Part shown: positions 1 through 53,251 of the stretch, one piece after another
How positions within the stretch are numbered: position 1 is the stretch's first letter
How the letters are laid out: each line of letters opens with the position of its first letter
Assembly: GCF_025965085.1 (NCBI RefSeq)
Contig: NZ_JAOPXP010000145.1
Coordinates: forward strand, 1 to 53,251
DNA: 53,251 bases
Origin: Marmoricola sp.
Lineage (GTDB): Bacteria > Actinomycetota > Actinomycetes > Propionibacteriales > Nocardioidaceae
Direction: 5' to 3'
The notes under the pieces: model-generated
What the model was told of the DNA's origin: nothing
The model's input: the letters and a program-made list of their open reading frames with translations, nothing else
Databases searched by the model: none
Made by a program: the position numbers and the translations under genes

Positions 1-578
1 GCCCGCATCGAGGACGTGTAGTGCAGCTGGAAGCTGGAGAGCTCGACGGCGAGGACGTCGTACGGCTCGGGGTCCATCACGGCCTCGACGATCGGCAGGC
101 CGACGTTGCCGCAGGCCACGGTCCGCAGGCCGGCCGCCCGGAGCATCGCCTCGAGCATCTGCACGGTCGTGGTCTTGCCGTTGGTGCCGGTCACCGCCAG
201 CCAGGGCGCGGGATGCTCGGGGTCGCGCAGCCGCCAGGCCAGCTCGACCTCGCCCCAGATTGGGATGCCGCGCTCCCGCGCCTGCGCGAGCAGCGGCGAG
301 GACGGGGCCCACCCCGGGGAGGTGACGACCAGGTCGACGTCCTCGGGCAGCCGGTCGGTGGACCCCGGACCGAGCAGGACGGTGGCGCCGAGGATCTGCA
401 GAAGCGTCCGCTGCTCGCGGCGGTCACCGGCGGCGGACTCGTCCAGCACGGTGACCTGGGCGCCGAGGTGGGTCAGGTTGTCGGCCGCGGCGAAGCCGGA
501 GACACCCATGCCCGCCACGACGACCCGGACCCGGCTCCAGTCGCTGGTCCGCCCGAGGGTGTCGATCTGCTCGCTCAT
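1..578 (-). CDS. murD: MurD, UDP-N-acetylmuramoyl-L-alanine:D-glutamate ligase (N-terminal part, cut by window edge)
   Basis: Cytoplasmic ATP-dependent ligase that adds D-Glu to UDP-MurNAc-L-Ala in peptidoglycan precursor synthesis. About 192 residues are visible. They show an N-terminal Rossmann-like segment ([17 protein letters not shown]), the Mur-ligase ATP-binding loop [14 protein letters not shown] near residue 137, and a CGNVGLP segment followed by the ELSSFQL motif typical of MurD. The ATG overlaps the mraY TGA by four bases (ATGA), so the two are translationally coupled. The remaining C-terminal part lies beyond position 1. MurC or MurE are unlikely because the ELSSFQL motif and the order after mraY fit MurD. 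Confidence 0.95.
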
Positions 579-1645
579 ACCCCGGCGACCCACTCGGCGT
601 AGAAGGCCCCGAGGCCAGCGGCGACGAAGATGCCGGCGATCAGCCAGAACCTGATGACCACGGTGATCTCCTCCCAGCCCAGCATCTCGAAGTGGTGGTG
701 CAGCGGCGCCATCCGGAAGAGCCGTTTGCCCTTGGTGGCCTTGAAGAACCCGACCTGCAGGATGACCGAGAGCGTCTGGATCACGAACAGGCCGCCGAGG
801 AGGGCGAGCAGGATCTCGGTGCGCGTGAGTACGGCGAAGCCCGCGAGCGCGCCACCGAGGGCCAGCGAGCCGGTGTCGCCCATGAAGATCTTGGCGGGCG
901 AGGCGTTCCACCACAGGAAGCCGAAGCACGCGCCGGTGATCGCGGCGGCCATGACGGCAAGGTCCAGGGGGTCGCGCACGTCGTAGCACTTGGGACCGGA
1001 GGCCCGTCCGCACCACTGGTTGTTCTGCCAGATGTTCACGATCGTGTAGGCGCCGAACGTCATCACCGAGGCGCCCGCTGCCAGCCCGTCCAGGCCGTCG
1101 GTGAGGTTCACCGCGTTGCTGGCGCCGGCGATCATCACCCAGATGAAGATCACCAGGACGAACGAGGGCAGCACGAGGTCGCGCGGCTCCCGGATGAACG
1201 AGATCGCGTGGCCCGCAGGCGTCCGGAACCGGTCGTCCTCCATCCACGGCGAGATCGCCAGCGAACCGAAGACCAGCGCGACGAAGGTCTGGCCGATGAA
1301 CTTCGCCCGGCTGCGCAGGCCGAGGCTGCGCTGGCGCGAGATCTTGATGTAGTCGTCGAGGAAGCCGACCGTGCCCAGCCCCACGAACAAGAAGATGAGC
1401 AGCATGACCGAGGCACTGGGACGGTTGCCGGTGACGAAGGTCGCGATGAAGTAGGCGAGCACCGAGGACAGCACGATCACCAGGCCGCCCATGGTGGGCG
1501 TTCCCCGCTTCGTGTGGTGGGTGGTCGGTCCGTCGTCGCGGATCAACTGGCCGTAGCCGTGCTTGGCGAGCACGATGATGGCGTACCTGGTCCCGACGAG
1601 CGTCAGGACCAACGACAGGCCACCGGCCAGCAGGATCGCTTTCAA
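575..1645 (-). CDS. mraY: MraY, phospho-MurNAc-pentapeptide transferase
   Basis: Integral membrane enzyme that moves phospho-MurNAc-pentapeptide to undecaprenyl phosphate, making lipid I. The 356-residue product has the usual family length and about ten hydrophobic helices. Diagnostic motifs are [37 protein letters not shown] and the MAPLHHHFE signature. The chosen start is TTG at 1645, giving the normal MKAILLAGG beginning. It overlaps the murF TGA (TTGA) and has a GAGAGGAG ribosome site inside the murF end. An open frame runs further upstream but has no MraY-like sequence. Downstream overlap with murD is ATGA. Confidence 0.96.
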
Positions 1646-3069
1646 CTCACAGGCTCCTCTCTGTCGCTGTGTTCGTCCGGTCCGTCGAGGAGCATGTCGG
1701 CGACCCGTTCGAGCCGCCCGCCACGCGACGCCTTGATGAGCACGACGTCGGAGCCGGCCACATTCTCGCGCAGCCACTCACCGGCCTGTGTGGTGGTGTC
1801 GACGTGGCGTGTCCTCTCGTCCTGCCCGCGCATCTCCACGAGCGCGTCGTACACCCCGCGGGCGTCGGCTCCGACCACCACGACGACGTCGATGGCCAGC
1901 CGGTCGGCCAGCAGCCCGACCTGTCGGTGCTCCTCGCCTGCGTCGTCCCCGAGCTCGCGCATCTCCCCCAGCACCGCGACCGTCCGGCGCCCGGAGCCGC
2001 CCATGCGCGCGAGGGTCTGCAGCGCGGCCCGCATCGAGTCGGGGTTGGCGTTGTAGGCGTCGTTGACGACGACCAGGCCATCGGCTCGCTCGAGCAGCTG
2101 CATCCGCCACCTCGAGAGGTGGTCGATCGAGCGGAGGCTGGCCGTGATCTCCGCGAACGGCCTTCCGGCGGCCAGGGCGGTCGCCGTCACCGCGGCTGCG
2201 TTGAGCGCCTGGTGCTCCCCCAGGAGGCGCAGGGAGACGTGTTCGACGGCGCCCTCGTGGGTGAGGTCGAAGGACGGCCGCCCGACGTCGTCGAGGTGGA
2301 CCTCACCGAGGCGCACCCCGGAGGCCCCGGAACGTCCGAACGTCAGCACGTGAGCGGTCGTTCGGTCGGCCATGGCCGCGACGAGCGGGTCGTCGAGGTT
2401 GAGCACCGCGCTGCCGTCGGGGCGGAGGGCCTCGACCAGCTCGCCCTTGGCCACCGCGATCTGTGCCTGCGACCCGAACTCCCCGATGTGCGCCTTGCCG
2501 ACGTTGAGTACCAGGGAGACGTCGGGCGGGGCGATGGCGCACAGCTCGGCCAGGTGGCCGACGCCCCGGGCCCCCATCTCCAGCACCAGGTAGCGCGTGT
2601 GCTCGTCGAGACCGAGGACGGTGAGCGGGAGCCCGAGCTCGTTGTTGAAAGACCCTGCGGTCGCCACGGTCGGAGCGCCGTCGGCCAGGACCCTGGCCAG
2701 CATGTCCTTGGCGGTGGTCTTGCCCTGCGAGCCGGTGACCGCGACGACGGTCAGCGGGGAACGCCTCTCCCGGCGTCGGGCGAGGACGACGCGTGCGAGC
2801 TCCTGCAGCGCCGCGCGGGTGTCGGCCACCAGCACGCTCGGCGCACCGGTCGCACGCGTGCCCAGCACGGCAGCGGCACCGCCCCGGACCGCCGCCGGCG
2901 CGAAGTCGTGCCCGTCGACGCGCTCGCCCTCGAAGGCGACGAAGAGGCCGCCCGGCAGGGGGTTGCGGCTGTCCAGGAACGCCGGAGCGGTGACCTCGAC
3001 CCCACCCGGAGCGTCCACCACGGCGCCGCCCACGATGTCCGCGATCTCCTCGAGCGTCAGGGTGATCAC
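1642..3069 (-). CDS. murF: MurF, UDP-MurNAc-tripeptide:D-Ala-D-Ala ligase
   Basis: Cytoplasmic ligase that completes the UDP-MurNAc-pentapeptide. The product is 475 aa, normal for the family. The N-terminal substrate domain ([24 protein letters not shown]) is followed by the ATP loop [13 protein letters not shown] near residue 110 and the MurF-type [15 protein letters not shown] motif near residue 338. The start is GTG at 3069, which overlaps the murE stop as GTGA. Its stop in turn overlaps the TTG start of mraY, so murE-murF-mraY-murD form an uninterrupted coupled chain. Confidence 0.96.
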
Positions 3070-4607
3070 GTGTCGCCACCTCGCTCGGCGAGGGCGGCGC
3101 GGAGCTCGTCACGGTCGTCGAACGGGTGCACGGTGCCGGCGACCTCCTGGCCCGTCTCGTGGCCCTTCCCGGCGATGATCACGGTGTCCCCCGGTCCGGC
3201 CATCTCCACGGCCCGCCGGATCGCCGTACGCCGGTCGCCGATCTCGAGCACCTCGGCGTCGCCTCCGGGCTCCACCCCGGCCAGCACTGCCGCGCGGATC
3301 GTCGCGGGGTCCTCCGTGCGGGGGTTGTCGTCGGTGACGACGAGCACGTCGGCCAGGAGGGCGCCGATCTCGCCCATCAGCGGCCGCTTGCCCCTGTCGC
3401 GGTCACCCCCGGCCCCGATGACCAGGACCAGGCGTCCGGTGGTCAGCGGACGGAGGGCGCTCAGCGCAGCCGCCACCGCATCGGGCTTGTGCGCGTAGTC
3501 GACGACCGCGAGGAAGTCCTGACCGGAGTCCACCTGCTCGAGCCGACCCGGCACCCCGCCGCTGCGCGCGATGCCGTCGGCGACCATGCGTGGGTCCAGT
3601 CCCGCCTCACCGGCCAGGGCGATGGCGCAGAGCGCGTTCGCCACGTTGAAGTCCCCGGTCAGTGACACGCGGGTGGGGATCCGCTCGCCCGACGGGGTGA
3701 CGACGGTGAACCCCGAGCCTGCGCGCTCCAGCGAGACGTCCTCCGCCCGCCAGTCGGCCTCGGCTCCGGTCGGGGAGAAGGTGGCCATCGGCACGAGCGC
3801 CTCGTCGAGCAGGCGACGCCCGAACGCGTCGTCGACGTTGGTGAGTCCGCGGCTGGCGCGCTCGGGGGTGAACAGCGAGGCCTTCGCCGCGAAGTAGTCC
3901 TCCACGTCGGTGTGGAAGTCGAGGTGGTCGCGTCCGAGGTTGAGGAACGCGGCGACGTCGAAGACGACACCCGCGACCCGGCCCATCACCAGCGCGTGGC
4001 TGGAGACCTCCATGGCGCAGGCAGTGACGCGCTGCTCCACCATGGCCGCGAAGAGCGCATGCAGGTCGGGTGCCTCCGGAGTGGTCAGCGCCGTCTTGAC
4101 GTCCTTCCCGGCGATGCGGGTGCCGACGGTGCCGACCACGGCTGCCCTCACCCCGGCCACGCTCAGTCCGCCCTCGAGCAGCCGGGTGGTCGTCGTCTTG
4201 CCCTGGGTGCCCGTCACGGCCATCAGGGTGAGCGCGCGAGCAGGGTCACCGTAGAGGTGGGCCGCGAGGCTGCCCAGCACCGAGCGCGGACGCTCGAGGA
4301 CGAGCAGCGGGACGTCCGCGTCACCGATGATCCGCGCGCCCTCCTCGTCGGTCAGGACGGCGACTGCTCCGGCCGCGACCGCATCAGCGGTGTACGCCGC
4401 CCCGTGGGCGCGGCTGCCGGGAAGTGCGGCGTAGATGTCCCCCGCCTGGACACGCTGCGAGCTCAGCGACAACCCCGTCACGGTCACCGCCTCGTCCCCT
4501 GTCCCGGCCCCTGTCCCGGGCCTGAGGTCGGCGCCGGTCCAGGCGGTCACCTGCGCCAGCGGGGTCCGGGGAGGGGCCGCGGGGCGGGTGGGGTTCAGCT
4601 CCGGCAC
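3066..4607 (-). CDS. murE: MurE, UDP-MurNAc-dipeptide:diaminopimelate ligase
   Basis: Adds the third residue to the peptidoglycan stem peptide in the cytoplasm. The 513-aa product carries the ATP loop VTGTQGKTTTTRLL near residue 135, TTPEAP and MEVSSHAL motifs, and the C-terminal DDNPRTEDP motif. The DNPR signature is associated with diaminopimelate-adding rather than lysine-adding MurE. The sequence cannot distinguish the meso from the LL isomer (Nocardioidaceae use LL-DAP). GTG start. It lies 9 nt after ftsI and overlaps murF by GTGA. Confidence 0.96.
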   Translation of the reverse strand: MPELNPTRPAAPPRTPLAQVTAWTGADLRPGTGAGTGDEAVTVTGLSLSSQRVQAGDIYAALPGSRAHGAAYTADAVAAGAVAVLTDEEGARIIGDADVPLLVLERPRSVLGSLAAHLYGDPARALTLMAVTGTQGKTTTTRLLEGGLSVAGVRAAVVGTVGTRIAGKDVKTALTTPEAPDLHALFAAMVEQRVTACAMEVSSHALVMGRVAGVVFDVAAFLNLGRDHLDFHTDVEDYFAAKASLFTPERASRGLTNVDDAFGRRLLDEALVPMATFSPTGAEADWRAEDVSLERAGSGFTVVTPSGERIPTRVSLTGDFNVANALCAIALAGEAGLDPRMVADGIARSGGVPGRLEQVDSGQDFLAVVDYAHKPDAVAAALSALRPLTTGRLVLVIGAGGDRDRGKRPLMGEIGALLADVLVVTDDNPRTEDPATIRAAVLAGVEPGGDAEVLEIGDRRTAIRRAVEMAGPGDTVIIAGKGHETGQEVAGTVHPFDDRDELRAALAERGGDT

Positions 4608-4616
4608 GAGGCGAGG

Positions 4617-6413
4617 TTATCCATGGTTGCGGGGACGCCACTTGGTGGGAAGGGTCGACGGCGCGGTGCCGGTCGGCGGGACGGCGTACTTCTGGAGGAC
4701 GTAGCTGAGGACCTTCCGGAACACCGGTCCGGCGGTGCCGCCACCGCTGGCGCCGTCCATGGGGCGCTTGATCACGACGTACACGGTGAAGCGGGGCTTG
4801 TCGGCGGGGGCGAATCCGGCGAAGGAGACGGCGAGGCCACCGTCGGCGTAGCAGTTGCACGCGCCGCCGACCTCCTGGGCCGTTCCGGTCTTGCCGGCCA
4901 CGCGGTAGCCCGGGATGCCGGCGCCCGGCGCCGTGCCGACGTCCTGGGTGGTCACCAGCTCCATCATCTCGGCGGTCTGGCGGGCTGCCTCGGGGCTGAC
5001 GACCGTACGACGGGTGGTCGTGGCGGTGCCGACCTCGTTGCCGGAGGAGGTGGTCGCCCGACCCTCGACCAGGCTCGGGCTGACGAGCTGTCCCGAGTTG
5101 GCGACCGTGTTCACCGCGGTCGCCATCTGGAGGGCGTTGACCGAGACACCCTGGCCGAAGGCGATCTGGGCACGTGTCAGCGACGACCACTGGTCGCGTG
5201 GGGGCAGCAGGCCGCGGGTCTCACCGGGCATGCCGATGTCGGTCTTCTGGCCCAGGCCGAACTTGTCGAGGTAGCTCCACAGCTGCTCGGGGGTGAACTC
5301 CGTCGCCGCCATGGCGGTGCCGATGTTGGAGGAGCGGGCGATGACGCCCGCCATCGTCAGGTGGATGGTGCCGTGGTTGAACCAGTCGCCGATCTTGCGG
5401 TCGAGGACGGGCAGCACCGGGGGTACCGTGAACCGGGTCTGCGGCGTGACCTTGCCGGCGTCGATGAGGGCGGAGGCCGTCAGCACCTTCTCGACCGAGC
5501 CGGGCTCGTAGACGTCACTCAGTGCCCGGGTGCCGAGGTCCTTGACGTTGGCCCTGCCCGGCTTGTTGGCATCGAACGTCGGGTAGTCGGCCAGGGCCAG
5601 GATCTCCCCGGTGCGGCTGTCCATCACCACCGCGGCCCCCGACTCGGCCTTGGACTGCTCGACGGCGGTGCGCAGGACGCGCGAGCTGTACCACTGGACG
5701 TCGCGGTCGATGGTGAGCGTCAGGTCCTGGCCGTCGACCGGCTTGACCTCGCTGTTGTCACCGAGCGGGATCCGGTTGCCACCGCCCACCTCGTAGGTCT
5801 CCGAGCCGTCCTTGCCCGCCAGGAGCTTGTTGAAGCTGCGCTCGAGGCCACCGGAGAACTTCGCGGGGTCGTCGGAGAGGTAGCCGATCAGGTTGGCGCC
5901 GACATCCCCGGCCGGGTAGGTGCGCAGGGGGTCCGAGCGGGTGTCGAGACCGACGTACTCGTGCTGCCTCAGCTGGTCCATGACGCTGGAGGCGAGCGTC
6001 GAGGGGACGCGGCGGGCGACGTAGACGAACCGGACCTGGTCGTTCTTCTTGGTCAGCTTGGAGAGGACGTCGAAGTAGTCGAGGCCCAGGCGCTCGGAGA
6101 GGATCTTCGCGATCGCCTCGGCGTTGGGTGTCGTCCGCGTCGGGTCGGCGACGATCATCACTCCGGCGACGGACTCAGCGAGCGGGACGCCGTTGCGGTC
6201 GAGGATGCGGCCACGCTTGGCCGGCAGCTCGATGGAGACCAGTCCGGCCTGCGCAGCCCGGGTGGCGTAGGCCTTGGAGTCGATCCCCTGCAGCTGGAAC
6301 AGTCGTGCGCCGAACAGCGACAGCAGCATCGCGATGACCAGCAGGCCGATCCTGAGCCGCACGTGCGAGGAACCGCGCAGGCTGCCCGATCGCCTGGACT
6401 GGGGACGTGTCAA
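4617..6413 (-). CDS. ftsI: FtsI/PBP3, septal peptidoglycan transpeptidase (class B PBP)
   Basis: Membrane-anchored D,D-transpeptidase that cross-links septal peptidoglycan with FtsW. The 598-aa protein has a short Arg-rich cytoplasmic tail, one transmembrane segment (about residues 20-40), a dimerisation domain (about 60-220) and a transpeptidase domain. Active-site motifs are SVEK (Ser306-Lys309), SSN (361-363) and KTGT (508-511). A CNC pair at 519-521 may be redox-active or metal-binding, but this is unproven. Translation appears to begin at TTG 6413, which overlaps the stop of the FtsL-like gene (TTGA), with GGAG just upstream. Confidence 0.95.
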   Translation of the reverse strand: MTRPQSRRSGSLRGSSHVRLRIGLLVIAMLLSLFGARLFQLQGIDSKAYATRAAQAGLVSIELPAKRGRILDRNGVPLAESVAGVMIVADPTRTTPNAEAIAKILSERLGLDYFDVLSKLTKKNDQVRFVYVARRVPSTLASSVMDQLRQHEYVGLDTRSDPLRTYPAGDVGANLIGYLSDDPAKFSGGLERSFNKLLAGKDGSETYEVGGGNRIPLGDNSEVKPVDGQDLTLTIDRDVQWYSSRVLRTAVEQSKAESGAAVVMDSRTGEILALADYPTFDANKPGRANVKDLGTRALSDVYEPGSVEKVLTASALIDAGKVTPQTRFTVPPVLPVLDRKIGDWFNHGTIHLTMAGVIARSSNIGTAMAATEFTPEQLWSYLDKFGLGQKTDIGMPGETRGLLPPRDQWSSLTRAQIAFGQGVSVNALQMATAVNTVANSGQLVSPSLVEGRATTSSGNEVGTATTTRRTVVSPEAARQTAEMMELVTTQDVGTAPGAGIPGYRVAGKTGTAQEVGGACNCYADGGLAVSFAGFAPADKPRFTVYVVIKRPMDGASGGGTAGPVFRKVLSYVLQKYAVPPTGTAPSTLPTKWRPRNHG

Positions 6414-7027
6414 CGGGTTGCTCCGGAGTTGGCCTGGGTGCTGGCCTTCTTCCTACCGCCTTCGCGGGTCACGTTGGTGGAGGTGCCGGGGGTGTCGGTG
6501 CCCGAAGTCTTCTGGAGCTTCTTCGGAACCTTCGCGATCACGGTCTTCGGCTTGATCGATTCGGGGAGCTCGGAGGGCAGGGGGTTGATGCGGACGGCGT
6601 CGGCCGGGGAGGAGGGGGTGGGGTTGCCCAGGACGCGGCCGTCACCGATCCGGATGAACGCGGGCTGTGCGGGAGCCACCATGCCGAGCGCCTTCGCTGC
6701 GGACGCGAGCCGCTGGGGCTCCCGGAGCCTGTCCAGCTCCATGTTCAGCGACTGCTCCCTGGCGGTCAGGTCGTTCACCTGGCCCTGGAGGGCCGTGGCC
6801 TTGAAGGAGGCCTGCTGCATGTTGGTGTTGAACATCAGCAGGCCGACCACGCCGCCGGCCAGCATCACCAGGACGAGCACCGCGAAGGGCGTGCGCGCGG
6901 CCTGGGTGCGGCCGAGCTGGCGCCGCGGCGGGACCACGGTGAGGCGAGCACGCTCGACCGCTGCTTCGGCGAAGCGAGGGACGCGGGTGCGTGCCCCGGC
7001 CCTGGCTGAGTTGATCAAGCTGCTCAT
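6410..7027 (-). CDS. ftsL: FtsL-like septum formation protein
   Basis: Small bitopic divisome protein of 205 aa. A basic cytoplasmic N-terminus (about 1-45) is followed by one transmembrane helix ([21 protein letters not shown], about residues 47-67) and a short coiled-coil stretch rich in Gln/Leu. It ends in a Pro/Ser/Thr/Lys-rich tail. Sequence similarity in this family is low. The assignment rests on topology and on its place between rsmH and ftsI, where actinobacterial ftsL genes sit. The ATG overlaps the rsmH stop (ATGA). A longer upstream frame exists but is the rsmH shadow. Confidence 0.75.
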
Positions 7028-7989
7028 GCTGCGACCCCTGGGTTGGTGTTGACGCGTTCGACGGCGCGCAGCCGGACGGAGGCTGCGCGCGGGTTCTCTT
7101 CGATCTCCGCCGCGGAGGCCTTCTCCGCACCCCTGGTCAGGTTGCGAAGCGGCGGCTCGTGTCCGGCCGGTACGACGGGAAGGTCGTGGGGGACCCGCGT
7201 CGTCGTGCCGGCGGCGAAGGCGCCCTTGACGAGGCGGTCCTCGAGCGAGTGGTAGCTCATCACCACGACGCGGCCACCGACGCCGATCGAGGAGATCGCC
7301 GCGGGGATCGCACGGCGCAGCGCACCCAGCTCGTCGTTGACCTCGATGCGCAGGGCCTGGAAGGTGCGCTTGGCCGGGTGTCCGCCCGTACGCCGGGCCG
7401 GCGCGGGGATCGTGTCCCGCAGGAGCTCGACCAGCCGTGCCGAGTCGGTGAACGGCTCGGTCTCCCTGGCCCTGACGATCGCGCGGGCGATCTGGCGGGA
7501 GAACTTCTCCTCCCCGTAGCTGCGCAGGATGCGGGCGAGCTCGGCGGCCGAGTAGGTGTTGAGGACGTCGGCGGCGGTGGGTCCCTCGCTGTCGTCCATC
7601 CGCATGTCCAGCGGCGCGTTCTCGGCATAGGCGAAGCCGCGCTCGCGGACGTCGAGCTGCATGGAGGAGACGCCGAGGTCGAAGAGGATGCCGTCCGCGG
7701 ACTCGATGCCCAGATCGTCGAGCACGGCGGGAATCTCGTCGTACACCGCGTGCACGAGGGTGGTGCGGCCCTCGAAGGGAGCGAGGCGCGCGCCTGCCAG
7801 CTCCAGCGCGTGCGGGTCGCGGTCGACGCCGACGACGTGGGCCTGGGGGCACCGGTCGAGGACAGCCTCGGAGTGGCCGCCGAGGCCGAGGGTGGCGTCC
7901 ACGAAGACCGAGCCCGGGCTCTCGAGGGCAGGCGCCACCAGGGCGACGACCCGGTCGAGAAGCACCGGGACGTGGGTGGGAGTGGTCAT
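7024..7989 (-). CDS. rsmH: RsmH, 16S rRNA (cytosine-1402 N4)-methyltransferase
   Basis: SAM-dependent methyltransferase that modifies 16S rRNA C1402 near the P-site (the former MraW). The 321-aa product is normal size. Family motifs are [10 protein letters not shown] at the N-terminus, the SAM-binding [35 protein letters not shown], and [11 protein letters not shown] and [13 protein letters not shown] towards the C-terminus. The ATG start lies 12 nt after the 45-codon membrane-protein gene, and the stop overlaps ftsL (ATGA). Confidence 0.97.
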
Positions 7990-8001
7990 GGTCGAGAGGC
8001 C

Positions 8002-8139
8002 CTAGTTCCCGAGCCGGACCATGAGCATGAGAAGGAGTGCCACCACGCAGGACGTGGCCGCCGAGAAGAGCATCACGGCGAGGGAGTCGCGCACCTCGTG
8101 CCGGACCCGTCGTGCGGGTGTCACGGTGCTGCCGCTCAT
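8002..8139 (-). CDS. 45-aa single-pass membrane protein between mraZ and rsmH
   Basis: Unrecognised small protein of 45 aa. It has a polar basic N-terminus (to about residue 18), then one hydrophobic helix (LAVMLFSAATSCVVALLLMLMV, about 20-41) and a short RLGN tail. The ATG at 8139 is preceded by GAGGGG at a usable distance. The frame stays open upstream to a GTG at 8286 (94 aa), but that extension is low-complexity and lacks a good ribosome site. The gene ends 12 nt before rsmH, so it should be co-expressed with division genes. No function is inferred beyond a membrane location. Confidence 0.7.
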   Translation of the reverse strand: MSGSTVTPARRVRHEVRDSLAVMLFSAATSCVVALLLMLMVRLGN

Positions 8140-8278
8140 CGGTTTCGACCCCTCGAGTTGCTGTGCTGGGCTTGCGAGTTCTGGACGTGCGGTTCGGGCT
8201 TGGTGCTGCTGACGGGGATCACAGGGCCAGGTTCTCCGTCCGCTCGGCTCCCGGGTGGAGGTGGAGGGAAGCGACTCA

Positions 8279-8304
8279 TCTGACACCGGGGAAGGTGCGT
8301 CAGA
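8279..8304 (-). terminator. Hairpin downstream of mraZ (possible attenuator)
   Basis: The arms TCTGAC (8279-8284) and GTCAGA (8299-8304) are perfectly complementary. An inner ACC/GGT pair extends the stem. It lies about 90 bp after the mraZ stop and before the rest of the operon. There is no T-run, so a partial or processing role is only a possibility. Confidence 0.3.
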
Positions 8305-8391
8305 GGAATCTGTGGGAGGAGCGGACGCGAGCCTCGCCCTGTGATCACCGTTGTGGAGTTGTGCCGTGCGTGGAGACGTTGCGGTCCTGCG

Positions 8392-8820
8392 TCAGAAACC
8401 GGGGAAGATCTCTTCCTGGAGGTTGGCGAAGGCCTGCTCCTGGTCGGTCGTGTAGGCGTCCCACGAGCGGGGCTCCCAGATCTCGATCCGGTCGTAGATC
8501 CCGATGACCACGGCTTCCCGGTCGAGCCCGGCGTACTTCCGCAGCTCGGGGGTGATGGTGACGCGGCCCTGCTTGTCCGGCACCTGCTCCGATGCCAGGG
8601 CGAACAACATCCGGCCGTAGGCCCGCATGCGGGCGTCGGTCTGCGACGCGTTCTGGAACTTCTCGCTGAAGACGTGGAAGTCGGCCTTCGTGCGGATGTC
8701 GAGGGCACGTTCCTGACCTCTGGTGATCACCAGGCCCTCCTTCATCTCGTCGCGGAACTTGGCCGGGAGGAACAGGCGGCCCTTGTCATCGAGCTTCGGG
8801 GTGTAGGTGCCGGAGAACAT
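8392..8820 (-). CDS. mraZ: MraZ, transcriptional regulator of the dcw cluster
   Basis: AbrB-fold DNA-binding protein, normally a ring-shaped oligomer, that represses its own operon and lies first in dcw clusters. The 142-aa product has both MraZ half-repeats: the first with LDDKGRLFLPAKFRDEM (about residues 10-26) and the second with PDKQGRVTITPELRKYAGL (about 81-99), each holding the conserved DxxGR core. The ATG is preceded by GGGGAG at 7 nt. The phased GTGG boxes just upstream are the expected autoregulatory target. Confidence 0.97.
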   Translation of the reverse strand: MFSGTYTPKLDDKGRLFLPAKFRDEMKEGLVITRGQERALDIRTKADFHVFSEKFQNASQTDARMRAYGRMLFALASEQVPDKQGRVTITPELRKYAGLDREAVVIGIYDRIEIWEPRSWDAYTTDQEQAFANLQEEIFPGF

Positions 8821-8857
8821 GCGCTGCTCCCCTCACCCCCAGAACCGCTTGGTTCCT

Positions 8858-8932
8858 CCACTTCGCACCACTTTACTCCACATCCCTCCACCGTCAACCA
8901 CATTCGGCCCACTTCCCTCCCCCGTTCACCAC
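8858..8932 (-). promoter_or_regulatory. MraZ operator: array of phased GTGG boxes over the mraZ promoter
   Basis: On the minus strand GTGG occurs at 8858-8861, 8868-8871, 8878-8881, 8888-8891 and 8898-8901, exactly every 10 bp. Two more copies are at 8909-8912 and 8929-8932. MraZ proteins are known to bind short direct repeats spaced one helical turn apart upstream of their own gene, normally about three of them. Confidence 0.75.
8870..8897 (-). promoter_or_regulatory. mraZ (dcw) promoter
   Basis: TTGACG (8892-8897) and TAAAGT (8870-8875), read on the minus strand, are separated by 16 bp and fit a sigma-70-type promoter. The implied start of transcription is about 43 nt before the mraZ ATG. 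The hexamers are interleaved with the GTGG boxes, so bound MraZ would block RNA polymerase. Confidence 0.6.
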
Positions 8933-9079
8933 GATTTGCCTCCCTCCGCAGCCCTCGCGGGTCCAGACAGGGGCGCACAGCGCACAGGCCGAAACCGGCA
9001 CGACCTTCCACGCTCACGCCTCATGTGGTCCGATGGGCTTCACTGGACCGAGAGGCAGCGCCACACTCGGCGGGGCAAA

Positions 9080-10105
9080 GTGGTCGAAGAAGTGGGGTCA
9101 GAGGTGGGAGGACCAGGGACTCACGCAGGCAGTCGCTCGCCGGGCGGCGCCGACGTCGGTGAGGTGCGCGCGGTGGCGGAGCGCATCCAGGCCAACATCG
9201 CACGCGTCATCGAGGGGAAGCCGGAGGTCGCCCGGTCGGCGCTCGTGGTGCTGCTCGCCGGTGGGCACGTGCTCATCGAGGACGTCCCCGGTGTCGGCAA
9301 GACGATGCTGAGCAAGGCCCTCGCCCGCTCCATCGACTGCACCGTCCGCCGGATCCAGTTCACCCCCGACCTGCTGCCCTCCGACGTCACCGGGGTCTCG
9401 GTCTTCAACCAGGACACGCGGCAGTTCGAGTTCCGGCCCGGCGGCATCTTCGCCAACGTCGTGGTGGGTGACGAGATCAACCGGGCCAGTCCCAAGACGC
9501 AGGCCGCCATGCTCGAGTGCATGGAGGAGGCCCAGGTCACCGTCGACGGGACCACCTACTCCCTCGACTCCCCCTTCATGGTGATCGCCACCCAGAACCC
9601 CATCGAGATGGAGGGCACCTACGCACTGCCCGAGGCCCAGCGCGACCGGTTCATGGTGCGGCTCTCGATGGGCTACCCCGTGGAGACGGCGGAGATCGCG
9701 ATGCTCTCGGCCCGCGACGGCGTCAGCCCCCTCGACGAGCTCGAGCCGGTCACCGATGCCGCCGAGGTGCGCAAGCTCATCGAGATCACCGACGGCGTCC
9801 ACGTCTCGCCCCTCGTCCAGCAGTACGCCGTGGCGCTGGCGACCGCGACCCGGCGCTCGCCGCATCTCCGACTGGGTGCCTCGCCGCGGGCGACCCTGCA
9901 CCTCGTGCGGGCCTCCAAGGCGTGGGCGGCGATGCAGGGCCGCGAGTTCGTGCTGCCCGACGACATCCGCGACCTGGCGCCGCAGGTCCTGCCGCACCGG
10001 TTGCTACCGACGATGGAGGCCACGATGAGCGGCCGGCGTACGCGCGAGGTGGTGCAGCAGGTGCTCGCCCAGGTGCCGGTCCCGGCCGGTCCCGCCCGGT
10101 CCTGA
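9080..10105 (+). CDS. MoxR-family AAA+ ATPase
   Basis: AAA+ ATPase of about 341 aa, of the kind that acts as a chaperone with von Willebrand/DUF58 partners. It contains Walker A (EDVPGVGKTMLSKALARS), Walker B-like VVVGDEINRASPKTQAAMLECMEE, the sensor-1 segment FMVIATQNPIEMEGTYALPEAQRDRF, and a C-terminal lid (LGASPRATLHLVRASKAWA). The start is uncertain: in-frame GTG codons at 9080, 9092 and 9104 are all possible, and the frame is open back to 8807. It begins a MoxR-DUF58-transglutaminase set diverging from the dcw operon. Confidence 0.9.
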   Translation: MVEEVGSEVGGPGTHAGSRSPGGADVGEVRAVAERIQANIARVIEGKPEVARSALVVLLAGGHVLIEDVPGVGKTMLSKALARSIDCTVRRIQFTPDLLPSDVTGVSVFNQDTRQFEFRPGGIFANVVVGDEINRASPKTQAAMLECMEEAQVTVDGTTYSLDSPFMVIATQNPIEMEGTYALPEAQRDRFMVRLSMGYPVETAEIAMLSARDGVSPLDELEPVTDAAEVRKLIEITDGVHVSPLVQQYAVALATATRRSPHLRLGASPRATLHLVRASKAWAAMQGREFVLPDDIRDLAPQVLPHRLLPTMEATMSGRRTREVVQQVLAQVPVPAGPARS

Positions 10106-10133
10106 CGGCCCTCGGACGAAGGCGGGTGATCGT

Positions 10134-11342
10134 GTGAAGGACCTGACCGTCCGGGGACGCTGCTTCCTCGCCGCCGGGGTCGCGGCGATCATCTGCGGGA
10201 TCCAGATGGGCGAGCGCGACTTCGTCCGCATCGGCCTGCTCGCCGCGCTGGTGCCCGTGCTCACCTGGCTGCTGCTCCGTCGTACCGAGCGCGAGGTGTG
10301 GGTACGCCGCAACGTCCGCGACCTCCAGGTCGAGGCAGGCGAGACCGCCTCGGTGGAGGTCCAGGTCGGCAACGCCGGTCGCCGCACGGGCCTGCTCCTG
10401 ATGGAGGAGGAGCTGCCACCGGCGCTCGGGGCGCGCCAGCGGTTCGTCGTCGACCCGCTGGCCCCCGGCGAGGTGACGACCCTGCGCTACCTGGCCCGGG
10501 CCGAGAACCGAGGCCGGTACCCCCTCGGCCCCCTGCACGTGCGGGTGGCCGACCCGATCGGCATGGTCGACCTCGGCCAGACCCTGCCCTCGACCGCCTC
10601 GGTCCTGGTCACCCCGCGCACCGAGCCGCTCCCCCACATCTCGTTGACCGGCCGCTGGGCGGGCGCCGGGGACAACCGCACCCGCGACCTGCTGGGCGGC
10701 GGCAGCCCTGACGTGACGATCCGGGAGTACCGCCTCGGTGACGACCTGCGTCGCATCCACTGGCCCACGAGTGCCCGCGTCAACGAGCTGATGGTGCGTC
10801 GCGAGGAGCAGCCGTGGCAGTCCCGCTGCACCCTGCTGATCGACAACCGGCGCCGCTCGCACCGCGGCTACGGCGCCGACTCCTCGATGGAGACGGCGGT
10901 CCGCGCCGCCGCCTCCATCATGCGCAACCTGGTGGCGCTCGACTTCGAGGTGCGACTCGTCAGCGCCACGGCCACGTCCTCCTCGCACGGCTGGCACCAG
11001 GGTGCGCGCGGCGTCACGCTTCCCGAACAGATGGAACGCCTGGCCCTGATGGGCATGACGCGTGAGGAGCACCTCTCCACCGGCTGGATCGACGAGAACC
11101 AGCACGGCGGAATGCTGCTCGCCGTGCTGGGCCACCTCGACGAGGGCGACCGGACCTTCCTCGGCGGCCTGGCCAACGCCGGGGACGCGGCGTACGCCGT
11201 GGTGCTGGACGTGGCCGGGTGGGACCGCTCCACCCCTGTGGACGCACCGGCCACCGCGTCGCTGCGCAGTCACGGGTGGAAGGCCAGCACCCTGGCCCGG
11301 GACGGTTCGCTGGCCGCCTCCTGGCTGGAGCTGGCCCGATGA
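10134..11342 (+). CDS. DUF58 domain protein
   Basis: Membrane-associated protein of 402 aa. Two N-terminal hydrophobic segments (about residues 10-50) precede a beta-rich region and the DUF58 core REYRLGDDLRRIHWPTSAR...LMVRREE (about 198-225), followed by a vWA-like fold. DUF58 proteins are the usual partners of MoxR ATPases. Their exact role is unknown. The GTG start lies 28 nt after moxR. The stop overlaps the transglutaminase start as ATGA, which argues for stoichiometric expression of the pair. Confidence 0.9.
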   Translation: MKDLTVRGRCFLAAGVAAIICGIQMGERDFVRIGLLAALVPVLTWLLLRRTEREVWVRRNVRDLQVEAGETASVEVQVGNAGRRTGLLLMEEELPPALGARQRFVVDPLAPGEVTTLRYLARAENRGRYPLGPLHVRVADPIGMVDLGQTLPSTASVLVTPRTEPLPHISLTGRWAGAGDNRTRDLLGGGSPDVTIREYRLGDDLRRIHWPTSARVNELMVRREEQPWQSRCTLLIDNRRRSHRGYGADSSMETAVRAAASIMRNLVALDFEVRLVSATATSSSHGWHQGARGVTLPEQMERLALMGMTREEHLSTGWIDENQHGGMLLAVLGHLDEGDRTFLGGLANAGDAAYAVVLDVAGWDRSTPVDAPATASLRSHGWKASTLARDGSLAASWLELAR

Positions 11343-13657
11343 CCACGACGTCCACCCCTGCGTGGCGCGCGACCGAGGACCGCCGGTGGCGCCCCGGGCC
11401 GGCGCTGCTGGGCCTGTTCGCCGGATGGGTGGCGCTCTTCGCGTGGAGCGGGATGGTCGCGGAGCCGCTGGACTTCCTGGTGCCGACGCTGCTGGTCGGC
11501 GTACTCATGACCCTGGCCGGAAGCGGTCTGCGCCTCCTCGGCGTCGCGTCGTACGCCGTGGCGGTGGCGCAGCTGCTGGCCGGGCTGCTCTCGCTCAACG
11601 TGATCTTCGCGGCCGGTCAGTCGGTGTTCGGGGTGGTCCCCACTCCGGAGTCGGCCAGCCGCGTCCTCTACGCGATCAGCAACGGCGCTGCCACGTTGAA
11701 CGCCTACTCCTCGCCCGTCGAGGTCAACGCGACCCACACCCGGGCGATGCTGATGGCCTGTGGACTGGCGGTGCTGCTGTCGATCGACGTGCTCGGGATC
11801 GGGCTGCGGCGCCCCTCACTCATCGCGCTGCCGCTGCTGGTCGCCCTGAGCGTTCCGGTGAGCATCCTGCGCGACGCGCTGGCGCTCCCGGTCTTCATCG
11901 GGACGGCGCTGCTGTTCCTGCGCCTGCTGGCAACCGAGCGCCTCGACATCTTCGGCAGCTGGGGATCCCGGGCGGCCGGGAACCGGGCGAAGGCCTCCAC
12001 GGACCGCGCGGTGGGCACGATGTGGTTCGTCTCGGTCGCAGCCGTGCTGGCGGCGCTGGTGACCGCGCCCCTCGTCCCGGTCACCGACCTGTTCGACCCC
12101 GGCGCAGGTGGTGCCGGTGGCGGGAGCGGCTCGGGCGGCGGCTTCCAGCTGACCGCGGTCAACCCGCTGATCCGGATGCGCCGTGACCTCGTGGAGAAGA
12201 CCCACACCCCCCTGCTGTACGCCGAGACGCGTTCGCCTTCCACGTCGTACATCCGTACGACCGTGCTCGACGACTTCACCAGCGAGGACTGGCGACCCTC
12301 CCCGCGCAACCTGCCCGCCGACAACAAGGCGGACGGGGTCTTCCCCAACCCGCCGGGACTCTCGCCGGGAGTGCGCGGACGCGAGGACGACTGGTCCTTC
12401 GAGCTCGCGCGCCAGTTCGCGACCACCTGGCTGCCGTTGCCCTACCCGATCCGCGAGCTCAGCGTCCCGGGCAGCTGGCGCTTCGACTCCCGCACCCTCG
12501 ACGTCGCCTTCGTCGGCGGCGATGCACCTCGGCAGCTGAGCTACAAGGTGAGGTCGTTCATCCCGGTCATCACCCCGGCGCAGCTGGAATCGTCGGTCAA
12601 GGCGACCGACGACGTGCGCACGTCCATGACGCGGGTCCCCCGAGACCTGCCGGCGATCATCCGGCAGCGCGCCGAGGAGGTGACCCGCGGCGCGGACGGC
12701 AACTACGCCAAGGCTGTCGCGCTGCAGGACTGGTTCCGTCAGGGAGGTGGCTTCCGCTACTCCCTGGACCAGCGAGCCGGGTCGGGCATGGACCTGCTGG
12801 CCTCCTTCGTCACCGATGACCGCGTCGGCTACTGCGAGCAGTTCGCGGCCGCCATGGCCGCGATGGGGCGCACCCTGGGGATCCCCTCACGTGTCGCCGT
12901 CGGGTTCCTCGACGGCTCGACCCAGCCGGACGGCCAGATCCTCTACACCAGCGACGACCGGCACGCGTGGCCGGAGATGTACTTCTCCGGTGTCGGGTGG
13001 GTGCGCTTCGAACCGACTCCCGGCGAGCGCGCCGGGGTCACGCCGTCGTGGACGCGGCAGTCCGGAGAGGCGCCTGCGCCGGCGGCTGTGCCGAGTGCGT
13101 CCGCCAGGACGCGCCCGACGCCCCAGCCCGCTCCGACGCAGACCGACACCACCTCGTCGGGCAACGCGAACATCTCCGTGCCCTGGTGGTCGGTGATCTC
13201 TCTGGTCGGGGTGCTCGTGCTCGGGGTCGTGCCGGGACTGCTGCGACGTCTCCAGCGCCGGCGTCGTCTCGCCCCCGCGAGCCCGGTCCACCTCGCCGAG
13301 GGAGCCTGGGCGGAGCTGCGCGCCACGGCCGTCGACCTGGGGATGGCGTGGCCCGAGCAACGCTCACCTCGAGAGCAGGCACGCAGCGTGGTGGGCCAGG
13401 TGCAGGCGGAGGACGCTGACGTCGTCTCCCTGGAGGGGCTGCTGGTCCGCGTGGAGCAGGGTCGCTACGGCCAGGGTGTCACCGGCGACCCGGGAGCCGT
13501 CGACGAGGAGGTGCGTGCGGGCACGGTCAGGACCGTGGAGACCTGGCGCAGGACGATGGTCGAGAGCCTCGACCGGGGACGGGGCTGGCGCGGGACGTGG
13601 CGCAGGAACTGGCGCAGCCGGGTGTGGCCGGTGTCGCTGTTGCGGAAGGGTCAGTAA
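11339..13657 (+). CDS. Transmembrane transglutaminase-like protein (TgpA-type, DUF3488/DUF4129)
   Basis: The 772-aa membrane protein has about six N-terminal helices (residues 20-245), a Gly-rich linker (254-268) and an extracytoplasmic transglutaminase-like core. The putative catalytic residues are Cys499 (VGYCEQFAAAMAAM), His542 (DDRHAWPEMYF) and Glu558 (WVRFEPTPG). Glu stands where Asp is common. A Pro/Thr-rich linker, one more helix (WWSVISLVGVLVLGVVPGLL) and a DUF4129 tail follow. The ATG at 11339 overlaps the DUF58 stop. A longer frame upstream is a shadow. The substrate is unknown. The tail overlaps the convergent DUF3040 gene by 7 nt. Confidence 0.9.
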   Translation: MTTTSTPAWRATEDRRWRPGPALLGLFAGWVALFAWSGMVAEPLDFLVPTLLVGVLMTLAGSGLRLLGVASYAVAVAQLLAGLLSLNVIFAAGQSVFGVVPTPESASRVLYAISNGAATLNAYSSPVEVNATHTRAMLMACGLAVLLSIDVLGIGLRRPSLIALPLLVALSVPVSILRDALALPVFIGTALLFLRLLATERLDIFGSWGSRAAGNRAKASTDRAVGTMWFVSVAAVLAALVTAPLVPVTDLFDPGAGGAGGGSGSGGGFQLTAVNPLIRMRRDLVEKTHTPLLYAETRSPSTSYIRTTVLDDFTSEDWRPSPRNLPADNKADGVFPNPPGLSPGVRGREDDWSFELARQFATTWLPLPYPIRELSVPGSWRFDSRTLDVAFVGGDAPRQLSYKVRSFIPVITPAQLESSVKATDDVRTSMTRVPRDLPAIIRQRAEEVTRGADGNYAKAVALQDWFRQGGGFRYSLDQRAGSGMDLLASFVTDDRVGYCEQFAAAMAAMGRTLGIPSRVAVGFLDGSTQPDGQILYTSDDRHAWPEMYFSGVGWVRFEPTPGERAGVTPSWTRQSGEAPAPAAVPSASARTRPTPQPAPTQTDTTSSGNANISVPWWSVISLVGVLVLGVVPGLLRRLQRRRRLAPASPVHLAEGAWAELRATAVDLGMAWPEQRSPREQARSVVGQVQAEDADVVSLEGLLVRVEQGRYGQGVTGDPGAVDEEVRAGTVRTVETWRRTMVESLDRGRGWRGTWRRNWRSRVWPVSLLRKGQ

Positions 13658-14148
13658 CCCTGCTGGCGACGACGCTCCCAGCGCTGCTCCATGCGCTGCA
13701 TGAACGTGCCGTGCTTGGGTGCCTTGGGGCGCGAGCGGCGGGGCAGCTTGCCACCCTGCTTGTGGGGCTTGTGTGACTTTCCGGCGCGCCCGCCCTCGAT
13801 CACGTCGAAGCGGTGCGGGTGGTCGTCGAAGTCGAAGAGCTGGTCCTCGCCGCTGCGCGGCGCCTGTGCGGCCGGGGCGTGACGCCCGCGCCAGGCGGCC
13901 AGCCCGACGGTCGCGGAGGCCAGCATCACCACGAACCCCAGGATGCCGAGCCAGGTCTGCTGACTGACGGCGCCGCCCATCAGCATCACCACCCCGAGGA
14001 CGAAGACGACCGCCGCGGCGATCGTGCGCATTCGTGCGACTCGCTCGAGAGTGCTGCCCCTCAACGTCGAAACGAACTTGGGGTCCTCTTGGGCAAGGGC
14101 CTGCTCCATCTGCTCCAGCAGACGTAGCTCCTCTTCGGAGAGCGGCAC
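13651..14148 (-). CDS. DUF3040 membrane protein
   Basis: A 165-aa protein beginning PLSEEELRLLEQMEQAL, the N-terminal signature of DUF3040, followed by two transmembrane helices (about residues 42-62 and 67-87) and a basic C-terminus (KLPRRSRPKAPKHG...RRRQQGY). GTG at 14148 is chosen because GGAGGA lies 5-6 nt upstream and the family starts at PLSE. An ATG at 14202 would add 18 unlike residues. A TAGACT hexamer at 14183-14188 is a likely -10. Function unknown. The gene is typically found close to the dcw cluster in actinobacteria. Confidence 0.88.
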   Translation of the reverse strand: MPLSEEELRLLEQMEQALAQEDPKFVSTLRGSTLERVARMRTIAAAVVFVLGVVMLMGGAVSQQTWLGILGFVVMLASATVGLAAWRGRHAPAAQAPRSGEDQLFDFDDHPHRFDVIEGGRAGKSHKPHKQGGKLPRRSRPKAPKHGTFMQRMEQRWERRRQQGY

Positions 14149-14297
14149 GGCTTCCTCCCGCTTTGACTTGTTCCCTCCAATGAGTCTAGGCAGGCCTCCC
14201 ACAAGTCGGTAGACGGGTTCAGGAAATCGTGTTCGATATTTATCCGACGGCCCAGCGAACCGCGTCCGGGGTGGGTTCGTGGGGGGCCGGACGGGGG

Positions 14298-15494
14298 TCA
14301 GGGCCGGTCGCCGATGAGCAGGGTGGCGCGTCGAACTGCGCCCCCACCGAAGCGCAGCGCCGCCGCGTCGGCGGCCCGGTCGACCTCGTCCCAGCCGTGC
14401 TCACGGGCCCCGATGACGAGCTGCCGCTGCACCTGCTCGCGCGGCATCAACCCCTCGACGCGTACTCCCACCAGGCGGATCCGGGCACGTTGCAGGCCGA
14501 GCGCGTCGAAGAGCCCCGCAGCCGTGCCGTGGATCTCCCCGGTGCCGTCGGTCGCGTCCGGCAGCGTCCGGGAGCGGGTGATGGTGGTGAAGTCGGCGAA
14601 GCGCACCTTCAACGTGACCGTGCGTCCTGCGACCCCGGCAGCACGCATCCGCCCCGCGACCTTGCTGGAGAGGCGCAGCAGCTCGCGCAGCACCACGGAC
14701 CGGTCGTCGGTGTCACGGCCGAAGGTCTCGTCGGCCCCCATGCTCTTGTCGGGGTCCTGGGTGACCCGACGCGGGGTGAGGGTGCGGCGGTCGGTGCCCC
14801 AGGCCAGGTGGTGGATCTGGGTGCCCGCCGCTGCCCCGATGCCGCGCTGCAAGGTGGCCAGCGGGGTGTGCGCGACGTCGCCGACCGTGCGCAGGCCGAG
14901 CCGGTGCAGCTGGTCGCGCGTCTTCTCCCCCACGCCGTAGAGCTCGCCGACGTCGAGGGGGTGCAGGAAGCTGGTCACCTGCCGCGGGGGTACGACGACC
15001 ACCCCGTCGGGCTTGGCACGTCGGCTGGCCAGCTTGGCCACCGAGACCGACCCGGCCAGCCCCACCGAGCAGGTGACCCGTTGCTCGTCGGCGACCCGGG
15101 CCCGGATGTGCTCGGCGATCTGCAGCGGGCTGCCGAGGCGGCGGATCGACCCGGAGACGTCGAGGAACGCCTCGTCCAGCGACACCGCCTCCACCACCGG
15201 GGTGACCTGACGGAAGGTCTCCATCACCGAGGAGGAGACGGACTCGAAGTCGGCGTAGTCGGGTGGGAGCACCACCGCGTCGGGGCACATCCGCCTGGCG
15301 CGGGTCATCGGCAGCGCCGAGTGGACGCCGTACTTCCTGGCCGGGTAGTTGGCGGCCAGCACCACCCCCCGGTGTCCCCCGCCCACGATCACCGGCACGT
15401 CCGCGAGCTCGGGACGGTCGCGGGTCGCGACCGAGGCGTAGAACGCGTCCATGTCGACATGCAGGATGGGGCAGTCGTGCGAGAGGTCATCCAT
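14298..15494 (-). CDS. dinB: DNA polymerase IV (Y-family translesion polymerase)
   Basis: Low-fidelity polymerase of 398 aa that copies across damaged bases. The catalytic acids are intact: Asp14 in HVDMDAFYASV, and Asp107-Glu108 in SLDEAFLDVSG. Phe18 is the steric gate. The HhH motif LYGVGEKTRDQLHRLGL and the little-finger domain follow. Because the acids are present this is an active DinB, not the catalytically dead ImuB. It follows a methyltransferase on the same strand and has no SOS box of its own within the gap upstream. Confidence 0.95.
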   Translation of the reverse strand: MDDLSHDCPILHVDMDAFYASVATRDRPELADVPVIVGGGHRGVVLAANYPARKYGVHSALPMTRARRMCPDAVVLPPDYADFESVSSSVMETFRQVTPVVEAVSLDEAFLDVSGSIRRLGSPLQIAEHIRARVADEQRVTCSVGLAGSVSVAKLASRRAKPDGVVVVPPRQVTSFLHPLDVGELYGVGEKTRDQLHRLGLRTVGDVAHTPLATLQRGIGAAAGTQIHHLAWGTDRRTLTPRRVTQDPDKSMGADETFGRDTDDRSVVLRELLRLSSKVAGRMRAAGVAGRTVTLKVRFADFTTITRSRTLPDATDGTGEIHGTAAGLFDALGLQRARIRLVGVRVEGLMPREQVQRQLVIGAREHGWDEVDRAADAAALRFGGGAVRRATLLIGDRP

Positions 15495-15580
15495 GAGGAC
15501 GCACCCCGAAGCTGTGCGGGTCGGTGAGACCGAGGAGGCGTGGGTGCCGGCCCGAACGGCCGGGGACGAACCCTGCGGGC

Positions 15581-16330
15581 CTAGCGGGTGGCGACGAGGT
15601 GGAGCTGGCTGGCGATGGTGAGGTACTCGGGCCGCTCGGAGACTGCTCGCTCCAGCTCCAGGAGGGCTGCGCTCGCGCCCGGCTCGAGGTCGAGGAGCGA
15701 GGAGGGCACCAGGTCGGTGAAGACGCGGATGCCGTGGCTGCTGCGGATGACGAAGCCGGTCCCCTCGAGCAGGCCAGTGAGCTCGTCGACGGTGAAGCGG
15801 TGCTCACTGGAGCGGGAGTCGACGGGACGGGTCGCCTGGCTCCCGGACGGCGAGTCCTCGAGCAGTTGCATCGCCTGGGTGAAGTGGCCGGCCATCGCCC
15901 GGGCGAGCACGGCTGCATGGCGCTGGCTGACCACCAGCGAGAGCGCCCCGCCGGGACGCAGTACCGAGGCGATCGCTTCCAGCGCGCCGGCAGGGTGGTC
16001 GACCAGGCCGAGCACGCCGTGGCACAGGACCAGGTCGGCACCGCCCTCGGGCGCCAGCTCGCGCACCGTGCCCAGGTCACCCTGGAGGCCGGTGACCCGG
16101 TCGGCGACACCCTCCTCGTCGGCGCGACGGGCCAGGGCGGCGAGGGCGTCGGGGCTGGGGTCGATGACGGTGATCCGATGGCCCAGTCCCGCCACCCGGA
16201 CCGCGAAGCCACCGGTGCCGCCACCGATGTCGAGGACCTGCTGCTCATCCGCGCCCTCGAGGAGGGCGCGTACGGCGTCCCAGACCACCGCTGTGCGGGC
16301 GGCCGTGCGTCGTTCGAGGGGGCGTTCCAT
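15581..16330 (-). CDS. Class I SAM-dependent methyltransferase
   Basis: A 249-aa methyltransferase of unknown substrate. Motif I is VLDIGGGTGGFAVRVA (about residues 32-47), followed by the acidic motif ITVIDPSPDAL and LVLCHGVLGLVDHPAGALEAIASVLRPGGALSLVV. The pattern of 'DHP...VLRPGG...S' resembles SmtA/CmoM- and UbiE-like enzymes. ATG 16330 is selected because it gives a family-like start and lies 7 nt after a TAGGGT hexamer. The longer open frame upstream overlaps dnaE2. It lies between dnaE2 and dinB, but its link to mutagenesis is not shown. Confidence 0.85.
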   Translation of the reverse strand: MERPLERRTAARTAVVWDAVRALLEGADEQQVLDIGGGTGGFAVRVAGLGHRITVIDPSPDALAALARRADEEGVADRVTGLQGDLGTVRELAPEGGADLVLCHGVLGLVDHPAGALEAIASVLRPGGALSLVVSQRHAAVLARAMAGHFTQAMQLLEDSPSGSQATRPVDSRSSEHRFTVDELTGLLEGTGFVIRSSHGIRVFTDLVPSSLLDLEPGASAALLELERAVSERPEYLTIASQLHLVATR

Positions 16331-16337
16331 GGGCGCC

Positions 16338-16343
16338 ACCCTA
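16338..16343 (-). promoter_or_regulatory. -10 element of a leaderless transcript (methyltransferase)
   Basis: TAGGGT on the minus strand, 7 nt before the ATG at 16330. It gives the methyltransferase an independent promoter in the short gap after dnaE2. Confidence 0.5.
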
Positions 16344-16367
16344 GTAGTCGGCTCTCCGGTGGTCGGC

Positions 16368-19300
16368 TCATCCCGCACTCCCCGGGCTGCGGTGCCACAG
16401 CTTGCGCGCCACGTCACCGGTGACGGTGCCCGGAGACCCACCGGCGGGCTTGATGTCGGCGTACGGCGACATCCGGAACCCGCTGGTGTGCACCATCACC
16501 CTGCTCGGCCCGTCGGCCGGGGAGGCGAAGCCCACGGGCACGCGGTTGATCTCGGCACGGACGGCGTCCATCCCCTCCGAGCGCCACAGGTCGTGCAGCG
16601 TCCCGAGGTCCCAGGCGCCGGTCGCCCGCAGCGAGACCCCGCGGCGGCCGGTGCGCCGCAGCTCACCGCGGACGACGAGCAGCCAGGAGCCGAACACCGT
16701 GGCGGCGTACGGTCCCTGCGCGTCCTCGAAGAAGGTCGCGTCGACCGGCCCGGTGGCGTCGTCCAGGGTCAAGAAGACGACCCGGCGACCTGACCGGATC
16801 GGCGGGGTCTGGGTGGCCACCTTCACCCCGGCCACCAGCAGTTCGCTGCGGCTGCGCGCGGAGAGCAGATCGACCGACCGGGTGGCGCCGAGGCGGTCGA
16901 GGAACTCGGCATGGAAGTCGATCACGTGCTTGCTGGCGTCGAGGCCGAGGATGTCCAGCTCCGCACGCACCCGGTCGCCGTCGGTCATCTCCGGCAGGCC
17001 GCTGGGGGTGCCGGTCGAGGTGTCCCCCAGGTCGAGGGTGAGCTGGAACGAGGAGTCCCCGGCGCCTGACCCCGAGCCCGAACGGGACAGGCCACGCGCC
17101 CTCCTGGCGCTCGTGCGCTCGGAGGCGCGCCGCAACCGGTCGAGGTCGCCGATCTCGAGGAGCAGGTCACGCCTGGTCAGCCGGTTGCGACGGCCGGCAC
17201 CGTTCATCCCGATGCCGTAGACGCTGTCGAAGGCCCCCGCCTGCACCAGCCGCTCGACCACCGGACGGGAGACCTGGGTGCGCTGCCAGAAGTCGGTCAG
17301 CGAGGCGTACGGCGCACCTTCGCGGGCCTCCACGATCCGGTGCACCTCGCCGTCGTTGATGCCGCGCACCTCGCCCAGGGAGAGCCGGATGCCGTAGCCG
17401 GTGCCGATCTCCTCCACGAGGTACGTCGCCCCGCTCGCGTTGACGTCGAGCCCCAGCACGGCGATGCCGAGCTGCCGGGCGTCGTCGAGGATCAGCCGCT
17501 TGGGGTACATGCCCGGGTCGTGGGTGAGGACGCCCGAGATGAAGTGCGCCGGGTAGTGCGCCTTGAGCCAGGCCGACTGGTAGGTGGGCAGCGCGAACGC
17601 GGCCGCGTGGGCCTTGCAGAAGCCGAACGAGGCGAAGGCCTCGATCACCTTCCAGATCTGTTCCACCACCGGCAGCGAGTAGCCCCGGCCGAGCGCGCGC
17701 GGGTAGAACCAGGTCTTCGTCTCGGCCATGCCGTCCTTGTCGCCAAGCGTGCGCCGCCACTCGTCGCCCTCGGCGTAGGAGCAGCCGGCGAACCGGGCGA
17801 TGATCTCGATCACCTGCTCGTGGAAGACCACCACGCCGCGGGTGCCGCTGAGGATCGGGCGCAGGTCGTCGTGCAGGTAGGTCGCGGTCCTCCAGCCGTT
17901 CTTGACCTCGAGGTAGGGCGTGATCATGTCGCTCTTGACCGGCCCCGGCCGGAACAGCGAGATGTCGGCGATGATGTCGGCGAAGTCCTCGATCCCGGAC
18001 TTGCCCACCAGCTCGCGCTGTCCGGGTGACTCGATCTGGAAGATGCCCAGCGTCTTGGCGGAGGAGATCAGCGAGTAGGTGGTGGGGTCGTCGAAGGGCA
18101 CCTGCACCTCGTCGTCGAGGTCGATGACCCGACCCGAGAGCCGTTGGACCTCCCCGACCGCGTGCGCCATCGCCGACTGCATCCGGATGCCGAGCACGTC
18201 GAGCTTGAGCAGGCCGAGGTCCTCGACGTCCTCCTTGTCGAACTGGCTCATCGGGTAGCCCAGGAAGCTCTGCTCCACCGGGGTGCGGTCGAGCAGCGTG
18301 CGGTCGGAGAGCAGCACGCCGCACGGGTGCATCGCGATGTGGCGCGGCAGCCCGTCGAGGCTCTCCACCAGCCGGAAGAACAGGTCGAAGGACCCCCACT
18401 CCCCAGCGGCCGCCTCGCGGGCCATCCCGGTGGAACGCAGCTCGGGCAGGTCGCGCAGCGCCATCCGGGCGTCACGGGCCCGGATGTGCGGGAACGCCTT
18501 GGCGATGGCGTCGATCTCTCCCATCGGCATGCCGAGCGCGGCACCGACGTCGCGGATCGCATGGCGCACCTTGTAGGTGTCCATCATCGAGACCGTCGCA
18601 CACCGGTCGCTGCCGAAGCGCTCGAGGATCGCGTCGTAGACCTCGAGCCGCCGCGCCGACTCCACGTCGATGTCGATGTCGGGCAGCGAGCGCCGCAGCG
18701 GGGAGAGGAACCGCTCCATCAGCAGGCCGTGCCGGAGCGGGTCGACCCCGGAGATGCCGAGCAGGTAGTTGACCAGGCTGCCCGCGCCCGACCCGCGCGC
18801 CGCACTGCGGATGCCGAGCTCGCGGATCATCGTGGTGACGTCGCCGACGGTGAGGAAGTACGACGCGAAGCCGAGCTGGGCGATCGTGGAGAGCTCGTCG
18901 TCGAGCCGCTTCCAGATCCGCTGGCGTGGACGGTCGCCGAAGCGCCACCCGATCGCGGCCTCACACCTCTTCCGGAGCTCGAGGTCGGCGGTGACGCCGC
19001 CTCCCGCCAGGACACTCCCGGGGTCGCCCCCACCCCCAGCGACCTCGAACTCGGGGAAGTGCACCTCTCCGATCCCGAGGTCCTCGCGCGGGTCGAGCAC
19101 GCACTGGTCGGCGATGGCGCGGGTCTGGGCGAGCAGCTCGGTGGCTCCCCGGGAGCCGTGCTCCCCCAGCCCGGCGTAGCGGCAGATCTCCTCGGCGACC
19201 TCGTGCATCTGCTTGCCGGACTTCAAGAAGCCCTCGGCGTTGCTGCGGTCGAGGTGGCGGACGTCCATCGGCACCAGTCGTCGCGCGGCGTCGAGCACGT

Positions 19301-20066
19301 CGATCGTCGGGGCGTCGAGCCGGTCGGCGTAGCGGACGGCGTTGGAGAGCACGGTCGTCACCTGGCCCGTGCGCGCCAGCCCGGCCATCCGGGCGGCGTG
19401 CGGGGAGGAGCCCGGTCCCGAGCCGGCCAGCCGGTGGGAGACGACCTCGACCACGAGCTGACCGGGGTCGAGGAGGTCGAGCCAGCGACGCAGCACGGCG
19501 CCGCCGAGGTCCTCGCGTCGCAGCGTGGCGGCACGGCCCAACTCGGAGGCCGGACCGAGCAGCACACGGACGTCGCGGCCCGAGACGTGCTCGGCCACGA
19601 GCTCGGGGGTGCACACCGGGGTGCCGCGCTCGCCGGCCGCGTGGGTCGCCGAGACCAGCCGGCACACGGCCGCCCACCCGGCCTTCCCGCTGGCCAGGAA
19701 GGTGACCCGGGGCAGCCGGGCGTCCCGGGAGGCACCGCCCCGAGTCGGGGTGCGGGGACGGTTGCCGGTGGTCGAGGAGCCAGCGCCGGCGAGCGTTGGT
19801 TCCTGAGGAGCGAGCGTCTCGAAGGGCTTGAGCCCACCGGCCACCGAGGTGGCGAAGGCCAGGTCGACGCCGAGCACCGGGCGGACCCCGTTGGCCATCG
19901 CCGCCTTGGCGAACCGGACCGCGCCATAGGTCCCGTCGCGATCGGTCAGCGCGAGGGTGTCCATCTCCTGCTCGGCGGCGCGCTCGACGAGGACGTGCGG
20001 GTGCGAGGCGCCGTACTGCAGCGAGTAGCCCGATGCCACGTGCAGGTGCACGAAGGGATCAGCCAC
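16368..20066 (-). CDS. dnaE2: DnaE2-type error-prone DNA polymerase III alpha subunit
   Basis: C-family polymerase of 1232 aa implicated in damage-induced mutagenesis. The N-terminal PHP domain opens with [13 protein letters not shown]. The palm carries PDIDIDVES near residue 460. Other alpha-subunit motifs are [54 protein letters not shown] and [26 protein letters not shown], with an OB-fold near the C-terminus. It is longer than typical DnaE2 (about 1050-1100 aa), partly through a low-complexity insert after residue 80. GTG 20066 is used because it lies 2 nt after the HEPN stop and begins at the PHP domain. It belongs to the SOS-box operon. Confidence 0.93.
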   Translation of the reverse strand: [1232 protein letters not shown]

Positions 20067-20068
20067 CG

Positions 20069-20527
20069 CTAGGCCACACGGATCGGGGCGTGCTCGGTCA
20101 GCCCCAGGGAGGTCTCCACCAGGGCCAGGAAGCGGTCGGCGTCCCGCACGAGGTCGTCGGCCTCCCGCTCGGTGACCGCACGGCGCGACCCCGCCTCGGC
20201 GGCCGCCCTCTTGGCGGCCCCCGCGGCGAAGAAGCTCGCCCACTCGCTGAGCTCCGGCGCCACCTCGGCGAGCAGCACCCAGGCGTTCTTCTGGGGCCGG
20301 CGCCGGGTCGGCATCACCGGCCGGGCGCGAGCCGCCAGCAGGGCTGCGGTCGCCCGGAGCGCGGAGACGTGGGCGTGGGCGTAGCGCTCCGGGACGCTCG
20401 AGCTGGTGATCGCCTCGCGCAACGACTCGGCCGCCCGCTCGAGGTAGGAGTGGGTCGCGGCGGTCAGGAAATGGGGTCCCCCTGTCGTCATCGGCGTGCT
20501 CAACGGGGTGGTCAGCTGCTGGGTCAT
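20069..20527 (-). CDS. SAV_6107-family HEPN domain protein
   Basis: A 152-aa all-helical protein matching the HEPN family named after a Streptomyces avermitilis locus. The helix ERYAHAHVSALRATAALLAAR contains an R-x4-H arrangement (RYAHAH) like the catalytic motif of HEPN ribonucleases. Whether it is active is not known. Thr/Pro-rich N-terminus. ATG 20527 has GGAGG at 7 nt. It is sandwiched in an operon between DUF6504 and dnaE2, with only 2 nt to dnaE2. Confidence 0.85.
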   Translation of the reverse strand: MTQQLTTPLSTPMTTGGPHFLTAATHSYLERAAESLREAITSSSVPERYAHAHVSALRATAALLAARARPVMPTRRRPQKNAWVLLAEVAPELSEWASFFAAGAAKRAAAEAGSRRAVTEREADDLVRDADRFLALVETSLGLTEHAPIRVA

Positions 20528-20548
20528 CTCGTGTCCTCCTTCAGTCCG

Positions 20549-20878
20549 TCAGTCCATGGCCCGGACGAGCTGCCAGCTGCCCTCGGACCAGCTGAACACC
20601 AGGTCGAAGACGCCGTAGCCGGGGTCGTGCTCGGGTGAGTGGAGGGCAGCGACCCTTCCCCGGGCTGCTGCCACCCGCCACACCTCGCGCTCCCGCAGGA
20701 GGTCGGTGTCGACTCCCCCGCCGGGCTGGTCGGCGGTTCGTCTGGTCCACCAGGCGCCGGTCTCCACCCAGTGCGCGACCACTTCGCGCACCTGCCACAA
20801 GCGCCCCCGCCACAGGAACTGCTCGGGATCCTCGTCTGCGCCCTTGCGCACCTCTACGGGGTCGTCGTAACGCCGCAC
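20549..20878 (-). CDS. DUF6504 family protein
   Basis: A 109-aa protein (RRYDDPVEVRKGADEDPEQFLWRGRLWQVREVVAHWVETGAWW...VWRV...GVFDLVFSWSEGSWQLVRAMD). DUF6504 proteins commonly occur beside dnaE2/imuB-type polymerase genes in actinobacteria. The role is unknown. GTG 20878 is preferred because GAGGAG lies 7 nt upstream and it yields an RRYDDP start. GTG 20893 would add five residues. It is the first gene after the SOS box, about 100 nt downstream of it. Confidence 0.85.
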   Translation of the reverse strand: MRRYDDPVEVRKGADEDPEQFLWRGRLWQVREVVAHWVETGAWWTRRTADQPGGGVDTDLLREREVWRVAAARGRVAALHSPEHDPGYGVFDLVFSWSEGSWQLVRAMD

Positions 20879-20974
20879 CGTCCTGCTCCTCACCTGATGA
20901 ACCGCAGCCGTTCGACCCGCTGTCAGCGCCCCGGTGGAGGATGGGGGTCGAGGTCACCCTCCACCGGGACGTGA

Positions 20975-20990
20975 TCGAACATGTGTTCGA
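20975..20990. promoter_or_regulatory. LexA-binding SOS box
   Basis: The palindrome TCGAAC-ATGT-GTTCGA matches the actinobacterial LexA consensus (GAAC-N4-GTTC) with perfect six-base arms. On the minus strand it lies about 100 nt before DUF6504, directly after a TTGAAG (20995-21000) that could be a -35. It should make DUF6504-HEPN-dnaE2 damage-inducible. Confidence 0.88.
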
Positions 20991-21133
20991 ACAACTTCAA
21001 GGTACACCTCCCCTCCGACAGGACGTCAAGACGTGTCGGCAACTTCCACGGTTCTGGACATTCCTCCTCCGAGGAGCGGCTGGACCGGGCTCGGGACGTG
21101 GGGGAACCGGGAGCCGTGGCCCGCCTCGACCGG

Positions 21134-21139
21134 TACGTT
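21134..21139 (+). promoter_or_regulatory. -10 element of a leaderless transcript (YbaK)
   Basis: TACGTT followed by 6 nt and the ATG at 21146. There is no purine-rich ribosome site. Confidence 0.5.
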
Positions 21140-21145
21140 GCCGCC

Positions 21146-21652
21146 ATGAGCGAACGCCCCGACGAGCATTCAGCCATCACCCGTTTCCGCGCCGAGCTCG
21201 AACGCCGAGGCGGCACCGGCCGGATCGTCGTGCTCCCCGACTCGGTGCACACCGCCCAGCTCGCCGCCGACGCACTCGGCTGCGAGGTCGGCGCGATCGC
21301 CAACAGCCTGCTGTTCATGGTGCCGACCGACGGGGGTGACGCGGCCGACGGCGAGCCGCTCCTGCTGCTGACCAGCGGTTCGCACCGCGTCGACACCGGC
21401 AAGGTCGTCGCCACCCTGGGGATCCCGGCCCTCAGGCGCGCCAAGCCGGACTTCGTCCGACGTCACACCGGCCAGGTCATCGGCGGCGTCTCCCCCTTCG
21501 ACCACCCGGCACCGGTGCGGACCTACCTCGACCCCGTGCTGAGGCACTACGACGAGATCTGGGCTGCGGCCGGCCATCCCGCCGCCGTGTTCAGCAGCAC
21601 CTATGAAGAGCTCCAGCGGATGACCGGAGCCGACGAGCTCGACGTGGAGTGA
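21146..21652 (+). CDS. YbaK/EbsC-family aminoacyl-tRNA deacylase
   Basis: A 168-aa member of the YbaK/ProX editing family, which hydrolyses mischarged tRNA (for example Cys- or Ala-tRNA(Pro)). Features are an N-terminal helix, then HTAQLAADALGCEVGAIANSLLF, LLLLTSGSHRVDTGKVVATLG and KPDFVRRHTGQVIGGVSPFDHPAPVRTYLDPVL, as in the family. ATG 21146 is chosen because the family begins about 30 residues before the LGCEVG segment and because a TANNNT hexamer lies 6 nt upstream. The precise tRNA substrate cannot be read from sequence. Confidence 0.88.
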   Translation: MSERPDEHSAITRFRAELERRGGTGRIVVLPDSVHTAQLAADALGCEVGAIANSLLFMVPTDGGDAADGEPLLLLTSGSHRVDTGKVVATLGIPALRRAKPDFVRRHTGQVIGGVSPFDHPAPVRTYLDPVLRHYDEIWAAAGHPAAVFSSTYEELQRMTGADELDVE

Positions 21653-21682
21653 GGCCTCAGGGGTGCCCCCTGAAGCCCCCCG

Positions 21683-21688
21683 TAGGGT
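21683..21688 (+). promoter_or_regulatory. -10 element of a leaderless transcript (FAD oxidoreductase)
   Basis: TAGGGT followed by 7 nt and the ATG at 21696. Confidence 0.5.
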
Positions 21689-21695
21689 GACCGCC

Positions 21696-23006
21696 ATGGC
21701 GCGCGTGGTGGTGGTCGGCGGAGGGTACGGCGGCCTCGCCAGTGCTGCGCGCCTGGCCAAGATCGGCCACGAGGTGACCCTGGTCGAGGCCAGGTCGCGG
21801 GTCGGTGGTGCGCTCGGGTACGTCGAGCGGGACGGCTACCGCTGGGACGCCGGACCCACCCACACACTTCTCCCCGCCGTGCTGCGCGACCTGTTCCGCA
21901 AGTCGGGCCGGGCGCTGGAGAAGGAGATGGAGCTGGTCCCGGTCGAGCCGGTGGCCCGCCACCTGTTCGACGATGACGACGAGACCGTCCTCGACCTGCC
22001 GGGGGGCAGCCGCGCGGCCCAGATGGCGGCCGTCGACGCCGCCCTCGGGTCCGGGCTGGGCGCCCAGTGGTCGGCGTACGTCGACGCCTTCGCCGACGAC
22101 TGGGAGACGCTTCGCCGCGACTGGCTCGAGCGCCCCTTCTCCGCCGAGCTCGCGAGCAGGCACACCAAGGCGCTGCTCTCCACGCGGCTGACCCTGCACA
22201 AGCTGGCCCAGAAGGCGTTCAGGGACGAGCGGCTGCGACAGCTGGCCTGCTACCCGATGGTCCTGGAGGGCCACGACCTGCGCAACGTGCCCGCGTGGAT
22301 GGGGATGTGGACCTACGTCGAGCAGAACTTCGGGGCCTGGACCGTCCCCGGTGGGATGGGCTCGCTGGCCGAGGCGCTGTCCTCCCGCCTGGGGACGCGG
22401 GGCGTGACGGTCCTGCTGTCCACCCGAGCCCTCGACCTCGAGCTGTCCGGCGGCCGGGTCGCGGGCGTCCGCACCGAGCAGGGCGTGATCGAGGCCGACC
22501 ACGTCGTCTGCGCGATCGACCCCCGACGGCTGCCGGCCCTCGCGTCGCTGGTCCAGCGGACGATGCCGGCGCTCCCGCCGGTGACCTGCCACATCGGCGT
22601 GGTCGGCGAGGTGCCCGACCTCCCCCACGAGGTGGTCATCCACGGCGACCCGTTGCTGGTGCTGCGCACCGGTGGCCAGGCACCCGACGGCGCCCACGCC
22701 TGGACCCTGCTCGGACGTGGTCAGCTGGCGGAGGACATCGTCAACTCCCTGCAACGCGCGGGCATCCGGGTCCGCGACCAGGTCGAGGTCCGCGTCGACC
22801 GGTCACCTCGCGAGCTGGTGGAGGAGTGGGGCGGCTCGCCGTACGGCGTGCTGTGGCAGGGCCGCAACACCGTCAGCCGCCGCCTCGGCCCGACCACCCC
22901 GGTCCCCGGCGTCCTGATGGCCGGCGCGCACGCGACCCCGGGTGCGGGCCTGCCCTCGGTCGGCCTCTCCGCCGCCCTGGTGGCCCAGTCGATCGGGCCT
23001 GCCTGA
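21696..23006 (+). CDS. Phytoene-desaturase-like FAD-dependent oxidoreductase
   Basis: A 436-aa NAD(P)/FAD-dependent oxidoreductase. The N-terminus is a clear dinucleotide-binding fold (VVVVGGGYGGLASAARLAKIGHEVTLVEARSRVGGALG). A family-typical YRWDAGPT follows, then VPGGMGSLAEALSSRL mid-protein and a C-terminal VPGVLMAGAHATPGAGLPSVGLSAALVAQSI segment that closes the FAD site. Carotenoid desaturases and isomerases share this architecture. No phytoene synthase is nearby, so a carotenoid role is unproven, although a prenyl synthase lies two genes on. It converges on metF with 15 nt between the stops. Confidence 0.85.
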   Translation: MARVVVVGGGYGGLASAARLAKIGHEVTLVEARSRVGGALGYVERDGYRWDAGPTHTLLPAVLRDLFRKSGRALEKEMELVPVEPVARHLFDDDDETVLDLPGGSRAAQMAAVDAALGSGLGAQWSAYVDAFADDWETLRRDWLERPFSAELASRHTKALLSTRLTLHKLAQKAFRDERLRQLACYPMVLEGHDLRNVPAWMGMWTYVEQNFGAWTVPGGMGSLAEALSSRLGTRGVTVLLSTRALDLELSGGRVAGVRTEQGVIEADHVVCAIDPRRLPALASLVQRTMPALPPVTCHIGVVGEVPDLPHEVVIHGDPLLVLRTGGQAPDGAHAWTLLGRGQLAEDIVNSLQRAGIRVRDQVEVRVDRSPRELVEEWGGSPYGVLWQGRNTVSRRLGPTTPVPGVLMAGAHATPGAGLPSVGLSAALVAQSIGPA

Positions 23007-23021
23007 GCGCGCGCGGCCCGG

Positions 23022-23909
23022 TCAGGCGTGGACGGACAGGGCGGCGTAGATCTCACGCGTCGCCTTGGACCGGTTGAGGGTGTAGAAGTGCAGGCCCGGG
23101 GCGCCGTGCTCGAGCAGGATGTCGCAGAGCTCGGTGGCGATCGCGATGCCCTCGGCACGTACGGCGGCCGGGTCGTCCTTCAACGGCTCCAGCCGGGCCA
23201 TCACCTCGTCGGGGATCTCACGGCCCGAGAGCTCCACCATCTTCGCCATCGAGTCGAAGTTCAGGATCGGCATGATGCCCGGGACGATCGGGAAGTCGAC
23301 CCCGACGGCGCTCGCCCGCTCCACGAGGCCGAAGTAGTCGGAGGCGCGGAGCACCATCTCGGTCACCGCGAACTCCGCACCGGCGTCGTACTTCGCCTTG
23401 AGCACGGCAACGTCGTCGTCCAGGCTGGCGGCGTCGCGGTGCCCCTCGGGGAACGCGGCGACGCCGACGGAGAGGTCGCTGACCTGCCGGATGAACGCGA
23501 CCAGGTCGGAGGCGTACTCGACGCCGCCCTCGGTCGAGACCCACTCGGTGCCTGGCCCGCCGGGCGGGTCGCCGCGCAACGCCAGCACGTTGCGCACTCC
23601 GGAGTCGATGAGGGACTGCAGGATACGGGCGAGCTCGTCGGTGGTGTGGCCCCCGCAGGTCAGGTGCGCCATCGGCAGCATCGAGGTCTCCCGGGCGATC
23701 CGCCCCGTGATCGCGACGGTCCTGTCGCGCGTCGTACCGCCGGCGCCGTAGGTGACCGAGACGAACGTCGGCCGCAGGGGCTCGAGCTCGCTGATCGAGC
23801 GCCACAGGACCTCTTCGCCGGCCTCGTCCTTGGGCGGGAAGAACTCGAAGGAGAAGGAGCGACCGCCCAGCCGGAGCAGGTCACCGATGCGCGCAGAACC
23901 CTCGGACAC
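23022..23909 (-). CDS. metF: MetF, methylenetetrahydrofolate reductase
   Basis: Reduces 5,10-methylene-THF to 5-methyl-THF, the methyl donor for methionine synthesis. The 295-aa single-domain protein shows SFEFFPPKDEAGEE (catalytic Glu region), FVSVTYGAGGTTRDRT, HLTCGGHT, NVLALRGDPP, GAEFAVTEMV and GLHFYTLNRSKA, all MetF landmarks. The GTG start at 23909 is 7 nt after a TAATCT hexamer, so the mRNA is probably leaderless. That would rule out a metF leader riboswitch. It is divergent from the prenyl synthase over 31 bp. Confidence 0.96.
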   Translation of the reverse strand: MSEGSARIGDLLRLGGRSFSFEFFPPKDEAGEEVLWRSISELEPLRPTFVSVTYGAGGTTRDRTVAITGRIARETSMLPMAHLTCGGHTTDELARILQSLIDSGVRNVLALRGDPPGGPGTEWVSTEGGVEYASDLVAFIRQVSDLSVGVAAFPEGHRDAASLDDDVAVLKAKYDAGAEFAVTEMVLRASDYFGLVERASAVGVDFPIVPGIMPILNFDSMAKMVELSGREIPDEVMARLEPLKDDPAAVRAEGIAIATELCDILLEHGAPGLHFYTLNRSKATREIYAALSVHA

Positions 23910-23916
23910 GAGAGCA

Positions 23917-23922
23917 AGATTA
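23917..23922 (-). promoter_or_regulatory. -10 element of a leaderless transcript (metF)
   Basis: TAATCT on the minus strand, 7 nt before the GTG at 23909. It sits 6 bp from the opposing -10 of the prenyl synthase gene. Confidence 0.55.
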
Positions 23923-23928
23923 CGGGTC

Positions 23929-23934
23929 TACGCT
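23929..23934 (+). promoter_or_regulatory. -10 element of a leaderless transcript (prenyl synthase)
   Basis: TACGCT followed by 6 nt and the ATG at 23941. Its -35 region must lie inside the metF coding start. Confidence 0.55.
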
Positions 23935-23940
23935 CGCCGG

Positions 23941-25014
23941 ATGACCTGGGAGCACGAAGGATGGGACGCCGCGGGCTTCCGCGCCGACATCGAGTCCGCA
24001 CTGCAGGACTTCGTCCGCACCCAGGCCGAGTGGCTGGACCGCCTCGGTCCCGACGCCCAGCGGCTCGTCGAGCACGCACGGGTGAGCGTCTCGGGCGGGA
24101 AGCGCTTCCGAGCGGCCTTCTGCTGGTGGGGCCACCATGCGGTGGCCGAGCCGGCCGATCCCGGCGCCCTGCTGCGGGCCTGTTCCTCGCTGGAGCTGCT
24201 GCACGCGAGCGCCCTGGTGCACGACGACTACATGGATGCCTCCGACGTACGTCGGGGCCGCCCCGCCACCCACCGCGCCTTCGAGCAACTGCACCGCGAC
24301 AGCGGCTGGGCTGCCAGTCCGGAGCAGTACGGCGCCTCCGCCGCGATCCTGCTCGGCGACCTCCTGCTCAGCTGGTCCGACGAGCTGCTCCGGACGTGCG
24401 GCCTGCCCGCCGACCGCGTCCTGGACGCCCTCGGCTACTTCGACCTGACGCGCAGCGAGGTGGTCACCGGCCAGTTCCTCGACGTCTCGGCGCAGGCGCG
24501 CGGGGCGGCCGACGTGGACACCGCGATGACGGTGCTGCGCTACAAGTCCGCCAAGTACTCGATCGAGAGGCCGCTCCACATCGGCGCCGCCCTGGCCGGA
24601 GCGAGCCCCGGGATGATCACCCAGCTGAGCCGGTTCGGGCTGCCGCTGGGCGAGGCCTTCCAGCTCCGTGACGACCTGCTCGGCGTGTTCGGCGACCCAC
24701 GGGTGACCGGGAAGCCGGCAGGTGACGACCTGATCGAGGGGAAGCGCACGGTGCTGGTCTCGCTCGCGCTGGACGGCCTGCCCCCGGCCGAGGCGAAGGT
24801 CCTCGACTCCGCACTGGGCACCGCTCTGGAACCACCGCAGGTCGAGCACCTGTGCCGCCTCATCGACGAGTCCGGGGCCCGGGCGCAGGTCGAGGAAGTG
24901 ATCAGCCAGCTCACCGAGCGCTCCCTCACCGCGCTCGGGTCGGCCGACGTCACGGAACGGGCCCGCGGCGTACTCGCCGGGCTGGCGGCCCAGGTGACGC
25001 AGCGGGCTGTCTGA
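23941..25014 (+). CDS. Polyprenyl (geranylgeranyl-type) diphosphate synthase
   Basis: Trans-isoprenyl diphosphate synthase of 357 aa that elongates allylic diphosphates with IPP. The first Asp-rich motif is DDYMD (95-99), after HASALVH. The second is DDLLG (244-248), inside GEAFQLRDDLLGVFGD. GGKRFR (52-57) is the IPP-binding region. Position next to metF mirrors idsA2 in mycobacteria. Chain length cannot be set with confidence; GGPP is likely. The upstream open frame overlaps metF antisense and is not used. Confidence 0.93.
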   Translation: MTWEHEGWDAAGFRADIESALQDFVRTQAEWLDRLGPDAQRLVEHARVSVSGGKRFRAAFCWWGHHAVAEPADPGALLRACSSLELLHASALVHDDYMDASDVRRGRPATHRAFEQLHRDSGWAASPEQYGASAAILLGDLLLSWSDELLRTCGLPADRVLDALGYFDLTRSEVVTGQFLDVSAQARGAADVDTAMTVLRYKSAKYSIERPLHIGAALAGASPGMITQLSRFGLPLGEAFQLRDDLLGVFGDPRVTGKPAGDDLIEGKRTVLVSLALDGLPPAEAKVLDSALGTALEPPQVEHLCRLIDESGARAQVEEVISQLTERSLTALGSADVTERARGVLAGLAAQVTQRAV

Positions 25015-25023
25015 ACGGCTCGC

Positions 25024-25111
25024 GGTTTCACCCGTTCACCCGTGAAACCGGCACTTCCCCCGCGTTGCAACAGGGGGGAAGTGCACGTTTCACCAGTGAA
25101 CGGGTGAAACG
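25024..25111. repeat. Long intergenic palindrome with nested hairpins
   Basis: Two arms of about 38 nt (25024-25061 and 25073-25111) are inverted copies with about four mismatches, around a 12-nt centre holding TTGCAA. Each arm also folds on itself: GTTTCAC and GTGAAAC occur in both arms, giving four half-sites. It fills the gap between the convergent prenyl synthase and Rv2175c-like genes and could act as a bidirectional terminator or be a dispersed palindromic element. Confidence 0.8.
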
Positions 25112-25125
25112 TGTGACGCAAGTGA

Positions 25126-25503
25126 CTACAGGGCCAGCGCCTGCGCCCGCCGCTTGACCTCGGAGCCCCGGTTCTCGCGGAGGGCGTCGATCGGGCGTCC
25201 GGGGAGCGACTCGTCCTCGGTGAACAGCCAGGTGAGCTTCTCGCGGTCGTCCCAGCCGCCGTCGGCGAAGAGCGTCAGCAGGCCGGGGACGCCCTTGACG
25301 ATCTCTCCGTCCATGATCAGCTCGGCGGGGACCTGCTGGCCGGCTCCCGGCGACGGGACGGCGGCTGCCAGGTGGTGCTCGCGGATCAGCGTGCGGATCT
25401 TGGTCACGCTCACGTGCAGCTCCGTTGCGGCCGCTTTCCAGTCCAGCCAGTCGGTGATCAGGGTCTGCAGGTCGTCCTCGGGGGTGTTCTCGCTCACGCG
25501 CAC
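25126..25503 (-). CDS. Rv2175c-like winged-helix DNA-binding protein
   Basis: A 125-aa protein related to mycobacterial Rv2175c. The N-terminal winged-helix segment (DWLDWKAAATELHVSVTKIRTLIREHHLAAAV, about residues 18-49) is followed by QVPAELIMDGEIVKGVPGLLTLFADGGWDDREKLTWLFTEDESLPG and a basic C-terminus. In M. tuberculosis Rv2175c is phosphorylated by the kinase PknL encoded next door. Here too a Ser/Thr kinase lies divergently adjacent. Start GTG 25503; a second GTG at 25497 is equally possible. Confidence 0.85.
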   Translation of the reverse strand: MRVSENTPEDDLQTLITDWLDWKAAATELHVSVTKIRTLIREHHLAAAVPSPGAGQQVPAELIMDGEIVKGVPGLLTLFADGGWDDREKLTWLFTEDESLPGRPIDALRENRGSEVKRRAQALAL

Positions 25504-25613
25504 ATGTTCCCACCACGCTCATCTGACGCGTTCACCTGCCGGCTCCGACCCCTCGGAGCCTCTAAAGTGGCTGGTCAGTCGGGATCCTTCCCCGCCCGAC
25601 GCTGGAGGAGATC

Positions 25614-27599
25614 GTGGACCGCAGTGGCGACGCGCTGACCGGGCGCGTCCTCGACGGCAGATACCGCGTGGGTCCCCGGATCGCCCGCGGCGGGATGGCG
25701 ACCGTCTACGAGGCGACCGACCTGCGCCTGGACCGCACGGTGGCCGTCAAGGTCATGCACGAGGGGCTGGCCGACGATGAGGAGTTCGTACGCCGCTTCC
25801 AGCGCGAGGCCCGCTCCGCCGCCCGGCTCGCCCACCACAACGTGGTCGCCGTCTTCGACACCGGCGACGACGACGGCACGCTGTTCCTGGTCATGGAGTA
25901 CGTCCCCGGCCTGACGATGCGCGACCTGATCCGCAAGGAAGCCCCGATGTCTCCGGCCAAGGCGCTGTCGGTGATCGAGCCCGTGCTCGCTGCCCTCGCG
26001 GCCGCCCACGACGCCGGCATCCTCCACCGCGACGTCAAGCCCGAGAACGTCCTGATGGCCGACGACGGGCGGGTGAAGGTCGCCGACTTCGGGCTGGCCC
26101 GCGCCATCAACTCCGAGACCCAGCACACCGCGACCGGTGGCGTGCTGATCGGCACGGTCTCCTACCTCTCCCCCGAGCTCGTGGTCGACGGCCGTGCGGA
26201 CGCACGCGCCGACGTCTACGCGGCCGGCGTCCTCCTCTACGAGATGCTCACCGGCCACAAGCCGCACCAGGCCGCCAGCCCCATCCAGGTCGCCTACAAG
26301 CACGTCCACGAGGACATCCCCGCACCGTCTGCCTCGACCCCCGGCATCCCGCCGTACGTCGACGCCCTCGTCGCCCGCGCCACCGCCCGCGACCCCGACC
26401 TCCGGCCGGCCGACGCCCGCGTCCTGCTCTACCAGGTGCGCCGCGTCCGCAACGCGCTCGACCACGGCGTCGTCAGCGACCCCGACCTGATGTCCGACCT
26501 CACCCCGACCACACCGGTCGGCGGAGGTCGCACGCCCACCGGCGAGCTGCCGGCGCAGATCATCGAGCCCCACGACCTGAGCTCGCTCGACCACCCTTCC
26601 GACGACGGCGGGGTCTACGACCAGGAGCGCGACTCCCGGCTCGCACCCCGGTCACAGGAGCCGCCCGCCGCACCGCGCGGCCGTGCCACGGCCACGCCCG
26701 CCGCGCTGCCCCGCCACTCGCGTCGCGGCAGGGCGCTGCTCGGGGTGGTGGTGCTCCTCGCGATCCTGGCCGCCCTGGGTGGCTGGTACCTCGGAGTGGC
26801 CCGCTACACCCCCACCCCTGCCGTGCTGAACCTCAGCGAGGCCGCCGCCCGGGTGAAGCTGGACCGGGCGGGACTCTCGATGAAGGTGGAGAGGGAGAGC
26901 TTCGCGGAGAACGTCCGCAAGGGCTACGTGATCTCCACCGACCCCGCCCCCGGCGACCGGGTGCTGAAGGACGGCACCGTGAACGCGGTGATCTCGCTGG
27001 GTCCCGAGCGGCACCAGGTCCCCGACGTGCGGGGTCAGACGCTCGACGACGCCCAGCAGGCGCTCGACACCGCGAAGCTCGCGTACGGCGAGGCGATCGA
27101 GCGCTTCGACGAGACGGTCCCGACCGGACGCGTCGTCGGGACCGACCCTGCTCCAGGCATCGCCCTGCGTCCCAACACCGCGGTCGACGTGATCGTGAGC
27201 AAGGGCCCCAAGCCCGTCAAGATCCCCGACTACACCGGAAAGCCGGCCGATGCGGCCGAGAAGGCCCTGGTCAAGCTCGGCTTCAAGGTCGACACCACCG
27301 AGGTGAACAGCGACACCGTGCCCAAGGGACGGGTCGTCACGCAGACCCCCGACTCCGGCACGGGCAGGGCCGAGGACGTCATCTCGCTGACGGTGTCCAA
27401 GGGCCCGGTGCTGGTCGAGGTCCCCAACGTGATCGGCATGGGGCTCGACGCCGCGCGGCAGCGCCTGGAGGATGCCGGCTTCCGGGTGACGGTGCGTCAC
27501 GCCAGCCTCTACGTCGGCGTGCAGTACGTCGTCACGACCGACCCGGGCCGGGGCACCATGGCCCCGCGGGGCAGCACCGTCGTGGTCGGCATCGTCTGA
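25614..27599 (+). CDS. PASTA-domain Ser/Thr protein kinase (PknB/PknL type)
   Basis: Transmembrane Hanks-type kinase of 661 aa. The kinase domain (about 15-280) has the Gly loop IARGGMATVY, Lys46 in VAVKV, HRD at 138-140 and DFG at 158-160. A Pro-rich juxtamembrane region with Thr/Ser sites is followed by one transmembrane helix (about 374-396) and four extracellular PASTA repeats, which bind muropeptides or lipid II in related kinases. The GTG start has GGAGGAG 3 nt upstream, and TAAAGT (25563-25568) may be the -10. It is divergent from the Rv2175c-like gene, its likely substrate, and upstream of a cell-wall lytic enzyme. Confidence 0.94.
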   Translation: MDRSGDALTGRVLDGRYRVGPRIARGGMATVYEATDLRLDRTVAVKVMHEGLADDEEFVRRFQREARSAARLAHHNVVAVFDTGDDDGTLFLVMEYVPGLTMRDLIRKEAPMSPAKALSVIEPVLAALAAAHDAGILHRDVKPENVLMADDGRVKVADFGLARAINSETQHTATGGVLIGTVSYLSPELVVDGRADARADVYAAGVLLYEMLTGHKPHQAASPIQVAYKHVHEDIPAPSASTPGIPPYVDALVARATARDPDLRPADARVLLYQVRRVRNALDHGVVSDPDLMSDLTPTTPVGGGRTPTGELPAQIIEPHDLSSLDHPSDDGGVYDQERDSRLAPRSQEPPAAPRGRATATPAALPRHSRRGRALLGVVVLLAILAALGGWYLGVARYTPTPAVLNLSEAAARVKLDRAGLSMKVERESFAENVRKGYVISTDPAPGDRVLKDGTVNAVISLGPERHQVPDVRGQTLDDAQQALDTAKLAYGEAIERFDETVPTGRVVGTDPAPGIALRPNTAVDVIVSKGPKPVKIPDYTGKPADAAEKALVKLGFKVDTTEVNSDTVPKGRVVTQTPDSGTGRAEDVISLTVSKGPVLVEVPNVIGMGLDAARQRLEDAGFRVTVRHASLYVGVQYVVTTDPGRGTMAPRGSTVVVGIV

Positions 27600-27708
27600 C
27601 CCCTGGTCCCGCCGGCCACCTGCGTCGGCGCCAGGCGGTCATCTGACCCCTTCCGCCACTCCAGCCACACTGGTAACGTCGTACGCTCGTCAGCAGACGG
27701 AGGAACCC

Positions 27709-28557
27709 GTGTCACTTCCCCGACGCCGCCCGACCGCCAGCACCCCCCACCCCCGACGCGTACGCCGGGCGGCACGCCTCGCCACCCTGGCCAGCGCCCT
27801 GACCGCCGTCACCGTGCTCGCCCCACCCGCGCAGGCGACGCCCTGGCCGGGCCACCCGGACCGCTCGATCGTGCCCTACGTGGTGCGCGCCGGTGACACG
27901 GCGACCGGTCTCGCGGTGCGCTACCACGCCTGGACCGAGGAGCTGATCGACCTGAACCGACTCGGGCCGAAGGGCAGCCTCCACCAGGGGCAGACCCTGA
28001 GCATCCCGATCGTCGTCTCCGCCGTACGCCGCGCCGGCGGCCACGTGGCCCAGCACCGCACGCCCAAGGCCACCAGGGGTGCCGCCACGACACCGGTGCT
28101 CCTGCACCGGACCCGCCCACCCGGACGCGGCTGGCTGCACGCCGACCTGAGCCGCGAGCAGGTACGCCGCCTGGTCGTCGGCGTCGCACGCCGCTACGGC
28201 GTACCCCCGCAGCTCGCGCTCGCCGTGGCCTGGCAGGAGTCCGGCTGGCAGCAGAGGCGGATCTCCTCGACCGGTGCCCTGGGCGTGATGCAGGTGATGC
28301 CGGACACGGGCCGCTGGATGCGGTGGTACGTCGGCCGTCCGCTGCGCCTGCGCGACACCCACGACAACGTGCTCGCCGGGGTGATGACGCTGCGCGTTCT
28401 CCGGGCCTGGACCCGGCGTGACAAGACCGCCATCGCCGCCTACTACCAGGGGCTCGGCGCGGTACGTCGTCACGGCTACTACACCGACACCAGGCAGTAC
28501 GTTGCGGCGGTGCGCGCCCACGAGCGACGCATCGCGCGCACCGGAAGCCCGGTGTGA
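27709..28557 (+). CDS. Secreted LysM lytic transglycosylase
   Basis: A 282-aa exported muralytic enzyme. The Arg-rich signal peptide (about 1-43, ending AQA) is followed by a LysM peptidoglycan-binding module (YVVRAGDTATGLAVRYHAWTEELIDLNRL...LHQGQTLSIP, about 57-100). The C-terminal SLT-type domain carries candidate catalytic Glu177 in AVAWQESGW and then GALGVMQVMPDTG. The GTG start has ACGGAGGAA 4 nt upstream. TAACGT (27673-27678) or TACGCT (27682-27687) may be the -10. The stop overlaps the EamA start (GTGA). Confidence 0.9.
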   Translation: MSLPRRRPTASTPHPRRVRRAARLATLASALTAVTVLAPPAQATPWPGHPDRSIVPYVVRAGDTATGLAVRYHAWTEELIDLNRLGPKGSLHQGQTLSIPIVVSAVRRAGGHVAQHRTPKATRGAATTPVLLHRTRPPGRGWLHADLSREQVRRLVVGVARRYGVPPQLALAVAWQESGWQQRRISSTGALGVMQVMPDTGRWMRWYVGRPLRLRDTHDNVLAGVMTLRVLRAWTRRDKTAIAAYYQGLGAVRRHGYYTDTRQYVAAVRAHERRIARTGSPV

Positions 28558-29471
28558 ACCTGCCTGCCTCCCACGGCTCGCGGGTCACCCTGCTCGCCAC
28601 GCTGGCGCTGCTGGCGATGACCGCGAGCTGGGGGTCGACCTTCTTCCTCATCCACGACCTGCTCGACCGGGTGCCGGTGCTGGACTTCCTGGCGGTGCGG
28701 TTCGCGATCGCCTCGGTGGCGATCCTGCTGGTCTCGCCGCGGGCCGTCCGCAGGCTCTCACGCGACCGCCTGCGCCAGGCGGTCCTGCTCGGCGCGCTCT
28801 ACGGCGTCGCGCAGATCCTGCAGACCACCGGCCTGGCCCACACGGCCGCGAGCGTCTCGGGCTTCATCACCGGCATGTACGTCGTGTTCACGCCGCTGCT
28901 GGCCGCGGTGCTGCTCCGCTCCCGGATCGGGGCGCTGACCTGGGGCGCCGTACTGCTCGCGATCATCGGGCTCGGCGTACTCACCCTGGGGGATGTGTCC
29001 TCCGGCCTCGGTCTGCGGTACGGCGAGGCGCTGACCCTGGTCTCCGCCGGCATGTACGCCCTCCACATCGTCGGCCTCGGCGCCTGGTCGAGCACCGGGG
29101 ACGCGTTGGGCATGTCGATCGTGCAGTGCATCGTGATCGCCGTGATCTGCACGGGCGCCGCCGCGCCGGGCGGGATCGTGCTCCCCGAGAGGACCGGCGA
29201 CTGGCTCTCGGTCGTCTACATGGCGCTGTTCGCCGGAGCCGCCGCGCTACTGGGCCAGACGTGGGCACAGGCCCACCTGCCACCGACCCGGACGGCGATC
29301 ATCATGAGCATGGAGCCCGTTTTCGCCGCGCTGTTCGCGGTGCTGCTCGGCGGTGAGTCGGCTACGAGCCGGATGCTGCTCGGCGGATCGCTCGTGCTCG
29401 CCGCGATGCTGATCGTCGAGCTCGTCCCGCGGCGCAGGATCGAGGCCGAGGTGCCCCACATCGCCGTGTGA
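28554..29471 (+). CDS. EamA/DMT-family transporter
   Basis: A 305-aa membrane protein with about ten helices in two EamA repeats (first MTASWGSTFFLIHDLL, second YGEALTLVSAGMYALHIVGLG). Such carriers export metabolites or drugs. The substrate is not deducible. The GTG start overlaps the LysM gene stop, so it is translationally coupled to a cell-wall hydrolase, an unusual pairing. Helix pattern and the terminal PTRTAIIMSMEPVFAALFAVLLGGE motif are typical. Confidence 0.9.
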   Translation: MNLPASHGSRVTLLATLALLAMTASWGSTFFLIHDLLDRVPVLDFLAVRFAIASVAILLVSPRAVRRLSRDRLRQAVLLGALYGVAQILQTTGLAHTAASVSGFITGMYVVFTPLLAAVLLRSRIGALTWGAVLLAIIGLGVLTLGDVSSGLGLRYGEALTLVSAGMYALHIVGLGAWSSTGDALGMSIVQCIVIAVICTGAAAPGGIVLPERTGDWLSVVYMALFAGAAALLGQTWAQAHLPPTRTAIIMSMEPVFAALFAVLLGGESATSRMLLGGSLVLAAMLIVELVPRRRIEAEVPHIAV

Positions 29472-29518
29472 CGCCTTCCACATCGTGGATGGCGGTCTCG
29501 CCCACCGGGACGAGCGCC

Positions 29519-29524
29519 TAACCT
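29519..29524 (+). promoter_or_regulatory. -10 element of a leaderless transcript (class I DAHP synthase)
   Basis: TAACCT followed by 6 nt and the ATG at 29531. Confidence 0.55.
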
Positions 29525-29530
29525 CGATCC

Positions 29531-30556
29531 ATGGTCGTTGTGATGGCACCCGGCGCCACGGAGGAGCAGATCGCGCACGTCACCCAGCGCGTCGAGGAGA
29601 CAGGCGGGCAGGCGTTCGTCAGCCGCGGCGTCGTGCGCACGATCATCGGCCTCGTCGGTGACATCGAGTCCTTCCACGGCCTCAACCTGCGCAGCATGGC
29701 GGGCGTCCAGGACGTCTACCGGATCTCCGACCCGTTCAAGCTCGTCAGCCTCCAACACCATCCCCAGCGCTCCACCGTCCACGTCGGGCCGGCCGGTCGC
29801 CAGGTGCCGGTCGGCCCCGAGACCTTCGCCTTCATCGCGGGCCCGTGCGCGGTCGAGTCGGCCCAGCAGACCCTCGAGGCGGCCGAGATGGCCAAGGCCG
29901 CCGGCGCCACCATGCTCCGTGGCGGTGCCTACAAGCCGCGCACCTCGCCGTACGCGTTCCAGGGGCTCGGCGTGAAGGGCCTCGAGATCCTCTCCGACGT
30001 CCGTGAGGTCACCGGACTGCCGGTGGTCACCGAGGTCGTCGACGCGCGCGACGTCGCCGTGGTTGCCGAGCACGCCGACATGCTGCAGATCGGCACCCGC
30101 AACGCCGGCAACTTCGGCCTGCTCCAGGCCGTCGGTGAGTGCGGCAAGCCGGTGCTGCTCAAACGCGGCATGACCGCGACGATCGAGGAGTGGCTGATGG
30201 CGGCGGAGTACGTCGCCCAACGCGGCAACCTCGACGTGGTGCTGTGCGAGCGCGGCATCCGGACGTTCGAGCCCAGCACCCGCAACACCCTCGACATCTC
30301 CGCGGTCCCCGTCGTGCAGGCGATCAGCCACCTGCCGATCATCGTCGACCCCTCCCACGCGGGCGGGCGACGCGACCTCGTCGTACCCCTCTCCCGGGCG
30401 GCGATCGCCGTCGGCGCCGACGGCGTCATCGTCGACGTCCACGGCGACCCCGAGCACGCCCTGTGCGACGGTCCCCAAGCGCTCTTCGGTGCCGACCTCC
30501 GCGCCCTCGCGCAGGCCGTCCGCCAGCTCCCGCCTGTGGTGGGTCGCCGCCACTGA
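29531..30556 (+). CDS. aroF: Class I (type I-beta) DAHP synthase
   Basis: First enzyme of the shikimate pathway, condensing PEP with erythrose 4-phosphate. The 341-aa product has an N-terminal ferredoxin-like regulatory domain (MVVVMAPGATEEQIAHVTQRVEETGGQAF, about 1-70). A TIM barrel follows with FIAGPCAVES, MLRGGAYKPRTSPYAFQGLG, LQIGTRNAGNFGLLQ, VLLKRGMTATIEEWLMAAEY and PIIVDPSHAGGRRDLV, all typical of the KDO8P/DAHP type I-beta family. It is followed by a long palindrome. A second, unrelated class II DAHP synthase lies 8 kb away. Confidence 0.95.
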   Translation: MVVVMAPGATEEQIAHVTQRVEETGGQAFVSRGVVRTIIGLVGDIESFHGLNLRSMAGVQDVYRISDPFKLVSLQHHPQRSTVHVGPAGRQVPVGPETFAFIAGPCAVESAQQTLEAAEMAKAAGATMLRGGAYKPRTSPYAFQGLGVKGLEILSDVREVTGLPVVTEVVDARDVAVVAEHADMLQIGTRNAGNFGLLQAVGECGKPVLLKRGMTATIEEWLMAAEYVAQRGNLDVVLCERGIRTFEPSTRNTLDISAVPVVQAISHLPIIVDPSHAGGRRDLVVPLSRAAIAVGADGVIVDVHGDPEHALCDGPQALFGADLRALAQAVRQLPPVVGRRH

Positions 30557-30558
30557 CG

Positions 30559-30622
30559 GATAGTCCCTGACGTTCTGGCCGCCCAAACCGGACATCAGGG
30601 GGCCGGAACGTCAGGGACTATC
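30559..30622. repeat. 22-bp inverted repeat between convergent genes (stem-loop)
   Basis: Arms 30559-30580 and 30601-30622 are complementary over 22 bp. The single mismatch becomes a G-U pair in RNA. The loop is 20 nt. It starts 3 nt after the DAHP synthase stop and ends 17 nt before the threonine aldolase stop, so it could end transcription from both sides. No T-run follows, and the length exceeds an ordinary terminator. Confidence 0.8.
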
Positions 30623-30638
30623 GGGAAGAGTCGACCCC

Positions 30639-31640
30639 TCAGCCGGCCAGGATCTTCGCGAGCACGACCGCCGCCTGCTCCACATCCGCGCGATCGACGT
30701 CGAGGTGGGTCAGCATCCGCACCCTGGTCGGGCCGACCGCGCCGACCAGCACACCCTGGTCGCGGGCTGCGGAGACCGTCGCCGGGGCATCGGGTACCTC
30801 GACCACGACGATGTTGGTCTCGGTGAGGTCGGGGTCCGCGCCGCAGGCCCCCGCGAGGATGCGCGCGTGCTCGTGGTCCTCGGCCAGCCGCTCGAGGTGG
30901 TGGTCCAGCGCATAGAGCCCGGCAGCGGCGAGGACTCCGACCTGGCGCATGCCGCCGCCCATCCGCTTGCGGCGTACCCGCGCCTCCGCGATCTGCTCGG
31001 CGGAGCCCAGCATCGCCGAGCCGATGGGGGCACCGAGCCCCTTGGAGAAGCAGACCGCCATCGTGTCCGCGACCGCGCCGTACGACGCCAGCGGGGTCCC
31101 GGTGGCGACGTGCGCGTTCCAGATGCGCGCACCGTCCATGTGCACGCCGCAGCCCACCGCGTCCGCGTGGGCGCGCAGCTCCTGCAGGTCATCGAGGGGC
31201 AGCACGGTCCCACCGGCGAAGTTGTGGGTGTTCTCCACCGAGATGGCCGTCGTGCGCACGAAGAAGGGCCCCATGTCGGGCGCGTGCATCTCACGGATGG
31301 CGTCGAGATCGACCTGGCCGTCGGCGTTGGTCCAGGTCCGGCTGGTCAGCCCGGTCAGCGCACCGTGTGCTCCGAGCTCGGCCCGCAGGATGTGCGCCCG
31401 CGACTCGCAGAGCACCTCCTGGCCCGGACCGACGAGAGCAGCCAGCGCGAGCACGTTGGCCATGGAACCCGTCGGGGTGAACAACGCCGCCTCGAAGCCG
31501 AAGAGTCCGGCCACCCGCTCCTGCAGGTCCTCGACGGTCGGGTCCTCGCCGTAGACGTCGTCGCCCACCTCGGCCTCTGCCATGGCGCGGCGCATGCCCT
31601 CGGTGGGACGGGTGACGGTGTCGGAACGCAGGTCGATCAT
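30639..31640 (-). CDS. Low-specificity L-threonine aldolase (beta-eliminating lyase family)
   Basis: PLP enzyme of 333 aa that cleaves L-threonine/allo-threonine to glycine and acetaldehyde. It starts [16 protein letters not shown] and has [12 protein letters not shown], the PLP-contacting [37 protein letters not shown] and the Schiff-base lysine in [18 protein letters not shown] (about residue 200). The ATG lies 6 nt after TAGGCT, suggesting a leaderless mRNA. Related tyrosine phenol-lyase-type folds are excluded by the TA signature. Confidence 0.93.
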
Positions 31641-31646
31641 GCGACG

Positions 31647-31652
31647 AGCCTA
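31647..31652 (-). promoter_or_regulatory. -10 element of a leaderless transcript (threonine aldolase)
   Basis: TAGGCT on the minus strand, 6 nt before the ATG at 31640. Confidence 0.5.
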
Positions 31653-31799
31653 GGTGACCGGAGGGTGTCCCCGATCAGTCCGGGGTCCCGGACCGGGTGC
31701 CCGCTTCGCCACGGTGGGAGTCCCGTGCGCCCTCGGCACGTCGGCAGCCCGAACTGGTCCTCCGGCGCGCACTCCGGGTTCCCGCTGCCGGTGCCCGGG

Positions 31800-33854
31800 T
31801 CAGTGCAGCAGGTCGGGAGTCTGCCAGTCCTTGCCGAGCACGTGGTGGTCCAGGAAGGCCAGCACCGTCTCGTACCAGATCTTCGCGTGCTGGGGCGTGA
31901 GCACCCAGTGGTTCTCGTCGGGGAAGTAGAGGAACTTGTGCGGCATCTCGCCGTCCTCCGCCTCGGCGCGCGCGGCGAGCTCGGCCCACAGCCGCAGCCC
32001 CTCCCCGATCGGCACCCGGTAGTCCTTGTCGCCGTGGATGACCAGCATCGGCGTGACGATCCTGTCCACCGACCGGTGCGGCGAGTTGGCCTCGGCCATC
32101 GCCGGCGTCATCTCGCGCGACCAGTACCAGGGAGCGTCGGTCGTGGGGCCGAACTGGTCGAGGGCCCACAGGCTGGCGTGCGTGATGATCGCCTTGAAGC
32201 GGTCGGTGTGCCCGGCGACCCAGTTGGCCATGTAGCCGCCGAACGAGCCACCCATCGCCGCCGTGCGCGTCTCGTCGATGTCCTCCCGCTCGGTCGCGGC
32301 GTCCGTGGCCGCCATCAGGTCGGTGTACGGCGCACCGCCCCAGCTCCCCCAGCCGCGGGCGATGAAGTCGAGGCCGTAGCCGGTGGAGAGCGCCGGGTCG
32401 GGAAGGAGTACGGCGTACCCCTGCGCGACCGCCAGCCACGGGTTCCAGCGCCAGGACCACGCGTTCCACGAGCCCAGCGGGCCGCCGTGGATCCACAGCA
32501 GCAGCGGCGCCGGCGCGTCGGCGGAGGCTCCTTCGGGGAGGGCGAGCCAGGAGCGGACGCGGGTGCCGTCCTCGCCGGTGGTCTCGACCTCGGTGAGGAT
32601 GCCGGGGACCACCGGGGGGTCGATCGGTCCGAGCAGCACCGTCGAGTCCTGGTCGGGGGTGGTCGCGTCGAGGCGCACCGGCCGCAGGGGCTCGGCGTAC
32701 GACGACCGCATCGCGTAGACGTGCTGACCGTCCGGGGAGACCTGCACGTCGGAGTAGGCGAAGTCGTCGGCGGTGAGGCGCGTGACCTCACCCGTGGTGG
32801 CATGCATCCGGAACACCGGCGCGCGGCCGTCCTCGTCGGCGACGAGCACCAGCGAGGTGCCGTCGGGCGTCCACCGGATCGGACCGGCGGGCCAGCGGTC
32901 CCAGTCCCCTGTGAGGTCTCGGACCGCGCCGTCGGCGAGGGACACGACCGCGATCCTGAGGTCACCGGGATCGTGGGGGGTGGAGCGCTTCTCGCGCACC
33001 ACGACCACCCGCTGTCCGTCCGGACTGAACCGCGGGCCCGCGTGATCGAACTCGACGTCGTCGACGAGCACCCGCCGCTCGCCGGTCGCCACGTCGATCA
33101 CGGCCAGCGCCGTACGCAGCCCCCCGCGCTCGGGGACGCCCCAGGTGGTGACGACCGTCGAACCGTCCGGGCTCACGTCGTGGTCGAGGCGCTCCAGTGC
33201 CCGGCCGGCGTGCGGGGTGAGATCGGCGAGGTCGATGCGTGCGTCGACGCCTTCCTCGTCCAGCGAGCCGGTGAAGAGCCGGGGAGCGTCGGGGCCGAGG
33301 TCCTTGTCCCAGAACCTCACCGGCACGCTCTCGTGCAGGATCGCCTGCACCGCCTTGTCCTTGCGCTCCTTGCGCTTGTTCTTCTCGGCGTCGTGGGAGT
33401 CCGAGCTCGGGAAGGTCGCCGAGCTGAGCACGACGGTGCCGGCGTCCGCAGCGACGCGGACCTCCTCCACGCCACCGGGCCGCGAGGCGACCACTCGCGC
33501 CTCGCCACCACGAGCAGGCAGCAGCCACAGCATCGAGACCTCGTCGTCCTCGTCCTCGGCCTCAGGATCGGGCCGCGCCGAGGTGAACAGCAGCGAGCCG
33601 TCCGGCAGGAAGGCGGCACCGCCCTCGCCCTTGGCGCTGCGGGTCAGCCGCCGAGCCGCGCGCTCCCCGGTCGGGTCGACCTCCCACAGCGCGGTGACGT
33701 ACTTGGTGCGCTTGGGGTTCAGCGTCTGTACGGCGGTCACCAGCCGGTCGCCGTCCGGGGACAGGGTGAGGCCCGACCCACGGGGCAGGTCGATGTACGC
33801 CTCGAGGTCGTGGAACGGGGTGGGGCCGGGGTCGCGGGGTGCTGGCTCAGTCAC
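31800..33854 (-). CDS. S9-family prolyl oligopeptidase-like serine peptidase
   Basis: A 684-aa peptidase. The N-terminal beta-propeller (about 20-410) holds repeated 'SPDG' blades. An alpha/beta-hydrolase domain follows with Ser537 in MGGSFGGYMANW, Asp611 in HGDKDYRVP and His649 in PDENHWV. This order and the GGSFGG nucleophile elbow fit acylaminoacyl/dipeptidyl-peptidase relatives. No signal peptide is seen, so it is probably cytoplasmic. A Lys/Glu-rich insert (EKNKRKERKDK, about 157-167) interrupts the propeller. GTG start. Confidence 0.92.
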   Translation of the reverse strand: MTEPAPRDPGPTPFHDLEAYIDLPRGSGLTLSPDGDRLVTAVQTLNPKRTKYVTALWEVDPTGERAARRLTRSAKGEGGAAFLPDGSLLFTSARPDPEAEDEDDEVSMLWLLPARGGEARVVASRPGGVEEVRVAADAGTVVLSSATFPSSDSHDAEKNKRKERKDKAVQAILHESVPVRFWDKDLGPDAPRLFTGSLDEEGVDARIDLADLTPHAGRALERLDHDVSPDGSTVVTTWGVPERGGLRTALAVIDVATGERRVLVDDVEFDHAGPRFSPDGQRVVVVREKRSTPHDPGDLRIAVVSLADGAVRDLTGDWDRWPAGPIRWTPDGTSLVLVADEDGRAPVFRMHATTGEVTRLTADDFAYSDVQVSPDGQHVYAMRSSYAEPLRPVRLDATTPDQDSTVLLGPIDPPVVPGILTEVETTGEDGTRVRSWLALPEGASADAPAPLLLWIHGGPLGSWNAWSWRWNPWLAVAQGYAVLLPDPALSTGYGLDFIARGWGSWGGAPYTDLMAATDAATEREDIDETRTAAMGGSFGGYMANWVAGHTDRFKAIITHASLWALDQFGPTTDAPWYWSREMTPAMAEANSPHRSVDRIVTPMLVIHGDKDYRVPIGEGLRLWAELAARAEAEDGEMPHKFLYFPDENHWVLTPQHAKIWYETVLAFLDHHVLGKDWQTPDLLH

Positions 33855-33914
33855 CAGTACTCACTATCACGACCGATGTGGCGTGGTGTCCCGCCGGCCT
33901 CACCCCTCGAGAGC

Positions 33915-36236
33915 TCAGGCAGCCGCCTCCACCGACGACGCCGCCTCCAGCGCATGGGCGAGGATCTCGCCCACGTCGCTGACCGGCCGCACGTCCAGCT
34001 CGGCGAGCACCTCGGCGGGCACGTCGTCGAGGTCGGGCTCGTTGCGCTTCGGGATGAAGACCGTCTTCAGGCCGGCCCGCTGCGCGGCGAGCAGCTTCTG
34101 CTTCACGCCACCGATGGGCAGCACCCGCCCGTTCAGCGTCACCTCGCCGGTCATGCCGACGTCGGACCGCACCGGCCGACCGGTGGCCAGCGACGCCAGC
34201 GCCGTGACCATCGTGACGCCCGCGGAGGGCCCGTCCTTCGGCACCGCTCCGGCGGGCACGTGCAGGTGCAGTGCCCGGTCCAGGCCTGCGGCATCGACAC
34301 CGTGCTCCGCACTGTGCGAGCGCAGGTAGGACAACGCGATGTGCGCGGACTCCTTCATCACCTCGCCCAGCTGGCCGGTGAGGGTCAGGTGCGCCTCACC
34401 TTCCATGGCCGTCGCCTCGATGAAGAGCACGTCACCACCGGTGCCCGTCACGGCCAGGCCAGTGGCGACACCGGGGACCGCCGTACGCTCCGCGGACTCG
34501 GGCAGGAACCGTGGCCGTCCGAGGAACTCCCGCAGGTTGTCCTCGTCCACGGTCACCGTCGTGCGGTCGGTCGACGCGAGCCTGGTGGCGACCTTGCGCA
34601 GCACCTTGGCCAGGGCCCGCTCGAGCTGGCGTACGCCGGCCTCGTGGGTGTACTGACCGGCGACCAGGCGCAGGGCCTCGTCGGACACGGTGACCTCGTC
34701 CTCGCTCAGCGCCGCACGCGACAGCTGACGCGGAAGCAGGTGGGTGCGCGCGATGGCGACCTTGTCGTCCTCGGTGTACCCGTCGAGGGTGACGACCTCC
34801 ATCCGGTCGAGCAGCGCGTCCGGGATGATGTCGGCCACGTTGGCCGTCGCCAGGAACACCACGTCGGACAGGTCGAGGTCGACCTCGAGGTAGTGGTCGC
34901 GGAACGTGTGGTTCTGCGCCGGGTCGAGCACCTCGAGCAGGGCCGCGGCCGGGTCGCCGCGGTAGTCCGCACCGACCTTGTCGATCTCGTCGAGCAGCAC
35001 GACGGGGTTCATCGAGCCGGACTCCGCGATGGCCCGCACGATGCGGCCGGGCAGCGCGCCGACGTAGGTACGCCGGTGGCCGCGGATCTCCGCCTCGTCA
35101 CGGACGCCGCCGAGCGAGACGCGCACGAAGTTGCGTCCCAGTGCCCGGGCCACGGACTCCCCCAGTGACGTCTTGCCGACGCCGGGAGGACCGACGAGCG
35201 CGAGCACCGCGCCCGAGCCACGTCCGCCCACGACCTCCAGGCCGCGCTCGGCACGACGGGAGCGCACGGCGAGGTACTCCACGATGCGGTCCTTCACGTC
35301 CTCGAGACCGTGGTGGTCCGCGTCCAGGATCTCGCGGGCACCGACGATGTCGGTCTGGTCCTCGGTGCGCACCGACCAAGGCAGGTCGAGCACGGTGTCG
35401 AGCCAGGTCCGGATCCAGCCGGACTCGGGGCTCTGGTCGCTGCCGCGCTCGAGCTTGCCGACCTCGCGCAGGGCGGCCTCGCGCACCTTCGCGGGCAGGT
35501 CGGCGGCCTCGACGCGGGTCCGGTAGTCCTCGGCACCCTCGGGTTCGTCCTCGCCCAGCTCCTTGCGGATCGCGGCGAGCTGCTCGCGCAGCAGGAACTC
35601 GCGCTGGCGCTTGTCCATGCCCTCGCGGACGTCGTCGCTGATCTTCTCGGTGACCTCGAGCTCGGCGAAGTGGTCACGTGCCCACGCGAGCACGCGGGTC
35701 AGCCGCCCCTCGACGTCCGGCGTCTCCAGGAGCTCACGCTTCTGCTCGTCGGAGACGTAGGAGGCGTAGCCGGCCATGTCGGCCAGCTGGGACGGGTCGG
35801 TGACACGCTGGACGGAGTCGATGACCTGCCAGGCGTTGCGCCGCTGCAGGATCGCGATGACGACCTTCCGGTACTCCTCGGCCAGCTCGCGGACGTGGTC
35901 GTCGAGCGGACCCTCCTCGACGATCTCGGCCTCGACCCAGAGGGCCGCGCCGGTTCCCTGGACGCCGGAACCGATCCGGGCACGGGCTCCTGCGCGCAGC
36001 ACGGCAGCGGGGGCGCCCCCGGGGAGGCGGCCCACCTGCTCGATGGTCGCCACGACCCCGTGGGTCGGGTAGCGGTCCGCGAGACGCGGGGCGAGCAGCA
36101 GGGTGCCGTCGGAGCCGGCCTGGGCCGCGTCGATCACGGGACGGCTGTGGCCGTCCAGCTCGATCGGCACGACCATGCCGGGAAGGACGACGAGGTCGGG
36201 AGCGGAGAGAAGTGGAAGGTGGATGACGTTGTTCAT
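33915..36236 (-). CDS. lon: Lon, ATP-dependent serine protease
   Basis: Cytosolic AAA+ protease that degrades misfolded and regulatory proteins. The 773-aa product has the N-terminal LON substrate domain, Walker A GPPGVGKT (349-356), Walker B VVLLDEID (412-419) and the Ser-Lys dyad, Ser671 in KDGPSAGVTM and Lys712 in IGGVKQKLLAAQRAG. ATG 36236 is chosen because GAGGAA lies 3 nt upstream and the family starts near LPLLPAPDLVVLPGMV. An upstream ATG-less extension crosses the HspR-type box. Regulation is likely by HspR. Confidence 0.97.
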   Translation of the reverse strand: MNNVIHLPLLSAPDLVVLPGMVVPIELDGHSRPVIDAAQAGSDGTLLLAPRLADRYPTHGVVATIEQVGRLPGGAPAAVLRAGARARIGSGVQGTGAALWVEAEIVEEGPLDDHVRELAEEYRKVVIAILQRRNAWQVIDSVQRVTDPSQLADMAGYASYVSDEQKRELLETPDVEGRLTRVLAWARDHFAELEVTEKISDDVREGMDKRQREFLLREQLAAIRKELGEDEPEGAEDYRTRVEAADLPAKVREAALREVGKLERGSDQSPESGWIRTWLDTVLDLPWSVRTEDQTDIVGAREILDADHHGLEDVKDRIVEYLAVRSRRAERGLEVVGGRGSGAVLALVGPPGVGKTSLGESVARALGRNFVRVSLGGVRDEAEIRGHRRTYVGALPGRIVRAIAESGSMNPVVLLDEIDKVGADYRGDPAAALLEVLDPAQNHTFRDHYLEVDLDLSDVVFLATANVADIIPDALLDRMEVVTLDGYTEDDKVAIARTHLLPRQLSRAALSEDEVTVSDEALRLVAGQYTHEAGVRQLERALAKVLRKVATRLASTDRTTVTVDEDNLREFLGRPRFLPESAERTAVPGVATGLAVTGTGGDVLFIEATAMEGEAHLTLTGQLGEVMKESAHIALSYLRSHSAEHGVDAAGLDRALHLHVPAGAVPKDGPSAGVTMVTALASLATGRPVRSDVGMTGEVTLNGRVLPIGGVKQKLLAAQRAGLKTVFIPKRNEPDLDDVPAEVLAELDVRPVSDVGEILAHALEAASSVEAAA

Positions 36237-36249
36237 GGATTCCTCAATT

Positions 36250-36270
36250 CTTGAGTCGCACTGGCTCAAC
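36250..36270. promoter_or_regulatory. HAIR-type HspR operator upstream of lon
   Basis: CTTGAGT-N7-GCTCAAC matches 12 of 14 bases of the HspR consensus (CTTGAGT-N7-ACTCAAG). It ends 14 bp before the lon ATG, where it would overlap the promoter or early leader. HspR control of lon is known in Streptomyces. Confidence 0.75.
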
Positions 36271-36458
36271 TTCGAATCGAGTAGTGGTGTTCCCGGGCTC
36301 GTGTACGCCCACAGCGAACGGACCCCCGGCCGGTGGGCGGGGCCACCCCTGCGATGAGCGTCTCCGGCTCCCTCACCGGGGGCTCTCCCGGGCGGACCAG
36401 CGCTCGGACGCGCCTACGATGGGGGCCGGCAGAACTCGCACCAGACCGAAGGGCACTC

Positions 36459-37868
36459 GTGATCGCAGGCAGGTACTCGCTCGAGCGTGAGATCGGACGG
36501 GGCGGCACGGGTGTGGTCTGGCTCGGCCGCGACGAGGTCCTGGGGCGCCAGGTGGCGCTCAAGCGGATCGGTCTGCTGCCGGGGACCGACAGCACCGACC
36601 TGGCACGTGCCGAGCGCGAGGCCCGCCTGGGCGCGCAGCTGAACCATCCCCACGTGGTCTCCGTCTTCGACATCGTCGTGGACGCCGAGTCCGACGCCCA
36701 CTGGCTGGTGATGGAGTACGTCGACGGCGTCACGCTCGACCGGCTCGTCCGACGCCAGGGCAGGATCTCGCCCGACGACGCCGCTCCGCTGCTGTGGCAG
36801 GCCGCGGACGCACTGGTCGCCGCCCACGCCGCGGGCATCGCGCACCGCGACGTGAAGCCCTCGAACATCCTCCTCGACCGCAACCTGCAGGTGAAGCTCA
36901 CCGACTTCGGCATCGCCCGCGTCGCGACGGACCCCTCGCTGACGCAGACGGGGATGGTGACCGGCTCGCCGGGCTACCTGGCACCGGAGATCGCGACCGG
37001 GGGCCGGGGCGACGAGGCGGCCGACGTCTGGTCCTTGGGGGTCACCACCTTCCACCTCTTGGCCGGCCGGCCGCCGTACGAGGTCGGCGACAACGTGCTG
37101 GGCGCGCTCTACCGCATCGTCCACGAGGAACCACCTCGCCTCGACGACGCCGGCTGGATGGGCCCGCTTCTCGAGGGCACGATGGTCCGGGACCCGTCCC
37201 GGCGGTGGTCGATGGAGCAGGTCCGCGACTTCCTGGCCGGCGCCTCTCGCCCGGTGCCGGCGACGACGTCCCCCGGGTGGCCGCAGCACGCCCGGGCGCA
37301 GCCGGCGGCGGGCACCCAGGAGCTGGGAACAGTCGCTCCGGCGCCCCCGCCCCCGACGTGGGCGGCGCAGTCCCCCGGGCACCGGCGGCCCTCGAGGGGG
37401 CTGCTGCTCGCCGGCCTCGGCCTCGCGCTGTCCGTGGTCCTGGCCGTCGCGCTCCACTCCGCTCTCTCCGGTGGCGGTGCGACGCCGGACCGTACGACGA
37501 GCCCGACGTCGCCGACCTCGAGCCCCCAGGGTGCACCGGCGAAGCCGACCGCTGCGGGCATGGCGTCGTTCATCCGCGACTACGTCTCGACCGTCGCGCA
37601 GGAACCCGCCAGGTCCTGGCAGATGCTGACCCCGAAGTTCCAGCAGGAGAGCGGCGGCTTCGACACCTATCGACGGTTCTGGGACCGCGCCACGAACGGC
37701 CGCGTCCTGAGCATCTCCACCAACCCGGACAACCTCTCGGTGAGCTACCAGGTCCGGTTCGACAACTTCGACAACGGACCGGGCCCGACCGTGCTCGACC
37801 TCACGTTCCACAACGGCCGCTACCTCATCGACGGCGAGCGGACCCAGGGGTTCGTGCCCGCTGGCTGA
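36459..37868 (+). CDS. Ser/Thr protein kinase with single TM and unrecognised extracellular domain
   Basis: A 469-aa Hanks-type kinase. It has the Gly loop IGRGGTGVVW, Lys35 in VALKR, HRD at 129-131 (HRDVKPSN) and DFG at 149-151. After a Pro-rich linker one helix (about 313-337) leads to an outside domain of about 110 residues (SFIRDYVSTVAQEPARSWQMLTPKFQQ...GFVPAG) that has no PASTA motif and resembles small NTF2-like sensor domains. GTG 36459 is the first start next to the kinase fold. TACGAT (36415-36420) may be its -10. It is divergent from lon; the signal is unknown. Confidence 0.9.
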   Translation: MIAGRYSLEREIGRGGTGVVWLGRDEVLGRQVALKRIGLLPGTDSTDLARAEREARLGAQLNHPHVVSVFDIVVDAESDAHWLVMEYVDGVTLDRLVRRQGRISPDDAAPLLWQAADALVAAHAAGIAHRDVKPSNILLDRNLQVKLTDFGIARVATDPSLTQTGMVTGSPGYLAPEIATGGRGDEAADVWSLGVTTFHLLAGRPPYEVGDNVLGALYRIVHEEPPRLDDAGWMGPLLEGTMVRDPSRRWSMEQVRDFLAGASRPVPATTSPGWPQHARAQPAAGTQELGTVAPAPPPPTWAAQSPGHRRPSRGLLLAGLGLALSVVLAVALHSALSGGGATPDRTTSPTSPTSSPQGAPAKPTAAGMASFIRDYVSTVAQEPARSWQMLTPKFQQESGGFDTYRRFWDRATNGRVLSISTNPDNLSVSYQVRFDNFDNGPGPTVLDLTFHNGRYLIDGERTQGFVPAG

Positions 37869-37904
37869 CCCCTGCAGCTGCGGGGGCCACGCGAGGTCCG
37901 CGCC

Positions 37905-38297
37905 TCAGACGTTGCCGGTGACCTTGGTGATGGTGATGCGGAGCGCGACGCGGTCGGGGTTCTCCCTCGGCTGGCGGTAGCGCTCGGCGTAGCGGCGTAC
38001 GGCCTCGGCCACGGACTCCTCGTCCTCGAGGACCTCGGCGGTGCCCTCGATGGTGGACCAGCGGCGGCCGTCGACCTGGCACACCGCGACCCTGGGATCG
38101 CCGCCGTCGCGAAGGTTGGTCACCTTCTGCGACGTACGCGAGGTGATCGCCCACGCCAACGAGCTCTCCGCGTCGACGACACAGCCCATGGGTACGGCGT
38201 GCGGCGACCCGTCGCGACGCAGCGTGGTCACCGAGCAGAGGTGGCGCTCCCGCCAGAACTCCAGATGAGCTCCCGCCAGCTCGCGGGTTCGGGGCAC
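37905..38297 (-). CDS. PPOX-class flavin/F420-binding protein
   Basis: A 130-aa split-barrel protein of the pyridoxamine 5'-phosphate oxidase superfamily (LEFWRERHLCSVTTLRRDGSPHAVPMGCVVD, SRTSQKVTNLRDGGDPRVAVCQVDGRRWSTIEGTAEVL). Actinobacterial members often bind F420 or FMN. The cofactor here is not resolved. GTG 38297 follows the class II DAHP synthase stop by 2 nt, so the two are co-transcribed. The C-terminus is convergent with the kinase gene. The longer upstream frame is a shadow of the DAHP gene. Confidence 0.85.
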   Translation of the reverse strand: MPRTRELAGAHLEFWRERHLCSVTTLRRDGSPHAVPMGCVVDAESSLAWAITSRTSQKVTNLRDGGDPRVAVCQVDGRRWSTIEGTAEVLEDEESVAEAVRRYAERYRQPRENPDRVALRITITKVTGNV

Positions 38298-38299
38298 GC

Positions 38300-39640
38300 T
38301 CAGGCCTTGCGGAGCATCTCGGCCACGAGGAACGACAGCTCGAGCGACTGCACCCGGTTCAGCCGCGGGTCGCACACCGACTCGTAGCGGTTGCCGAGGT
38401 CGACCTCGAGCAGCTCCTCCCCGCCGCCGACGCACTCAGTGACGTCGTCACCGGTGAGCTCCACGTGCAGGCCGCCGGGCCAGGTGCCGACCGAGCGGTG
38501 TACGTCGAAGAAGCCCTGGACCTCCTCGATCACGTCGTCGAAGCGACGCGTCTTGTAGCCCGACGACGCCTCGAAGGTGTTGCCGTGCATCGGGTCGCAG
38601 ACCCAGGCCGCCTCCACCCCGGCCGCGTGCACCTTCTCCAGCAGCGGCGGGAGGTGGTCGCGGATCTTGCCGGCGCCCATGCGCGTAATGAAGGTGAGCC
38701 GACCCTGCTCGTTGGTCGGGTTGAGCTTCGCGGCCAGCGCGATCGCGTCGTCGGGGCTCGTCGTCGGGCCCAGCTTGACCCCGATCGGGTTCTGGATGTG
38801 GCTGAGCAGCTCCACGTGGGCACCGTCGAGCTGGCGGGTGCGCTCCCCGATCCACACGAAGTGGCTGGAGACGTCGTAGGGCAGCTGGGTGCGGCTGTCG
38901 GTGCGGGTCATCGCGTGCTCGTACTCCAGCACCAGCGCTTCGTGGCTGGAGTGGAAGTCGACGCGGTGGAACTCGTCGGGGTCGGCACCGATCGCCTTCA
39001 TGAAGTTCAGGGCGCGGTCGATCTCGGCGGCCATCTGCTCGTACTTGCGGCCCACCTCGGAGCCGAGCACGAAGTCGGTGTTCCAGGTGTGCACCTGCCG
39101 CAGGTCGGCGTACCCGCCTGTGACGAAGGCGCGCACGAGGTTCAGCGTCGCCGCCGACGCGTGGTAGACCTCGACCAGCCGCTGCGGGTCGTGCCTGCGC
39201 GACTCGGCGGTGAAGTCGAAGCCGTTGACGGCGTCGCCGCGGTAGGCCGGCAGCGTGACGCCGTTGCGGGTCTCGAAGTCGGAGGAGCGCGGCTTGGCGT
39301 ACTGCCCCGCGAGGCGGCCCAGCTTCACGACCGGGACCGACGCGGCATAGGTCAGCACGACGGCCATCTGCAACAGCACGCGGAGCTTGTTGCGGGTGTT
39401 GTCGGCGGTCACGCCGGCGAAGGTCTCGGCACAGTCGCCACCCTGGAGCAGGAACGCCTCCCCACGGGCGACCGCGCCCAGCTTGTCCTTCAGCGCGTCG
39501 CACTCGCCGGCAAAGACGAGCGGAGGCATGCTGCGCAGACGGGAGACGGCGGCGTCGACGGCGTCGGGGGCGTCGTACGTCGGCTGCTGGGCGGGGCCCA
39601 TGGCGTGCAGCGACGCGAGGTCAGGAACTTGTTCGGACAC
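38300..39640 (-). CDS. aroG: Class II DAHP synthase
   Basis: Plant-type 3-deoxy-7-phosphoheptulonate synthase of 446 aa, the same reaction as the class I enzyme but barely similar in sequence. Motifs are PPLVFAGECDALKDKL, FLLQGGDCAETF, GRLAGQYAKPRS, VDFHSSHEALVLEYE, ERTRQLDGAHVELLSHIQNPIGVKLGP, RMGAGKIRDHLPPLLEKV and WVCDPMHGNTFEASSGYKTRRFDDV. In mycobacteria this enzyme is feedback-controlled by aromatic amino acids and partners with chorismate mutase. The GTG start is 6 nt after TAGTCT (leaderless), and it heads an operon with a PPOX protein. Confidence 0.96.
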   Translation of the reverse strand: MSEQVPDLASLHAMGPAQQPTYDAPDAVDAAVSRLRSMPPLVFAGECDALKDKLGAVARGEAFLLQGGDCAETFAGVTADNTRNKLRVLLQMAVVLTYAASVPVVKLGRLAGQYAKPRSSDFETRNGVTLPAYRGDAVNGFDFTAESRRHDPQRLVEVYHASAATLNLVRAFVTGGYADLRQVHTWNTDFVLGSEVGRKYEQMAAEIDRALNFMKAIGADPDEFHRVDFHSSHEALVLEYEHAMTRTDSRTQLPYDVSSHFVWIGERTRQLDGAHVELLSHIQNPIGVKLGPTTSPDDAIALAAKLNPTNEQGRLTFITRMGAGKIRDHLPPLLEKVHAAGVEAAWVCDPMHGNTFEASSGYKTRRFDDVIEEVQGFFDVHRSVGTWPGGLHVELTGDDVTECVGGGEELLEVDLGNRYESVCDPRLNRVQSLELSFLVAEMLRKA

Positions 39641-39646
39641 CGCACC

Positions 39647-39652
39647 AGACTA
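39647..39652 (-). promoter_or_regulatory. -10 element of a leaderless transcript (class II DAHP synthase)
   Basis: TAGTCT on the minus strand, 6 nt before the GTG at 39640. Confidence 0.55.
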
Positions 39653-39698
39653 CGTGCCGCCCCACGGCCAACGAGAATCCGGCCCTCGGACGGACTGC

Positions 39699-41156
39699 TC
39701 AGCCCTCGAGCCTGCTGACGTCCTCGAACCTGGCGTCGCCCTGGCCGGTGGCCCGGCCCACGGCCCAGGTGGCCAGCCACAGCAGCACGCCGAGCGCGAG
39801 GAGGCCGCCGGCGATCTGGTACTGGATCCAGTCGTCCCGGTCGCGTGCCCACGGTCCCACGAGGAACAGGCACGCCACCGCGCCGACGGCGGGCACGACT
39901 CCCGGCGCCCGGAACGCGTCCCGGGCGCCCGACTCGCGGCGCAGCACGAGGCAGGCGACGTTCACGACCGCGAACACGCAGAGCAGGAGCAGCCCCGTCG
40001 TGCCGGCGAGGGCGCCGATGACGCTGTTCTCGGCCATCAGGGTGACGATCACGATGACGCCGAGCGCGAGGACCGTGGAGAACGCGATGCCGGCCCACGG
40101 CGTACGACGGTGCGGGAGCACCTTGCCGAGAGCAGCGGGCAGCACCTTCTGGTTCGCCATGCCGTAGAGCAAGCGGCTCGCCATCAGCATGTTGATCAGC
40201 GCCGTGTTGGCCACGGCGAAGACGGTGAGGAAGGGAAAGACCTTGTCGATCGGGAAGCCCGGCGCACCCGTCCTGACGACCTCGAGCAGCACCTTCCCCT
40301 CGTCGTTGACCACGCTCTCGATGCGCCCCTCGGGGATGACCGCGATCACCGAGATCGCGACCAGGACGTAGCAGACGAGCGCGATGCCGAGGGCGGTGAG
40401 CATGACCTTCGGGAACACCTTGAGGGGGTCCTTGGTCTCCTCGACCATGTTGACCGAGTCCTCGAAGCCGACCATGGCGAAGAAAGCGACCGCCGTGGCC
40501 ACGGTGACGGCGAGGAACATCCCCCGGTCGCCCGCGGAGCTGAACACCACGATCCGCCCCAGGTCGGCGTCCCCCCTGGCCATCACGTAGAAACCCACGC
40601 CGATGACGATGACGAGTGCCGTGATCTCGATGAGGGTCAGCACGACGTTGAACTTCACGCTCTCGCCGACGCCCCGCAGGTTGATCACGGCCAGCAGCAG
40701 CATGAACCCCACGGCGACGACCAGGATCGCGGTGGTGCCGCCCGGCACGTCGACCCCGATGCCCTCGAGCCCGGCGAGCAGGTTGGTCGCCAGCAGGTTG
40801 GACGACGTGGAGGCGCTGGTGATGCCCGAGCAGACGACACCGAAGGCGACCAGGAACGTCACGAAGTGGATGCCGAACGCCTTGTGCGTGTAGAGCGCGG
40901 CACCGGCGGCCTGCGGGTGGTTGGTGACCAGCTCGAGGTAGGACAGCGCGGTCAGGGTGGCGACGCCGAATGCCACGAGGAACGGCACCCAGACGATGCC
41001 TCCGACCTCGAGCGCCATCTCACCGGTCACGGCGTAGATGCCGGCCCCGAGGATGTCACCGACGATGAACAGCAGCAGCAGCCCCGGTCCCATCACGCGC
41101 TTGAGGTCGGGCTCCGACCCGTTGACGTCGTGGGGCTCTGCGGTGGTTGCTGTCAT
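39699..41156 (-). CDS. APC-family amino acid permease
   Basis: A 485-aa inner-membrane carrier with about twelve helices. The first helix has the APC signature LLLFIVGDILGAGIYAVTGEM, and MVGFEDSVNMVEETKDPLKVFP is the conserved segment of the APC superfamily (cationic amino acid transporter-like). Substrate unproven. The start is ATG 41156 with GGGAGG 5 nt upstream. TAGTCT (41184-41189) is a possible -10. It is on the same strand as the DAHP synthase but stands alone. Confidence 0.92.
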   Translation of the reverse strand: MTATTAEPHDVNGSEPDLKRVMGPGLLLLFIVGDILGAGIYAVTGEMALEVGGIVWVPFLVAFGVATLTALSYLELVTNHPQAAGAALYTHKAFGIHFVTFLVAFGVVCSGITSASTSSNLLATNLLAGLEGIGVDVPGGTTAILVVAVGFMLLLAVINLRGVGESVKFNVVLTLIEITALVIVIGVGFYVMARGDADLGRIVVFSSAGDRGMFLAVTVATAVAFFAMVGFEDSVNMVEETKDPLKVFPKVMLTALGIALVCYVLVAISVIAVIPEGRIESVVNDEGKVLLEVVRTGAPGFPIDKVFPFLTVFAVANTALINMLMASRLLYGMANQKVLPAALGKVLPHRRTPWAGIAFSTVLALGVIVIVTLMAENSVIGALAGTTGLLLLCVFAVVNVACLVLRRESGARDAFRAPGVVPAVGAVACLFLVGPWARDRDDWIQYQIAGGLLALGVLLWLATWAVGRATGQGDARFEDVSRLEG

Positions 41157-41275
41157 GTCGGCCTCCCGGGTTCGCGTCCGAGGAGACTAACCAAGCTCGC
41201 CGTGCCCGGGTTAGGGCGCGGCCATGACGGGTGCTCGGGAGCGGCGGCGCATCCGCCTGCGTGACGCCCTGCGCG

Positions 41276-42304
41276 TCAGCCGAAGAACACCTCGGCCTCG
41301 GCGTACTGCTCGGGCTGCACGAGCTTGAGCTCACCGGTGCCCTCGGCCAGCGGGACCCGCACGATGTCGGCGCCGCGGAGCGCCACCATCGTCCCGTAGT
41401 CCTTCTCGTGAACTGCGGTCACCGCGTGCAGCCCGAAGCGGGTCGCGAGCCAGCGGGCGAACGCGGTCGGGGTGCCGCCGCGCTGCACGTGACCCAGCAC
41501 GACGGCCCGGGCCTCCTTGCCGGTCCGGGCCTCGATCTCCTTGGCCAGCCGGTCGCCGATGCCCCCGAGGCGCACGTGGCCGAAGGCGTCCTTCTCACCG
41601 CTGACCAGGGTCATGTCGCCACCCTCGACCGGCATCGCGCCCTCGGAGACCACGATGATCGGCGAGTAGTGCGACTGGAAGCGCCTCTCGACGTAGCCGC
41701 AGACCTTCTCGATGTCGAAGGGCTGCTCCGGGATCAGCACGACGTTGGCGCCGCCCGCGATGCCGGCGTGCAGCGCGATCCAGCCGGCGTGCCGGCCCAT
41801 GACCTCGACGACGAGCACGCGGTGGTGCGACTCGGCGGTGGTGTGCAACCGGTCGATGGCCTCCATCGCGATGTTCACGGCGGTGTCGAAGCCGAAGGTG
41901 AAGTCGGTGCCGGACAGGTCGTTGTCGATCGTCTTGGGCACCCCGACGACGTTCACGCCGAGGTCGGCGAGCCGGGTGGCGACGCCGAGCGTGTCCTCGC
42001 CACCGATGGCGATCAGCGCGTCGACGCCGTTGGCCGCGAGGTTGTCCTTGATCTTCTCCACGCCGTTCTCGATCTTGAACGGGTTGGTGCGCGAGGACTT
42101 CAGGATCGTCCCTCCGCGCGGCAGGATCCCCCGCACCTGGTCGATGCCGAGCGGGGTCGTCAGGTTCTCCAGCGGGCCCCGCCAACCGTCGAGGAAGCCG
42201 ACGAACTCGAAGCCGTACTCCTTGACGCCCTTGCGGACCACTGCCCGGATGACGGCGTTCAGGCCGGGGCAGTCGCCCCCGCCGGTGAGCACTCCGACGC
42301 GCAT
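41276..42304 (-). CDS. 6-phosphofructokinase, predicted pyrophosphate-dependent
   Basis: Family-A phosphofructokinase of 342 aa that phosphorylates fructose 6-phosphate. The sequence starts MRVGVLTGGGDCPGLNAVIRA. The phosphoryl-donor motif is GGEDT (101-105) with Asp104. The substrate motif is PKTIDND with Lys124, where ATP enzymes have Gly at both places. Asp104/Lys124 is the pattern of pyrophosphate-using PFKs such as that of Amycolatopsis methanolica, so I predict a reversible PPi-PFK. ATG 42304 has GAGGAGA 5 nt upstream. A longer frame crosses the 42323-42344 palindrome and is not used. Divergent from glpK. Confidence 0.9.
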   Translation of the reverse strand: MRVGVLTGGGDCPGLNAVIRAVVRKGVKEYGFEFVGFLDGWRGPLENLTTPLGIDQVRGILPRGGTILKSSRTNPFKIENGVEKIKDNLAANGVDALIAIGGEDTLGVATRLADLGVNVVGVPKTIDNDLSGTDFTFGFDTAVNIAMEAIDRLHTTAESHHRVLVVEVMGRHAGWIALHAGIAGGANVVLIPEQPFDIEKVCGYVERRFQSHYSPIIVVSEGAMPVEGGDMTLVSGEKDAFGHVRLGGIGDRLAKEIEARTGKEARAVVLGHVQRGGTPTAFARWLATRFGLHAVTAVHEKDYGTMVALRGADIVRVPLAEGTGELKLVQPEQYAEAEVFFG

Positions 42305-42322
42305 GTCTGTCTCCTCGGTGAT

Positions 42323-42344
42323 GATTGGATCGTTCAATCCAATC
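42323..42344. promoter_or_regulatory. Inverted repeat between pfk and glpK (candidate operator)
   Basis: Perfect 8-bp arms GATTGGAT and ATCCAATC flank a 6-bp spacer. The site lies 19 bp before the PFK start and 40 bp upstream of the glpK -10. Its size and symmetry fit a dimeric repressor. The regulator is not identified and none is encoded in the window beside it. Confidence 0.6.
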
Positions 42345-42383
42345 GCGAACCGATGCCGCCCGTCCAGTCCATGCTGTTCGGTC

Positions 42384-42389
42384 TAGCCT
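42384..42389 (+). promoter_or_regulatory. -10 element of a leaderless transcript (glpK)
   Basis: TAGCCT followed by 8 nt and the ATG at 42398. Confidence 0.45.
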
Positions 42390-42397
42390 CTGGGGAC

Positions 42398-43894
42398 ATG
42401 AGCATCCTCGCCATCGACGCGGGTACGACGGGTGTCACGGCGCTCGTGGTGAGCCCCGACGGCCGCATCGACGCCCGCGGCTACCAGGAGTTCCGCCAGC
42501 ACTTCCCCAGGCCCGGCTGGGTCGAGCACGCGCCCGAGGAGATCTGGCAGGCCACCCTCGAGGCCACCCGCGACTGCCTCAGGGCCTGGGACGGGAAGCC
42601 GGGCGACCTGTCCGGCATCGGCATCACGAACCAGCGCGAGACCGTGCTGCTGTGGGACCGGGAGACCCTCGGCTCCCCGAGGCGGGCGATCGTGTGGCAG
42701 GACCGGCGTACGGCCGACATCTGCAGCCGGATGCGTGACGACGGGCACGAGGAGCGCGTCACCGAGCTGACCGGGCTGCGGCTGGATCCCTACTTCTCGG
42801 CCACCAAGCTGATGTGGCTGGCCGAGAACGAGCCGCACACGTGGGCGCTCGTCGGCCAGGGGCGCTACGCCGTCGGCACCATCGACTCCTACCTCATCGC
42901 CCGGATGACGCGCGGCACCTGGCACATCACCGACGTCTCCAACGCGTGCCGCACGCTGCTGTTCGACCTCGAGGCCGGCGAGTGGTCGAAGGAGCTCTGC
43001 GACCTGTTCGGCGTGCCCATGGACGCGCTGCCCGAGGTGGTGCCGAACTGGGGGGAGCTCGCGCGCACCGACCCGCGCAGCTTCCTCGACCTCGACCTGC
43101 CGATCGCCGGGATCGCAGGGGACCAGCAGTCGGCGCTGTTCGGCCAGACGTGCTTCGACGTCGGCGACTCCAAGTGCACGTACGGCACGGGCTCCTTCAT
43201 CCTGACCAACACCGGCGCCGACGTCGTGCGCTCCGACGCCGGCCTGTTGTCCACCGCGGCCTGGCGCTCCCCCGGCGGCGAGACGACCTACGCGCTGGAG
43301 GGCGCGATCTTCGTGACTGGGGCGGCGGTGCAGTGGCTGCGTGACGGTCTTCAGATCGTCGGCTCGGCCGCCGAGACAGCGGCGATCGCCTCCACCGTCG
43401 AGACCCCCGACGGGGTGGTCTTCGTGCCGGCGCTGACCGGCCTCGGCGCTCCCCACTGGGACCCGCACGCACGCGGCACGATCCTCGGCATCACGCGCGG
43501 TACGACGCGGGCCCACCTGGTGCGGGCGACGCTCGAGGCGATCGCCTACGAGGTCCGCGACGTCACTGACACGATGCCGACCGGACTGACCTCGCTGATG
43601 GTCGACGGCGGCGCGGCGGACAACAACCTGCTCTGCCAGTTCCAGGCCGACCTGCTCGGCGTACCCGTGCAGCGACCGGAGATCGTCGAGACCACCGCCC
43701 TCGGCGCCGCCTTCATGGCCGGTCTCGGCACCGGCGTCTGGGACTCCACCGAGGACCTGCGCGAGACCTGGAGGCTCGGCCGGGAGTTCACCCCCGACGA
43801 CTCCGAGGAGGTCCGCAAGCGCACGGACGCGTCGTACGCCCTGTGGCGCAGGGGCGTGGAGCGCGCGAAGGGCTGGACCGACCAGGAGCGATAG
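42398..43894 (+). CDS. glpK: GlpK, glycerol kinase
   Basis: FGGY-family kinase of 498 aa that makes sn-glycerol 3-phosphate. The N-terminal ATPase fold is ILAIDAGTTGVTALVV. Further family motifs are ITNQRETVLLWDRET, RAIVWQDRRTAD, GLRLDPYFSATKLMWL, VGTIDSYLI, IAGDQQSALFGQ, KCTYGTGSFILTNTG and the C-terminal LMVDGGAADNNLLCQFQADLLG. No glpF or glpD is adjacent. The long frame upstream of this ATG is the PFK shadow. Confidence 0.96.
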   Translation: MSILAIDAGTTGVTALVVSPDGRIDARGYQEFRQHFPRPGWVEHAPEEIWQATLEATRDCLRAWDGKPGDLSGIGITNQRETVLLWDRETLGSPRRAIVWQDRRTADICSRMRDDGHEERVTELTGLRLDPYFSATKLMWLAENEPHTWALVGQGRYAVGTIDSYLIARMTRGTWHITDVSNACRTLLFDLEAGEWSKELCDLFGVPMDALPEVVPNWGELARTDPRSFLDLDLPIAGIAGDQQSALFGQTCFDVGDSKCTYGTGSFILTNTGADVVRSDAGLLSTAAWRSPGGETTYALEGAIFVTGAAVQWLRDGLQIVGSAAETAAIASTVETPDGVVFVPALTGLGAPHWDPHARGTILGITRGTTRAHLVRATLEAIAYEVRDVTDTMPTGLTSLMVDGGAADNNLLCQFQADLLGVPVQRPEIVETTALGAAFMAGLGTGVWDSTEDLRETWRLGREFTPDDSEEVRKRTDASYALWRRGVERAKGWTDQER

Positions 43895-43962
43895 ATCCGT
43901 CGGCAGGCTGGTGCCGGTCTGCGTGTCGTCTCTCATGCCTCGGCCTTCGAAGAGCCGACCGC

Positions 43963-44868
43963 CTAGCGGCTCCGCTCACGCAACCTCTCGAGCACCCTCT
44001 GGGCAGCTGAGTGGGCGCGACGGGCCTCCTCCAGGGCGCTGGTCGCCTCGTCACGGGCCTCCCCCGCCTCCTCCAGGTCCTCGTCGACCTGGTCGACGTC
44101 GTCCTCGAGCGCAGCCAGGCGGCGCCGGAGCTCGTCGGCCTCCCCCTGCAGCTGGAGGCGCCGGGCGTTGAGCGACTCCACCGACCGTTCGATCTCGGCG
44201 AGCTCCTCCTCGGCCTCGGCGACCTGGCCGGCGGCCTCCTCGAGCTCCTCCTCGGCGGCCGCGAGCTTCACCCCGTCGTCGGGTACGACGCGCAGCCCGA
44301 CCGGCGCGGGCTCCCCGTTCCCCGACTCGTCGCCCGATCCCTCGACCGGCGTCGCCCGGACGTCCAGCGCCTCGGGCAGCGCGACCACCGACTCGACGTC
44401 CAGCTCGGAGACCCCCGTGGAGGTGAAGGCCGTGAGCACCCTCCCGGTGCGCACCACCCGGGCCGCCGCCGGGTCGAGCATCGCGGCGTTGAGCACACCT
44501 TCCACCTGCTCCACGACCGGCCCCGTCAACCGCACTCCGGACTCACGGGCCAGGGACCGGGCCGAGGACGCCAGCGCAGTGGTCAGCTGGCGCCGCTGCC
44601 GGGTCAGCGCCCGCAGCTCGTCGCCGTCGAGCGCCTGCGCCGCGGCACGCAACGAGTCGGCGAGCTCGAGCACCGAGTCGATCTGGCCACTCTCGCGGCG
44701 CACGAGCAGGTTCACCGCCCAGGCGGCCACCGAGGGCTTCTTCAGCTTCTTCACCCGGGCCGCCAGAGCCTTGTCGCCACACTCCTTGGCGGCTGTGTTC
44801 CGCGCATCGGTGAAGGCGTCCGCGGCCTCGGCGTAGAGGCGGTCGGCGATGGCGGTCAGCTCATCCAT
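43963..44868 (-). CDS. Coiled-coil protein of unknown function
   Basis: Unrecognised 301-aa cytoplasmic protein. The N-terminal half is helical and basic (ARVKKLKKPSVAAWAVNLLVRRESGQIDSVLELADSLRAAAQAL...RQRRQLTTALASSARSL). After an acidic linker (about 180-200) the C-terminal third is an acidic heptad-rich coiled coil (about 210-300: AEEELEEAAGQVAEAEEELAEIERSVESL...RLRERSR). ATG 44868 overlaps the pncC stop region by 8 nt, so the two are translated together. No signal peptide or membrane helix. The longer frame upstream is a pncC shadow. Confidence 0.8.
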   Translation of the reverse strand: MDELTAIADRLYAEAADAFTDARNTAAKECGDKALAARVKKLKKPSVAAWAVNLLVRRESGQIDSVLELADSLRAAAQALDGDELRALTRQRRQLTTALASSARSLARESGVRLTGPVVEQVEGVLNAAMLDPAAARVVRTGRVLTAFTSTGVSELDVESVVALPEALDVRATPVEGSGDESGNGEPAPVGLRVVPDDGVKLAAAEEELEEAAGQVAEAEEELAEIERSVESLNARRLQLQGEADELRRRLAALEDDVDQVDEDLEEAGEARDEATSALEEARRAHSAAQRVLERLRERSR

Positions 44869-45322
44869 CCGAGACCTCCGCGAGCAGCAGCTCGAGTGCT
44901 GCGGTGCACGTGGAGCGCCTGATCGCAGCCCGGTCCCCGTCGAGACGGAGTCGCACGGCCTTGACCCCGCGCGGCCCGGCGAGCCCGACGTACACCGTTC
45001 CCACGCGTTGGCCCTCCTGCTCGTCGGGACCGGCGACCCCGGTCGTGGACAGCGCCCAGTCCACACCCGTCAGGGTTCGCACACCAGAGGCCATCTGCTC
45101 CGCGCACTCCGCCGTCACCACCCGCTCGGCCGTGACGCCCAGGACGTGCCGCTTGACCTCGGTGGCATAGCTGACGACACCGCCGACGAAGGTCGCGGAC
45201 GCGCCGGGGGTGCCGCTGAGCAACGCGGCCAGCTCGCCGCCGGTCAGCGACTCCGCGCACCCGACGGTCGCACCTGCTTGCACGAGGGCGAGATGAAGAG
45301 CGGCAGCAACCTCCGAGCTCAT
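44861..45322 (-). CDS. pncC: PncC, nicotinamide-nucleotide amidohydrolase (CinA C-terminal domain)
   Basis: A 153-aa stand-alone CinA_C domain that deamidates nicotinamide mononucleotide to nicotinate mononucleotide in pyridine nucleotide recycling. Motifs are TVGCAESLTGGELAALLSGTPGASATFVGGVVSYATEVK and WALSTTGVAGPDEQEGQRVGTVYVGL. It lacks the N-terminal MoCF domain of full CinA. In many actinobacteria it follows pgsA, but here pgsA is 5 kb away. The ATG at 45322 lies 7 nt after TAGCGT. It is divergent from GH15 over 23 bp. Confidence 0.94.
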   Translation of the reverse strand: MSSEVAAALHLALVQAGATVGCAESLTGGELAALLSGTPGASATFVGGVVSYATEVKRHVLGVTAERVVTAECAEQMASGVRTLTGVDWALSTTGVAGPDEQEGQRVGTVYVGLAGPRGVKAVRLRLDGDRAAIRRSTCTAALELLLAEVSDG

Positions 45323-45329
45323 GGGGGCG

Positions 45330-45335
45330 ACGCTA
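45330..45335 (-). promoter_or_regulatory. -10 element of a leaderless transcript (pncC)
   Basis: TAGCGT on the minus strand, 7 nt before the ATG at 45322. It shares two base pairs with the opposing GH15 -10. Confidence 0.5.
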
Positions 45336-45339
45336 ACGT
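45334..45339 (+). promoter_or_regulatory. -10 element of a leaderless transcript (GH15)
   Basis: TAACGT followed by 6 nt and the ATG at 45346. Confidence 0.55.
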
Positions 45340-45345
45340 GCTCTC

Positions 45346-47127
45346 ATGCCACTGCCGATCGAGGACTATGCCGCGATCGGTGACGGGCACACGGCGGCCC
45401 TGGTCGGGATCGACGGTTCCCTGGACTGGCTGTGCTTCCCCCAGTTCGACTCGCACGCGTGCTTCGCCGGTCTCCTCGGCACCGACCAGAACGGCCACTG
45501 GCTGCTGGGCCCGTCGGGCAGGCACACGGCCACGCGTCGCTACGTCGGCGACTCGGCCGTCCTGGAGACCACCTACACCACCGATGGCGGGCAGGTCCGG
45601 GTCACCGACCTGATGCCGACCGGGGACCGCAGGGCCGACGTCGTCCGTCGCATCGAGGGGGTCCGTGGGACGGTATCGATCCGGCACAGCTGGGTGGTGC
45701 GCTTCGACTACGGCCGGATCCGCCCCTGGGTGCACCGGGAGCAGGTCGAGGGGCAACCGGCCATCGTCGCGATCGCCGGTCCCGACAAGCTCATCCTCAC
45801 CGGGCCTCGCCTGCCACCGGCGGTCGACGGCCATCACGAGGAGACCTTCGAGGTGCACGAGGGCGAGGAGCTGGACTTCACGCTCACCTGGGTCCCTTCC
45901 TACCGCGAGATCCCCGCCGCCATCGATGTCGACGCCCGGCTCGCCTTCACCCTCCGCGAGCAGCAGGAGTGGGCCGACGCCTGCATCTACGACGGCCCGT
46001 GGCGCCCGGCCGTCGTACGCAGCCTGGTGACGCTGCGCGGCCTGACGCACGTCGACACCGGCGGCATCGTCGCCGCCCCCACCACCTCGCTGCCGGAGGA
46101 CTTCGGGGGCCTGCGCAACTGGGACTACCGCTACTGCTGGTTGCGCGACGCAGCGCTCACGCTGGAGTCGTTCCTGGCCGCCGGACGTGCCGACTACGCC
46201 CACCACTGGCGGGACTGGCTGCTGCGCGCGATCGCCGGGGACCCCGAGGACATGCAGGTGATGTACGCCGTCGACGGCGCTCGCCACCTGCCCGAGCGTG
46301 AGCTCGAGCACCTCCCCGGATACGCCGACTCCCGCCCCGTGCGGATCGGCAACGGCGCCGTCGACCAGCGCCAGAGCGACGTCCTCGGCGAGGTGATGTG
46401 CGCCCTGTCCATGGCCCGCAACCACGGCGTCAGCGAGACGCGCGACAGCTGGAGCCTGCAGCGCACCCTGGTGAACCGGCTCGCCGAGGACTGGCGCAGG
46501 CCGGACAACGGACTGTGGGAGATCCGTGGGCCGCTGCGCCGGTTCACCCACAGCCAGGTGATGGTCTGGGCGGCGTTCGATCGAGCCATCGAGGGCGTCG
46601 AGCAGCACGGGCTGGACGGTCCGGTCGACGAGTGGCGCGCCGTCCGTGACCAGGTCCGCGAGGAGATCATGGAGCACGGCTACGACGCCGCCCGGAACAC
46701 CTTCACCCAGCACTACGACACCGACGAGGTCGATGCCTCGCTGCTCGTGCTGCCGTTGGTGCGGTTCATCGACGGCGACGACCCCAAGATGGTCGGCACC
46801 ATCGAGGCGGTCGAGAAGGACCTGATGCACGACGGTCTCCTCCTGCGCTACCGCACCACCTCCGGCGTGGACGGGCTCGCCGGCGACGAGCACCCCTTCC
46901 TGGCCTGCTCGTTCTGGCTCGTCTCGGCGTACGCCCTGGCCGGACGGCACGACGACGCGAGGGCCCTGATGGACCGGCTCGTCGCCCTGGCCAACGACGT
47001 GGGTCTGCTCAGCGAGGAGTACGACGTCGCCGGCTGCCGCATGGTCGGCAACTTCCCGCAGGCCTTCTCCCACCTGGCGCTGGTGGGTGCGGCGATGAAC
47101 ATGCTCCGCGCCAGCACGACGTCGTAA
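45346..47127 (+). CDS. Glycoside hydrolase family 15 (glucoamylase/trehalase-like)
   Basis: A 593-aa cytosolic GH15 enzyme with an N-terminal beta-sandwich (PIEDYAAIGDGHTAALVGIDGSLDWLCFPQFDS) and an (alpha/alpha)6 barrel. Key segments are NWDYRYCWLRDAALTL near residue 258, NGLWEIRG (likely general acid Glu near 392) and LLSEEYD (likely general base near 557). Actinobacterial relatives include trehalases that hydrolyse cytosolic trehalose and glucoamylases acting on maltodextrins. The sequence alone does not settle which. No signal peptide. Leaderless ATG. Confidence 0.92.
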   Translation: MPLPIEDYAAIGDGHTAALVGIDGSLDWLCFPQFDSHACFAGLLGTDQNGHWLLGPSGRHTATRRYVGDSAVLETTYTTDGGQVRVTDLMPTGDRRADVVRRIEGVRGTVSIRHSWVVRFDYGRIRPWVHREQVEGQPAIVAIAGPDKLILTGPRLPPAVDGHHEETFEVHEGEELDFTLTWVPSYREIPAAIDVDARLAFTLREQQEWADACIYDGPWRPAVVRSLVTLRGLTHVDTGGIVAAPTTSLPEDFGGLRNWDYRYCWLRDAALTLESFLAAGRADYAHHWRDWLLRAIAGDPEDMQVMYAVDGARHLPERELEHLPGYADSRPVRIGNGAVDQRQSDVLGEVMCALSMARNHGVSETRDSWSLQRTLVNRLAEDWRRPDNGLWEIRGPLRRFTHSQVMVWAAFDRAIEGVEQHGLDGPVDEWRAVRDQVREEIMEHGYDAARNTFTQHYDTDEVDASLLVLPLVRFIDGDDPKMVGTIEAVEKDLMHDGLLLRYRTTSGVDGLAGDEHPFLACSFWLVSAYALAGRHDDARALMDRLVALANDVGLLSEEYDVAGCRMVGNFPQAFSHLALVGAAMNMLRASTTS

Positions 47128-47264
47128 CCGGTTGAAGTCCGGTCTAGTCCGACACTGGCGATCTAACGGTCAAAAGCCCTCAAGTCGCCAAGAGCGTCGC
47201 ACACTGTCCCCGTCGACCGAAGGGTCGAAGCACCTGACGATGGATGATCCGGGGGATTGCAGAC

Positions 47265-48101
47265 ATGCGACACCGCGCCCAGCACAGTGACCAGGGCCAG
47301 GCCGGCTCCGACACCGCTGCAACCGGCACGCAGGAGGTCCTCGGCGTGCCGACCTCCGCCCGCGTCCCGGCCGCCGGCAAGCACCGGGCGCAGTTCGTGC
47401 CGGAGATCCCAACGCAGGCGCAGCCGACCCACGACACGGACGCCGCAGCCAGGACCAGCAACACGGTGGTCCGGGAGCGCGGAACGAGCGTCTCGAGACC
47501 ACACGGGACCCGGGCTGTTCCCGTTCAGAAGGTGCCCGCCCGGACCGTCTCCGTCAGGACCGTCCCCGCGCAGCCCGCGCAGCCCGCGCCGGTCACCCGG
47601 CACGCTCCCGCCGCCGGGCTCGCCCTTGTGGACATCCCCGACGCCGCGAGCTGGAAGGCCAGCCACCTGCCGCGCGTCGTCGCCGGGACCATGCTGGCGC
47701 TGGCGGTGCTCGGCACCGCGGGGCTCGGCGTCCGCTACGCGCAGAGCCGCACCTCCGACGACAGCGTCTCCCTGGTGATCGGCCTCGTCGTCGTGGTCGT
47801 CCTCTGGGCCGTCATGATCGCCACCACACCGCAGGTCGTCCACCTCGAGCACAGCATCCTGACGGTCCACAACATCGGCGGCACGGAGCGCTTCGACCTT
47901 GCCGACCCGCTGCAGCCGGTCGACGTGGTGGGCAACCCGCGCACCTCACACTGGGCCGTGCTGCTGCACCGCCCCCACGACGCGACCGTCGTCCTGCGAC
48001 GCAACGACGTCGTCGCCACGGAGCTGGACCCGATCGTCCGTCACTACCGGGCCATCGCCGCCCAGCGCCACTCCGACCGCGACGCCAGGTTCAACCGCTA
48101 G
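47265..48101 (+). CDS. Two-TM membrane protein with long disordered N-terminus and PH-like tail
   Basis: Unrecognised 278-aa protein. Residues 1-125 are low-complexity (Gln/Thr/Pro/Val-rich, with PVQKVPARTVSVRTVPAQPAQPAP). Two transmembrane helices follow (VVAGTMLALAVLGTAGLGV and SLVIGLVVVVVLWAVMIATT), then a beta-rich tail (VHLEHSILTVHNIGGTERFDLADPLQPVDVVG...VVLRRNDVVATELDPIVRHYRAI) that reads like a bacterial PH domain. The ATG at 47265 has GGGGGA 8 nt upstream. ATG 47244 would add seven residues. The last 156 nt overlap the EamA gene antisense. Confidence 0.75.
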   Translation: MRHRAQHSDQGQAGSDTAATGTQEVLGVPTSARVPAAGKHRAQFVPEIPTQAQPTHDTDAAARTSNTVVRERGTSVSRPHGTRAVPVQKVPARTVSVRTVPAQPAQPAPVTRHAPAAGLALVDIPDAASWKASHLPRVVAGTMLALAVLGTAGLGVRYAQSRTSDDSVSLVIGLVVVVVLWAVMIATTPQVVHLEHSILTVHNIGGTERFDLADPLQPVDVVGNPRTSHWAVLLHRPHDATVVLRRNDVVATELDPIVRHYRAIAAQRHSDRDARFNR

Positions 48102-49016
48102 GGGGGACGGCTCCCCCTCGGACCGGACGGCGATCACCCCGGCCAGGATGAACAGGCCGCCGACCAGCTGCACCGGACGCGGCAGCTCGCCGAGCAGCAC
48201 CCATGCGAGCAGCACCGCGAACATCACCTCGGACAGGCCCACGAAGGACGCCAGCTTGGCGCCGAGGATCCGGGCCGCGACGATCCCGGCGATGTACGGC
48301 GTCACCGCCGCGAAGACCGCCAGCTCCACGACGGACACCCACCAGGGCAGGGCCAGTCCGGCCAGCTCGACCGACTCGGTGTGGAAGGTCATCGGCAGCG
48401 CACCGGTCGCCCCCAGGACGGCGAAGCCCAGCGCGGCCACGCCCATGCCGCCGCCGGCCAGCGCGAGCGGCGGCAGCGGCTGCTCGGCCTCGTGGCCGGA
48501 GAGCAGGTAGTAGAAGGCGAGCCCGAGCGCCGCGAACAGGCCCCAGGCGACGCCGACCCCGTCGATCCGGACGCCACCGAACAGGTCGAGGACCAGTGTC
48601 AGGCCCACCAGGGCGAACACGATGCCCACGACTGTGGGCGACCGCGGCAGGCGCCGCGCAACGAGGCACTGCCACGCCACGACCAGCACCAGGCCGAGGT
48701 ACTCCAGCAGCAGCGCCACCCCGACGGAGAGGTGCTGGACGGCGTAGAAGAAGGCCAGCTGTGGGACCGCGATCGCGGCCACCCCGTAGGCGACGACCTG
48801 GCGCCACCCGTGGCGCAGGAGGTGCCACCGTCCAGCGAGGGCGCGGACAGCCGGGACCGCCAGGACCATCGCGGCACCGGCGATCCGCAGGAAGACCACC
48901 GCCCCCGGGGTCCAGTCGGTGTCCAGCAACGACTTGGCGAACGGGCCGGACGTCGCGAAGGTTGCCGCCGAGAGGAGCGCGACCAGGATGCCGGCGCCGG
49001 CGAATCGTGTGGACAT
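47946..49016 (-). CDS. EamA/DMT-family transporter with antisense-overlapping tail
   Basis: A 356-aa carrier with about ten helices in two EamA repeats (LLSAATFATSGPFAKSLLDTDWTPGAVVFLRI and GLFAALGLAFYYLLSG). The second repeat ends in FVGLSEVMFAVLLAWVLLGELPRPVQLVGGLFILAGVIAVRSEGEP. About 50 further residues (to 47946) are acidic, Gly/Val-rich and unlike the family. They are encoded opposite the end of the + strand gene. ATG 49016 is the family-like start; GTG at 49025 or 49055 is possible. Substrate unknown. Confidence 0.85.
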   Translation of the reverse strand: MSTRFAGAGILVALLSAATFATSGPFAKSLLDTDWTPGAVVFLRIAGAAMVLAVPAVRALAGRWHLLRHGWRQVVAYGVAAIAVPQLAFFYAVQHLSVGVALLLEYLGLVLVVAWQCLVARRLPRSPTVVGIVFALVGLTLVLDLFGGVRIDGVGVAWGLFAALGLAFYYLLSGHEAEQPLPPLALAGGGMGVAALGFAVLGATGALPMTFHTESVELAGLALPWWVSVVELAVFAAVTPYIAGIVAARILGAKLASFVGLSEVMFAVLLAWVLLGELPRPVQLVGGLFILAGVIAVRSEGEPSPLAVEPGVAVGVALGGDGPVVTDDRVQLRGDDVVASQDDGRVVGAVQQHGPV

Positions 49017-49091
49017 CGTGGTCACCAGCCTGTCAGGAGCAAAATACAAGAACACCAGTTACTCTAGGGACCTCCGACGTCAGGAGTCAAA

Positions 49092-49640
49092 GTGACCTTT
49101 GCCCATGACACCGAGCTCGCGCTCGCCGCAGCCGCCGCGCTGGTCAACACCGATCCCGGTGCCGGCTCCGGAGAGGACACCCTGCGCACCCGCGAGGACC
49201 TGGTGCGCTTTCTCGACGAGCAGGGCTGGTTCGGCGGACGCACCGGCGGGCAGGCCGAGCTCGACGCCGTACGCGACCTGCGACCGCCGCTGCGCCGGCT
49301 CTGGGGGCTCGACGAGGCGGCCCTGGTCCCCGTGCTGAACGAGATCCTCAGCCAGGCGCAGGCACTCCCCCAGCTCGTCGACCACGACGGCCTCGGCTGG
49401 CACATCCACGCCGTCCCGCAGGACGCGCCGCTCGCCACCCGGATGCTCGTCGAGGCCGCGATGGCGTTCATCGACGTGGTGCGCAGCGGTGAGCTCGACC
49501 GGCTGAAGATCTGCTCCGCCGAGGACTGCGACGACGTGGTGGTCGACCTGTCGCGCAACCGCTCCCGTCGCTTCTGCGAGTCCGGCTGCGGCAACCGCGA
49601 GAACGTACGCGCCTACCGGGACCGGCAGAAGAGTCCCTGA
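49092..49640 (+). CDS. CGNR zinc-finger (ABATE domain) transcription factor
   Basis: A 182-aa putative regulator. The N-terminal helical ABATE stress-related domain (LALAAAAALVNTDPG...LRPPLRRLWGL) is followed by the C-terminal treble-clef zinc finger ICSAEDCDDVVVDLSRNRSRRFCESGCGNRENVRAYR, with four Cys and the CGNR signature. GTG 49092 has AGGAG 5 nt upstream. TACTCT (49060-49065) is a plausible -10 that overlaps a minus-strand TAGAGT facing the EamA gene. Target genes are unknown; the divergent exporter is an obvious candidate. Confidence 0.9.
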   Translation: MTFAHDTELALAAAAALVNTDPGAGSGEDTLRTREDLVRFLDEQGWFGGRTGGQAELDAVRDLRPPLRRLWGLDEAALVPVLNEILSQAQALPQLVDHDGLGWHIHAVPQDAPLATRMLVEAAMAFIDVVRSGELDRLKICSAEDCDDVVVDLSRNRSRRFCESGCGNRENVRAYRDRQKSP

Positions 49641-49656
49641 GCAGGGCCGGCTGCTG

Positions 49657-50277
49657 CTAGGACCGGACCGGGGCCTCGCGGCGGTGACGTACGACGTCCC
49701 GGGCGAACTCCAGACCGGAGGTGACCGTGAGGACCACGGCTGCGGCCATCAGCACCGCCGCCAGCCACCACACCAGGAACCCTGCGGTGAAGTGACCGAA
49801 CGGGGCCACGAACGCCCCGAGGGCGAGGGCCTGCGCCATGGTCTTGAGCTTGCCACTGGGCTTGGAGGGCATCACGACGTCGCGCGCGATCGAGAGCCGG
49901 GCGAAGGTGACGGCCCACTCGCGGACGAGCACGACGATGGTGATCGTCCACCAGATCCAGGTCGGCAGGAAGTGGTCGTGGACGATCGACAGGCCGATGA
50001 AGGCCATCCCGGTCATCGCCTTGTCGGCGATGGGGTCGGCGATCTTGCCGAAGTTCGTGACGAGGTTGTGCTTGCGCGCGATGTCGCCGTCGATCTTGTC
50101 GGTCACCATCGCGATGAAGAACAGCGCCCACGCGATCCAGCGCCAGGTCGTGCTCTCGCCACCGTCGTGCAGCAGCGCCCAGCCGAAGAACGGCACCATC
50201 ACGATGCGCAGCGTCGTCAGGGCGTTGGGGACGTTCCAGTTGCTCACCTGGGGGTGAGTGGACTCGGGCTGGCTCAA
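49657..50277 (-). CDS. pgsA: PgsA, CDP-diacylglycerol:glycerol-3-phosphate 3-phosphatidyltransferase
   Basis: Membrane enzyme of 206 aa that makes phosphatidylglycerol phosphate. [17 protein letters not shown] opens the first helix. The CDP-alcohol phosphotransferase motif DG-x2-AR-x8-G-x3-D-x3-D is complete in [26 protein letters not shown]. The start is TTG 50277, overlapping the rimO stop (TTGA) with AGGAGGG 3 nt upstream. No ATG or GTG fits better. A related phosphatidylinositol or cardiolipin synthase is less likely given the NxxNxLTxLR start and place after rimO. Confidence 0.94.
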
Positions 50278-51719
50278 CGTCCCTCCTCCACCTCGGCGAC
50301 GAGGTCGACCCCGTCGGAGGCGACCACCCGGGCCGCGATCATGTCACCCACCCGCACGTCGTCCGCGACGGCGCGCAGCGTGGTCGAGCCGTCCGCCTCG
50401 GGTCCTTGGTGGGCAGCGCGACCCTCGGCCAGGCGCTCGCCGTCCTCGTCCTCCAGGGACTCGACCAGCACGACGACGCGCTCCCCGATCCGCTCCTCGG
50501 CCCGCTGTGCGGTGAGCTCCTCCGCGAGAGCCGTGACGTGCGCGACGCGCTCGCGGATCTCGTCCTCGTCGAGCTTGCCCTCGAAGCCCTCGGCCTCCGT
50601 GCCGTCCTCGTCGGAGTAGCCGAAGATCCCGACCGCGTCGAGCCTGGCGTCGGTGAGGAAGTCGCACAGGACCTCCAGGTCGTGCTCCGTCTCCCCGGGG
50701 AAACCGACGATGAAGTTGGAGCGTGCGCCGGCCTCGGGAGCCTGCGAGCGAGCCTGCTCCAGCAGGCCGAGGAACTGCTCGGAGTCGCCGAACCTGCGCA
50801 TCCGCCGCAGGACGGGGTTCGAGGCGTGCTGGAAGGACAGGTCGAAGTAGGGCGCGACACCCGCCGTGCGGGCGATCGCAGTAACGAGCCCGGGCCGGGT
50901 CTCGGCCGGCTGGAGGTAGGACACCCGCACCCGCTCGACGCCCTCGACGGCGACCAGCTCGGGCAGCATCGTCTCCAGGAGCCTCAGGTCACCGAGGTCC
51001 TTGCCGTAGGAGGTGGAGTTCTCGCTGACCAGGAACAGCTCGCGGGCGCCCTGCTCGGCCAGCCACCGCGCCTCGGCCAGCACGTCGGAGGGGCGGCGCG
51101 AGACGAACGACCCACGGAAGGCCGGGATCGCGCAGAAGGTGCATCGCCGGTCGCACCCGGAGGCGAGCTTGAGGGGCGCCATCGGGCCCGCGTCGAGGCG
51201 TCGGCGCTCACCGTGACCGGGCTGGTACGCCGGGGCGTCCACGCGGGCGGCCGGGGAGATGGGGAGCAGCTTGCGCCGGTCCTGCGGGGTGTGGGGGTGC
51301 TGGGTCTCGCCGGCCAGGATCGAGCGCAGTCGCGCCGCGATGTCGGGGTAGTCGTCGAACCCCAGGACCGCGTCGGCCTCGGGCAGCGAGGTGGCCAGCT
51401 CCGCGCCGTACCGCTCCGCCAGGCAGCCGACGGCGACCACGGCCCTGGTCGTGGTCGGGGCGCCGTCGGTCCCCTTGAGGTCGGCGGCCGCCAGCAGCGT
51501 GTCCACCGAGTCCTTCTTGGCTGCCTCGACGAAGCCGCAGGTGTTCACCACGACGGTCTCGGCGTCGGCCGGGTCGTCGACGAGGAGGAAGCCACCGGCC
51601 TCGAGCCGGCCGGCCAGCTCTTCGGAGTCGACCTCGTTGCGGGCGCAGCCGAGCGTCACCATCGCGACGGTGGTCGCCGAGGAGCCGGGGCGGGTGAGGG
51701 ATGCAGGAGAAGTGTTCAT
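50274..51719 (-). CDS. rimO: RimO, ribosomal protein S12 methylthiotransferase
   Basis: Radical-SAM enzyme of 481 aa that methylthiolates an Asp of ribosomal protein S12. The N-terminal MTTase domain supplies three cluster cysteines ([39 protein letters not shown]). The radical-SAM cluster motif is [30 protein letters not shown] is RimO-type and separates it from MiaB, and a TRAM domain ends the protein. CATACT (51731-51736) lies about 11 nt before the ATG, so the leader is very short. It starts a coupled pair with pgsA. Confidence 0.96.
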
Positions 51720-51761
51720 GGGCCGTGTTGAGTATGACGGACGGCCCTGCTCATCCCTAAA

Positions 51762-53251
51762 TCACCCGAACTGCTTGCTCCCCGCGGCTCCCGAGTCGCC
51801 GACCGTGCCCTTGGCCTTGCCGAGGAACGAGACCTTCACGGCCGAGCCGTTGCTGGCGGTCACGTCGAACGGGGCCAGCCCGACCACCTGCTGGTGCTGG
51901 CCGTCGGTGAGCTTGCCGGCCCACAGGATGCGGCCGTCCTTGTCGCGGACGACCACCTGGGGGCTGGAACCGGCAGCGGTGACCTCCAGGGTCGCCAGGG
52001 TCATCGCAGGCGCCTTGGGGGTGCCTCCGTTGGCGAGGCCGGCCGTGTCCACCACGTTGGGAGCCGGGCTGACCAGCTCCTGCGGGGTGTCGTTGAAGAC
52101 GCGGGCGACGCCCCAGACTCCGGCGAGGGCCAGCACGCACGCTGCGAGCAGGCTCCAGCGTGGACCGGTGTGGGCGACGCGCACGCCGCCACCGATCCCC
52201 GTGGCGAGCTCGGCCTCGAAGACCTGCCGGGCCTCGATCTCGGCCCGGGCGTAGTGGTCGTCGTAGAGGTCGACGAGCTGCTGGGCGTCGAGACCGAAGA
52301 TGCGGGCGAGGGTCCGGAGGTGTCCCCGGGCGTAGAAGTCGCCACCGCAGGCATCGAAGTCGTCGACCTCGATGCACTCCAGCACGTGCGGACGGATCCT
52401 GGTGCGCTCGCTGAGGGTGTCGATGCTCAGGCGCGCCCGGTGGCGTGCGGCCGCGATGAGCGGGCCGATGACCGCGTCGCGCACCTCGCGGGACTCGCTG
52501 ACGGAGGAGTCGTCCACCCGGGCCACGAGGACCGGGGCGTCACCGTTTCGCTGGAACGGGATCGGGGGCTGCTTCGGCAGGCTCCGCACGGAGTCGCGGA
52601 GCACCTCGGACCGGGCCGCCGGCACGGTCGCGCGGCCGGGGCCCACCGGTGCGAACTCCGGACCGGGCTCGTCGCAGTTCTCGTCGTCCGGCTGCTCCAG
52701 GACCTCGGCGGTCCCGGGCTCCGGCTCGCTCTCTTGGTCTGCGCCGGGACCGTCGAACGACCCGGCGTCGTGGCTCCCCGTGTCGTGGCTCCCCGTGTCG
52801 TCGGTCCCCGTTTCGTCGAGGTCGCGGCGCTCGGCCTCGGACCTGGCGAGCATCCCGACCCAGCGGCCACGTTCGCCCCTGACCTTCTCGGGCTTCTCGC
52901 TCCTGGCGGCCTTCTCCGCCCTGGCCGGCTTCTCGGCCGACTCCTCGAGCCTGGTCAGCACCAGGACGGGCGCCTGCCCGCTGGCGAGGGCGTCCAGGTC
53001 ACCGACGAGGTCGCCGGTGAGTCCGTCGAACTCCACCCTGGTCGTGCGGCCCAGCGGGACGACGTAGGCCTCGAGCGCCTGCGAGGCAGGCCCGGCAGAG
53101 CGGTCAACCGTCAGGCCGTCACCGATCTCACCGTCCTGGGCGCGGCTCTCCCGCAGGAGGGCCTCCTCCGCCGGGATGACGCGCGGGTGGACCACGATCT
53201 GGCCGTCGCGCAGCCAGGAGGCGGGTGACTGCACCTCGACGTGCTCGATGT
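51762..53251 (-). CDS. RodZ-like membrane-anchored HTH protein (5' end uncertain, frame open to window edge)
   Basis: Protein of at least 490 aa if GTG 53234 is the start. The frame is still open at the window edge, so the true start may lie beyond. Residues 255-325 form the RodZ-type helix-turn-helix (IGPLIAAARHRARLSIDTLSERTRIRPHVLECIEVDDF...YARGHLRTLARIFGLD). One helix is at 361-379, and a C-terminal DUF4115 domain lies at about 410-473. RodZ links the MreB/elongation machinery to the membrane. The first 240 residues are unlike RodZ: a globular-looking part (1-97), a Lys/Ala/Glu-rich stretch (98-120) and an acidic low-complexity region with DTGSH repeats. Upstream of rimO, as in relatives. 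Confidence 0.85.
   Translation of the reverse strand, partial: IEHVEVQSPASWLRDGQIVVHPRVIPAEEALLRESRAQDGEIGDGLTVDRSAGPASQALEAYVVPLGRTTRVEFDGLTGDLVGDLDALASGQAPVLVLTRLEESAEKPARAEKAARSEKPEKVRGERGRWVGMLARSEAERRDLDETGTDDTGSHDTGSHDAGSFDGPGADQESEPEPGTAEVLEQPDDENCDEPGPEFAPVGPGRATVPAARSEVLRDSVRSLPKQPPIPFQRNGDAPVLVARVDDSSVSESREVRDAVIGPLIAAARHRARLSIDTLSERTRIRPHVLECIEVDDFDACGGDFYARGHLRTLARIFGLDAQQLVDLYDDHYARAEIEARQVFEAELATGIGGGVRVAHTGPRWSLLAACVLALAGVWGVARVFNDTPQELVSPAPNVVDTAGLANGGTPKAPAMTLATLEVTAAGSSPQVVVRDKDGRILWAGKLTDGQHQQVVGLAPFDVTASNGSAVKVSFLGKAKGTVGDSGAAGSKQFG
52767..52811. repeat. 15-bp tandem repeat, three units, inside the RodZ-like gene
   Basis: Units 52767-52781 and 52782-52796 are identical and 52797-52811 differs at two bases. 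Each encodes five residues (DTGSH-like) in the acidic linker, so copy-number change would keep the frame. Confidence 0.7.

Follow-up and report, generated by a model that had tools for sequence, protein, structure and literature searches.

An eight-position GTGG array over the mraZ promoter of a Marmoricola genome as a probable autoregulatory MraZ operator

In the window (the whole stretch of Marmoricola sp. DNA that was analyzed, 53,251 nt), mraZ lies on the minus strand at the head of the dcw cluster, and a row of GTGG boxes on the same strand lies directly upstream of it, over its predicted promoter. The genes and the promoter are located as follows:

7024–7989, minus strand: rsmH (mraW), which follows mraZ in the dcw cluster (369 bits to the Pfam MraW methylase family)
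8392–8820, minus strand: mraZ, 142 aa with two MraZ domains, ATG at 8820 (Pfam MraZ, PF02381, 120.5 bits in two stretches, cut-off 23)
8870–8897, minus strand: sigma-70-like mraZ promoter TTGACG-16-TAAAGT predicted by the promoter scan, inside the array

The gene product is a member of the MraZ family, both by the Pfam cut-off and by its fold. The AlphaFold2 model (mean pLDDT 84.7) matches the solved MraZ structures 1n0e, 9qlg, 9sz7, and 9r4j at Z 18.1–20.2 over 137–138 residues, with the next unrelated structure at Z 5.7, and the protein is 92% identical to MraZ of Marmoricola sp. URHB0036. mraZ and rsmH are spaced rather loosely here, with a gap of about 400 bp (7990–8391, minus strand) that contains a 94-aa open reading frame (8286–8002) with no Pfam match. 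A MoxR-type AAA ATPase gene starts divergently on the plus strand, and a moxR match divergent to mraZ was found in all 23 other genus loci compared, being partial in L095 and L106.

Five minus-strand GTGG boxes are read directly from the sequence at 8858–8901 in exact 10-bp steps, and a sixth follows after an 11-bp step. The complete lattice upstream of mraZ has eight positions, of which seven carry the consensus GTGG and one the degenerate GGGG, and spans 75 bp with steps of 10, 10, 11, 10, 10, 10, and 10 bp from B8 to B1; the outermost GTGG lies two 10-bp steps upstream of B6, with the in-phase GGGG between them. The positions and their conservation at the same offset among 24 genomes of the genus are as follows:

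8858–8861, minus strand: box B1, GTGG (exact in 22/24)
8868–8871, minus strand: box B2, GTGG, fused to the −10 hexamer in TAAAGTGG (exact in 24/24, partly by construction, as this box is the anchor of the count)
8878–8881, minus strand: box B3, GTGG, within the promoter spacer (exact in 23/24)
8888–8891, minus strand: box B4, GTGG, just downstream of the −35 hexamer (exact in 21/24)
8898–8901, minus strand: box B5, GTGG, adjoining the upstream side of the −35 hexamer (exact in 18/24)
8909–8912, minus strand: box B6, GTGG, 11 bp upstream of B5 (exact in 4/24, at least 3 of 4 letters in 12/24)
8919–8922, minus strand: box B7, degenerate GGGG, in phase (GGGG in 15/24)
8929–8932, minus strand: box B8, GTGG, the most upstream (exact in 4/24, at least 3 of 4 letters in 9/24)

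An earlier sequence-only reading had located the seven GTGG boxes and the 10-bp run of five correctly, and its assignment to the minus strand agrees with ours; it missed the in-phase GGGG at 8922–8919, so the lattice has eight positions.

The −35 hexamer lies between B5 and B4, and the −10 hexamer is fused to B2. The 30 bp from B5 to B2 equal the sum of one box, the −35 hexamer, the 16-nt spacer, and the first four bases of the −10 hexamer, which couples the 10-bp lattice to the 16-nt promoter spacer. The mraZ promoter is the single sigma-70-like promoter in the 1,001 bp at 8300–9300, where shuffled sequences gave a mean of 0.0 (sd 0.2). With transcription predicted to start about 7 nt below the −10 hexamer, at 8863, the boxes would extend from about −69 to +6, and B1 would occupy about +3 to +6.

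The spacing of the boxes, and not their count, departs from the chance expectation. In 200 dinucleotide-preserving shuffles of the whole window, the exact 10-bp GTGG run never exceeded three boxes (reached in 7/200) against five observed, and the run with 10- or 11-bp steps likewise reached at most three (in 28/200) against six observed. In 5,000 shuffles of the local G-rich 125 nt, the longest run was four, obtained twice with exact 10-bp steps and three times with 10/11-bp steps, whereas the number of GTGG alone was not extreme locally, since seven or more appeared in 427 of these shuffles. The local G-richness, by which four or five GTGG are the commonest outcome of the 125-nt shuffles from composition, is what favors an origin of the repeat by chance or slippage in G-rich promoter DNA with no operator function. 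Against this, the spacing is extreme, the spacers of the array differ from one another, so that it is not a simple tandem repeat, and comparable lattices are present throughout the family and in much of the phylum sample. We regard such an origin as extremely improbable, and for the core B1–B5 conservation rules it out.

The E. coli MraZ operator is reportedly the subject of work by Eraso et al. from 2014. In E. coli K-12 (NC_000913), we find three GTGGG at 10 bp before mraZ. The array in the window resembles this operator in having direct repeats at 10-bp spacing before mraZ and differs from it in the extent of the array, since the three E. coli boxes lie downstream of a −10-like hexamer (located by eye), whereas the eight positions here extend over the −35, the −10, and the start. 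In E. coli, according to the available part of PMC8475190, MraZ represses its own operon, and an mraZ mutant of M. genitalium shows increased expression of mraW (log2 3.02) and ftsZ (log2 2.34). The available part of PMC5282649 gives the Mollicutes MraZ site as (AAAGTGKN3)3 and describes MraZ as binding as an octamer. Cryo-EM entries of MraZ with its promoter were released in February 2026, one of them, 9sz7, on the 4-box promoter of M. genitalium, as far as the titles tell. The Mollicutes site shares with ours the GTG core, the 10-bp period, and the same MraZ fold; it differs in having three repeats in the written motif and four boxes in the title of 9sz7, and the AAA before the box is not strict in the window. 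Among the papers on MraZ that were listed, we recognized none on an actinobacterial MraZ operator, a result to which we give little weight.

The core of the lattice is conserved far beyond the genus. Of 180 distinct regions, 177 contain the element TANNGTGG, in which the −10 hexamer is fused to a box, within 200 nt upstream of mraZ, as do 16 of 28 phylum loci, and at least three phased GTGG were found in 166/180 distinct relatives and 18/28 phylum loci; four of the 28 phylum loci are without two strict boxes in phase. TTGAC precedes a box in 115/180 distinct regions. The distance between nearest GTGG neighbors is 10 bp in 508 cases, 11 bp in 18, and 9 bp in 5, with the next peaks at 3 bp (39 cases) and 6 bp (24 cases). 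Operators of other Nocardioidaceae and Actinomycetota share with the window the GTGG N6 lattice with TANNGTGG, often with TTGAC before a box, and differ in that most have three strict boxes (phylum and named set) or four (family).

For a column-wise comparison, 178 of the 180 regions were aligned on TANNGT plus the box letters (L056 and L131 were unanchored), an anchoring that favors box-bearing regions. At offsets −10 and 0, where the latter is exact partly by construction, exact boxes occur in 23 and 24 of 24 genus regions, in 82 and 84 of 84 family regions, and in 67 and 69 of 70 further named loci. The box columns average 1.87 bits against 1.30 bits for the spacer columns, although the latter include the TTGAC of the −35 and the TA of the −10. 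A conserved 10-bp phase with drifting spacers, which the sequence-only reading had named as support for an operator, is therefore what the alignment gives. The same reading had counted a loss of phase in close relatives that keep the promoter against itself; the phase of the core is kept, while the upstream boxes keep their register in the genus and not their letters.

The number of boxes changes with the taxonomic level. Counting strict GTGG on a 10/11-bp lattice with single degenerate connectors allowed, we obtained for the 24 genus genomes one box in 1, three in 1, four in 2, five in 11, six in 8, and seven in 1, the window, which has the highest count in the genus. In other genera of the family (89 genomes), there were two boxes in 3, three in 11, four in 59, five in 13, six in 2, and seven in 1. 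Unbroken runs in the phylum sample (28 loci) comprised one box in 4, two in 6, three in 15, and four in 3, and in the named set, which consists of the best 80 of 570 confirmed and overlaps the genus and family samples, one in 3, two in 3, three in 48, four in 12, five in 12, and six in 2. The commonest number is thus three in the phylum sample and the named set, four in the family, and five in the genus.

Some limits apply to these counts. The family sample comprises 89 upstream regions from 168 matching genomes of other genera, taken one per genus first and then mostly by high score, and is non-random; its lattice count excludes L111, whose start was not placed. The phylum sample consists of the 30 best-scoring loci for 115 matching genomes, with 28 counted, as L162 has too short an upstream region and the start of L164 was unrecognised (L164 has only degenerate boxes, by eye). 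In genome G016, the upstream stretch of L095, the first mraZ locus, was too short, and L107, the second fragment, took its place in the count; L095 has three overlapping triples, that is, five boxes. In L092, L093, L094, and L097, which were counted at six, the last GTGG stands 4 nt ahead of the start codon, possibly as part of a ribosome-binding sequence.

The length of the window's array is not unique. L224, from another genus, also has seven strict boxes, the last of which follows a degenerate connector. Six boxes in an unbroken 10/11-bp run are present in 4/24 genus genomes (the window, L084, L099, and L104) and in 2/89 other family genomes, so the window is tied; it is beaten on exact 10-bp runs, with a run of five in the window and in 15/24 of the genus, and six in L104 and one family genome. 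The sequence-only reading had stated that MraZ operators usually have about three repeats. This holds for E. coli K-12, for the Mollicutes motif, and for 15/28 phylum loci; it does not hold for the other Nocardioidaceae, where four is commonest (59/89), for the genus, where five is commonest (11/24), or for the 4-box cryo-EM entry. The window, with seven consensus boxes and one degenerate, lies above the three to four boxes that are usual, though not defining, and its length is the end of a clade-wide gradient and ordinary in kind. Since the number ranges from one to seven across the genus and family, the higher count is no bar to its membership among MraZ operators.

The upstream block B6–B8 behaves differently from the core. 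Relative to B5, the genus genomes have at −11 AGGG in 6, ATGG in 5, GTGG in 4, and GGGG in 3 of 24, and at −21 GGGG in 15/24 and an exact GTGG in 0/24; in the window, two of the three upstream positions read GTGG. The summed match at −11, −21, and −31 is 178 against 112.8 (sd 7.4) in shuffled sequences, and none of 2,000 shuffles was as high in any phase, in a test that treats related genomes as independent and in a G-rich region. Columns −20 to −18 have 1.5–1.75 bits in the genus. The closest relative by MraZ identity, L084, has GTGG at −11, GGGG at −21, and GGAG at −31, and the second-closest, L085, has GAGA at −11, GGGG at −21, and GTGG at −31.

Outside the genus, an exact GTGG at −41 from B2, the offset of B6, occurs in the family genomes L195, L208, L210, and L224, in four Subtercola (L049, L055, L060, and L062), and in one Gordonia (L071). 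In all anchored sets together, it is exact in 13/178 at −41, in 5 at −40, and in 2 at −42, with related genomes that are not independent. Among the 84 family genomes from other genera, −41 and −40 are level, with 4 exact boxes each. We know of no 11-bp step in the described MraZ operators. To judge from these alignments, the upstream block extends through the genus, mostly in degenerate form, and is clearest there, and the two-register extension is a new detail of an otherwise ordinary operator.

These figures support, without proving, a functional block, as the related genomes are not independent. In a serious alternative, to which we give a probability somewhat below even, the core B1–B5 alone would be the MraZ operator, and the upstream G-boxes would be inert G-rich sequence or belong to another regulator or promoter (MtrA, the divergent moxR promoter), a reading that overlaps our preferred one and denies just its upstream clause. 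It agrees with the upstream consensus boxes coming and going even between the closest relatives and with the genus consensus being degenerate at −11 and −21, with no exact GTGG at −21. According to the available part of PMC9602371, MtrA binds a 100-bp fragment upstream of mraZ in Dietzia, and by analogy it could co-occupy the mraZ upstream region here. However, the degenerate boxes stand in 10-bp phase after a common 11-bp step at a match that none of the 2,000 shuffles equaled, columns −20 to −18 are conserved, and the window has two full GTGG in the block. On balance, we consider it slightly more probable than not that B6–B8 are in use.

A third explanation, that the G-rich strand forms a G-quadruplex controlling mraZ transcription, has been proposed for S. 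aureus, where a G4 motif in the mraZ promoter region was reported and biophysically tested (PMC11796246, in its available part). The 300 nt upstream of the window's mraZ contain no canonical motif of four G3+ tracts with loops of 1–7, and with the count limited to this definition such a motif occurs within 200 nt in 17/180 distinct relatives and in 0/28 phylum loci. We rejected this explanation, which fails the G3+ motif test and appears very improbable.

In its own assembly (3.55 Mb in 243 contigs, 95.9% complete), the pattern GTGGN6GTGGN6GTGG is found solely in the mraZ array, as three overlapping matches, and the reversed control pattern occurs once; the strict three-box scan of the assembly revealed no MraZ target besides mraZ. 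The 24 genus genomes contain 97 strict triple matches, of which 63 (counted by hand) are at mraZ in 22/24 genomes, with no strict triple at mraZ in G021 and G022. The 34 triples elsewhere, against 71 for the reversed-pattern control, show no excess that would indicate extra MraZ targets in these genomes. Of 119 phylum genomes, four have no MraZ match (G219 and G303, of the same class, G269, and G296), and their triples (12, 3, 0, and 0) are likewise without excess over the control (26, 7, 0, and 0). Two of the MraZ-less phylum genomes are large assemblies of one genus with 100% estimated completeness, which suggests a real loss of mraZ in these two. Four phased GTGG are also present at G276:C1:1309655-1309688 and G264:C74:2822-2855 in other members of the phylum.

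Several observations concern the moxR side. Three GTGG at 12-bp spacing are located on the moxR strand of the window (9080–9107, plus strand), in frame and near the likely moxR start; the 12-bp step is not the MraZ phase, and they may be codons or a ribosome-binding sequence. Pairs or triples of GTGG N6 GTGG in the MraZ phase, on the moxR strand upstream of or around the moxR start, occur in L084, L085, L086, L087, L088, L089, L090, and L102, for example, GTGGgggaaaGTGG in L102 and GTGGggagaaGTGG in L085, and are possibly a second, weak candidate MraZ site linking moxR to MraZ in some relatives. Close to the putative moxR start, the genus members L091, L092, L093, L098, L100, and L101 share a recurring element GTT(G/C)ACTAGGGNCATG, which has a changed sequence in the window and the relatives closest to it.

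Taken together, the position before mraZ, the identity of the boxes, the promoter inside the array, the uniqueness in the genome, and the conservation make it very probable that the array is the autoregulatory operator of mraZ, with binding predicted from the DNA. In the mechanism we propose, MraZ oligomers would read the GTGG boxes as direct repeats that all face the same side of the helix, with one box in each turn. As B1–B5 span the −35, the spacer, the −10, and the start region, a bound oligomer would exclude RNA polymerase, and MraZ binding would repress mraZ and the dcw genes behind it in negative autoregulation. Since the box core and phase of the described MraZ systems, together with their protein family, recur here and the boxes lie on the promoter itself, the simplest reading is that RNA polymerase would be occluded.

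The boxes B6–B8 would form an auxiliary block beyond the 11-bp step, where a second oligomer or further subunits of an opened ring could dock, most likely strengthening or grading repression. A closed ring could hardly touch eight turns of straight DNA, which would call for two oligomers or an opened ring. The sequence-only reading had likewise suggested cooperative binding of MraZ rings or docking of more than one oligomer, with graded control of the cell-wall operon, which we retain as a hypothesis. More tentatively, and at a probability that we place well below even, the Marmoricola-like branch may have a two-register operator of five 10-bp boxes and three more after the 11-bp shift, on which two oligomers or one opened ring would load over 75 bp according to affinity, with selection keeping the GGGG and AGGG boxes weak and the cell-wall operon thereby repressed in a graded way over the MraZ concentration.

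Few bacterial gene clusters are as conserved as the one at whose head mraZ stands, and current structural work is asking how boxes arranged in a straight row can be read by a closed ring. A natural operator of eight positions that includes a shift in register offers a good substrate for distinguishing ring opening, two rings, and the use of four boxes, and the gradient in box number across related genera (commonest values of three, four, and five, with up to seven) could be related to the strength of repression.
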